From a filamentous cyanobacterium CCT1 (GTDB taxonomy: Bacteria; Cyanobacteriota; Cyanobacteriia; Phormidesmidales; Phormidesmidaceae): a stretch of 36,196 bases of DNA. Under the pieces are notes generated by a model that had not been told where the DNA came from, searched no databases, and saw only the letters and a program-made list of their open reading frames with translations. Location of the stretch: positions 1 to 36,196 of the forward strand of contig PYER01000031.1 of assembly GCA_003017855.1 (NCBI GenBank), given 5' to 3'. How positions within the stretch are numbered: position 1 is the stretch's first letter; each line of letters starts with the position of its first letter. This document shows positions 1-36,196 of this stretch, piece by piece. The translations under genes and the position numbers were made by a program.

Positions 1-2049
1 ATTGTCGGCCCCAGAGATGCGCACGTCGGCAAAGCCGGGCAGCGCGGCGACTTGAGCCTGAATCTCGGCGGCGGCGGTTTGCAGCGCTGCCACATCGTCG
101 CCCAGCAGCGACACCTGGAGCGGTTTCTCGCCGCCGGTATCGACAAACTGGATGTCTTCAACGCTGGTTTCAACGCCCTCTAGCTGCGGCAAATCCTGGC
201 GGAGCTGAGCCTGAACGGCAGCGGTGTCGCGATCGCGGTCCTCCCGCAGCTTGATGTACAGGCTGCCCTCGTTGGGCCGCCCCCGCCCGCCCACGGTGGT
301 CAACACCGACTCCACTTCGGGCAGGGCAGACACGGTTTCTTCTAGCTCATCGGCCTGCTGGAGGGTTTGCTGCAAGAGCTGCGCTCGCACATCCCCCGCC
401 CCCGGTGGAGTAGTTAGGCCGGGGGGTAACTGACCCGACGGCAGCTGAGCCTGTAGCTGGGCTAAGTCCTGGCCCTGCCCAGCGCCTGGACCTGGGCGCT
501 GGGGCAGCGGCGCGCTGTAGTTGAGCAAAAATTCTCCCTGGTCGAGCTGGGGAATAAACCCCTGGGGAATCAGAGGAATGATGGCGACCCCGGCAATCAG
601 GCTGGCGATCGCCAAACCCACCACAATCCAGCGATGGCGCAGCGACCAAGCCAGCATTCGGCTGTAAATGCGCTCCAGCCAGGAGGTAGGCACCGCATCT
701 GAGACAGGAGCGGCCTGGTCTGAGACCAGGGGAGCACTGGAGTTAGAGGGTCTAGTCCGTAGCCAGTACACGGCCAGCACTGGCGTCAGCGTGCGCGCTA
801 CCAGCAGCGAAAATAGCACCGCCGCCGACACGGTCAGGCCAAAGGGTTTGAAGAACTGGCCTACCGTACCGCCCATCAGCGCCACAGGCAAAAACACGGC
901 CACAATGGTCAGCGTTGAGGCCGACACCGTCAGACCAATTTCGTCCGTCGCTAGCAGCGCTGCCTGGCGGGGAGTCGCCCCCTCCTCCATATGGCGAATG
1001 ATGTTCTCAATTTCAACGATCGCATCGTCCACAATGATGCCAATCACGATCGCCAGGGCCAGCAGCGTAATCGTCTCCAGGTTAAAGCCATAGATAGCCA
1101 TCACGATCGCCGTGCCCAGCAGCGACAGCGGAATCGCAAGCGCCGTAATTACCGTTGCCCGCCAGCTGCGCAAAAAGCCCAAAATCACCAGCACCGCCAG
1201 CACGATCGCCCCCACCAGCGCGTCGATAGTGGCTTGGGTGGCCGAGCGAATAAAGCCCGCCTGGGTAGCGGCCAGCGTGATCTGCACCTGGGGTAGATCG
1301 GCGCGCAGCTGCTCAACGGCGGCTTCAACCTGATCGACCACCTCCAGTGTGTTGGCCTCGCCCTGCTTAATCACCTGCACCGCCAGCGCCTCTTCCCCGT
1401 TAAAGCGAATCAGGGTGGGGGGATTTTGCAGAGCGGCGAGAAAACTCCCTTCCCCTTCAGCGGCGGCGGTGGCAGCTTGAGCGCCCCTACCCTGTAGATC
1501 GACTCGCAAAACGCCGGGCAGGTCTTGTAGGGGTGGCAAAATCTCCGCCTCGGCCAGCTCAGCCAGTTCGGCTAAGCTCAGCTCGTCACTGGTGAGGGCA
1601 TAGCTAATTGCCGTCGCCTCATTCAGGTTGAGGGGAATGATTTCGTAGTCGGCCTCGCTGGGCAGGTCGGCCTGGGCGATCGCCTCCTCCACAGCGGCGG
1701 TGGCTTCTGCCAGGCCCCGGTTGACGCTAAAGCCGGTTCTGACCAGGGTTTGTCCGGCGGAGGTGGTGGAGTTGAGCCGAGACAGCCCGGCTAGAGGCTG
1801 CAGCTGATTTTCTAAAGGAATGGTGAGCTGAGCTTCGGTTTCTAGCGCCGTCTCGATTGGGGCCGTCGCGTTGACCAGCACCACCGAAAATGTAATGTCT
1901 GGAAACAAGGCATACTTCAAAGAGCTAAACGCGAACAGCCCCGCCACCCCAATCACCAGCCAGCAGCAAACCGTTAGCCCACCGTTCTGAATGGCTAACC
2001 GAGAGATATTTAACCGTTCTCGCAGCTGACTGAAGTCGGGTCGAGGCAT
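1..2049 (-). CDS. RND efflux transporter, HAE1/AcrB type (partial, C-terminus off left edge)
   Basis: An uninterrupted frame of 683 codons starts at the ATG at 2049 (MPRPDFSQLRERL) and leaves the window at base 1. Family members are about 1,000-1,050 residues, so roughly the last third is missing. The first transmembrane helix is at about residues 25-45. A porter-domain segment with the typical FPDITF and PIETALE motifs follows. A cluster of helices at about 275-430 contains GIIVDDAIVEIENI, which carries the acidic residues of RND proton relay. A second porter half begins after about residue 480. Inner-membrane proton/drug antiporters of this family work with a periplasmic adaptor and an outer-membrane channel; neither is in the window. 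A Pro/Gln/Gly-rich insertion of about 40 residues (about 512-552) interrupts the start of the second porter half. The substrate cannot be told from sequence. Confidence 0.93.
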   Translation of the reverse strand, partial: MPRPDFSQLRERLNISRLAIQNGGLTVCCWLVIGVAGLFAFSSLKYALFPDITFSVVLVNATAPIETALETEAQLTIPLENQLQPLAGLSRLNSTTSAGQTLVRTGFSVNRGLAEATAAVEEAIAQADLPSEADYEIIPLNLNEATAISYALTSDELSLAELAELAEAEILPPLQDLPGVLRVDLQGRGAQAATAAAEGEGSFLAALQNPPTLIRFNGEEALAVQVIKQGEANTLEVVDQVEAAVEQLRADLPQVQITLAATQAGFIRSATQATIDALVGAIVLAVLVILGFLRSWRATVITALAIPLSLLGTAIVMAIYGFNLETITLLALAIVIGIIVDDAIVEIENIIRHMEEGATPRQAALLATDEIGLTVSASTLTIVAVFLPVALMGGTVGQFFKPFGLTVSAAVLFSLLVARTLTPVLAVYWLRTRPSNSSAPLVSDQAAPVSDAVPTSWLERIYSRMLAWSLRHRWIVVGLAIASLIAGVAIIPLIPQGFIPQLDQGEFLLNYSAPLPQRPGPGAGQGQDLAQLQAQLPSGQLPPGLTTPPGAGDVRAQLLQQTLQQADELEETVSALPEVESVLTTVGGRGRPNEGSLYIKLREDRDRDTAAVQAQLRQDLPQLEGVETSVEDIQFVDTGGEKPLQVSLLGDDVAALQTAAAEIQAQVAALPGFADVRISGADN

Positions 2050-2115
2050 CGATTTAGGTGGCGAAGAGAAACGCAGATATCATAGCTTGTTCAACAGGTT
2101 CCTCAGCCTGCAGCA

Positions 2116-2229
2116 GTGCCAGTGACGATCCCCGATGGCCCTAAGGGGCCGGTCTTTGACCATCACGCCACCGCTGACACCAAACTGGTCAAATTTCTGG
2201 TGCGTAACCCATTAACGGAATTTTCATGA
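2116..2229 (+). other. Possible 37-codon reading frame overlapping the ABC exporter start
   Basis: A frame starting at GTG 2116 (or GTG 2122) ends in a TGA that overlaps the exporter's ATG as ATGA, the arrangement usual for translational coupling. The peptide reads VPVTIPDGPKGPVFDHH, continuing to a C-terminus NPLTEFS. There is no ATG start and no convincing ribosome binding site. No known RiPP leader motif is recognised. It could be a leader ORF, a precursor peptide, the relic of a longer gene, or chance. Confidence 0.2.
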
Positions 2230-3875
2230 GCTTAGTGTTGTTTCTCCTACAGACCTCCGGGCCAGTCTTGCTAATCGCCCTGGCTACGGGCTTAGTCAGC
2301 GGCGGCTGCAGCGCGGCTCTGATCGCGCTAATCAGCTATTCCATTGCTCAGGAGACCGCCGGGGCGGTGGTAGTGGCCGCCTTTGTGGGACTGGGCGCGA
2401 TCGCCCTGATCACGGCCATGGTGTCACGCATTTTGCTGGTGCGATTTTCCCAGGCGGCGGTATTCGAGCTGCAGCTGCAGCTCTGCCGCCAGATTTTGGC
2501 CACCGAGCTAAAGTCTCTAGAAGCCCTGGGGCCACCCCGCCTGCTGGTCATTCTCACGGAGGATATTCAGGCGATCGCCGCCGCCGCCAGCATCCTGCCC
2601 GTCTTGATGATCAATATTGCGGGTACGGTCGGCTGCATGGTCTACGTGTCGTGGCTGTCGTGGCAGGTGCTGGCCCTAGTGCTGCTGATTACCCTGGTCG
2701 CCTCGTTTAGCTGCCGATGGTTTTTGGTAGCGGGGCGGCGCGGTCTGGCAGCCGCCCGCGAAAACCAGGAGCAGTTGTTCCAGCATTTTCGTAGCCTGAT
2801 TGAGGGCATCAAAGAGCTAAAGCTGCACTACCTGGGCCGCCAAGACTTCTTTGCGATCGACCTGCAGCAGACCGCCCGCCAGGTCAGGCACTACAACCAA
2901 AAGGGGCTGAGCCTGTTTGCCGTGCTCGACAGCTGGGGCAAGTTTATCTACTTTTTTGCGGTCGGGCTGGTGCTGTTTGCCCTGCCCAACTGGATTGGCA
3001 TCAGCCCCAATACTCGGGTGGCCTACGTGCTCACCTTCACCTACCTGCTCGGCCCCATGGAAAACCTGGTGAATAAGCTGCCGTTGCTGGGCCAGGCCAG
3101 CGTTGCCCTCGACAAGCTCAAAACTCTGGGACTAACGATCCAACAGCCTGCTGCTGCCTCCGCCCCACCGCCTATCCAAAGCTGGCAGCAGCTAGAACTC
3201 AAGAGCGTCACCCACGCCTACAGGACCGATCTAGATGCCACAGAATTTACCCTGGGGCCAGTCGATCTGACGGTGCATCCGGGAGAGCTGATTTTTATCA
3301 TTGGCGGCAACGGCAGCGGCAAATCGACCCTGGCGAAGGTGCTGACGGGCCTCTATCAACCCCAGTCGGGCGAGATCTGGCTCGATCGGCAGCCCATCAC
3401 TGAGGAAAATCAGGAGTGGTATCGCCAGCATTTTTCAGTAGTATTTTCAGATTTCTACCTGTTTGAGCGGTTACTAGGGGTCAGTGGCGATGCCGACGAC
3501 AGCAAAGCTCAGGATTATTTAGAAAAGCTCAATCTCAGCCACAAGGTTCGGGTTGAGCAGGGCAAATTCTCAACGGTCGATCTCTCCCAGGGGCAGCGCA
3601 AACGCCTGGCTCTGCTCAGCGCCTACATGGAAAATCGCCCTATTTACCTGTTCGACGAGTGGGCCGCCGACCAGGACCCGGCCTTTAAGCAGGTGTTCTA
3701 CACCCAGTTTTTGCCGGATCTCAAGGCCCAGGGAAAGACCGTTTTTGTGATCAGCCACGACGATCATTATTTCTATGTGGGCGATCGCATCCTCAAGCTT
3801 AACTACGGCCAGGTCGAGTTTGAGCAAAGCCCCTCATCCGGTAAGAAACCGCTTTCAAGGGGTGATCTACTCTGA
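2226..3875 (+). CDS. Cyclic-peptide-export ABC transporter, SyrD/PvdE type (fused permease-ATPase)
   Basis: The 549-residue protein has an N-terminal membrane domain (helices in about residues 5-70, 120-170 and 235-280) fused to an ATPase domain. Walker A is GGNGSGKST (360-368), the signature is LSQGQRKR (453-460), Walker B runs into IYLFDEWAADQDP (473-485), and the switch histidine is H511 in VISHDDHYF. The FDEWAADQDP string and the FSVVFSDFYLF Q-loop region are characteristic of the family that exports cyclic lipopeptides, siderophore precursors and microviridin-type peptides. No NRPS or RiPP-modifying enzyme is adjacent, so the cargo is unknown. The start is fixed by the ATG at 2226, which overlaps the stop of a short upstream frame. 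A homodimer in the cytoplasmic membrane is expected from the family. Confidence 0.92.
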   Translation: MSLVLFLLQTSGPVLLIALATGLVSGGCSAALIALISYSIAQETAGAVVVAAFVGLGAIALITAMVSRILLVRFSQAAVFELQLQLCRQILATELKSLEALGPPRLLVILTEDIQAIAAAASILPVLMINIAGTVGCMVYVSWLSWQVLALVLLITLVASFSCRWFLVAGRRGLAAARENQEQLFQHFRSLIEGIKELKLHYLGRQDFFAIDLQQTARQVRHYNQKGLSLFAVLDSWGKFIYFFAVGLVLFALPNWIGISPNTRVAYVLTFTYLLGPMENLVNKLPLLGQASVALDKLKTLGLTIQQPAAASAPPPIQSWQQLELKSVTHAYRTDLDATEFTLGPVDLTVHPGELIFIIGGNGSGKSTLAKVLTGLYQPQSGEIWLDRQPITEENQEWYRQHFSVVFSDFYLFERLLGVSGDADDSKAQDYLEKLNLSHKVRVEQGKFSTVDLSQGQRKRLALLSAYMENRPIYLFDEWAADQDPAFKQVFYTQFLPDLKAQGKTVFVISHDDHYFYVGDRILKLNYGQVEFEQSPSSGKKPLSRGDLL

Positions 3876-4089
3876 TTAGGGGCTGGCTGCTTCTCACCGC
3901 TAACCTTTGTTAAGGACAAAAGTACACTTGATGACCGAAATGCATGATTGAGATAACTTGACTCAACTTTTAGAGTATTCTAATTCGGTCAGCTTTCCAT
4001 CCGGCGGCTTCTACAATAGAGGAATGGTAACGAGCAAAGAGGATAAAGTTGAATCAGATAAGGCAACATTTACCAGGAGTGTAAATTTC

Positions 4090-4284
4090 ATGGGTGAAAA
4101 ACGTGCGGTTATAGTCATAAAAACCAGTCTTAAATCTGCCACATCGGATGTAGCTTACTGGCAAAGCCAGACCTACGAAGCCAGACTAGCCGCCTTAGAA
4201 ACCATTCGCCGCGAATTCCATCAGTGGAAATACAATGCTGAGCCAGGATTTCAGAGAGTTTATCGAATTGTTAAACAAGCATAA
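4090..4284 (+). CDS. Small antitoxin-like protein (partner of an MNT-type nucleotidyltransferase)
   Basis: This 64-residue protein starts at ATG 4090 behind a good ribosome binding site (AGGAG about 9 nt upstream). The same frame is open further upstream (to 3958), but that part has no family-like sequence. The core SDVAYWQSQTYEARLAALE followed by IRREFHQWKY and a C-terminal FQRVYRIVK is a recurrent cyanobacterial small protein. From memory of such loci, it is usually encoded just ahead of, and overlapping, a nucleotidyltransferase-fold gene, probably as a toxin-antitoxin pair. Here the overlapping partner begins at 4235 but is only a stump, so this gene probably survives as an orphan. The functional assignment is inference. 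Confidence 0.65.
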   Translation: MGEKRAVIVIKTSLKSATSDVAYWQSQTYEARLAALETIRREFHQWKYNAEPGFQRVYRIVKQA

Positions 4285-4369
4285 TGTGCGTTACCTTGCC
4301 TTGGCGGCCACGCTGTCGCTTTACGTAGACATCGTTAACAAAAAGCAGGTCTTTTCAGACAACCTCTAA
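4235..4369 (+). pseudogene. Truncated nucleotidyltransferase (TA partner) remnant
   Basis: The frame from ATG 4235 overlaps the preceding small gene by 50 nt. It begins MLSQDFREFIELLNKHNVRY, like the N-terminus of cyanobacterial MNT-type nucleotidyltransferases. After RYL the expected conserved GGYAVALHG core is absent. The frame instead runs through unrelated residues to a stop at 4367-4369, 44 codons in all. The tail overlaps the 3' end of the convergent sulfotransferase gene. No catalytic motif remains, so it should be inactive. The loss of homology near 4300 looks like a deletion or rearrangement junction. Confidence 0.6.
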
Positions 4370-5446
4370 CCTGTAGCCCCAGCGTTGAATGTAGGGCTGC
4401 CAATGATCTTCAACTGCACGAATTGTTTTATCGCCCAAAGAATACTGGTTTTGCTGATAATCCTTCAGATCCGCTAAGTAAGCTTCAAAATAAGGGTGAG
4501 CAGCCTCAAAACCGGGCAGCTCTAGCTGTTCAAAGAGGGCCTTTAATTCCCCTAATGGATCGCTTTGCAAAGCCTCAAAGCTGAGTTCAGTAAATTGGTT
4601 GGGGAGCAAATCCGACGTGTCGTTTTTGAGCGCGTCTAACAAAAACGGGTAGCTCTCTAACACCAACGATTCGATTGGCAAATCGCCGTAGTCCTGCAGC
4701 GCCAGTTCGGGCAGCAATCGCGTGAAGTAGTGCCGCGCCGAGACAAATACCCGATACGGGTTCCGGTAGATGTGAATGAACTTTGCCCTCGGCCACAGCG
4801 ATCGCAGGTGACGAATGTAGCCCGTATAGACCGGGTTTTTAATCAGCAGCGGGCGGTGACCCTGGTGTACTGAAACTTTTTGCAGCAGGTGGCGATGTAG
4901 GCGTTTCCACCGCTCGATATCGGCCTCGCTCTCTGCTCCAAACACATCTCGGCGAAAGTGAGTTTCAAAGTGTTTGGGAAAGTACATTCCGTGGTAATAG
5001 GAAGTCGCCCCCATCGTCGCCAGGGGAATCGAGTCTTCCTGGGGCGAGGTGGGCGTTACCGTCACATTGTCTACATAACGGTCCTGGGGTAGGACCTGCT
5101 CCAGCAGCGGCTCCAGCGATCGCACAATGCCCAAGATATCCCACGGCATTCCCGTAGCCAGCGGGGTGATGTAGCCAAAGGCCGGGGACTGGGCCAGGAG
5201 ATTGTGCAGGTGAGTGGTGCCCGATCGCCAGTAGCCGACGATAAAAATGGGGTCAGGCATCGGTGGCTGGGGGGCCAGCGCAAACGCAGCTCGCTCCGCC
5301 GTGGAAAAGGGCCAGCGAGCTAGCGACACCGCCAAGGCCAGCGCTGCCTGAGGACAGCGGTTAAGGGCGGGAGGACCATTCGCCAAAAATAGCTTCAGCA
5401 GAGTGGGCGGGTTGCTGCCGCAGAGGGGGTGAAACAGGCTCGCCAT
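4355..5446 (-). CDS. Sulfotransferase family protein (Sulfotransfer_3-like), last gene of the lipid operon
   Basis: The 363-residue protein has the PAPS-binding 5'-phosphosulfate loop GYWRSGTTHLHNLL at residues 71-84. A 3'-phosphate-binding segment FIHIYRNPYRVFVS lies in the middle of the protein. Together they define a PAPS-dependent sulfotransferase. The gene follows the aminotransferase by only 6 nt and is almost certainly co-transcribed with it and the squalene/phytoene synthase-family gene. The natural acceptor is unknown. Context suggests an amino- or hydroxyl-bearing lipid such as a hopanoid side chain, but that is inference. The N-terminal 60 residues are hydrophobic and could associate with membrane. 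The 3' end overlaps the truncated nucleotidyltransferase frame on the other strand. Confidence 0.88.
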   Translation of the reverse strand: MASLFHPLCGSNPPTLLKLFLANGPPALNRCPQAALALAVSLARWPFSTAERAAFALAPQPPMPDPIFIVGYWRSGTTHLHNLLAQSPAFGYITPLATGMPWDILGIVRSLEPLLEQVLPQDRYVDNVTVTPTSPQEDSIPLATMGATSYYHGMYFPKHFETHFRRDVFGAESEADIERWKRLHRHLLQKVSVHQGHRPLLIKNPVYTGYIRHLRSLWPRAKFIHIYRNPYRVFVSARHYFTRLLPELALQDYGDLPIESLVLESYPFLLDALKNDTSDLLPNQFTELSFEALQSDPLGELKALFEQLELPGFEAAHPYFEAYLADLKDYQQNQYSLGDKTIRAVEDHWQPYIQRWGYRLEVV

Positions 5447-5452
5447 ATCTGG

Positions 5453-6841
5453 CTACCGGGCTCCGGCTTTGGTTTTCATCGCCTGGGTGGCCAGGGTTTT
5501 GCCAAAGTCCCAGGCGGCACCCGGTATACGGTGGGCATCGGCTACCACGTCGGTGACGGCCTCAACAATCCAGCGGCGATCGCTCTCCTGCAGCGTCAAG
5601 GGCGGTATAAACTTGACCACGTTCATGCCGTAGCCCGCCACCTGCGACAAAATCCGGTGGCGAGTAAACAGCGGCACCGTAATAATTTGTGAGAACAGGC
5701 CCCGGTTAGCCGTCTCCAGCATCTTCCACGACAGCTTCAGCTTCAGGCTCTTGGGCTCGCCAAACTCTAGGGCCATCATCATGCCCAGGCCCCGCACCGC
5801 TTTCAGGCAGTCGTACTGGCCAACCAGGGGCTGCAAGTCAGCCACAATCTGCTGTCCCATGTGGGCGGCGTGGTCGATCCAGCCCTCGGTTTCGAGTACG
5901 TCTAGGGTAGCCAGCCCCGCCGCCATGGCCAGGTTGTTTTTGCCGAAGGTACTGCCGTGGACCACGGCGCGATCCATCCGGTTGAAGACTTTATCGAAGA
6001 TCCAGGGGCGACAGGCGACGGCACCGACAGGGACGAATCCACCAGATAAGGCCTTGGCCATACAGAGCAGATCTGGCTCGACGCCAAAGTGCTCCACCGC
6101 CCACCACTTGCCCGTGCGGCCCAGCCCGGTCTGCACCTCGTCAGCGATGAACAGGCTGCCGTATTGGCGACACAGCGCTGCCGCCCCCGGTAGATAGTCC
6201 GCCTCCGGGATCCACACCCCGTGGCCCTGAATCGGTTCTGTGATAAAAGCAGCCACGTCTTTGCGGGACAAAGCCTGCTCTAGCGCGGCCAAATCACCAA
6301 AGGGCACCTCGATAAAGTCGGGCAAAAAGGGACCAAACCCCTCTCGAAAGTGGGCGTCACCCGTGGCCGAGAGGGAACCCATGGTAAGGCCGTGGTAGCC
6401 CCCCTCGCAGTAGACGATTTTGCTGCGTCCGGTGGCGTAGCGGCTGAACTTGATCGCCGCCTCCACGCTTTCGGTGCCGGAGTTGGCAAAAAAGATGCGA
6501 TCCAGCCCCGGCGGCGTGATCTGCTGCAGTTTTTCCGCTAGAAGCCCCGACAGAATCGACACATCCAGCTGCACCAGGTTGGGCAGTTCGGCGCTCAGCA
6601 CAGCCTGCAGCGCCTGCACGATTTTGGGATGGTTGCGGCCCAGGGCAAACACGCCAAACCCGGCCAGCAGGTCGAGGTAGCGATCGCCCTGGTCATCAAA
6701 CAAATAAGGCCCCTCCGCCCGCACATAGTGGCGATCGAACCCGATCGTCTTGAGGACGTTGACCATTTGCGGGTTGAGGTACTGGCTGTGCAGCGAGAAA
6801 TTGTCGCGCTGCCGCTGTTGGAGCTGATCCAGGATGTTCAT
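5453..6841 (-). CDS. hpnO: Class III PLP-dependent aminotransferase, HpnO-like (hopanoid side-chain amination)
   Basis: This 462-residue fold-type I aminotransferase has the pattern SGTESVEAAIKF (121-132), YHGLTMGSLSATG (149-161), the cofactor aspartate D234 in FIADEVQTGLGRTG and the Schiff-base lysine K263 in CMAKALSGG. It resembles the acetylornithine/ornithine aminotransferase branch that includes HpnO, which converts the hopanoid side chain to aminobacteriohopanetriol. The call rests on this resemblance plus context: it lies 35 nt behind a squalene/phytoene synthase-family gene and the operon is divergent from hpnH. An extended C-terminus (about residues 380-462) follows the core. It could instead act on another aldehyde substrate, so the family call is firm and the HpnO role is moderately supported. 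Confidence 0.7.
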   Translation of the reverse strand: MNILDQLQQRQRDNFSLHSQYLNPQMVNVLKTIGFDRHYVRAEGPYLFDDQGDRYLDLLAGFGVFALGRNHPKIVQALQAVLSAELPNLVQLDVSILSGLLAEKLQQITPPGLDRIFFANSGTESVEAAIKFSRYATGRSKIVYCEGGYHGLTMGSLSATGDAHFREGFGPFLPDFIEVPFGDLAALEQALSRKDVAAFITEPIQGHGVWIPEADYLPGAAALCRQYGSLFIADEVQTGLGRTGKWWAVEHFGVEPDLLCMAKALSGGFVPVGAVACRPWIFDKVFNRMDRAVVHGSTFGKNNLAMAAGLATLDVLETEGWIDHAAHMGQQIVADLQPLVGQYDCLKAVRGLGMMMALEFGEPKSLKLKLSWKMLETANRGLFSQIITVPLFTRHRILSQVAGYGMNVVKFIPPLTLQESDRRWIVEAVTDVVADAHRIPGAAWDFGKTLATQAMKTKAGAR

Positions 6842-6876
6842 TAACTAGGGGTAAAGAGGGGCTGTGTTCGATCTAC

Positions 6877-7722
6877 CTAGACTTTAGTCATAAGTTCGAC
6901 CGATTTGCCAACGCCCAGAAGCGGCGTCACGATCGCCACCACATCGGCTCGGCTGAGCTTCTCCCGGCCCTGGGCCAGGGCATCAATGGTGGCCGTAGCC
7001 AGAGCGAGGGGAATGCGGCAAAACAGCAGGGCTGGCCCCTTGGGCAGGGCATGGGTGTAGGAGTCAGCCATTTTGAGGTTGCGGCGGGCGTAGCGCTGCA
7101 TGTCATCCGCCGTCCACCCTTCCGGGAAAAAGTCGACGCCGCGATCCTTGTCTTCCAGGTGATTGCGCAAAATGTTGACCGACTGCAGGCCGCGCCCAAA
7201 GCCAATCGCCTCCATGCGGCTGGTTTCGGTACCGTCATACCAGGCCCACAGGTCAGACAACATCAGGCCCACCGCCCCGGCCACGCTAAAGGTGTAGCGA
7301 TCGAGGTCGGCCTCGGTTTTAATTGTCCAATTTTGCTCGGCCCAGTAGGCCATGCGATCGGCCATAGTGGCGGTGGCATCCCAGATGCGAGGGGCGATCG
7401 TATCTGGGGCCAGCAGGGCCCATTCACCAATCCGCAGGGTCACCTCGTCAAGCTGGTGCTCGTAGCCACTCAGCCCCACCGCAAAATCCTCCACCGCCGA
7501 AAATTCAGTCCCCGCCTGCAGGTTGAGGCTAATTTGGCGCAGCAGCCTGGCCTTTGTGCCGCTGTCGAGGGTTGGATGATCCTCAATTTGGTCGATCGCT
7601 CTCATGCACAGGTATGCAGATGCAACCGCTTCTTGAAGCTTGGCTGGCAGCAAGCTGATTGGGATAAAAAACGTTCGGCTAGTCTCCCTCAGCAAGTCCA
7701 ACGCAGATTTGATAGACGGCAT
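6877..7722 (-). CDS. Squalene/phytoene synthase-family prenyltransferase
   Basis: The 281-residue protein belongs to the trans-isoprenyl diphosphate head-to-head synthase family. It has SRTFFIPISLLP (residues 15-26), a first acidic motif AIDQIEDH (42-49; D44, E47, D48) and a second motif SVNILRNHLEDKDRG (181-195) followed by VDFFPEGW. The RN..LED form with DFFPEGW matches a bacterial squalene-synthase-like subgroup rather than typical CrtB phytoene synthase. It probably condenses two farnesyl diphosphates and so supplies squalene for hopanoids. Head of the operon with the aminotransferase and sulfotransferase. The start ATG at 7722 has a GGAG ribosome binding site. A perfect palindrome lies 29-47 bp upstream. 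Whether the product is squalene, presqualene diphosphate or a carotenoid precursor is not decided by sequence alone. Confidence 0.8.
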   Translation of the reverse strand: MPSIKSALDLLRETSRTFFIPISLLPAKLQEAVASAYLCMRAIDQIEDHPTLDSGTKARLLRQISLNLQAGTEFSAVEDFAVGLSGYEHQLDEVTLRIGEWALLAPDTIAPRIWDATATMADRMAYWAEQNWTIKTEADLDRYTFSVAGAVGLMLSDLWAWYDGTETSRMEAIGFGRGLQSVNILRNHLEDKDRGVDFFPEGWTADDMQRYARRNLKMADSYTHALPKGPALLFCRIPLALATATIDALAQGREKLSRADVVAIVTPLLGVGKSVELMTKV

Positions 7723-8126
7723 TGAGCAATCTCCTCACACTACTTGAGTTTTCAACCATACTGGTTGAATTTCATCCAATAAGCATTAATAGAGCATTAA
7801 CAATGAATAGACTCGGATAGATGGTATCTGAGATTACCAATACCTGAGGCATCTGTGAACTGCCCCTAGCCAGTGGCAGAAGCGGGGCAAACGCATCTTA
7901 GCAACGCCAAACCAAAATGAGGCCGAGGCTAAGGCCACAAACAGTGGCGGTACCGAGCGAGAGGCCTATGGTTCGGTGGAGACAACCGTTTTTGCCAAAA
8001 TGCATTACGGTAGTTGGATATTCATGATCAGGGTTCGAATCATCGGCATCAGCCATGACCTGGCACAACCATGTCCAGCTCGATGGCTCTGCTATCGGAT
8101 CCTCCCCAACCGAGGAGTGGAGAGAA
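7723..8126. other. 404-nt intergenic region between divergent lipid genes
   Basis: This region must hold the promoters of both the synthase operon (minus) and hpnH (plus). It contains the palindrome at 7751-7769 and, next to it, two direct copies of GCATTAA (7783-7789 and 7794-7800). The half nearer hpnH has open frames on both strands (for example 7898-8176 minus and 8055 plus), but none has family-like sequence or a good ribosome binding site. No RNA gene was recognised. Confidence 0.6.
7751..7769. promoter_or_regulatory. Perfect palindrome, candidate operator of the lipid operon
   Basis: TTCAACCATACTGGTTGAA consists of two perfect 8-bp inverted half-sites separated by 3 bp. It lies 29 bp upstream of the synthase start codon, where it would overlap or abut the minus-strand promoter. 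Size and spacing suit a dimeric TetR-, GntR- or MarR-type repressor. No regulator gene is adjacent, so the binding protein is unknown. Confidence 0.55.
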
Positions 8127-9137
8127 ATGGCAATCAGTCTGCAGCAGGCCCTAGGTGTGGGGCAGTATTTGGTCACTCAGCGCCTCAAAGGCCGCAAGCA
8201 GTATCCCCTGGTGCTGATGCTGGAACCGCTGTTTCGCTGTAACCTGGCCTGCTCGGGCTGCGGCAAAATTCAGCATCCCAAAGAAATTCTGAAGCAGAAC
8301 CTGTCGCCCGAGGACTGCTTCGCTGCGGTGGAAGAATGCGGCGCTCCGGTGGTTTCAATCCCCGGTGGAGAGCCGCTGCTGCATCCTCAGATTGACGAAA
8401 TCGTGCAGGGGCTGGTCGATCGCAGAAAGTTTGTCTACCTCTGCACCAACGGCCTGCTGCTCGAAAAAAGTCTCCACAAGTTTACGCCGTCGCCCTATCT
8501 CTCCTTCAGCGTTCACCTGGACGGCATGAAAGAGCTGCACGACCAATGCGTCGATCGCTCCGGCGTGTTCGATATTGCCATTAGCGCCATTCGAGCCGCC
8601 AAAGCACGAGGCTTTCGCGTTACCACCAATACCACTGTGTTTGAGGGTACTGATCCCAAAGAGATTCAGGTGCTCTTCGACTATCTCACCGAGCTCAAAG
8701 TCGACGGCATGATGGTTTCACCAGGCTATAGCTACGAGTGGGCCCCGAACCAGGATCACTTCCTCAAGCGCGAGCAAACCAAAGCCCTGTTCCGCGAGAT
8801 TTTGGCCCCCTTCACCACTGGCAAAAAGAAATGGGAGTTCAACCATAATCCGCTCTTTTTAGATTTTCTAACCGGCCAAAAAGACTATGACTGCACGCCC
8901 TGGGGTAGCCCCAGCTATAGCGTGCTGGGCTGGCAAAAACCTTGCTATCTGCTCAACGAAGGCCATTACGAAACCTTCCAAGAACTGCTCGACAACACCG
9001 ACTGGGATCAGTACGGCCACAACAGCGGCAATCCCCAGTGCGCCGACTGCATGGTGCACTGTGGCTATGAGCCTACCGCCGCAGAAGCAGCCCTCCAGCC
9101 GCAGAACATGCTGCGAGCAATGGGCAGCCTCTTCTAG
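8127..9137 (+). CDS. hpnH: HpnH, adenosyl-hopene transferase (radical SAM)
   Basis: HpnH adds a 5'-deoxyadenosyl group to diploptene (hopene), the first step of C35 extended hopanoid synthesis. The chosen start, ATG 8127 ([15 protein letters not shown]), has a GGAGAG-type ribosome binding site and matches the usual HpnH N-terminus. The upstream ATG at 8055 in the same frame adds 24 unconserved residues. The 336-residue protein has the 4Fe-4S motif RCNLACSGC (C38, C42, C45) and GGEPLLHP binding the SAM amino group. A Cys-rich C-terminal segment ([13 protein letters not shown]) is also typical. Length and motif order fit the family throughout. The squalene-hopene cyclase and HpnG expected in the pathway are not in this window. 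Confidence 0.93.
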
Positions 9138-9177
9138 AGGGTTTGGTTGCCGCCGTCCTGTCTAAAAACCCCTCTTG

Positions 9178-9953
<776 letters not shown>

Positions 9954-10351
9954 AGGAAGTTAGGTTATCGCTACAGACCCCTATCGTTTCACAGTTTGTG
10001 GCCAACGGTTTCGCTTGACGGGTTTGGCGCGATCGCACTGGCAGAGCTTGAGCACGGCTCAAAAATGCTTGTTTCGGCAAAATGAGTCAGCAAAGAATTA
10101 TTTAGTCCGGCGAGTGTTTTTATTCGTAGAACTTCCGTCAGAACTACTGGTAAAAACCATTAGTAGAAAGACACAGCAGAAGCACAATCTGTTTTTAGAT
10201 TAAGGAAAGATTAATCGATAAAGGTACTTTGATTAATCAGAATTTAAGAGCTAGCTAAATTCTTAAAAATCATAAGCAAATGGTGCGATCGCGGTTTAGC
10301 GTACTTAATGTACCGTTGATGCCCTAGCTCACTGCGGAGGCTCTAACCTCG
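9954..10351. other. 398-nt intergenic region upstream of pstC
   Basis: This divergent region lies between the frameshifted SDR gene and pstC. It holds the phased TTAA repeat array at 10197-10259. A small inverted repeat TTGAGC-ACG-GCTCAA is at 10048-10062. An open frame at 10015-10203 has no family-like sequence and is not called. The stretch from about 10190 to 10280 is distinctly A+T-rich compared with its surroundings. Confidence 0.6.
10197..10259. promoter_or_regulatory. Pho-box-like array, 11-bp-phased TTAA repeats (probable PhoB/SphR site)
   Basis: Octamers separated by exactly 3 bp occur at 10197 AGATTAAG, 10208 AGATTAAT, 10219 TAAAGGTA (poor), 10230 TGATTAAT, 10241 AATTTAAG and 10252 TAGCTAAA. 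The reported cyanobacterial Pho box is tandem PyTTAAPyPy(T/A) octamers at 11-bp spacing. The reverse complement form is (A/T)PuPuTTAAPu, which the first repeat matches fully and four others match with one deviation. It lies about 90-155 bp upstream of pstC, as expected for phosphate-starvation control. Confidence 0.7.
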
Positions 10352-11485
10352 ATGCCAACCGAGTTTTCATCCCCCCCCGACAAATCTTCTCTGTGGCGGC
10401 CCAACCGCAGCAGCAGTCGTCAGGTAGAGAGCATTGTACGGATTGTATGCCTCATCTTTGCGGGTATCTCCATTCTGACTACCCTGGGCATTGTGCTGTC
10501 GCTAATTTTTGAGACCATCGATTTTTTCTCAGACCCGTTCTTTCGCCAGGCGCTCTGGATCAATCGGCTGCCTGACCTGCTGCCCGACGCCTCTGAGGCG
10601 CAAATTCAAGCAGTGGGCGAGCAAATTCAGGCCCTTGACCCCACGCAGCTCAGCTCAGCATCTCAGGCTGTTGGGCTAGAGCCGCCCAGCCCGATTGCCG
10701 GGTTTTTCTATGCCATCACGCGTTTTTTTACCGATCGCCGCTGGACACCGCTGTTTGCCAACGACACCGACTTTGGCATTTTTGTGCTGATTAGCGCCAC
10801 GCTGATGACAACCACCATCGCGCTGATCGTAGCGGTGCCCTTGGGGCTGCTCATTGCAATTTTCTTGAGCGAATACGCGGCCCCCAAGCTGCGCCAGGTG
10901 CTCAAGCCCGTCTTAGAACTGCTGGCGGGGGTGCCTTCGGTGGTGTTTGGCTACTTTGCCCTGCTAACCGTGACGCCGTTCTTGCAGCAGCTCATTCCCT
11001 CGCTGCAAGGGTTTAACGCCCTTAGCGCTGGTATGGTGCTGGGGGTAAGCATCATTCCGCTGGTGGCATCGCTCAGTGAAGACGCCATCAACGCCGTGCC
11101 CCAGGACCTGCGCCAGGGAGCTTTTGCGATGGGGGCAACCAAGCGCGAAGCCATTCAGGCAGTAGTATTACCAGCAGCGCTGTCGGGTATTGTGGCATCG
11201 ATCATTTTGGCCATGTCGCGGGCCATTGGTGAAACTATGATCGTGACCCTGGCGGCGGGGCAAAACCCTCAGCCCATCAACGGCGACTTGGGCTTTATCA
11301 ATCCTTTTATTCCAGTGATGACGATGACCGCATTTATTGTTCAGGTCAGTCTGGGCGATGCCCCCTTTGGCTCACTGGCCTATAAAACCATTTTTGCCGT
11401 CGGTATGGCGCTTTTTCTAATTACCCTGACGCTAAACATTGTTAGCTACTGGTTTGTACGTCGCTTTCGGGAGAAATACGACTAA
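10352..11485 (+). CDS. pstC: Phosphate ABC transporter permease PstC
   Basis: This 377-residue inner-membrane permease has a first helix at about residues 28-52. A periplasmic region of about 80 residues (about 60-140) with an Ala/Gln-rich stretch follows, longer than in E. coli PstC. The binding-protein-dependent permease core comes next. The EAA loop region reads EDAINAVPQDLRQGAFAMGATK, and the helix SRAIGETMIVTLAAG is PstC-typical. The stop overlaps the ATG of pstA by one base (TAATG), so the two are translationally coupled. A GGAGG ribosome binding site lies slightly far upstream of the ATG. The Pho-box-like array upstream suggests induction by phosphate limitation. The substrate-binding protein and ATPase genes are not adjacent. 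Confidence 0.95.
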   Translation: MPTEFSSPPDKSSLWRPNRSSSRQVESIVRIVCLIFAGISILTTLGIVLSLIFETIDFFSDPFFRQALWINRLPDLLPDASEAQIQAVGEQIQALDPTQLSSASQAVGLEPPSPIAGFFYAITRFFTDRRWTPLFANDTDFGIFVLISATLMTTTIALIVAVPLGLLIAIFLSEYAAPKLRQVLKPVLELLAGVPSVVFGYFALLTVTPFLQQLIPSLQGFNALSAGMVLGVSIIPLVASLSEDAINAVPQDLRQGAFAMGATKREAIQAVVLPAALSGIVASIILAMSRAIGETMIVTLAAGQNPQPINGDLGFINPFIPVMTMTAFIVQVSLGDAPFGSLAYKTIFAVGMALFLITLTLNIVSYWFVRRFREKYD

Positions 11486-12468
11486 TGGCCTCGTCACAAT
11501 CACAGTTTTCAACGCCTCAACCCACAGTCGCTACCGTTTCAGAATTTGCGGGCAACCTGCCCCAGCGCTACCTTGTCGATCGCGCCTTTAGGCTAGCTAC
11601 CTGGGTTGCTACCGCGATCGCGATCGCCGTCCTGGGCTGGCTGCTGATTGACGTTCTAAGCCAGGGTTTGGGCCGCCTGAGTTGGCAGTTTCTCACCAGC
11701 TTTCCCTCCCGCCGACCTGAAGATGCAGGCATTATTGGAGCCCTGGCCGGCACCTTCTGGGTAATGATTATTGTCCCCATCGTGGCGTTTCCTATCGGAG
11801 TGGGGGCAGGACTCTACCTGGAAGAATTTTCTGACGACACCTGGTTTTCTCGCCTGATCGAAATAAACATCAATAACCTGGCCGGGGTGCCATCCATTAT
11901 CTACGGGTTGCTAGGATTAGCTGCTTTTGTGCGCATTATGGAGCCCATTACCGGCGGACGAACGGTACTGGCTGGAGCCCTCACGCTGGCTCTGCTGGTG
12001 CTGCCGATTATCATTGTCGCCACCCGTGAGGCTCTACGCGCGGTACCCGAGGGCATTCGCCTGGCGGGGTTGGCGATGGGGGGCAGTCGCTGGCAGGTGG
12101 TGCGCGACCATGTGCTGCCCGCCGCCCTCTCGGGCATTCTCACCGGGGTTATTTTGGCCCTCTCCCGCGCCATCGGCGAAACCGCGCCGCTGATTACTAT
12201 TGGGGCGCTGACCTTTGTACCCTTCACCCCCGGCTGCACCGAAAACTTTCCTTACTTCAACCCCCTAGACCTGGTGCGCTGCCCCACCGATGTAGCCCAA
12301 AGCCCGTTTACGGTCATGCCGATTCAAATTTTCAACTGGATCAGCCGCCCCCAGCAGGCGTTCCACGAAAACGGAGCCGCCGCCATTATTGTGCTACTAG
12401 TTATGCTGGTGCTGATGAACAGCGTTGCGATCGCTCTGCGCAGTCGGTTTCAAGGGCGGCGATCGTGA
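11485..12468 (+). CDS. pstA: Phosphate ABC transporter permease PstA
   Basis: The 327-residue partner permease of PstC begins with a soluble N-terminus of about 35 residues. The first helix is at about 37-57 and the core contains a GAGLYLEEF segment. The EAA motif is TREALRAVPEGIRLAGLAMGG, and SRAIGETAPLITIGA follows. An extra loop with two cysteines (PFTPGCTENFPYFNPLDLVRC) precedes the last helix. It forms the membrane channel with PstC and should be driven by PstB. The gene is coupled to pstC by a one-base overlap. No pstB follows; the next gene is the convergent pilin. The 3' end is close to a hairpin at 12513-12549 that may also end this transcript. Confidence 0.95.
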   Translation: MASSQSQFSTPQPTVATVSEFAGNLPQRYLVDRAFRLATWVATAIAIAVLGWLLIDVLSQGLGRLSWQFLTSFPSRRPEDAGIIGALAGTFWVMIIVPIVAFPIGVGAGLYLEEFSDDTWFSRLIEININNLAGVPSIIYGLLGLAAFVRIMEPITGGRTVLAGALTLALLVLPIIIVATREALRAVPEGIRLAGLAMGGSRWQVVRDHVLPAALSGILTGVILALSRAIGETAPLITIGALTFVPFTPGCTENFPYFNPLDLVRCPTDVAQSPFTVMPIQIFNWISRPQQAFHENGAAAIIVLLVMLVLMNSVAIALRSRFQGRRS

Positions 12469-12506
12469 ACGCTAAACATGGTTATAACAACAAAGAAATA
12501 CATGCC

Positions 12507-12549
12507 AAAAACCCAGGGTTCAGCCATTTAGGAAATAGCTGAACCCTGG
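12507..12549 (-). terminator. Rho-independent terminator of pilA (possibly bidirectional)
   Basis: A perfect 12-bp inverted repeat, CCAGGGTTCAGC (12513-12524) and GCTGAACCCTGG (12538-12549), encloses a 13-nt loop. On the minus strand it is followed by G and five Ts. It sits between the convergent ends of pstA and pilA. Confidence 0.8.
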
Positions 12550-12586
12550 ATCAAGGATGGACTAAGTTCAGCGTAGTCTAGCTCAA

Positions 12587-13123
12587 CTATAGTTTCTTGA
12601 AAGTACCGTTAGGGCAGGTAACAGTGGTTGCAGCAGCCGGAGCGCCAGGCGTTATGTTTACAGCAGGGGCCACGTTAGCGTTTAGAGATTCGCACATAAT
12701 GGCAAGGGTTGTTGCATCTTGACCACCAGTGCCTGTGGTCAGTTGGACACCACCAGCATAGGACTTCAGGGCTACATCAACCATGGTAGCTAGGGCTTTA
12801 GCACCACCTACACCAGTATCAGCAATGGTGTAGTTGTAGTAGGTGGTGTTGGAAGGAATACCAATAGCCAGGGTCACGAAGTCGGGAGCAAAAGCGGAGT
12901 TCTCCAGGCGGTAGGCTTGCTGGCCGCGGTTCATGGAACCGACATAGGTTTTAGCTTCAGACTGACGAGCTTTGTTGGCCTGGTTGAGGAAAGAAGGCAG
13001 CGCGATCGCAGCCAGAATACCGATGATGATAATTACAACCAGCAGTTCGATCAGGGTGAAGCCGCCTTCTTCTTTTTTAGCAATCAGGTGCTTCAGCAGG
13101 TTGGCTTTGAGAGAGGTTTTCAT
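12587..13123 (-). CDS. pilA: Major type IV pilin PilA
   Basis: The 178-residue prepilin has a 21-residue charged leader ending at the PilD site G|FTLIE (GGFTLIELLVV). The hydrophobic assembly helix IIIIGILAAIALPSFLNQA follows, then the QSEAKTYVGSMNRGQQAYRLE segment common to cyanobacterial pilins. Two cysteines (in IMCESL and TVTCPNG) probably form the C-terminal disulfide loop. The Thr/Gly/Ala-rich head (about residues 90-170) is a plausible glycosylation target. It assembles into extracellular pili for motility and DNA uptake. An AAGGAGA ribosome binding site lies upstream of the ATG, and a strong terminator lies downstream. The O-antigen-ligase-like gene lies 92 bp upstream on the same strand. 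Confidence 0.95.
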   Translation of the reverse strand: MKTSLKANLLKHLIAKKEEGGFTLIELLVVIIIIGILAAIALPSFLNQANKARQSEAKTYVGSMNRGQQAYRLENSAFAPDFVTLAIGIPSNTTYYNYTIADTGVGGAKALATMVDVALKSYAGGVQLTTGTGGQDATTLAIMCESLNANVAPAVNITPGAPAAATTVTCPNGTFKKL

Positions 13124-13215
13124 AGGTGTATGTCTCCTTGAGGGTAGGCGGTAGATGTGTTGTTTGCGCCTGGGTCTAACTTACCCACTTGCTCTCACCC
13201 AGCGATCACACCCTT

Positions 13216-15789
13216 TCAAAAAAGTTTTTTGGCTGACGCAGGCGGAGGAAAAATTTCAAAGCCATTGTGGACGGCGCTGGGTAGATTAAGTTGCTCTACT
13301 TGCAGCGTTTCTACCGTTTGATCTAAAGCCACAAATTCCCTGGGGAACTCAACAAACAGGCCCAGCAGCCCTGGTATTGCCCACCGATCTAAGCTGTCTA
13401 GGGGGGCAATGAAGTTGATGTTTTGGGCGTAGCGATTGCGGTAGGTAAGACCCAGCAGGCTGCGCCCCGTACGCTGGATTGGGGTACCGAAAGCCGTCAA
13501 CCACGATCGCAGGTCTCGATAGTCAGTCAATGACTCCGCTAGCTGGGCTTGCTCTGCTGGCGGCAGGTTGGCCTGTTCAAAGTAGGGCCGAGCAAATTCG
13601 TCGGGGCGTAGCCAGGCTCGCAGCAGCAGCAGGCCCTGGTCTTGGGGCGCTTGGTCGAGGGCCTGAGTGACAATCTCTAAAGCCGCCTCAGGATTTTGAT
13701 CGGTCACCAGCAGGGCCTGAGTGATCGGCCTCAGAATTAGCCGCTCTTGCGCCAGTTGGGGCCGCTGGTGCCACCAGCGCACCAGGGCCGTTTGGTCGTA
13801 TAACGTGTTGTAGCCCGGTGTATTTGGCGACATCGCCTCCAGCACTGTTTCTTGGTGGGCCAGGGCCTGGTCAAGCACAGAGGCCTGGAGCGGTGCCAGC
13901 GGCGCTTGTCGCCACAGAGGCAGGGTTAGAAACTCCGGATTTCCCAGGCCCTCAAGACTGAAGGCGGTAACAGCTGCCTCGGTTTGCCCCTGGGCCAGAT
14001 AGGTTTGCCCCAGTAGGTAACGACTCAAGCTGCCGTTTCTGGGGAACAGCTGCACCGCTCGCTGGCTGTACACCTGAGCGGCTGCCGGATCTTGGGGCAG
14101 CAGGAGCACTGCCAGATTGTGATTAAACCAGGCATCGTTGGGGGCGATCGCCGTCGCCGCCGCCAAATGGGTCAGTGTATCCTGGCGCGCCGCCGCTTGT
14201 TCTTCGGGGGGCACCTGAGGCAGCAACCCATAGATCTCCTGCCCCAGTAGAGCGTGGTAGGTGGGGTCCCACGGCGCCAGGGCAGCAGCGGATGAAAAGT
14301 GCTGCAACGATGCCGCTACATCCCCTCGACGGGCCTTGTGCAGAGCGCGATCGCCTTGCCAGAAGCCCAGGTCGGCCATCAGCCACAGGTAGCCGGCAAC
14401 CACCAACCAGGCCAATAGCCCCAGGCTCAAGTAGCGACGGGTGTCCACCCCCACGGACCGAGGCAGTTCTGCTGGGCTGGCAAGGTGTAGCAACACCACC
14501 ACCAGCGCGACCAACGCCATAGAAATACCGATATTTTCCAGTTGCCAGTCGGTCAAGCTAGAGACGCCGTAGGCTAACAGGCCGCCGCCCACCCCATAGA
14601 GCAGCCATCGCTGGGTGGGGTCTTGAACGGTACGATGCAGACGCAGCCACAGCCTGACTATCAGCACCAGCCACAGCAGGTAAACCCCCAGCCCCAACAG
14701 CCCCATTTCGCCCAAAACCTGGGATGGTGTGCTGTGCAACTGCTGTGCATGATCCATACCCAAGCCGGTCTCGATGGGGCGATAGAGGTTGGAAACGCGG
14801 CTCATCACCCCTGGGCCAACGCCAACCAGGGGGCGATCGCGCAAAATATTGGCGGCGACTTTGGCCAAAAAGTAGCGATCGAGCAGCGGTCCATCCTGAA
14901 CGACAAAGCCTGAGGGGTTAGTAAAATTGAGGCTGCCAAGCAAACTACGCACGCGGGGGTTGCTTAACACTACGCCCACAACCACAGCCAGCCCAAGTCC
15001 ACCCATCGCCAAACGGCGCGGTCTACCCTTGGCCGTAGGCCCCACAACAAAAGCAGCTGTAGCGACCAGCAACCACACTAAAACGCCCAACAGGGCACCC
15101 CGCGATCCGCTGACGTAGAGCGCAATGCCAGTTAATACAGTGGCGGCGGCTGCCAACCACCGCAGCCAACCTCTAAACGCCAAAGCGCAGCCCAGCGCAA
15201 CGGGCAAAGCCAGGGTAAAGTAGCCGCCGACGAAGTTGTGGTGGCCAAAGGGCATGGTATTGCGCAGGGCCTGATAAAACTCGTTGTCGATGGCAGCCTC
15301 GGCCCCCGGTCGCCACAGGGCCAAGGAGATGGCGGCGGTGCCCAAAAAAGTGCCAGCGATTGCCGCAACGAGATAGGTCGTTTTAACCTGAGCCTGCCGC
15401 ACCCAATTAGCACCGCCGTAGAGCGCCAAAAAGTAAAATGAGGCCAAAACCACGTTCCATAGGGCAACGGTTTTGAAGTCACTGGCCAGGCTGCAAATGA
15501 TCAGGCTGATAATCGTTGCCGCCACCGCCCAGTCCAGGCCGTAACCCAAGGGACGAAAGGGCCGATCGAGCTGACGCAGTTGAACAATTAGCCAGAGCGC
15601 GATCGACAAAAATCCCATTTGCCAGACCAGGGCCCAGGGCCACCCCACCATGCGCAGGTAGCTGTGGGGCAGCCAGGTCATCACTACCACGGCAATCCCA
15701 GCCAGGGCACCCGGCCAGTTAAAAGCTCTATTTGTAGCCTCAAGGGTGGCCCCATTTGTAGAGGATTGCGGAGAAGAATCTTGAGCCAT
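13216..15789 (-). CDS. O-antigen ligase-like polytopic protein with TPR C-terminal half
   Basis: This protein of about 857 residues has some 12 transmembrane helices in the first 460 residues, including the Wzy_C-type core with a large periplasmic loop (GPLLDRYFLAK to HSTPSQVLGEMGLLG, carrying a conserved His). A periplasmic tetratricopeptide-like region of about 400 residues follows. The architecture matches membrane ligases and polymerases that transfer lipid-linked oligosaccharide to lipid A, polysaccharide or pilin. ATG 15789 is preferred to TTG 15801 in the same frame. It lies directly upstream of pilA on the same strand, so a role in pilin glycosylation is possible but unproven. An alternative is S-layer or exopolysaccharide assembly. 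The last codons lie in a CAAAAAAGTTTTTTG palindrome. Confidence 0.85.
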   Translation of the reverse strand: MAQDSSPQSSTNGATLEATNRAFNWPGALAGIAVVVMTWLPHSYLRMVGWPWALVWQMGFLSIALWLIVQLRQLDRPFRPLGYGLDWAVAATIISLIICSLASDFKTVALWNVVLASFYFLALYGGANWVRQAQVKTTYLVAAIAGTFLGTAAISLALWRPGAEAAIDNEFYQALRNTMPFGHHNFVGGYFTLALPVALGCALAFRGWLRWLAAAATVLTGIALYVSGSRGALLGVLVWLLVATAAFVVGPTAKGRPRRLAMGGLGLAVVVGVVLSNPRVRSLLGSLNFTNPSGFVVQDGPLLDRYFLAKVAANILRDRPLVGVGPGVMSRVSNLYRPIETGLGMDHAQQLHSTPSQVLGEMGLLGLGVYLLWLVLIVRLWLRLHRTVQDPTQRWLLYGVGGGLLAYGVSSLTDWQLENIGISMALVALVVVLLHLASPAELPRSVGVDTRRYLSLGLLAWLVVAGYLWLMADLGFWQGDRALHKARRGDVAASLQHFSSAAALAPWDPTYHALLGQEIYGLLPQVPPEEQAAARQDTLTHLAAATAIAPNDAWFNHNLAVLLLPQDPAAAQVYSQRAVQLFPRNGSLSRYLLGQTYLAQGQTEAAVTAFSLEGLGNPEFLTLPLWRQAPLAPLQASVLDQALAHQETVLEAMSPNTPGYNTLYDQTALVRWWHQRPQLAQERLILRPITQALLVTDQNPEAALEIVTQALDQAPQDQGLLLLRAWLRPDEFARPYFEQANLPPAEQAQLAESLTDYRDLRSWLTAFGTPIQRTGRSLLGLTYRNRYAQNINFIAPLDSLDRWAIPGLLGLFVEFPREFVALDQTVETLQVEQLNLPSAVHNGFEIFPPPASAKKLF

Positions 15790-15873
15790 AGACGATGCCA
15801 ATACGGTGAAATAGCCGGGGAAGACGGTTGGCTGGCGCCCACTTGGTTCTGTACGAACGCTGTCTAGACGCGA

Positions 15874-15901
15874 TTGCTATCGAGGTGGGTAGACTTATTC
15901 T
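15874..15901 (+). promoter_or_regulatory. Candidate sigma-70-type promoter for the 15962 gene
   Basis: TTGCTA (15874-15879) and TATTCT (15896-15901) are separated by 16 bp, about 60 bp upstream of the ATG. This is pattern matching only. Confidence 0.35.
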
Positions 15902-15961
15902 AGAACCACCCCAAAATCAGTGCCCCGCGCTATAGGTTTCTTACGCTTACCAAAGACACCG

Positions 15962-16771
15962 ATGCCGCTATCTCTGAGCAATCCCCATCGCCCCCTGCAC
16001 CAAACTAAGCGTCTGTTGGTTTGGGTCGCGCCTGTCGTGCTGCTGCTAGGTCTGCTGCCCCTACAGAAGCAGCACCTGGCAGCGCTCCAAGACCGCACCG
16101 CCGTCAACCAGAGTTTTGAGCAACAGGACCAGGCTACCGCCGCGACCCTGGCGCTGGCCCAAAAAATGCCCACATTTGGGTTTGATAATGTGGTGGCAGA
16201 CTGGTTTTTTCTGCGGTTTTTACAGTACTTTGGCGACGACGTAGCGCGGGCCGAAACGGGCTACAGCTTGAGTCCAGAGTTCTTTCGGGTGATCATTCCC
16301 AACGACCCGTACTACCGCATGTTTTATCTCTTCCTGTCAGGCAGCACCAGCAACTTTGCGGCCAAACCAGAGCAAAGTGTGGCGCTGATCGCCCAGGGGC
16401 TGGAGCGGCTCAGCCCCACCCTACCCGAGGATGGATTTTACATCTGGCGCTATCGCGGCGTAGATGAACTGCTGTATTTAGGTGATGCCGAAGCGGCACA
16501 AAAATCCTACCGCATAGCCGCTGACTGGGCTAGACAGTCGTCTCACCCAGACGCCCCCTACATTGCCGAAAACTCTCAGCGTACCGCTGATTTTCTCGCC
16601 CGCAACCCGCTCAGCAAGCAGGCCCAGGTCAACGCCTGGGCCAGCGTCTTGGGGAGCGCGTTTGACGATGCTACCCGACAGCGGGCGATCGATCGTATTG
16701 AAGAACTCGGTGGCAGCGTCTTGATCAATGAAGCTGGCGAGATCAGTATTCAGTTCCCGCCCGATGATTAG
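15962..16771 (+). CDS. Conserved cyanobacterial membrane-anchored protein of unknown function
   Basis: The 269-residue protein starts at ATG 15962 (MPLSLSNPHRP). The same frame can be extended to GTG 15920, but the extra residues lack a ribosome binding site. A single membrane helix at about residues 19-37 (LLVWVAPVVLLLGLLPL) is followed by an alpha-helical region. That region contains FGFDNVVADWFFLRFLQYFGDD, a pattern I associate with a cyanobacterial family of unknown function. The soluble part probably adopts TPR-like helices. It is divergent from the ligase gene and ends 8 nt from the convergent cyclophilin gene. I cannot assign a function. Confidence 0.75.
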   Translation: MPLSLSNPHRPLHQTKRLLVWVAPVVLLLGLLPLQKQHLAALQDRTAVNQSFEQQDQATAATLALAQKMPTFGFDNVVADWFFLRFLQYFGDDVARAETGYSLSPEFFRVIIPNDPYYRMFYLFLSGSTSNFAAKPEQSVALIAQGLERLSPTLPEDGFYIWRYRGVDELLYLGDAEAAQKSYRIAADWARQSSHPDAPYIAENSQRTADFLARNPLSKQAQVNAWASVLGSAFDDATRQRAIDRIEELGGSVLINEAGEISIQFPPDD

Positions 16772-16779
16772 GGCAGTTT

Positions 16780-17304
16780 CTACAGTTCGCCGCAGTCGGC
16801 GATTACGACAGGCTCAGAGGTTTGGCCGCTGCGGCTGCCTACCTGCTCCATGGCGCTGACCACATCCATGCCTTCGACTACACTGCCAAAGACCACGTGC
16901 TTGCCGTCGAGCCAGGGGGTGGCCACCGTAGTCAAAAAGAACTGCGACCCGTTGGTATTAGGGCCAGCGTTGGCCATGCTCAGTAGACCAGGGGTGGTGT
17001 GCTTGAGGGTAAAGTTTTCGTCGGCAAATTTCATGCCGTAGATCGACTCGCCGCCGGTGCCGTTGCCGCGAGTGAAATCGCCCCCCTGGCACATAAACTC
17101 TGGAATAATGCGGTGAAAGCTAGAGCCCTTGTAGTGCAGCGGCACGCCCGAGGTGCCCATGCCTTTCTCGCCAGTGCACAGGGCGCGGAAGTTCTCGGCG
17201 GTTTTTGGGGTAACATCGGCCCGCAGCTCCATGACGATGCGGCCAGCGGGGGTACCGCCAATGGTGATGTCAAAAAAGACTTTGGGATTAGTTGCTTCAG
17301 TCAT
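16780..17304 (-). CDS. Peptidyl-prolyl cis-trans isomerase, cyclophilin type
   Basis: This 174-residue single-domain cyclophilin has no signal peptide, so it is probably cytoplasmic. It has the catalytic [15 protein letters not shown] segment with the active-site Arg, plus NGSQFFLTT and [10 protein letters not shown] with the Trp that contacts cyclosporin. Identity to eukaryotic cyclophilin A is visibly high across these blocks, including GTGGESIYG, which is typical of the eukaryote-like subgroup. It speeds proline isomerisation during protein folding. The stop lies 8 nt from the convergent upstream gene. It is separated from putA by a hairpin-containing spacer. Confidence 0.95.
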
Positions 17305-17393
17305 GAATCGCTCTCTTGGTGCAAGACGTGGGGTTAACCTCTGCCATTAACCCACAGATTCGGCCTGGTGAATACATCCTCAGTGGGTAAGGA

Positions 17394-17424
17394 GCAACCC
17401 GGTTTGTCAAAGAAACCGGGTTGC
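17394..17424. repeat. AACCCGGTTT hairpin repeat, copy 1
   Basis: A perfect 12-bp inverted repeat, GCAACCCGGTTT (17394-17405) and AAACCGGGTTGC (17413-17424), encloses a 7-nt loop between the putA stop and the cyclophilin gene start. The core AACCCGGTTT/AAACCGGGTT is shared with copy 2 at 25867-25899. There is no T-run on the putA strand, so it is a weak terminator at best. Confidence 0.75.
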
Positions 17425-17434
17425 TTGCCTCAGC

Positions 17435-20434
17435 CTAGTCGACGCCTTCAATCGGGGCAAAGCCCTGGCGCTGCACGTTTTCGCTGACGTGCCGAGGCTC
17501 CAGGAATTGCAGCAGGTAATCGGGGCCGCCCGCCTTGGAACCCACCCCCGACATTTTGAAGCCGCCGAAGGGCTGACGCGATACGATCGCGCCCGTAATC
17601 CCCCGGTTGATGTAGAGGTTGCCAACGGCAAACTCGTTCTGCACCCGCTCAATGTGGGAGGGGGTGCGAGAGTAGAGGCCGCCGGTTAGCCCGTAGTCGG
17701 TATTGTTGGCGATGTGCAAGGCTTCATCAAAGTCGTTAGCCTTGATCACGGCCAGCACTGGGCCAAAGATTTCTTCCTGAGCGATCGCGGCATCGGGCTT
17801 CACGTTGGTAAACACCGTCGGGCCGACAAAGTAGCCCTCGGCGGGGGCGGGCATCTCCAGGGCTAGAGTGGCTTCGGCCTTGCCCTTTTCGATATATTCC
17901 TTGATTTTGGCCTGGGCGTTGGCGTCGATGACGGGGCCAACCTTGGTGCTGGCCTTAACCGCTTCGTCCACGTTGAGGGAGCGGGTAGCTTCGATCAGGC
18001 GGTGCACAAAGGTGTCGTACACCGAGGCCACCACCACGACGCGGGAACAGGCCGAGCATTTCTGGCCGCTGTATCCGAAGGCCGAGTAGACCACCCCCTG
18101 CACCGCCTGATCCAAATCGGCGCTTTCGTCGATAATGATTGCGTTTTTGCCGCCCATTTCAGCGATCACCTGTTTCAGGTGCCGCTGGCCGGGTCGCCAC
18201 TGGGCTGCCTCGGCGTAGATGCGGCAGCCCACCTCACGGGAGCCGGTAAAGGCGATCAGGTGGACATCGGGGTGGTTGACCAGGTGGGCACCCACGGTGG
18301 AACCGCGCGCCGGCAGGTAGTGAAACACGCCGGGGGGCATGCCCGCCTCGATCAAAATTTCGGCGATCTTGGCGGCGATTACGGCGGAATTTTCGGCGGG
18401 TTTGAGGACGGTGCAGTTGCCCGTGACCAGGGCGGCAACGGTCATGCCCGTGGCGATCGCCAGCGGGAAGTTCCACGGCGAGATCACCACCGCAATGCCG
18501 CGCGGGAAGTAGCGATAGCGGTTGGTTTCACCGGGGTAGTCGTAGGCGTACCCGGCGTCGAGCCGCTCCATTTCATCGGCGTAGTAGCGGCAGAAATCGA
18601 TCGCCTCAGAGACCTCTGGATCGGCCTGACCCAGGGGTTTGCCGACTTCGTATACCATCCAGGCATTCAGTTCGTGGCGGCGCTCCTCCATTAGGTCGGC
18701 GGCGCGGCGGAGGATCGCTCCCCGCTCTTTAGCCGGGGTAGCGGCCCAGGCGGGGAAGGCGGCTTTGGCGGCGGCGATCGCCGCGTCAGCCTGATCCTGG
18801 CTGGCCAACCCCAGCTTACCGACCAGTTCCGCTGGCTTTGAGGGGTTCACTGAATCGGCGGTGGCCTCCGTATCGACCGCCTCGCCGTTGATGATTGGGT
18901 TGTAGCGCTGGCCCAGCTGGGCATGAACCGTCTTGAGCGCTTCGGCGGCCACAGAACGCTTGTTGGCCACGGCAAAGTCGGTGTCCGGCGCGTTGGGAAA
19001 GGGCACGGCGTAGTCTTTGACCGCCGTTGCTGCCTGGTCGGCGGCGGCAAACTCCGGAGCCGCCAGCAGGGTTTCGACTGCCACATCCTCCTGGTTTTGG
19101 CGCAGGAAGGAGCTGTTGGCAGTGTTCTCTAGCAGGCGACGGATCAGGTACGACATGCCCGGAATCAGTTCCCCAAAGGGAGTGTAGACCCGCACCCGAT
19201 AGCCTTTGTCGGCCAGGGTTTTGGCCAGCTTGTCGGCCATGCCGTAGAGCACCTGTAGCTCAATATTGCGCTTGGGGATATTCAGCTCTTCGGCGATCGC
19301 CATCGCGTAGGCCTGGGACCTGACGTTGTGGCTACCAATCGCGGCATAGAGATACTGATGGTTCTCCAGCAGCAGCCGGGTCATGCGCTCAAAGTTGGCA
19401 TCGGTCGAGACCTTCTCGCTATAGACCGGGCTGGGCCAGTCGTTCTGCCGCGCAGTGATCGTTTCTTGATCCCAGTAGGCCCCTTTGACCAGGCGCACGG
19501 TGACTGGGGTACCCCGGTTTTTGGCCCACAGCACCAGATCCTTGAGGTCGCTGTAGCTGTCGCGCAGGTAGGCCTGCAGGGTGACGCCCAGGTCGTCACG
19601 CTGCCGAAACTCGGCCTCCATCAAAATGTCTTTGAGAATCGCCAGGGTGAGGGCCTTGTAGCGGTACTGCTCCATGTCGAAGTGAACAGCGACTCCCAGC
19701 TCCTGGGCGCGGCGCAGCAGGGTGCGAATGCGATCGCTCACCTTAGCCCGACTGCCCTCGGCATCCAGCGGGTCAAACTGGGAGTAAAAAGCGGTGAGCT
19801 TGACCGAAACCTGTACTTTGGCCAGTTCCTTGCCGTCGGCGACATCGATCGCATCTACGGTCTTCCAGGTTTTGGCCGCCGCTGATAGCTGCTCCATCAG
19901 GTCCAGGTAGCGCTGCAGGTAGGCCTGGGCTTCTGCCTCGGTGATCACCGCTTCACCTAGCAGATCCATGGTGAAGGTGAGCTTGTCTTTGCGCATACGC
20001 TCGATCGCCTTAATCGCCTGGTCCATCTTCTCGCCCGAGATGTAGCGATAGGCCAGGGTTTCAATGGCGGGGGCAACGGTGGTAGCGGCCAGCTTGCCAG
20101 GGGCCGAGTCGGGATCGGTGAAGTTGAGCAATCCCTTCAGCACACCAGGCAGCTCCACTTCTTCTGCTGATAGGTATTCCTGCAGGTGGCGGGCGATTTC
20201 GGGCTTGCTGCGTAGAGCGGGTAGGGCGTCGATGAAGCGAAACAGCTGCACCTTGAGGCCGGGGTTGGCCATGGCGAAGTCCATAATCTTGTCGTCCCAG
20301 CGCATCTGGTCGCGCATTTGGGCGAAGAGATTCTTCTTCTCGCGGGTGGCGGCCAGCAGGGCCGTGGCGATCGCAAGGGTCTTGGCTTCGTAGGGGCGCG
20401 TGTCGGTCTGGGGCTGAATTGCTGGGGCTACCAC
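17435..20434 (-). CDS. putA: Bifunctional proline dehydrogenase / L-glutamate gamma-semialdehyde dehydrogenase
   Basis: The 999-residue enzyme oxidises proline to glutamate in two steps. The N-terminal FAD-dependent PRODH barrel (about residues 120-450) contains HFDMEQYRYKALTL, VRLVKGAYWDQE and AAIGSHNVRSQ, with RVYTPFGELIPGMSYLIRRLLEN at its end. The C-terminal ALDH domain (about 510-985) has SPWNFPLAIATG, AFTGSREVG, the general-base Glu in VIAEMGGKNAI and the catalytic Cys in GYSGQKCSACSR. There is no N-terminal ribbon-helix-helix DNA-binding domain, so it is not an autorepressor of the E. coli kind. The start is GTG 20434, fixed by an AAGGAG ribosome binding site 8 nt upstream. A 7-bp inverted repeat lies about 100 bp upstream. 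Cytoplasmic, loosely membrane-associated by family behaviour. Confidence 0.95.
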   Translation of the reverse strand: MVAPAIQPQTDTRPYEAKTLAIATALLAATREKKNLFAQMRDQMRWDDKIMDFAMANPGLKVQLFRFIDALPALRSKPEIARHLQEYLSAEEVELPGVLKGLLNFTDPDSAPGKLAATTVAPAIETLAYRYISGEKMDQAIKAIERMRKDKLTFTMDLLGEAVITEAEAQAYLQRYLDLMEQLSAAAKTWKTVDAIDVADGKELAKVQVSVKLTAFYSQFDPLDAEGSRAKVSDRIRTLLRRAQELGVAVHFDMEQYRYKALTLAILKDILMEAEFRQRDDLGVTLQAYLRDSYSDLKDLVLWAKNRGTPVTVRLVKGAYWDQETITARQNDWPSPVYSEKVSTDANFERMTRLLLENHQYLYAAIGSHNVRSQAYAMAIAEELNIPKRNIELQVLYGMADKLAKTLADKGYRVRVYTPFGELIPGMSYLIRRLLENTANSSFLRQNQEDVAVETLLAAPEFAAADQAATAVKDYAVPFPNAPDTDFAVANKRSVAAEALKTVHAQLGQRYNPIINGEAVDTEATADSVNPSKPAELVGKLGLASQDQADAAIAAAKAAFPAWAATPAKERGAILRRAADLMEERRHELNAWMVYEVGKPLGQADPEVSEAIDFCRYYADEMERLDAGYAYDYPGETNRYRYFPRGIAVVISPWNFPLAIATGMTVAALVTGNCTVLKPAENSAVIAAKIAEILIEAGMPPGVFHYLPARGSTVGAHLVNHPDVHLIAFTGSREVGCRIYAEAAQWRPGQRHLKQVIAEMGGKNAIIIDESADLDQAVQGVVYSAFGYSGQKCSACSRVVVVASVYDTFVHRLIEATRSLNVDEAVKASTKVGPVIDANAQAKIKEYIEKGKAEATLALEMPAPAEGYFVGPTVFTNVKPDAAIAQEEIFGPVLAVIKANDFDEALHIANNTDYGLTGGLYSRTPSHIERVQNEFAVGNLYINRGITGAIVSRQPFGGFKMSGVGSKAGGPDYLLQFLEPRHVSENVQRQGFAPIEGVD

Positions 20435-20533
20435 GGTATTTTCTCCTTATTCCCTAACTCCTATCTTGAGCGAAAAAAAGCGCTGTAGGGTCACCGCGTC
20501 ATGATACTTTTCCCGCTTAGGAGCAAGGCTTGT

Positions 20534-20553
20534 GTGTTCTGTGGTGAGAACAC
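20534..20553. promoter_or_regulatory. Inverted repeat between putA and the TA pair, candidate operator
   Basis: GTGTTCT (20534-20540) and AGAACAC (20547-20553) form a perfect 7-bp inverted repeat with a 6-bp spacer. It lies about 100 bp upstream of putA and about 125 bp upstream of the antitoxin gene, so it could serve either. No regulator is recognised. Confidence 0.35.
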
Positions 20554-20676
20554 TACTACTTTCCACAGAGGTCTCGTTGTAGAACCCACTTGGCTAACTC
20601 TGGGCCTAAGCACGAGGTAAACGTCAGGCCCTTGGGCTACCCTTAAATTAACGTTGATCGTCCACCCACCAATTTT

Positions 20677-20919
20677 ATGAAAGCTTATGAGTTACCGGCA
20701 ACGGTCGCAGCCAACGGTCGTTTAACCTGGCCTGAGTTCCAGTTAGACCCTGCGCTCAAAGACACTCAGGTGAGGGTAATTGTCTTAGTTGAGGAGAGCA
20801 CTGATATAGACGAAAATGAGTGGCTTCAATCCGCCGCTCAAAATCCTGCCTTCAGTTTTCTCTATGATTCTGAAGAAGATATTTACAGTGTGAGCGATGG
20901 CAAGCCCTTCGAGTCCTAG
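20677..20919 (+). CDS. Antitoxin-like small protein of a MazF-type TA pair
   Basis: This acidic 80-residue protein overlaps the next gene by 23 nt. The first 45 residues (MKAYELPATVAANGRLTWPE and onward) read like a short beta-rich domain, as in DUF2281/AbrB-like cyanobacterial antitoxins, and end in VRVIVLVEES. The C-terminal half (DENEWLQSAAQNPAFSFLYD, then SEEDIYS) has the motif pattern of cyanobacterial antitoxins in which the acidic tail neutralises the toxin. The assignment rests mainly on the overlapping MazF-like gene. It probably binds the toxin and represses its own promoter, as is common for type II systems. Confidence 0.75.
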   Translation: MKAYELPATVAANGRLTWPEFQLDPALKDTQVRVIVLVEESTDIDENEWLQSAAQNPAFSFLYDSEEDIYSVSDGKPFES

Positions 20920-21253
20920 GGGTAAGGTTGTTTTGGTGCCCTTCCCGTTTGATGACTTGTCGGCTACTAAGGTAAGACCAGCTGTTTGTGTAACCCACGC
21001 CATAGGCCCTTATCGGCAGGTTTTGCTGGCGTTCATCACCAGCCGCCTTCCAAAAAATCCACTGGCAACTGACATCATTTTCGATGTATCTCATCCTGAG
21101 TTTGTTAGTAGTGGGTTGCGTAAGCCATCTGCTTTACGATTGCATTATTTGATGACGGCTCGTACTTCGCTCATTTTGCGAGAACTGGGTGCGCTGTCAG
21201 AAACAGCTCAAGCAGATATAGCTGAGCGGCTGTGCCGTCTTTTTACTAACTAG
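20897..21253 (+). CDS. PemK/MazF-family toxin (mRNA interferase)
   Basis: The 118-residue protein begins at ATG 20897 inside the antitoxin gene. It has the family's N-terminal beta-barrel pattern GKVVLVPFPFDDLSATKVRPA and later the conserved region GLRKPSALRLHYLMT. These are the substrate-binding loop and dimer-interface strands of MazF/PemK endoribonucleases. Expected activity is ribosome-independent mRNA cleavage, held in check by the preceding protein. Full length for the family, no disruption seen. The pair is flanked by unrelated genes. Confidence 0.85.
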   Translation: MASPSSPRGKVVLVPFPFDDLSATKVRPAVCVTHAIGPYRQVLLAFITSRLPKNPLATDIIFDVSHPEFVSSGLRKPSALRLHYLMTARTSLILRELGALSETAQADIAERLCRLFTN

Positions 21254-21281
21254 TCTCTGCCCATTCAGTTTTTAGTGCCCC

Positions 21282-21809
21282 ATGACCGATGACCTGCGCG
21301 ATCGCGCCCAAACCCAGTATGCCTACGGCCAAACCGCCTTTGAGCGAGGTAACTACCGCGAGGCCGTGGCGTACTTCGAGGCCGCCCTAGATGCGGCCAA
21401 AGCCACAACCCCTCTGGGGGGCCAAATTCAAACTTGGCTGGTGAATGCCTACAGTGCGGTAGGGCGACAGCAGGATGCGATCGCCCTCTGTCAGGCCCTG
21501 GCTCGCCATCCGGATCTAGAAACCCGCAAGCAGGGCAAAAACTTGCTCTATATTTTGCAGGCTCCTCAGCTCCAGCGCCCCACCAACTGGATGACAGAAA
21601 TTCCAGACCTAGACCAGCTGTCTACCGATGGGGCTCAAACTTTAGGCCAGGCTGGCTATACAGGCACCAAGTCCGCTGCTCGTCCCCGACCCAAGGTTGA
21701 AGAACCGACCATTGACCCCAGCGAAATCAACAGCAAAGACAACGGATTTTTGTGGGCGGCCCTGGTTGGGGTGGCTCTGGTCTTGGGCGGCTTGCTCTGG
21801 CTGAGCTAG
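21282..21809 (+). CDS. TPR-containing protein with C-terminal membrane anchor
   Basis: The 175-residue protein has tetratricopeptide-like helices in residues 5-100 (AYGQTAFERGNYREAVAYFE is a classic TPR A/B pair). An acidic, proline-containing linker follows at about 100-150, and a single C-terminal helix at about 154-174 (FLWAALVGVALVLGGLLWLS) would anchor it in a membrane with the TPR in the cytoplasm. Related cyanobacterial proteins are of unknown function. It lies 28 nt downstream of the toxin gene on the same strand but is not obviously part of that system. A scaffolding role is a guess from the fold only. Confidence 0.75.
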   Translation: MTDDLRDRAQTQYAYGQTAFERGNYREAVAYFEAALDAAKATTPLGGQIQTWLVNAYSAVGRQQDAIALCQALARHPDLETRKQGKNLLYILQAPQLQRPTNWMTEIPDLDQLSTDGAQTLGQAGYTGTKSAARPRPKVEEPTIDPSEINSKDNGFLWAALVGVALVLGGLLWLS

Positions 21810-21861
21810 ACGCATCACGCCCGGCTAGACCCGGAGCCCGTGACGTCCTTAGGGGAAGGCA

Positions 21862-21890
21862 TTGCTTTGGTTAGGATCCACGCGTATGAT
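21862..21890 (+). promoter_or_regulatory. Candidate sigma-70-type promoter for the PhnD-like gene
   Basis: TTGCTT (21862-21867) and TATGAT (21885-21890) are separated by 17 bp and end 32 bp before the ATG at 21923. Confidence 0.5.
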
Positions 21891-21922
21891 TTAAGGCTGC
21901 TGTTTAAGACGCTATCTAGATC

Positions 21923-22873
21923 ATGGTGAGCATTCGTCGTTCGTGGATCGCAGGGGCATCCAGCCTGCTACTGCTGCTGCCTTTGGGGGCCTGTGCCCCC
22001 TCTGCACCAGAGCAGGGTGCGGCTGAAAAGAGCGGCGCAACCACCGAGCAAAGCGTAATTCCCCTGACGGCGGGGGCGATTCCCGACCAGGACCCCGAAG
22101 AGCTGCAGCGCCTGTACACTAAGCTAGCCGACTACCTGGAGGCTGAGCTGGAGGTGCCCGTCGAGTACAAGCCCGTGACCGACTATGCCGCCGCTGTCAC
22201 CGCCTTTAGGGTTGGCGATCTGGATCTGGTGTGGTTTGGCGGGCTGACCGGGGTGCAGGCTCGGTTGCAGGTGCCAGGGGCACAGGCGATCGCCCAGCGC
22301 GACATCGACGAACAGTTCCACAGCGTCTTCATTGCCAACGCCGCTACGGGTTTGACGGAATTCAGCGATGCCGAGGACCTGGCTCAGCTCAGAGGGCGTA
22401 CCTTTACCTTTGGCAGCGAGTCGTCCACCTCGGGGCGGCTGATGCCCCAGCACTTTATGGAAGAGGTCGGTATCGACACCGCCCAGGCCTTTAAAGGCGA
22501 GGTGGGCTTCTCGGGCAACCACGACACCACAATTAAGCTCGTCGAAGCGGGCACCTATGAGGTCGGGGTGCTCAATGAGCAGGTGTGGCGCGATCGCGTT
22601 AGCGAAGGAGCCGTTGATACCTCTAAAGTAGCCGTCGTCTGGCGCACGCCGCCCTACTACGACTACCACTGGGTGATTAGCCCCGAGGTCGATGAGCGCT
22701 ACGGCGAAGGCTTTGCCGAGAAGGTGCAGGCGGCGCTGATGGCCCTCGACCCGGCGGTGCCCGAGCAAAAGGAAATTCTCGATCTGTTTGGGGCCGAGCG
22801 GTTTATCGCCACCAGCAACGACAACTACGCCGAGATCGAAGCGGTGGGCCGCAAAATTGGCAAAATTCAGTAG
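21923..22873 (+). CDS. PhnD-like ABC transporter substrate-binding lipoprotein (oxyanion; possibly selenate-type)
   Basis: The 316-residue protein has a lipoprotein signal peptide with lipobox LGAC (Cys about residue 24). It then has the phosphonate-binding-like fold signature: IPDQDPEELQRLYTKLADYL, DLDLVWFGGLTGVQAR, FTFGSESSTSGRLMPQ and VGFSGNHDTTIKLVEAGTYE. The serine/threonine-rich FGSESSTSGR loop is the usual oxyanion-binding site. The overall pattern resembles a PhnD subgroup that databases label putative selenate-binding; the real ligand could be phosphonate, phosphite or another oxyanion. The ATPase gene starts before its stop codon, so the two are coupled. No permease gene is nearby. 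A good promoter match lies just upstream. Confidence 0.88.
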   Translation: MVSIRRSWIAGASSLLLLLPLGACAPSAPEQGAAEKSGATTEQSVIPLTAGAIPDQDPEELQRLYTKLADYLEAELEVPVEYKPVTDYAAAVTAFRVGDLDLVWFGGLTGVQARLQVPGAQAIAQRDIDEQFHSVFIANAATGLTEFSDAEDLAQLRGRTFTFGSESSTSGRLMPQHFMEEVGIDTAQAFKGEVGFSGNHDTTIKLVEAGTYEVGVLNEQVWRDRVSEGAVDTSKVAVVWRTPPYYDYHWVISPEVDERYGEGFAEKVQAALMALDPAVPEQKEILDLFGAERFIATSNDNYAEIEAVGRKIGKIQ

Positions 22874-23615
22874 CGGTACGCCCATTTTTCAGCTGGAGGG
22901 GGTGAGCTGCCGCTTTGGAGCGGTGGCAGCCCTGACCGACTGCAGCCTGGCGATAGCCCCCGGCGAGCGAGTAGCCCTGATTGGCCCCAGCGGCGCAGGC
23001 AAAAGTACCCTGCTGAGCCTGCTCAACGGCAGCCAGGTGCCTACCACGGGGCGCGTCGCGGTCATGGGGCAGGATATCGGCCGCTTGAATGCTAGACAAC
23101 GACGGCGAATTCAGCGGCTGGTGGGCACGGTGTACCAACAGCACCACCTGGTGGGCAACCTGGCCGTGATTCACAATATCAATGCCGGGCACCTGGGCCG
23201 CTGGCCGCTGCCCAGGGCGCTGTGGTCGCTGGTGTGGCCCCAGGCGGTGCCCACGGCAGCCCAGGCTTTGGCCCAGGTGGGCATTGTCGACAAGCTCTAC
23301 GCCCGCACCGATCGCCTCTCGGGGGGGCAGCAGCAGCGGGTGGCCCTGGCACGAGTGCTGGTGCAAGACCCCGCCGCTATCCTCGCCGATGAGCCGATTT
23401 CAAGCGTGGACCCCGAGCGATCGCGGGCGATGATGGACCTGCTGCGTCAGCTGAACGAAACCACGGGCAAAACCCTGGTCATCAGCCTCCACGAGGTCGA
23501 GTTTGCGGTTAAATACTGCGATCGCATCATTGGCCTGCGCCAGGGCCAGATTCTCTTTGATGCCCCTGCTACCCAGGTCAGCGACGCTATGATGGCAGCT
23601 CTGTACCAGCTTTAG
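22857..23615 (+). CDS. PhnC-like ABC transporter ATPase
   Basis: This cytoplasmic ATPase has Walker A GPSGAGKST (residues 43-51 from the chosen start), signature LSGGQQQRVALARVL, Walker B AAILADEP and the switch His in VISLHEVEF. It should energise uptake with the preceding PhnD-like lipoprotein. The start is uncertain. In-frame candidates are ATG 22788 (86-nt overlap, adding residues that do not look like the family) and TTG 22857 (17-nt overlap, giving a normal 252-residue protein). TTG is preferred on length. The segment after Walker B reads ISSVDPE, where PhnC proteins usually have a small-residue/Leu/Asp pattern; this is conservative. A PhnE-type permease would be expected next but is absent. 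Confidence 0.88.
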   Translation: MAKFSSGTPIFQLEGVSCRFGAVAALTDCSLAIAPGERVALIGPSGAGKSTLLSLLNGSQVPTTGRVAVMGQDIGRLNARQRRRIQRLVGTVYQQHHLVGNLAVIHNINAGHLGRWPLPRALWSLVWPQAVPTAAQALAQVGIVDKLYARTDRLSGGQQQRVALARVLVQDPAAILADEPISSVDPERSRAMMDLLRQLNETTGKTLVISLHEVEFAVKYCDRIIGLRQGQILFDAPATQVSDAMMAALYQL

Positions 23616-23761
23616 GGCGTAGATCAATTTTGGCCAAAAGCTCTGAAAGGGCATCAGGCAAACAGTTTTGTATTGAAGAATATATGCAAACACAAGGTTC
23701 CTGGGGTTAAGTAGTGGCTGTTACAGAAATTTCCTCTGTTTCACACGTCTACTGACTCAGA

Positions 23762-24505
23762 ATGAAAATCGCCACCTGGAATCTTGAGCGTGCGCTGCCC
23801 CAGTCAGTGCAGGCTGAGCGTCAGCGCCAATGGCTCAGCCGCATCGATGCCGACATTTGGATTTTGACCGAAACCCATCTAGATATCACCCCTGGGGAAG
23901 ACTACCGTTCGGTGGCAAGTGGTCTACCCGATCGCGCCGGGGCAGAGGGCGAACGCTGGGTCCAGATTTGGGTTAAATCGGGTGATCTGGTGATCCTCGA
24001 GACCACCGATGCCGCCCGCACCGCCGCCGCCCTACTTACCCTGGACAGTGGCCAGCAGTGGGTGGTGTACGGTACCGTGTTGCCCTGGCTAGAGAGTAGC
24101 TGGCGATCGCACCCGGCCTCCCAGGGCCAGGCCTTTGCCGCTGCCCTGGCTGCCCAGCAGGCCGATTGGCAACGGCTGCGAACCACCTATAAAAAGGCCT
24201 TTCTAACCGTAGCGGGGGATTTCAACCAGGACTTAAACGCCCTGCACTACTACGGGTCGCGCCGCAATAAACAGGCCCTGCGCCAGGCGCTGGACAGCGC
24301 GAAACTGACCTGCTTTACCGCTGGCGAAAACGACCCCGTCCACCGGCTCATCCACGGTCAGCACTCCAACATTGACCACATCTGCATTGCGTCTGATGTG
24401 GCGGCGCACTTTCAACAGTCCTTTGTCTGGCCCCAGCGGCTCGACGATTTGCGCGGCCTGTCCGACCACTTTGGCATCGGGGTTGAACTTAGCTTCGAAC
24501 CATAG
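23762..24505 (+). CDS. Endonuclease/exonuclease/phosphatase (EEP) family protein
   Basis: The 247-residue protein has the EEP fold markers in order: N7 and E9 in ATWNLE, the metal-binding Glu in ILTETHLD, GDFNQDLN in the middle, and the C-terminal NIDHI and SDHFG motifs with the catalytic Asp and His. Members hydrolyse phosphodiester or phosphomonoester bonds (DNA, sphingomyelin, inositol phosphates). There is no signal peptide, so a cytoplasmic enzyme is likely. The substrate cannot be deduced. It is convergent with surE 12 nt away and is preceded by a gene-free gap of 146 nt. Confidence 0.85.
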   Translation: MKIATWNLERALPQSVQAERQRQWLSRIDADIWILTETHLDITPGEDYRSVASGLPDRAGAEGERWVQIWVKSGDLVILETTDAARTAAALLTLDSGQQWVVYGTVLPWLESSWRSHPASQGQAFAAALAAQQADWQRLRTTYKKAFLTVAGDFNQDLNALHYYGSRRNKQALRQALDSAKLTCFTAGENDPVHRLIHGQHSNIDHICIASDVAAHFQQSFVWPQRLDDLRGLSDHFGIGVELSFEP

Positions 24506-24517
24506 CGGTTAAGCCCC

Positions 24518-25201
24518 CTACCACAGGCGAATTTTCGTCACGGCAATGTTGCCGCCAAAACAAACAGCGACGTCTGAATCGGGGTCGTGGCGGCGCTGGT
24601 TATAGTTGCCCACGTAGTAAAACTGGCCCTGCTCCACTTTGAACTCGGTGGGCAGGGGCTGGGTACAGGTGGTGCAAAAAAGAATTTCCGGGTCGGGGTC
24701 GCCCGGCTGCAGGTGAGGCAAGTTCACATTCCAGAAGCAGCCCTGGGGCAGCGCCTCGGCCATCAGCGTCTCAATCACCCGAGCGGCCAGGCGAGTGGCC
24801 AACCCCCAGTCAATCGGGCGGCGGTTGTGAATGTAGTGAGAAATGGCGATGCCCGGCACCCGCAGCAGGGCCGCTTCTCGCACGGCGGCAACGGTACCCG
24901 ACACGTGAATATCGGCCCCCATATTGCCCCCCGCGTTGATGCCGGAGAGCACCCAGGTTGCATCCGGGCACAGGTGGCTAACCCCGACACGGGCGCAGTC
25001 GGCTGGGGTACCGCCAATGGCAAAGGCGTATTCTTCTCGCTGGGCGATCGCAATGGGTCCACCCCGGTTCATCTGGTGGCTACAGCCTGACAGGTGGCGA
25101 TCGGGGGCAACGACACAGGTAGCATGGCCCTTCAGCGCCTCCCGTAGAGCCGCAATGCCGGGAGCATCGATACCGTCGTCGTTGGTGAGAATAAAGGTCA
25201 T
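24518..25201 (-). CDS. surE: 5'/3'-nucleotidase SurE
   Basis: The 227-residue protein starts at ATG 25201, because MTFILTNDDGIDAPG is the canonical SurE N-terminus with the metal-binding DD pair. A longer frame to 25309 adds 36 residues with no homology. Further family motifs are PDRHLSGCSH, GGTPADCARVG and SGINAGGNMGADIHVSGTVAA. SurE removes phosphate from nucleoside monophosphates and acts in stationary-phase survival. It is a divalent-metal enzyme in the cytoplasm. Divergent from the Uma2 gene, and convergent with the EEP gene. Confidence 0.95.
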   Translation of the reverse strand: MTFILTNDDGIDAPGIAALREALKGHATCVVAPDRHLSGCSHQMNRGGPIAIAQREEYAFAIGGTPADCARVGVSHLCPDATWVLSGINAGGNMGADIHVSGTVAAVREAALLRVPGIAISHYIHNRRPIDWGLATRLAARVIETLMAEALPQGCFWNVNLPHLQPGDPDPEILFCTTCTQPLPTEFKVEQGQFYYVGNYNQRRHDPDSDVAVCFGGNIAVTKIRLW

Positions 25202-25311
25202 GGGTGGGCAGCTAAAATTTTTCTGCTTGCAGCATAAGCTGTAAGCTCCGCAGATGAGCCAGCGATCAGCCCATACAATAAGCTCAGATACCTCTGGCAG
25301 GAGGGCCAACG

Positions 25312-25854
25312 ATGGGATTAACTGTTCACGAATTAGCCAAACTGCAGGCCAATTATCCTGATTACCGCATGGAGCTGGTCGATGGCGAAGTTACAGTTAT
25401 GAGCCCCTCAGGCTATGAGGCCGATGAAGTCTCGATTGAATTGGCGGCCCAAATTCGTAACTGGGTGCGCCCGCGCCAGCTGAGCCGAGTTACGGGTTCG
25501 AGTGCGGGTTTTGTGCTGCCGAATTCTGATACCCGTGCCCCAGATGTCTCCTTCGTCAGAGCTGAGCGGTTGCGCCGGAGCCCACGCTCTTTCGCCGAAC
25601 TGGCTCCAGACATGATGGTGGAGGTCAAATCGCCAACCGACAGCATCGCCAAGCTACGAGACAAGATTCAGGAATTTTTGGTGTTGGGTACCCAGGTCGG
25701 CATTTTGATTAATCCCGAGAGCCGCCAAGTGGAGGTTTACCGGCTGGGGCAAGAGGCGATCGCCCTCGGCAACGGCGATACACTGACAATTCCTGACCTG
25801 CTGCCCGGATGGGAAGTGGCCGTCGCTGACCTTTGGCCCCTGGTGTTTGAGTGA
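25312..25854 (+). CDS. Uma2 family restriction-endonuclease-like protein (DUF820)
   Basis: The 180-residue protein belongs to the PD-(D/E)XK-fold family greatly expanded in cyanobacteria. The N-terminal YRMELVDGEVTVMSPSG is the standard opening. The nuclease core is APDVSFVRAERL followed by MMVEVKSPTDS, which supplies the Asp and the E-x-K. QVGILINPESRQVEVYR is also typical. A GGAGG ribosome binding site precedes ATG 25312. The biological role of this family is not settled; many copies occur per genome and some have been linked to mobile elements. Confidence 0.92.
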   Translation: MGLTVHELAKLQANYPDYRMELVDGEVTVMSPSGYEADEVSIELAAQIRNWVRPRQLSRVTGSSAGFVLPNSDTRAPDVSFVRAERLRRSPRSFAELAPDMMVEVKSPTDSIAKLRDKIQEFLVLGTQVGILINPESRQVEVYRLGQEAIALGNGDTLTIPDLLPGWEVAVADLWPLVFE

Positions 25855-25866
25855 CTTCGCAAACAC

Positions 25867-25899
25867 AGGAACCCGGTTTTTTCAAAAAACCGGGTTCCT
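25867..25899. repeat. AACCCGGTTT hairpin repeat, copy 2 (also a likely bidirectional terminator)
   Basis: AGGAACCCGGTTTTTT (25867-25882) and AAAAAACCGGGTTCCT (25884-25899) form a perfect 16-bp palindrome with a 1-nt centre. It lies between the convergent Uma2 and hemB genes. The core is the same as copy 1 at 17394-17424. The A/T-rich centre and GC-rich arms mean it could end transcription on either strand, although the T-run is inside the stem. Confidence 0.8.
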
Positions 25900-25919
25900 A
25901 AACTCCCTCGCGCAATCAG

Positions 25920-26900
25920 CTACCCAATCCAGCGGGCGACGTCTTTGGCGTGGTAGGTCAAAATCAGGTCGGCCCCAGAGCGCTTGAAGCTGGTCATGGT
26001 TTCCATCACCACCTTTTGCTCATCAACCCAGCCGTTGAGGGCGGCGGCCTTGACCATCGAGTATTCACCCGACACGTTGTAGGCGGCGACGGGCAGGTTG
26101 GTCGCCTGCTTCACCCGCCAGATGATATCCATGTAGGCCAGGGCGGGTTTCACCATTAGCATGTCGGCCCCTTCGGCAATATCCAGCTCAATTTCTTTGA
26201 GCGCTTCGGTACCGTTGGCGGGGTCCATCTGGTAGGTGCGGCGATCGCCAAACTGAGGCGCACTCTCCGCCGCATCTCGGAACGGGCCGTAGTAGGCCGA
26301 GGCATACTTGGCTGCGTAGGAGAGAATCGGCGTATCTTCAAAGCCGTGCTCATCCAGCCCGGCTCGAATCGCTTGCACAAAGCCATCCATCATGCCCGAG
26401 GGCGCGATGATATCGGCTCCGGCCTTAGCCTGGGCCACGGCAGTTTTCTTCAGCAGCTCCAGGGTGGGGTCGTTGAGGACGCGCCCGCTGAGGTCGCCGG
26501 TTTCCAAGTAGCCGCAGTGGCCGTGGCTGGTGTACTCGCACAGGCAGGTATCAACAATCACCACCAGGTCGGGCACCGCTTCTTTGACTGCTGTGGTGGC
26601 CTGCTGAACAATGCCGCAGTCGTGCCAGGCCCCGGTGGCGTCGGTGTCTTTGTCAGCGGGAATGCCAAACAAAATAATCGCGGGAATGCCCAGGTCGTAG
26701 ACTTCCTTGGCTTCTTCCACAATTTTGTCGACCGAGAGCTGGTAGACGCCCGGCATCGACGATACTTCTTTGGCGAAACCTTCGCCGGGTACCGCAAACA
26801 GCGGGTAGATCAAATCGGCCTGGGTGACCAGGGTTTCTTGCACCATGCGGCGAAGCTGCGGGTGCTGGCGCAAACGGCGAGGGCGATGGGTAGGAAACAT
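25920..26900 (-). CDS. hemB: Porphobilinogen synthase (delta-aminolevulinate dehydratase) HemB
   Basis: The 326-residue enzyme condenses two 5-aminolevulinate molecules to porphobilinogen on the way to heme, chlorophyll and phycobilins. The two Schiff-base lysines are in [16 protein letters not shown] and [12 protein letters not shown]. The segment [14 protein letters not shown] carries the three cysteines of the zinc-binding form. The N-terminus ([15 protein letters not shown]) is the usual octamer-forming arm. Length is normal. The upstream spacer holds AAGCTT-containing inverted repeats at 26923-26956 that may be regulatory or may terminate the preceding gene. Confidence 0.97.
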
Positions 26901-26922
26901 AGCCTGGGGTGAGGGGTCTCTA

Positions 26923-26956
26923 AAAATGAAGCTTCATTAAACTAAAGCTTCATTTT
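26923..26956. promoter_or_regulatory. AAGCTT-containing inverted repeats upstream of hemB (operator or terminator)
   Basis: AAAATGAAGCTT (26923-26934) and AAGCTTCATTTT (26945-26956) are perfect 12-bp arms around a 10-nt loop, and the left arm itself sits in a palindrome AATGAAGCTTCATT (26925-26938). On the minus strand the hairpin ends in a T-run, so it could terminate the 27060 gene, but it also lies 23-56 bp upstream of hemB. A second small palindrome, GTTACG-TTC-CGTAAC, is at 26977-26991. Confidence 0.5.
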
Positions 26957-27059
26957 GGAACGAAAACAACTGCTTGGTTACGTTCCGTAACGTCTATTTT
27001 TAGGGATGTAGGCCGTCAGCATTCCCTTCGCCCTGGCTTTTGGACTGAGCCAGAAAAAC

Positions 27060-27557
27060 TTAAAAAGTGGGGTCGTGCTCAAAGTCGAGACATTCACCGT
27101 TTTCCCAGGTACGGCCACTGTGCTCGCAAGTGCTGCGATCGCCCAGAAACGGAATAGCCGCTGGGCTGGGCTTGGGGCGATCGCCATTGCCGGTCTGATG
27201 TTGAGTAAGCTGCATCAGCACGGCCAAAACGCCCAGGCTGAGGGCTGTGACCGCCACCGCTACAACCATCTGCCCTGAGACCGATCGCGTGGCCTGGTCC
27301 TGCTGGCGGCGCTCCCGAGAGCGTTTTTCTGGACCCGCCACCACAACCAGGTAATACCGCTGCAGCAGCAGAGGAATTGACAGGCGAATGTCTACCGCAT
27401 GATTTTGCCAGAGGGTACTGGCCAGGGAGGCCTGAAGCGCCTCTCGCTGACTTTCCGTAAAGGAGCGGGCGATGGCAGGGTCCATTTGCCCCAGCATCCG
27501 CTCTAGGGCCACACTGGCCTGGGATGGAGACTGATCAGGGCGATCGGGGTTGTGCAT
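27060..27557 (-). CDS. Small single-pass membrane protein of unknown function
   Basis: The 165-residue protein starts at ATG 27557 (MHNPDRPDQSPSQASVALERML). The N-terminal helical domain contains LQASLASTLWQNHAVDIRLSI and LLLQRYYLVVVAGPEKRSRER. A membrane helix lies at about residues 96-116 (MVVAVAVTALSLGVLAVLMQL), and a short tail with two cysteines (STCEHSGRTWENGECLDFEHD) follows. I have seen the RYYLVVVAGPEKRS.ER type of sequence in cyanobacterial hypothetical proteins but know no function. The Cys-containing tail probably faces the periplasm or lumen, where the pair could form a disulfide. It stands alone upstream of hemB on the same strand. Confidence 0.7.
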   Translation of the reverse strand: MHNPDRPDQSPSQASVALERMLGQMDPAIARSFTESQREALQASLASTLWQNHAVDIRLSIPLLLQRYYLVVVAGPEKRSRERRQQDQATRSVSGQMVVAVAVTALSLGVLAVLMQLTQHQTGNGDRPKPSPAAIPFLGDRSTCEHSGRTWENGECLDFEHDPTF

Positions 27558-27720
27558 GGGCGAACGGTGCTACAGGGAAAGGATTTGCCCAAGATTTCCC
27601 CATTCAGAGGCGCGCGATCGCCCGTCATCGAAATATTCATTTCCCATTCGTAACATCAAGCGAAAACTCTGTGCTACGATTGCTAATCGTGCTGAGTGGT
27701 AAGCAAAGCACACAAAAAAC

Positions 27721-27792
27721 GGGTCGCTAGCTCAGCGGTAGAGCACTCGGCTTTTAACCGATTGGTCCTGGGTTCGAATCCCAGGCGACCCA
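27721..27792 (+). tRNA. tRNA-Lys (anticodon UUU)
   Basis: A 72-nt cloverleaf can be drawn. The acceptor stem is GGGTCGC/GCGACCC with discriminator A. The D-arm contains AGCTCAGCGGTAGAGC. The anticodon loop CTTTTAA gives TTT at positions 34-36, and the T-arm is CTGGG-TTCGAAT-CCCAG. CCA is not encoded. A run of seven Ts follows directly and should end transcription. A small inverted repeat ACGATT-GCT-AATCGT (27676-27690) lies about 30 bp upstream near the likely promoter. Confidence 0.97.
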
Positions 27793-27881
27793 TTTTTTTA
27801 GCATTACCTCTTTCTTAGGTCGTAGAACGCGTGGTCTGGACCCCACAGTGTTTTATGATGGGGCAGAGTGGAGGGGTGAAC

Positions 27882-27908
27882 ACATCCCTACTAGGTGGGG
27901 ATGTCTTT
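27882..27908 (+). promoter_or_regulatory. Hairpin with T-run in the fba upstream region
   Basis: ACATCCC (27882-27888) and GGGATGT (27898-27904) form a 7-bp stem with a 9-nt loop, followed by CTTTT. It lies about 130 bp upstream of fba. It could be a weak terminator behind the tRNA gene or an attenuator in a long fba leader. Confidence 0.4.
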
Positions 27909-28036
27909 TAAGCTTAACTTTAGCTTTTGCAAACATTTCGTCATACATCATCCGATCTATCCTAAGATTGATGAGTAAGGCTACCTACTTAAACGACTCA
28001 AAGGCCTAACGGCGAGAATACACTAGGAGGAATTTT

Positions 28037-29116
28037 ATGGCGCTTGTCTCACTGAGGCTACTGCTGGATCATGCCGCTGAGAATGGCTACGGCATCCCGG
28101 CCTACAACGTAAACAACCTGGAGCAAATTCTAGCCATCATGAAGGCTGCGGATGAAACCGATAGCCCCGTGATTCTGCAAGCATCTCGCGGTGCCCGCTC
28201 CTACGCTGGCGAAAATTTCCTGCGTCACCTGGTGCTCGCCGCGGTTGAAACCTACCCCCACATTCCCGTGGTCATGCACCAAGACCACGGCAACTCTCCC
28301 GCCACCTGCTACTCGGCCCTGCGCAACGGCTTCACCAGCGTCATGATGGATGGCTCGCTGGAAGCTGACGCCAAGACCCCCGCTAGCTTTGACTACAACG
28401 TCTCCGTCACCCGCGAAGTGGTGAAAGTGGCTCACTCCATTGGCTGTAGCGTTGAGGGTGAGCTGGGCTGCCTCGGCTCCCTCGAAACGGGCGCTGGCGA
28501 AGCCGAAGACGGTCACGGCTTTGAGGGCACCCTCAGCCACGACCAGCTGCTGACCGACCCCGACGAAGCGGTGCAGTTTGTCGAAGCTACCCAGGTAGAC
28601 GCACTGGCCGTTGCCATCGGCACCAGCCACGGCGCGTACAAGTTTACCCGCAAGCCCACCGGCGAAATTCTGGCCATCAGCCGCATCGAAGAGATCAACC
28701 GTCGCCTGCCCAACACCCACCTGGTCATGCACGGGTCTTCTTCGGTGCCCCAGAAGTGGCTGGATATGATCAACCAGTATGGCGGTCAGATTCCTGAGAC
28801 CTACGGTGTGCCCATCGAAGAAATTCAGAAAGGCATTAAGAGCGGTGTGCGCAAGGTCAACATCGACACCGACAACCGTCTGGCCATTACCGCCGCCATT
28901 CGTGAAGCCGCTGCCAAGGATCCTTCCAACTTTGATCCTCGCCACTTCATGAAGCCCTCGATGAAGTACATGACCGAAGTATGCGCTGAGCGCTACGATG
29001 CCTTCGGCACCGCCGGTCAGGCTAGCAAGATCAAGCAAGAGCCTGTGGATGTCTACGCCGTTAAGTACGCCAAGGGCGAACTCGACGCCAAGACGGCTAA
29101 AGCTGCTGCGGTTTAG
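28037..29116 (+). CDS. fba: Class II fructose-bisphosphate aldolase (FbaA/CbbA)
   Basis: The 359-residue zinc-dependent aldolase serves the Calvin cycle, glycolysis and gluconeogenesis. It shows the metal and substrate residues in [41 protein letters not shown] and [14 protein letters not shown]. The C-terminal [20 protein letters not shown] is typical of the cyanobacterial/CbbA subgroup, which also acts on sedoheptulose bisphosphate. An excellent AGGAGG ribosome binding site precedes the ATG. Two hairpins, the second with a T-run, follow the gene. The strong signals fit a highly expressed housekeeping gene transcribed alone. Confidence 0.97.
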
Positions 29117-29131
29117 AAACGGCGCGATCTT

Positions 29132-29206
29132 AGATTCCTCAGGGAATCTGGTCTAGCTTGAAATGAAGCAGGGTTTCTTCGTTGGGGAGGCCCTGCTTTT
29201 GTTTTT
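29132..29206 (+). terminator. Terminator region of fba (two hairpins, T-run)
   Basis: The first hairpin is AGATTCC/GGAATCT (29132-29149) with a 4-nt loop. The second is AAGCAGGG (29166-29173) with CCCTGCTT (29191-29198), followed by TTGTTTTT. The second is a standard Rho-independent terminator. Confidence 0.85.
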
Positions 29207-29292
29207 ATGGCAGGAGTTAGCTCAGTAAAAGCAGCCGCTTGGAGACCAAGGGATTTTGCTCCAAAATAGAGAAACCGCCACCAACACCGGCT

Positions 29293-29655
29293 ATGACCTT
29301 TGACGAGATTCAGCGCACTCTGGAGACAATGCTGGCCGTACAGCGTGAGCTGCAAGAGAGCCAGCTCAGACAGCAGCAGGATACAGCAACGTTTGAGCGC
29401 AACATTCAGTCGATCCACAGGGAGCTGGATCGCATGTTGGCGGTGCAACGCGACTTGCAGGAGAGCCAGATGGGGCAGCAGCAGCAAAATCAGGCTATCC
29501 AGCAGGAGATCCAGAGCCTCTTAGCGGCTCAGCAAGAGCAGCGGCGGCTGATCGATCGGCTGATTGGCTACAGCCTCAGCAACGAGTCTGACCACCTCGA
29601 CCTGCACGAACGCATGAACCGCCTGGAGGAACGAATGCGCCAGATGGACCGCTAG
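29293..29655 (+). CDS. Coiled-coil protein with a 35-residue internal repeat
   Basis: The 120-residue protein starts at ATG 29293 (MTFDEIQRTLETMLAVQREL). A TTG further upstream in the same frame adds 18 unlikely residues. It is almost entirely Gln/Glu/Leu-rich coiled coil. MLAVQRELQESQ and MLAVQRDLQESQ begin 105 nt (35 residues, five heptads) apart, an obvious internal duplication. A basic/acidic C-terminal helix (HLDLHERMNRLEERMRQMDR) follows. There is no membrane segment. It lies 62 nt upstream of the phosphatase gene on the same strand. Function unknown; likely an oligomerising structural or adaptor protein. Confidence 0.7.
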   Translation: MTFDEIQRTLETMLAVQRELQESQLRQQQDTATFERNIQSIHRELDRMLAVQRDLQESQMGQQQQNQAIQQEIQSLLAAQQEQRRLIDRLIGYSLSNESDHLDLHERMNRLEERMRQMDR

Positions 29656-29716
29656 GGTCGTTGGGTCTACCAGACTGGCGTACATTGGAGTTGCTCTGCT
29701 TCCGGTCATTTCTTTT

Positions 29717-30598
29717 ATGCTGCCCCCAACTACCCCGCGTCAAATTCTGACGGCTCTGCTGCCCTATCTCAAGACCGCTGGGGCCTATGCCCAGCAGGTT
29801 CAGGCTCAGATTGTGGCCCAACCCGATAAAGACGGCAAGGGAGATAACTTCTTTGCTTCGGCCCTCAGCGATGCGGACCTATCGATTCAAACCATGATGG
29901 AAGTGGTGCTGTTGGGGCTGTTTCCCCATGCGCGCTTCTACGGTGAGGAGTACGAGCAAACCTACAACACCAAGTACTTTCGCGCCATTGACCTCGGCCC
30001 GGCGGGCGACTATCTGATTACCCTCGACCCCATTGATGGCACCCAGTTTTACCTGGACGGTCACTCGAACTATCAGATCATTTTGGCGATTCTCAATGCC
30101 GATGAGTATGAGGCGGCGATCGCCATTACCCCCGGCCAGGGCATCTACTACTACAGCCTCCGGGGCGAGGGCACCTTCAAGGGCCAACTCGATCAATCCC
30201 TTGAGGCCTGCTCCCGGATCAAGGTTGAGGATCCAAAGCCAGCGGTTTGTCTGGGCTGGCAAATGGGGGCGGTGGTGCCACACATTAGCGATCGCTACCG
30301 GGTCTACCACACCAAGACCGACTACTCCAAAGAGACTCAGATTCCCAACTTTAATGGATTGCTCAGCGGCGACCTGGCCGGGGCGGTGCTGGCTAAGGGA
30401 CAGTTTATCGACGGAGCCGCGCTGGCCTTTATGGCTCAGGAGATGGGCTACATTGTGACCACCTTTGCGGGCGACCCACCACCGCCGCTGCACACCTGCC
30501 GCGATTACCTCCGCCCCGGTATGGTGATCGGCTGTTCTAAGGCTGTGCATGCCGATCTACTGGCCGCCGTCACCGCCGCTAGAGTCACAGGATACTAA
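29717..30598 (+). CDS. Inositol monophosphatase-family phosphatase
   Basis: The 293-residue protein has the metal-binding motifs of the lithium-sensitive phosphatase superfamily: GEEYE (the glutamate pair), then LDPIDGTQFYLDG, the DPxDGT core. The C-terminal region (GAVLAKGQFIDGAALAFMAQE) stands where the WDxAA motif is normally found, but here it is DGAALA, so the tryptophan is replaced. Substrates in the family include inositol phosphate, 3'-phosphoadenosine 5'-phosphate (PAP) and sugar bisphosphates; sequence alone does not decide. PAP hydrolysis would be of interest because a PAPS-dependent sulfotransferase is encoded 25 kb away, but this is speculation. Convergent with the next gene. Confidence 0.85.
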   Translation: MLPPTTPRQILTALLPYLKTAGAYAQQVQAQIVAQPDKDGKGDNFFASALSDADLSIQTMMEVVLLGLFPHARFYGEEYEQTYNTKYFRAIDLGPAGDYLITLDPIDGTQFYLDGHSNYQIILAILNADEYEAAIAITPGQGIYYYSLRGEGTFKGQLDQSLEACSRIKVEDPKPAVCLGWQMGAVVPHISDRYRVYHTKTDYSKETQIPNFNGLLSGDLAGAVLAKGQFIDGAALAFMAQEMGYIVTTFAGDPPPPLHTCRDYLRPGMVIGCSKAVHADLLAAVTAARVTGY

Positions 30599-30611
30599 AG
30601 ATTTGGCTTCT

Positions 30612-33600
30612 TCATTGCCAGCCGTCTAAATCTTGGCCCCAGTTCTGGGTGAGCTGTAGCCACTGGTCGCGGCGGCGCTCGACATCGGCGGCAGCCCAGA
30701 TCAGGGCGATGCCCACCACGATGCCCACTACCCACTTGATGAAAGGGAAGGCGGCGTTAAGCAGTAACAGCTGGTTGAGGGCGTTAAGCGCGAAAACCCC
30801 AGTGCCCACGTAGAGCGGGGCACGCATACGGAGCAGCAGACCCGCCGCGATCGCCCCCAGCGCCAGCGCCCCCACCGGCAGCCCTGCCCATCGTTCAGTG
30901 AGTAAAGCTGTAAGCAAAATAATCGCCAGGGCGATCGCTCGCAGCCAGTGGCGCTGTTCCTTGCGTTCGGCTAGCGTCAGGCCTGGGTCTACCTGGGCGA
31001 TGTAGAGCAGAGCCAGCCCCAGAGGCAACACCCAGGCCACACTGTCGTCGATCGCTCGGGTGTCTAGCCAGACCCAGATTGCCCAGGCGGCGCAGAATAC
31101 CGACAGGTACGAAATCCGAATTTTGCCGCTGTGCCAGGCCAGCCAGCCGTAGAACCCGGTCAGCACCCACAGGGTGGGAATGTGGCCGAACCCGTCTGTC
31201 ACAGGGGCGATCGCCAGGGGTACCCCCACCGCCATCACCCGCCAGGGCCGCTGGGGCCAGCTCCAGGTGGGCCAAGGCACCCAGTACACTGGCACCGCCA
31301 CGGCACAGGCCACCACGCCCCACCAGTTATCGAGAAAGCTTAAAGCAGGAAAGAGCGATCGCCCCAGGGCAAACCAGCCGATCAGCTCTACGAGCCCAGC
31401 GTAAACCCAGGCGTGCTGAACCGCGTCAGCATCACCCAGTCGCCCCTGGCTGAGGGCGTAGAGAAAGAGCACGGCCGCGATCGCCAACCCCAGCCAGCCC
31501 AGGGTCGCCTGACCAAAGCTCATGCCAATGCCGCCCCCTAGCATTAGCAGACTGCCGATCAGCCAGTGCAGGTGTGCCGCCCAGATTAGTTCTACTTGCG
31601 GCAAGTTAAGGGTGCGATCGAGCTGTCCGGCGAGCGGACGGTAAACGGCCATAATTAACGCCGCCACCCCGGCTAATATCAGCAGTGCATCCGCGGCTTC
31701 TCCCTCAGAGCCCAGCAGCATCTGGTAAATCACCAGTTCGTACCAGCCCACCGACAGCAGGCCCAGGGCCAGCCAGCGAGCCAGGGGAGTCTGAGTGCGG
31801 CGCCCGACCTCCAGAACGAGTAGTGCCGCTACCACGACCAGCCAGCCCGTCCAAGCCGTAGCGGTGTAAGCCCGCAGCGCCAGGGCCAGCCCGGCATAGG
31901 CAAGAACAAGCGTGTGTAGGGGAGCGGCTAAGATGGGCCGCGATCGCCCTACGGTGGCGGCAAGGAGGAGGGCGATCGCCCCCAGGCCCAAGGTCGGCAC
32001 CGCCAGGGAAACCAGCGTGGGATAGCGCTCTACCCATATCCCCGCCACCATCAGTTCCGCTCCCCAGCCCGCCAGAGCGATCGCCAGGGGACGTAGATTG
32101 CCCCAGTAGCGCAGGCCCAGGGCTAGCAAAAAGGTAGCTATGACGGCGACGATTAGGGGGCGGGGTTCGCCTGGGTCTGAGTATCTGAGCGCGATCGCAA
32201 GGGTAGATAGGATAAGTACGCTGAGCGCAAGGATGTGACCCCAGCGATCGCAGGCCACTCTGTACAGCGCCGATAAGGCCGGGGGAGCGGCTGCGTCGGT
32301 CTGAACCGGAGGTGAGGAGTCGGGGATGGGCATGAAGCGCGATCGCCAGAATCCCCACAGCACCGCCATCAGCCCCACGGTCACCAGCCCCCAGGCGGCC
32401 AGGGAGCGCGGAAAGCTCGGTACCCAGTCTGCCAGGCTGCTGTAGACCCAGCCCAGCCCAAAGCCCACGGTCAAAAACGCCACCCCAGGCCGCCGGTAAA
32501 AGGCGCTGTTCACCCCCGTTAGCACAGTGGCTGTGCCCAGACCCGCCAGCCGAGTCCAGGGCAGGCCCAGGGTAAAGGGCAGCGCAATCCCCGTGGTCAG
32601 CACGCTGGCCGGATGGCGACCAATCAGCGCCAGCACCACCGGAATCACCAGCCCCACCCAGCTCAGCTCAAAACCAAAGCCATCGTCGATGGAATAGCCC
32701 CACAGCAGGGCATAGGTCATCGCCGACAGCCCTACGCCGTAGAGCCAGGCGCTGCTGCCCCACGGCCCCGGCAGCGCTCGGCTAAGCAGTAGGGCAGCCG
32801 TGGCCAGAGCCACGATGACGACCAGCCAGCGATCGAGGGGGAGCGTCGGCCACTGGTTGCCGATCGCAACCAGAATGCTCACCAGGGCCAAACCGTAGGT
32901 GATGACGATGCGCCAGCGGGCCAGCGGCCGCCGCAGGGTTACCACCAGCGCAGTAACCGTAGAAGCGACCAAATTCACCACCAGCACCGGACCGCTGGCC
33001 AGGCTAATGGCGGTAAGCAGGGCATTGCTGCCCAGGGCAATACCGTCGCTCAGATGCCCCAGCTTGGGCTTGCTCTGGCGCCGGTACCAGTCACCCAGGG
33101 CTACCATGCCCACTACATAGGGGAACAGCGAAATTCCCAGCAGCGCCCAGCTGTTGCCCCCGATATTGCTCCAGCTTACTAACGGCATAACAATTGACTG
33201 GCGCAGCGGTGCAGGCAGCAGATCCCAGCCGACAAAGCTAAGCTGCACGGCGATCGCATAGGCGACCAGCAAATCCCGCCGCTTCCCCAGCTTCCTCAGA
33301 GCCTGAAACCGCAGGGCCAGCCCCAGCAGGCTGACGCCAAAGGCTTGAAACAACCAATTTGCGATCGCAATCAGCCAGCCCCACCACAGCAGCCCTCGAC
33401 CAATAGCGATGCCCCAGCGAGAGGTGCGATCGATCGGTGTTGCTGGCGCTGATTTTGGGCTGGCAGACTCTGCTAAATTTGCGGCTGGCTGAGGTTTTAG
33501 CCGCGATCGCCGTTGCCCCAGCCAGACCCAGGTCGCCCCATAAAGCCCAAAGGCCAGACCAAACTGGCCAAACTGATCTGACGGTAGCGTAGTTAGCCCC

Positions 33601-34565
33601 CGCGCCAGCAGCAGCCCTAGGGCTGCGGTGATGGCGATGGTGGGCCAGCGCAAACCGGGGGATACTCCCCGCCGCCGCTGGTCGTAGACCGTAGCAGCGG
33701 CACTGCCCAGAGTCCCCGCATAGACCGCCAGAATGGGGACTGAACCCAGAGCCCAGCCGGTATGCAGGTAGGCCAGCCCCAGAGCTTTGACCTGCTCTAG
33801 GGGGGTACTGTCTTGCTGGCGCAGCACCTGCAGGGCCGCCAGGGTGAGCAGAATAGCGGCGATCGCCCCCACAACCACGCCGCTGCCTCGCCACACCCCT
33901 AGCCCATCCAGCGCCCAAAAGTTGAGCGGTACCAGCAGCAGCGTGATCATCTGCAGGGTTTTAGCCGTAAGCTGCAGGTCAGAACGGCGGCGGCACCACA
34001 GCCCCACTGCCCAAAACACCAGCGTGTAGGCCAGCAGCACCAGGTACTGACCCACCGCGCCGAAGCGCTCCCACTGGGTAGCCGCCAGCACCGCCGACGA
34101 CAATACCACCAGAAACACCCCTAGCCCCAGCAGCCACACCACGCTCAGCTCGCTCATCAGACGGTTGAGCCACAGCTGAGTGGAAGAAGGGGGCCGAGGC
34201 GGGGGTGGAGCTGTCTTTACACTTCGCTCAGGGCGCGAAGTAGGGCGCGATTGACGCGACTTTTGGCGACGTGGTGCTGGTGCAGCGGGAACAAAATCGG
34301 TGATTGGGACCTGACCCGTGACGGCGGCGGCCTCAGCAGATTCTTCAAAAGGATTTATCGCATCGGCTAGGGTCGGTTCTGGCGCGACTACCGGATCTAG
34401 CCCGGGCGGCAGCTCACAGCTGAGCTGCGTCTGAGCGATCGCTCGCACCTGTGCCTCAGAGATTAGCCCCAGCTGCAGCCAGGTATCTAGCCCGGCAAGC
34501 AGCCCTGGCTGATCGGGCAACAGATCTAGCTGTAATCGAATCGTGGAGTCGCGATCATCAGCCAT
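30612..34565 (-). CDS. Giant polytopic membrane protein of unknown function (DUF2157-like)
   Basis: The 1,317-residue protein has a soluble N-terminal domain (about 1-60, ending WLQLGLISEAQVRAIAQTQL). A disordered Pro/Ser/Arg-rich linker at about 80-140 follows (SRQSRPTSRPERSVKT), and then some 30 or more closely spaced transmembrane helices run to near the C-terminus. There are no catalytic or transporter motifs I recognise. The short N-terminal helical domain plus many helices resembles the loosely defined DUF2157 membrane proteins of cyanobacteria. It is monocistronic and convergent with the phosphatase gene. The length is remarkable, but the frame is intact and codon usage is like that of the neighbours. 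Confidence 0.75.
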   Translation of the reverse strand: MADDRDSTIRLQLDLLPDQPGLLAGLDTWLQLGLISEAQVRAIAQTQLSCELPPGLDPVVAPEPTLADAINPFEESAEAAAVTGQVPITDFVPAAPAPRRQKSRQSRPTSRPERSVKTAPPPPRPPSSTQLWLNRLMSELSVVWLLGLGVFLVVLSSAVLAATQWERFGAVGQYLVLLAYTLVFWAVGLWCRRRSDLQLTAKTLQMITLLLVPLNFWALDGLGVWRGSGVVVGAIAAILLTLAALQVLRQQDSTPLEQVKALGLAYLHTGWALGSVPILAVYAGTLGSAAATVYDQRRRGVSPGLRWPTIAITAALGLLLARGLTTLPSDQFGQFGLAFGLYGATWVWLGQRRSRLKPQPAANLAESASPKSAPATPIDRTSRWGIAIGRGLLWWGWLIAIANWLFQAFGVSLLGLALRFQALRKLGKRRDLLVAYAIAVQLSFVGWDLLPAPLRQSIVMPLVSWSNIGGNSWALLGISLFPYVVGMVALGDWYRRQSKPKLGHLSDGIALGSNALLTAISLASGPVLVVNLVASTVTALVVTLRRPLARWRIVITYGLALVSILVAIGNQWPTLPLDRWLVVIVALATAALLLSRALPGPWGSSAWLYGVGLSAMTYALLWGYSIDDGFGFELSWVGLVIPVVLALIGRHPASVLTTGIALPFTLGLPWTRLAGLGTATVLTGVNSAFYRRPGVAFLTVGFGLGWVYSSLADWVPSFPRSLAAWGLVTVGLMAVLWGFWRSRFMPIPDSSPPVQTDAAAPPALSALYRVACDRWGHILALSVLILSTLAIALRYSDPGEPRPLIVAVIATFLLALGLRYWGNLRPLAIALAGWGAELMVAGIWVERYPTLVSLAVPTLGLGAIALLLAATVGRSRPILAAPLHTLVLAYAGLALALRAYTATAWTGWLVVVAALLVLEVGRRTQTPLARWLALGLLSVGWYELVIYQMLLGSEGEAADALLILAGVAALIMAVYRPLAGQLDRTLNLPQVELIWAAHLHWLIGSLLMLGGGIGMSFGQATLGWLGLAIAAVLFLYALSQGRLGDADAVQHAWVYAGLVELIGWFALGRSLFPALSFLDNWWGVVACAVAVPVYWVPWPTWSWPQRPWRVMAVGVPLAIAPVTDGFGHIPTLWVLTGFYGWLAWHSGKIRISYLSVFCAAWAIWVWLDTRAIDDSVAWVLPLGLALLYIAQVDPGLTLAERKEQRHWLRAIALAIILLTALLTERWAGLPVGALALGAIAAGLLLRMRAPLYVGTGVFALNALNQLLLLNAAFPFIKWVVGIVVGIALIWAAADVERRRDQWLQLTQNWGQDLDGWQ

Positions 34566-34637
34566 GGGCTGCCTGCCGAAGAGGTTTTTAGAATTATGAT
34601 CGCTGACAGAGCCAACCGATTCTTGCCCCTGAGATTC

Positions 34638-35261
34638 TTAACTTCGCCGGAGCAGAACCGGCTCAGGCCGCAGCGGCTGCATCAGAATGGCGAGAATTTT
34701 GTCGATCTGGTTGATGTAGTACTCGTCTAAATCGATCGCGACCTGAGCGTCGGTGAGGGTGATAAATTTCCAGTTCGTGCCGGTTGTCACGGCTCCGTAG
34801 ATAGTTGCTACGCCAGTCTCAGCCCGTTGATTAAAGATTTGAGCGGCCACCATGGCCGCAAGGCACTGGCCCAGACCAGCAATGATGTTTTCGTTCTTGG
34901 CTTCGACAATGACGGTAACCGGGGCAGTGATGTAGTACTGCTCTGGAGAACGACTCAGAATGTAGTCGCAAAACCCCTTTAGGCCTTTTTCTGGCGCCAC
35001 ATTAAACTCGATACCCGAAAAAAGGCTGACCGAACCATCGGCCTGTCGTCTCACTTCTGCCAGAATAGGCGCAATCAAAAATTCAGAACGGGCCTTTTCG
35101 CTGTTGATGGCGATCGCCAGAGGTCGATTGTCATCCAAATCTCTCTGCAACCGGGTTGAAGGCGGCATTCCAGCCAGTCCTGCAAACAGAGAACGCTGTT
35201 CGTCGATCGCCAGGTCAAAGGCTGAACGCACTGTAGCCAGGGTGAAGTCGCTGTATGCCAT
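34638..35261 (-). CDS. Hypothetical protein with a possible PD-(D/E)XK nuclease-like core
   Basis: The 207-residue protein starts at ATG 35261 (MAYSDFTLATVRSAFDLAI). A candidate nuclease-like core runs from GLKGFCDYILSRSP to VTVIVEAKNEN, with the Asp and E-x-K of the PD-(D/E)XK fold in the correct order and about 20 residues apart. The remainder, including NWKFITLTDAQVAIDLDEYY, is conserved-looking but unassigned. I recall similar cyanobacterial hypotheticals without known function. It lies 29 nt upstream of nothing coding on its strand until the GT2 gene and 72 nt from the giant membrane gene. A nuclease activity is a testable guess. Confidence 0.65.
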   Translation of the reverse strand: MAYSDFTLATVRSAFDLAIDEQRSLFAGLAGMPPSTRLQRDLDDNRPLAIAINSEKARSEFLIAPILAEVRRQADGSVSLFSGIEFNVAPEKGLKGFCDYILSRSPEQYYITAPVTVIVEAKNENIIAGLGQCLAAMVAAQIFNQRAETGVATIYGAVTTGTNWKFITLTDAQVAIDLDEYYINQIDKILAILMQPLRPEPVLLRRS

Positions 35262-35289
35262 CTCGCTTCGCAGAAGGTGTCCTCTGGTT

Positions 35290-36196
35290 CTACTTTACAT
35301 GGGGGTAAATGCGCCCGTGCTGGCCCATTGTAGTGAGCAGGGTGTAAACCGTGTAGAGCCACCCCGCCACAAAAAATATCCCCCGGCTGAGCACCTTGAG
35401 CGGATGCCCGTCCTTATTGCAGGGGGGGCGCCCCAGCACGTGGCAGTCGAACAGGCGGCCATAGAGCCGCAGGTTTTGCCCCAAAGTGAGGTTCTTCAGC
35501 GCCAGCAAAAAGTGGTTGTGGTAGAAGTTCATCTGGTAGCTGAGCGATCGCGTGGTGATGTCGTGGCAGCCGCCGGTTTCCTCGCCCAGGTGCACCAGAT
35601 GGGCCGCTGGGTCGTACCAGATCAGATACGGGGTCTGGCGCAGGTGCAGACAAAAGTCCGATTCTTCCCGCACGGCGCTGCCGTGAAAGCGCTCATCGAA
35701 CCGCAGCCCGTACTGGGTGAACACCTGCCGCCGAAAAGACATATTGCAGCCCCGCGCTGTGAGTACCTGCTGGGGTTTAACGGTATGTACCAGATCGATG
35801 TGGTACCAGGCGATGCCGGGGTCCATTGCCTCTGGGGGCAGGTCTTCGATGACTAAGTCTTTGGCCTCGGCCAGCTTCATGCGATCGAACACCCGCCCCG
35901 CCACGGCCCCCACTTCGGGGCGATCGTAGTTGTGGGCATGGGCCTGGAGAAAACCGGGCGGCAACTCCACATCATCGTCGATGAAGAGTACGATGTCGCC
36001 CTTAGAGTGCTCAATACCGAAATTGCGGGCACCGGGCAGGTTGGCCCAGTCGAGGGGATAGAGTTGAATTTTGCCCGATCGCACCAGATCGTCAAGGTAC
36101 TGGCGTGTCTCCGGTAAATGATCGCGGGTCTGATCCACCACGATCGCCTCAAACTCAGGATAGTCCTGCTCCAGCAGGCTACGGAGGGTGCCGCAG
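35290..36196 (-). CDS. Glycosyltransferase family 2 protein (partial, N-terminus off right edge)
   Basis: The frame is open to the right edge, so the N-terminus and start codon lie outside. The residues present begin GTLRSLLEQDYPEFEAIVVDQ, the usual GT-A N-terminal strand. The DxD metal-binding motif is in VLFIDDDVELP. GARNFGIEHSKGD and the acidic FHGSAVREESDF segment follow. A C-terminal membrane-associated helix is near the end (GIFFVAGWLYTVYTLLTTMG). It would transfer a sugar from a nucleotide donor to a lipid or polysaccharide acceptor; donor and acceptor are unknown. The DDDVELPPGF and EESDF pair resembles the family that includes rhamnosyl/mannosyltransferases of exopolysaccharide pathways. 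Confidence 0.88.
   Translation of the reverse strand, partial: CGTLRSLLEQDYPEFEAIVVDQTRDHLPETRQYLDDLVRSGKIQLYPLDWANLPGARNFGIEHSKGDIVLFIDDDVELPPGFLQAHAHNYDRPEVGAVAGRVFDRMKLAEAKDLVIEDLPPEAMDPGIAWYHIDLVHTVKPQQVLTARGCNMSFRRQVFTQYGLRFDERFHGSAVREESDFCLHLRQTPYLIWYDPAAHLVHLGEETGGCHDITTRSLSYQMNFYHNHFLLALKNLTLGQNLRLYGRLFDCHVLGRPPCNKDGHPLKVLSRGIFFVAGWLYTVYTLLTTMGQHGRIYPHVK

Follow-up and report, generated by a model that had tools for sequence, protein, structure and literature searches.

The window analyzed here, a 36,196-nucleotide stretch from a filamentous cyanobacterium (contig PYER01000031.1), contains, divergent from hpnH, a minus-strand unit of three genes separated by gaps of 35 nt and 6 nt: one of the squalene-synthase type, one for a class III aminotransferase (AT), and one for a PAPS-type sulfotransferase (ST) (Table 1). 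The earlier note had described these three genes as one operon; the open reading frames and gaps are as it gave them, and its family assignments were confirmed by the scores against Sulfotransfer_3, Aminotran_3, SQS_PSY, and TIGR03470.

Table 1. Features of the putative hopanoid locus, with window coordinates.
Feature	Coordinates	Strand	Basis
RND (AcrB-type) transporter, truncated at the window edge; in relatives, part of the cluster	1..2049	-	Pfam ACR_tran, 390 bits
ABC exporter of the TIGR01194 cyclic peptide export subfamily; goes with the hopanoid cluster in cyanobacteria	2226..3875	+	NCBIfam, relatives
ST, PAPS-type sulfotransferase, Sulfotransfer_3 family, 363 aa; proposed hopanoid sulfotransferase	4355..5446	-	Pfam, conserved residues, predicted fold
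AT, class III PLP aminotransferase, HpnO-like, 462 aa	5453..6841	-	Pfam, Streptomyces match, ST adjacency
Squalene-synthase-type gene, 281 aa	6877..7722	-	SQS_PSY; best PDB matches are solved squalene synthases
Spacer between hpnH and the divergently oriented three-gene unit; presumed to hold promoters	7723..8126		Sequence
hpnH, adenosyl-hopene transferase; 8127 is the likelier start within an ORF open from 8055	8127..9137	+	TIGR03470

HpnH scores 552.1 bits against the TIGR03470 equivalog model (cut-off, 225), and because the model matches only from residue 25 on, the downstream start codon is probably the one used. The squalene-synthase-type gene passes the Pfam SQS_PSY cut-off (92.8 bits; cut-off, 26) and stays below the equivalog cut-offs of TIGR01559 (79.4 versus 286.75 bits), HpnC (19 versus 250), and HpnD (44.7 versus 279). 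Two SQS_PSY genes were found in the source genome, this one and a CrtB-type gene (507 bits on the matched part; cut-off, 550), which rules out HpnC/D/E as the squalene source. Likewise, a short NAD(P)-binding gene (9321 to 9953) was ruled out as HpnA (35 bits; cut-off, 368), and HpnA was absent at an E value of 1e-60 from the source genome and three other AT-ST genomes among the seven searched. A small ORF (3958 to 4284) had no family match in Pfam or NCBIfam. The hopanoid system reaches past positions 4355 to 9137 and takes in the ABC exporter and RND genes, as both are part of the hopanoid cluster in relatives. Since an HpnG-like gene lies near the RND gene in those relatives, its counterpart in the source genome probably sits just off the window edge. 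A squalene-hopene cyclase (SHC), which the earlier note expected elsewhere, is indeed encoded elsewhere in the source genome (G000:C302), as is an APS kinase, the PAPS-forming enzyme.

ST passes the Sulfotransfer_3 gathering cut-off of 27 with 107.1 bits. In an alignment of 46 sequences, residues W73, R74, G76, T77, T78, R228, and S236 are invariant and S75 nearly so; of these, we take R74, G76, T77, T78, R228, and S236 to be the residues of the 5'-phosphosulfate loop and the 3'-phosphate site. By its domain and these conserved PAPS-site residues, the protein is a probable PAPS-dependent sulfotransferase, and its predicted structure (pLDDT, 94.4) has the sulfotransferase fold. In NCBIfam it matches nothing but the sugar sulfotransferase NoeE (NF052394), and that very weakly, at 19.6 bits against an equivalog cut-off of 500; an assignment as this Nod factor sulfotransferase was rejected.

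AT matches Aminotran_3 with 322 bits; like HpnO, it belongs to the class III aminotransferases and has its gene among hopanoid genes. In a plasmid collection, the two proteins that match it best are aminotransferases encoded near Streptomyces hpnH (52.5% identity over 98%), which serve as the HpnO reference although they are themselves known by genomic context. In a quick tree with long branches, AT groups with the Streptomyces and other hpn-cluster aminotransferases, apart from PigE- and PatA-type enzymes; a Rhizobium phosphonate-cluster enzyme falls in the same group. The 25 highest-ranked of its 69 NCBIfam matches included no curated HpnO model, and the top match was a partial one to PigE below its cut-off (430.8 of 850). 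An HpnO-like identity of AT is supported by these comparisons. According to the results sections of a survey of Alphaproteobacteria (PMC12583986), hpnO typically lies outside the hpn cluster in the members surveyed.

Of 291 genomes of the cyanobacterial class, 15 encode an AT orthologue, each time with ST directly downstream (15/15). The order and strand of the pair are kept in 24 of the 26 loci holding both genes, with gaps of 1 to 55 nt; this count leaves out the window and includes several genomes twice. With such constancy, the arrangement is more than chance. The gene-order comparison proposed in the earlier note also recovered the full cluster in close relatives, SHC-HpnB-HpnG-like-RND-ABC-ST-AT-SQS-HpnH, in which the RND gene (ORF cluster c6) is found in 10 loci, the window included. 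"HpnG-like" is used here because the one protein tested misses the TIGR03468 cut-off (73 versus 187.1 bits).

Co-occurrence of ST with hopanoid genes extends to whole genomes, as judged from counts whose Fisher tests all ignore shared ancestry. Within a genus sample, hpnH is present in 8/8 ST-positive and 0/5 ST-negative genomes. Across cyanobacteria, 20 of the 23 genomes with a hopanoid-type ST carry hpnH, compared with 8 of the 28 whose ST matches are all weaker. Hopanoid-type here means more than 300 bits, or 40.5% identity in one comparison, both thresholds having been set after the lists were seen. No hpnH was detected in the other three of these 23 genomes (G111, G202, and G271). Among the 68 class genomes scoring best for the ABC exporter (at least 577 bits, a cut-off picked after inspection of the score list), 61 have hpnH. 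In one genome (G266), the AT-ST pair lies approximately 385 kb from hpnH, and its AT groups with that of Microcystis.

Such separations raise the question of whether AT and ST are a self-contained gene pair, serving a soluble or cell-wall metabolite, that came to lie beside hopanoid genes by insertion in one genus. The pair is found away from SQS or hpnH in loci L040, L041, and L043 to L047, some on short contigs; in L040, L043, and L045, which do not have SQS and HpnH as its direct neighbors, it sits beside the hopanoid-associated ABC exporter. This explanation is very improbable, given that HpnG-like and RND genes neighbor the pair in L044 and L088, that all 23 cyanobacterial genomes with a hopanoid-type ST encode a squalene-hopene cyclase, and that in two MAGs, one myxobacterial and one of Desulfofustis, AT and ST accompany genes of the SHC and HpnH types.

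The earlier note would have counted it as a refutation had ST neighbored hpn genes in this genome only; this is clearly not the case, as the same neighborhood is seen again in further cyanobacteria and beyond their phylum. Within Alphaproteobacteria, in a halomonad, and in myxobacterial and Desulfofustis MAGs, hpn clusters contain a related ST (41 to 49% identity), most frequently next to an HpnA-like gene. TIGR03466 is the best family for all five HpnA-like partners tested, yet their scores of 285 to 365 bits fall below its cut-off of 367.65. In the ST tree, a 67-row clade (support, 100/100) contains 58 rows with hpn neighbors; the tree shows six label changes, a count made without a shuffle control and not used as support. 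The ST of Skermanella aerolata has no recognized hpn gene within about 10 kb.

Among Azospirillaceae, hpnH is present in 23/24 genomes with a hopanoid-type ST (here at least 50% identity, a threshold set after the list was seen), in 1/16 with a lower-identity ST only, and in 15/42 without ST. Eight genomes of this family (G394 to G401) are hpnH positive and ST negative; at a guess, judging by how many they are, they might be Nitrospirillum. Among the named genomes, 50 of 80 of which were tested, those ranked by E value as better ST matches (E values up to 7e-66) have hpnH in 37 of 39 cases versus 1 of 11 for the weaker ones, two of which lie at 37 to 38% identity. A Pedosphaera MAG and an A. 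isscasi draft had no detectable hpnH. Cultured strains that carry ST include Nodosilinea nodulosa PCC 7104 (L084) and A. brasilense Sp7.

The wider ST family is not restricted to hopanoids, since the homologues of A. oryzae and A. ramasamyi (approximately 38 to 40% identity) sit in C30-carotenoid-type clusters, where genes for two crtI-type desaturases, an acyltransferase, and a glycosyltransferase accompany them in what looks like an operon, yet fall inside the 67-row clade. ST could accordingly sulfate another triterpene-derived or membrane molecule, such as a carotenoid (glycoside) of the C30 or C40 type, and owe its place in the locus to a shared use of squalene or the membrane; parts of PMC13274349 describe carotenoid formation via squalene in A. 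brasilense from a separate crtNPOQ locus, and report that Sp7 mutants deleted for hpnCDE or for crtNPOQ are viable. We regard this as quite unlikely. The cyanobacterial ST is tied to HpnO-like, HpnH, HpnG-like, and SHC genes, the Azospirillaceae carrying only a low-identity ST are nearly devoid of hpnH, unlike those with the hopanoid-type protein, and the source genome has just the window synthase and the CrtB-type gene.

Another option, also unlikely, is that ST acts on a hopanoid sugar headgroup, the product of HpnB, instead of the C5 side chain. HpnB, a hopene-associated glycosyltransferase, lies within the same cluster in several relatives, and the faint NoeE match noted above is to a sugar sulfotransferase. 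However, the tight gene partner of ST is the aminotransferase, not HpnB, and in A. brasilense Sp7, where ST sits between HpnA-/HpnM-like genes and hpnN-shc-hpnG-like-hpnH, no HpnB match is present in the 33 kb covered.

We therefore favor, with a probability of about two in three, the reading that the window holds one portion of a gene cluster for bacteriohopanepolyols (BHPs) and that this cluster includes a predicted sulfation step, combining HpnO-type amination with PAPS-dependent sulfation. Sulfated hopanoids are pointed to because ST sits in a hopanoid cluster here and its relatives sit in such clusters of unrelated bacteria. The proposal builds on the gene identities, their order and conservation, the co-occurrence with hpnH and cyclase, the PAPS-site residues, the predicted fold, and the APS kinase. 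The synthase would supply squalene for cyclization by the distant cyclase, HpnH would add the adenosyl unit, and the HpnG-like enzyme would then remove adenine. AT would convert the side-chain aldehyde to 35-aminobacteriohopanetriol, and ST would transfer a sulfo group from PAPS to the BHP side chain or to a sugar attached to it; the resulting sulfated (amino)BHP would be anionic or zwitterionic. In the second arrangement, with an HpnA or HpnH neighbor and no aminotransferase, the acceptor would be an alcohol-type BHP. More tentatively, as the partners of ST alternate between an HpnO-like aminotransferase and HpnA, the latter might perform the equivalent, as yet unassigned conversion, of ribosylhopane towards bacteriohopanetetrol. 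Which molecule accepts the sulfo group, whether amination precedes sulfation, and which atom is sulfated are inferred rather than read from the sequence. Of the sulfated (amino)hopanoid locus envisaged in the earlier note, the hopanoid link and the HpnO-like AT have held up, and the sulfated or N-sulfonated product stays conjectural.

No sulfated hopanoid was found in the open-access literature searched, and such lipids seem not to have been described so far. Tentatively, and at somewhat less than even odds, sulfated BHPs may be an unrecognized lipid class in at least four phyla (two via MAGs only), missed because they are anionic and because sulfate can block the periodate (Rohmer) degradation used for BHP detection. 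In the results sections of PMC12583986, adenosylhopane is the only BHP of A. brasilense Sp7, a profile that, alongside the ST in its hpn cluster, is suggestive but falls short of proof. Three hpnH strains in those sections gave no Rohmer product, and two of them, A. brasilense Sp7 and S. aerolata 5416T-32, carry ST; N. amazonense, of the same family, reached 16.2 mg/g in the Rohmer data. A value of 0.0027 for finding both ST carriers among these three of 48 strains was rejected as evidence, because it assumes that ST is absent from all other strains, the comparison was made after the fact, two of the 48 strains lack Rohmer data, and S. aerolata has nine BHPs by LC-MS.

Hopanoids are the sterol-like membrane lipids of bacteria and a leading molecular fossil record. 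If real, a sulfated class would alter membrane charge and surface chemistry, could yield new biomarkers diagnostic of some cyanobacteria and alphaproteobacteria, and might account for genomes with complete hpn clusters that seem to make little BHP. It would also give a testable role to a conserved orphan ST, which the results sections of PMC12583986 do not report as a candidate, their authors having seen no further candidate genes evident near the hpn cluster.

Among solved folds, the closest to the ST model in Foldseek's top chains are the mycobacterial STF9 of M. avium (Z score, 25.9 over 337 residues; rmsd, 3.7) and then STF1 of M. tuberculosis (Z score, 23.8 over 301 residues; rmsd, 3.8). 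Both differ from ST in sequence, with only 16 to 17% identity, and a PDB sequence search with ST returned nothing at an E value of 0.001. We know of no hopanoid role for either enzyme. The step to 35-aminobacteriohopanetriol catalyzed by HpnO shares with AT a class III aminotransferase in a hopanoid context, and differs in that AT is tightly paired here with a sulfotransferase gene. The published hopanoid decorations (cyclitol ether, carbamoyl, acyl, methyl, aminoacyl, and nucleoside) are likewise BHP side-chain tailoring with genes in or near the hpn cluster; a sulfate form, absent from the results sections of PMC12583986 and from the seven words in its text that start with "sulf", would set the proposed product apart from them.

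The earlier note described a tight operon of a squalene-synthase-type gene (SQS), a class III, HpnO-like aminotransferase gene (AT) and a PAPS-type sulfotransferase gene (ST), divergent from hpnH. The positions of the three genes, their spacing and the divergence of hpnH from this minus-strand unit were all recovered, with a revised likely start of hpnH at 8127. Contig C341 of a 6.85-Mb cyanobacterial draft genome makes up the window; the single squalene-hopene cyclase (SHC) gene of this genome lies on contig C302, in line with the proposed location of the cyclase outside the locus. Besides SQS, the only SQS_PSY match in this genome is a CrtB-type gene. An APS kinase is also present and would supply PAPS to ST.

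Features of the window around the sulfotransferase gene
Feature	Coordinates	Strand	Remarks
RND transporter, AcrB-type	1-2049	-	cut at window edge
ABC exporter, cyclic-peptide-export subfamily TIGR01194, 499 bits	2226-3875	+	
ST, 363 aa	4355-5446	-	last of SQS-AT-ST unit
AT, class III aminotransferase, 462 aa	5453-6841	-	6 nt before ST
SQS, 281 aa	6877-7722	-	first of three-gene unit, 35 nt before AT

ST matches were found in 51 of 291 cyanobacterial genomes, including 23 of the hopanoid type (>300 bits). hpnH occurs in 20 of these 23 genomes (not found in G111, G202 and G271) versus 8 of 28 with a weaker ST only, a comparison whose Fisher tests, like those on the co-occurrences below, use thresholds picked after the lists were seen and leave shared ancestry uncorrected. 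SHC is present in all 23. Within the genus of the window, hpnH and ST coincide fully (8/8 ST-positive and 0/5 ST-negative genomes). Among 82 Azospirillaceae, hpnH was detected in 23 of 24 genomes with a hopanoid-type ST, 1 of 16 with a low-identity ST only and 15 of 42 without ST. In addition, genome contigs were scanned with the ST alignment, and the best 80 of at least 583 confirmed candidates were analyzed; many of these loci belong to Parvularculaceae and Azospirillum, and some genomes are shared with the cyanobacterial sample. In 50 named genomes, representing 50 of these 80 loci, hpnH accompanies 37 of 39 better STs (36 of the 37 matches exceed the cut-off) and 1 of 11 weaker STs; the two genomes with a better ST but no hpnH match are a Pedosphaera MAG and the draft of A. 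isscasi.

AT, called at E values up to 1e-100, is present in 15 of the 291 genomes, and all 15 carry an ST of at least 57% identity directly downstream. Among 26 fetched loci holding both genes, which are not independent since certain genomes were fetched twice, 24 have AT followed by ST on the same strand, 1 to 55 nt apart. The exceptions are a myxobacterial MAG, with a spacing of 1.8 kb and a second Sulfotransfer_3 gene in between, and a Desulfofustis MAG, in which the genes are divergent. The SQS-AT-ST order beside hpnH, for which the earlier note had proposed a search in related genomes, is kept in seven genus members, counting the window. Elsewhere, the pair adjoins HpnH without SQS (L042), lies near HpnG-like and RND genes (L044, L088) or an ABC gene (L040, L043, L045), or is distant from recognized hpn genes. 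One locus, L083, has an ST with no AT within 10 kb upstream, yet hpnH is present in its genome. A Chloroflexaceae MAG contig (L087) may, at a guess, be a misplaced cyanobacterial contig, because its AT is at 73%.

In a second arrangement, STs of 45 to 49% identity without a neighboring AT are found on the downstream side of HpnH or diverge from HpnA in other cyanobacteria (L048, L049, L052, L053 and a second copy in L041). At L041:7590-12625 (genome G189), the HpnA-divergent ST adjoins an AT-ST pair, so that both ST types stand side by side. Azospirillum brasilense Sp7 carries an ST of 46% identity on plasmid ABSP7_p1, in the order hpnA-like, hpnM-like, ST, hpnN, shc, hpnG-like and hpnH, with the HpnA and HpnM matches under their cut-offs. 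Among the best 80 of at least 583 candidates, 56 loci have an ST at least 40.5% identical to that of the window; the fetched flanks hold an hpn-type gene in 50 of them, one besides HpnA, HpnB or ispH in 38, and a gene matching HpnA at ≥40% identity in 36. The 24 weaker loci show an HpnA-like gene twice and any other hpn-type gene never. The proximity of ST to hpn genes is thus not peculiar to this genome, as it recurs in cyanobacteria and, in clear clusters, in Alphaproteobacteria, Litchfieldella (hpnH and HpnA) and Myxococcales and Desulfofustis MAGs. Planctomycete and verrucomicrobial cases are less convincing; in the Pedosphaera MAG, HpnA adjoins ST, but no hpnH match was found. In the Myxococcales MAG locus L127:3411-12276, AT, a Sulfotransfer_3 gene (31% identity), a hopanoid-type ST and an HpnH-type gene are consecutive on one strand, divergent from cyclase- and SQS-type genes, which places two sulfotransferases within one hopanoid cluster.

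According to PMC12583986, HpnH yields adenosylhopane, the HpnG step leads to ribosylhopane and HpnO produces aminobacteriohopanetriol, while the enzyme forming bacteriohopanetetrol is still not established. Because an HpnO-like AT adjoins ST, the simplest predicted product of the pair would be a sulfated aminobacteriohopanetriol; where HpnA adjoins ST, a sulfated alcohol-type bacteriohopanepolyol (BHP) would be expected. HpnA-type genes occur in three of seven genomes searched, namely, G113 (HpnA-linked ST), G189 (HpnA-linked ST plus AT-ST pair) and PCC 7104 (G269; HpnA-type gene away from the AT-ST pair). None was found in the other four, all with AT-ST. This distribution suggests that HpnA and AT are alternative partners of ST, although seven genomes are a small sample and exceptions occur among them.

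The hopanoid cluster extends beyond the 4355-9137 span of the earlier note. In close relatives (L035 to L037), one 19-kb stretch contains, in this order, SHC, HpnB, an HpnG-like phosphorylase, an RND transporter, an ABC exporter, ST, AT, SQS and HpnH; in L035, HpnB and SHC reach curated cut-offs, and the HpnG-like protein stays below (73 versus 187 bits). As a serious alternative to the products predicted above, ST may sulfate a sugar that HpnB has attached. The RND transporter, AcrB-type and about 930 aa long in the relatives, is separated from the HpnG-like gene by no more than about 5 kb in all nine fetched loci holding it and is a possible functional counterpart of HpnN. The ABC exporter of the window appears to be a transporter that accompanies cyanobacterial hopanoid clusters in general: among the 68 genomes whose exporters score best (≥577 bits), 61 have hpnH, versus 137 of 291 overall.

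Published lipid data provide a lead. In PMC12583986, A. brasilense Sp7 has the six key hpn genes, yet yielded no Rohmer product, and adenosylhopane was all that LC-MS showed; Skermanella aerolata likewise lacked a Rohmer product but had nine BHPs. Both carry ST. By chemical reasoning, a sulfate on a BHP would block the periodate step, depending on its position. A link between ST and the missing Rohmer product is a lead only: the authors ascribe the A. brasilense result to adenosylhopane itself (PMC12583986), and low production is an equally possible cause. No sulfated hopanoid was found in the open-access literature by title and abstract start, a search that a subscription paper could have escaped. 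None of the sulfotransferases treated in passages of PMC4558948, PMC8776678, PMC12858407, PMC10252897 and PMC5472815 relates to hopanoids; they belong to olefin synthases, polyketide clusters, lipodiscamides, Nod factors and bulgecin. A study of gene co-occurrence in cyanobacteria (PMC5862535) reports a hopanoid module that comprises HpnA, HpnB, HpnF, HpnH and also a phosphorylase; a sulfotransferase is nowhere mentioned in its text.

In the ST tree, 67 of 91 rows form a clade with support 100/100, and 58 of these 67 have hpn neighbors in the sampled flank. The remaining nine are two Azospirillum carotenoid-cluster STs, one ST each from an acetobacterium and Skermanella aerolata, plus five rows with short contigs or without recognized neighbors. 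Of the 24 rows that fall outside the clade, 2 bear an hpn label, both via an HpnA-like gene only. In Azospirillum oryzae and A. ramasamyi (L075, L076), a related ST closes a gene run that encodes two crtI-type desaturases together with an acyltransferase and a glycosyltransferase, which suggests a sulfated C30 carotenoid glycoside. A quick AT tree groups the cyanobacterial, myxobacterial, Streptomyces hpn-cluster and Desulfofustis aminotransferases apart from PigE- and PatA-type enzymes; a Rhizobium phosphonate-cluster enzyme falls inside the same group, and several branches are very long. On a Rhizobium rhizogenes plasmid (L077:6001-7314), an aminotransferase 43% identical to AT is part of a phosphonate-type cluster (aepX, aepY, 2-aminoethylphosphonate transaminase). 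Residues of ST that we take to form the PAPS site are invariant across an alignment of 46 sequences. The predicted ST model (mean pLDDT 94.4) has mycobacterial STF9 as its best solved fold (Z 25.9, 337 residues, rmsd 3.7), followed by mycobacterial STF1 (Z 23.8, 301 residues, rmsd 3.8).
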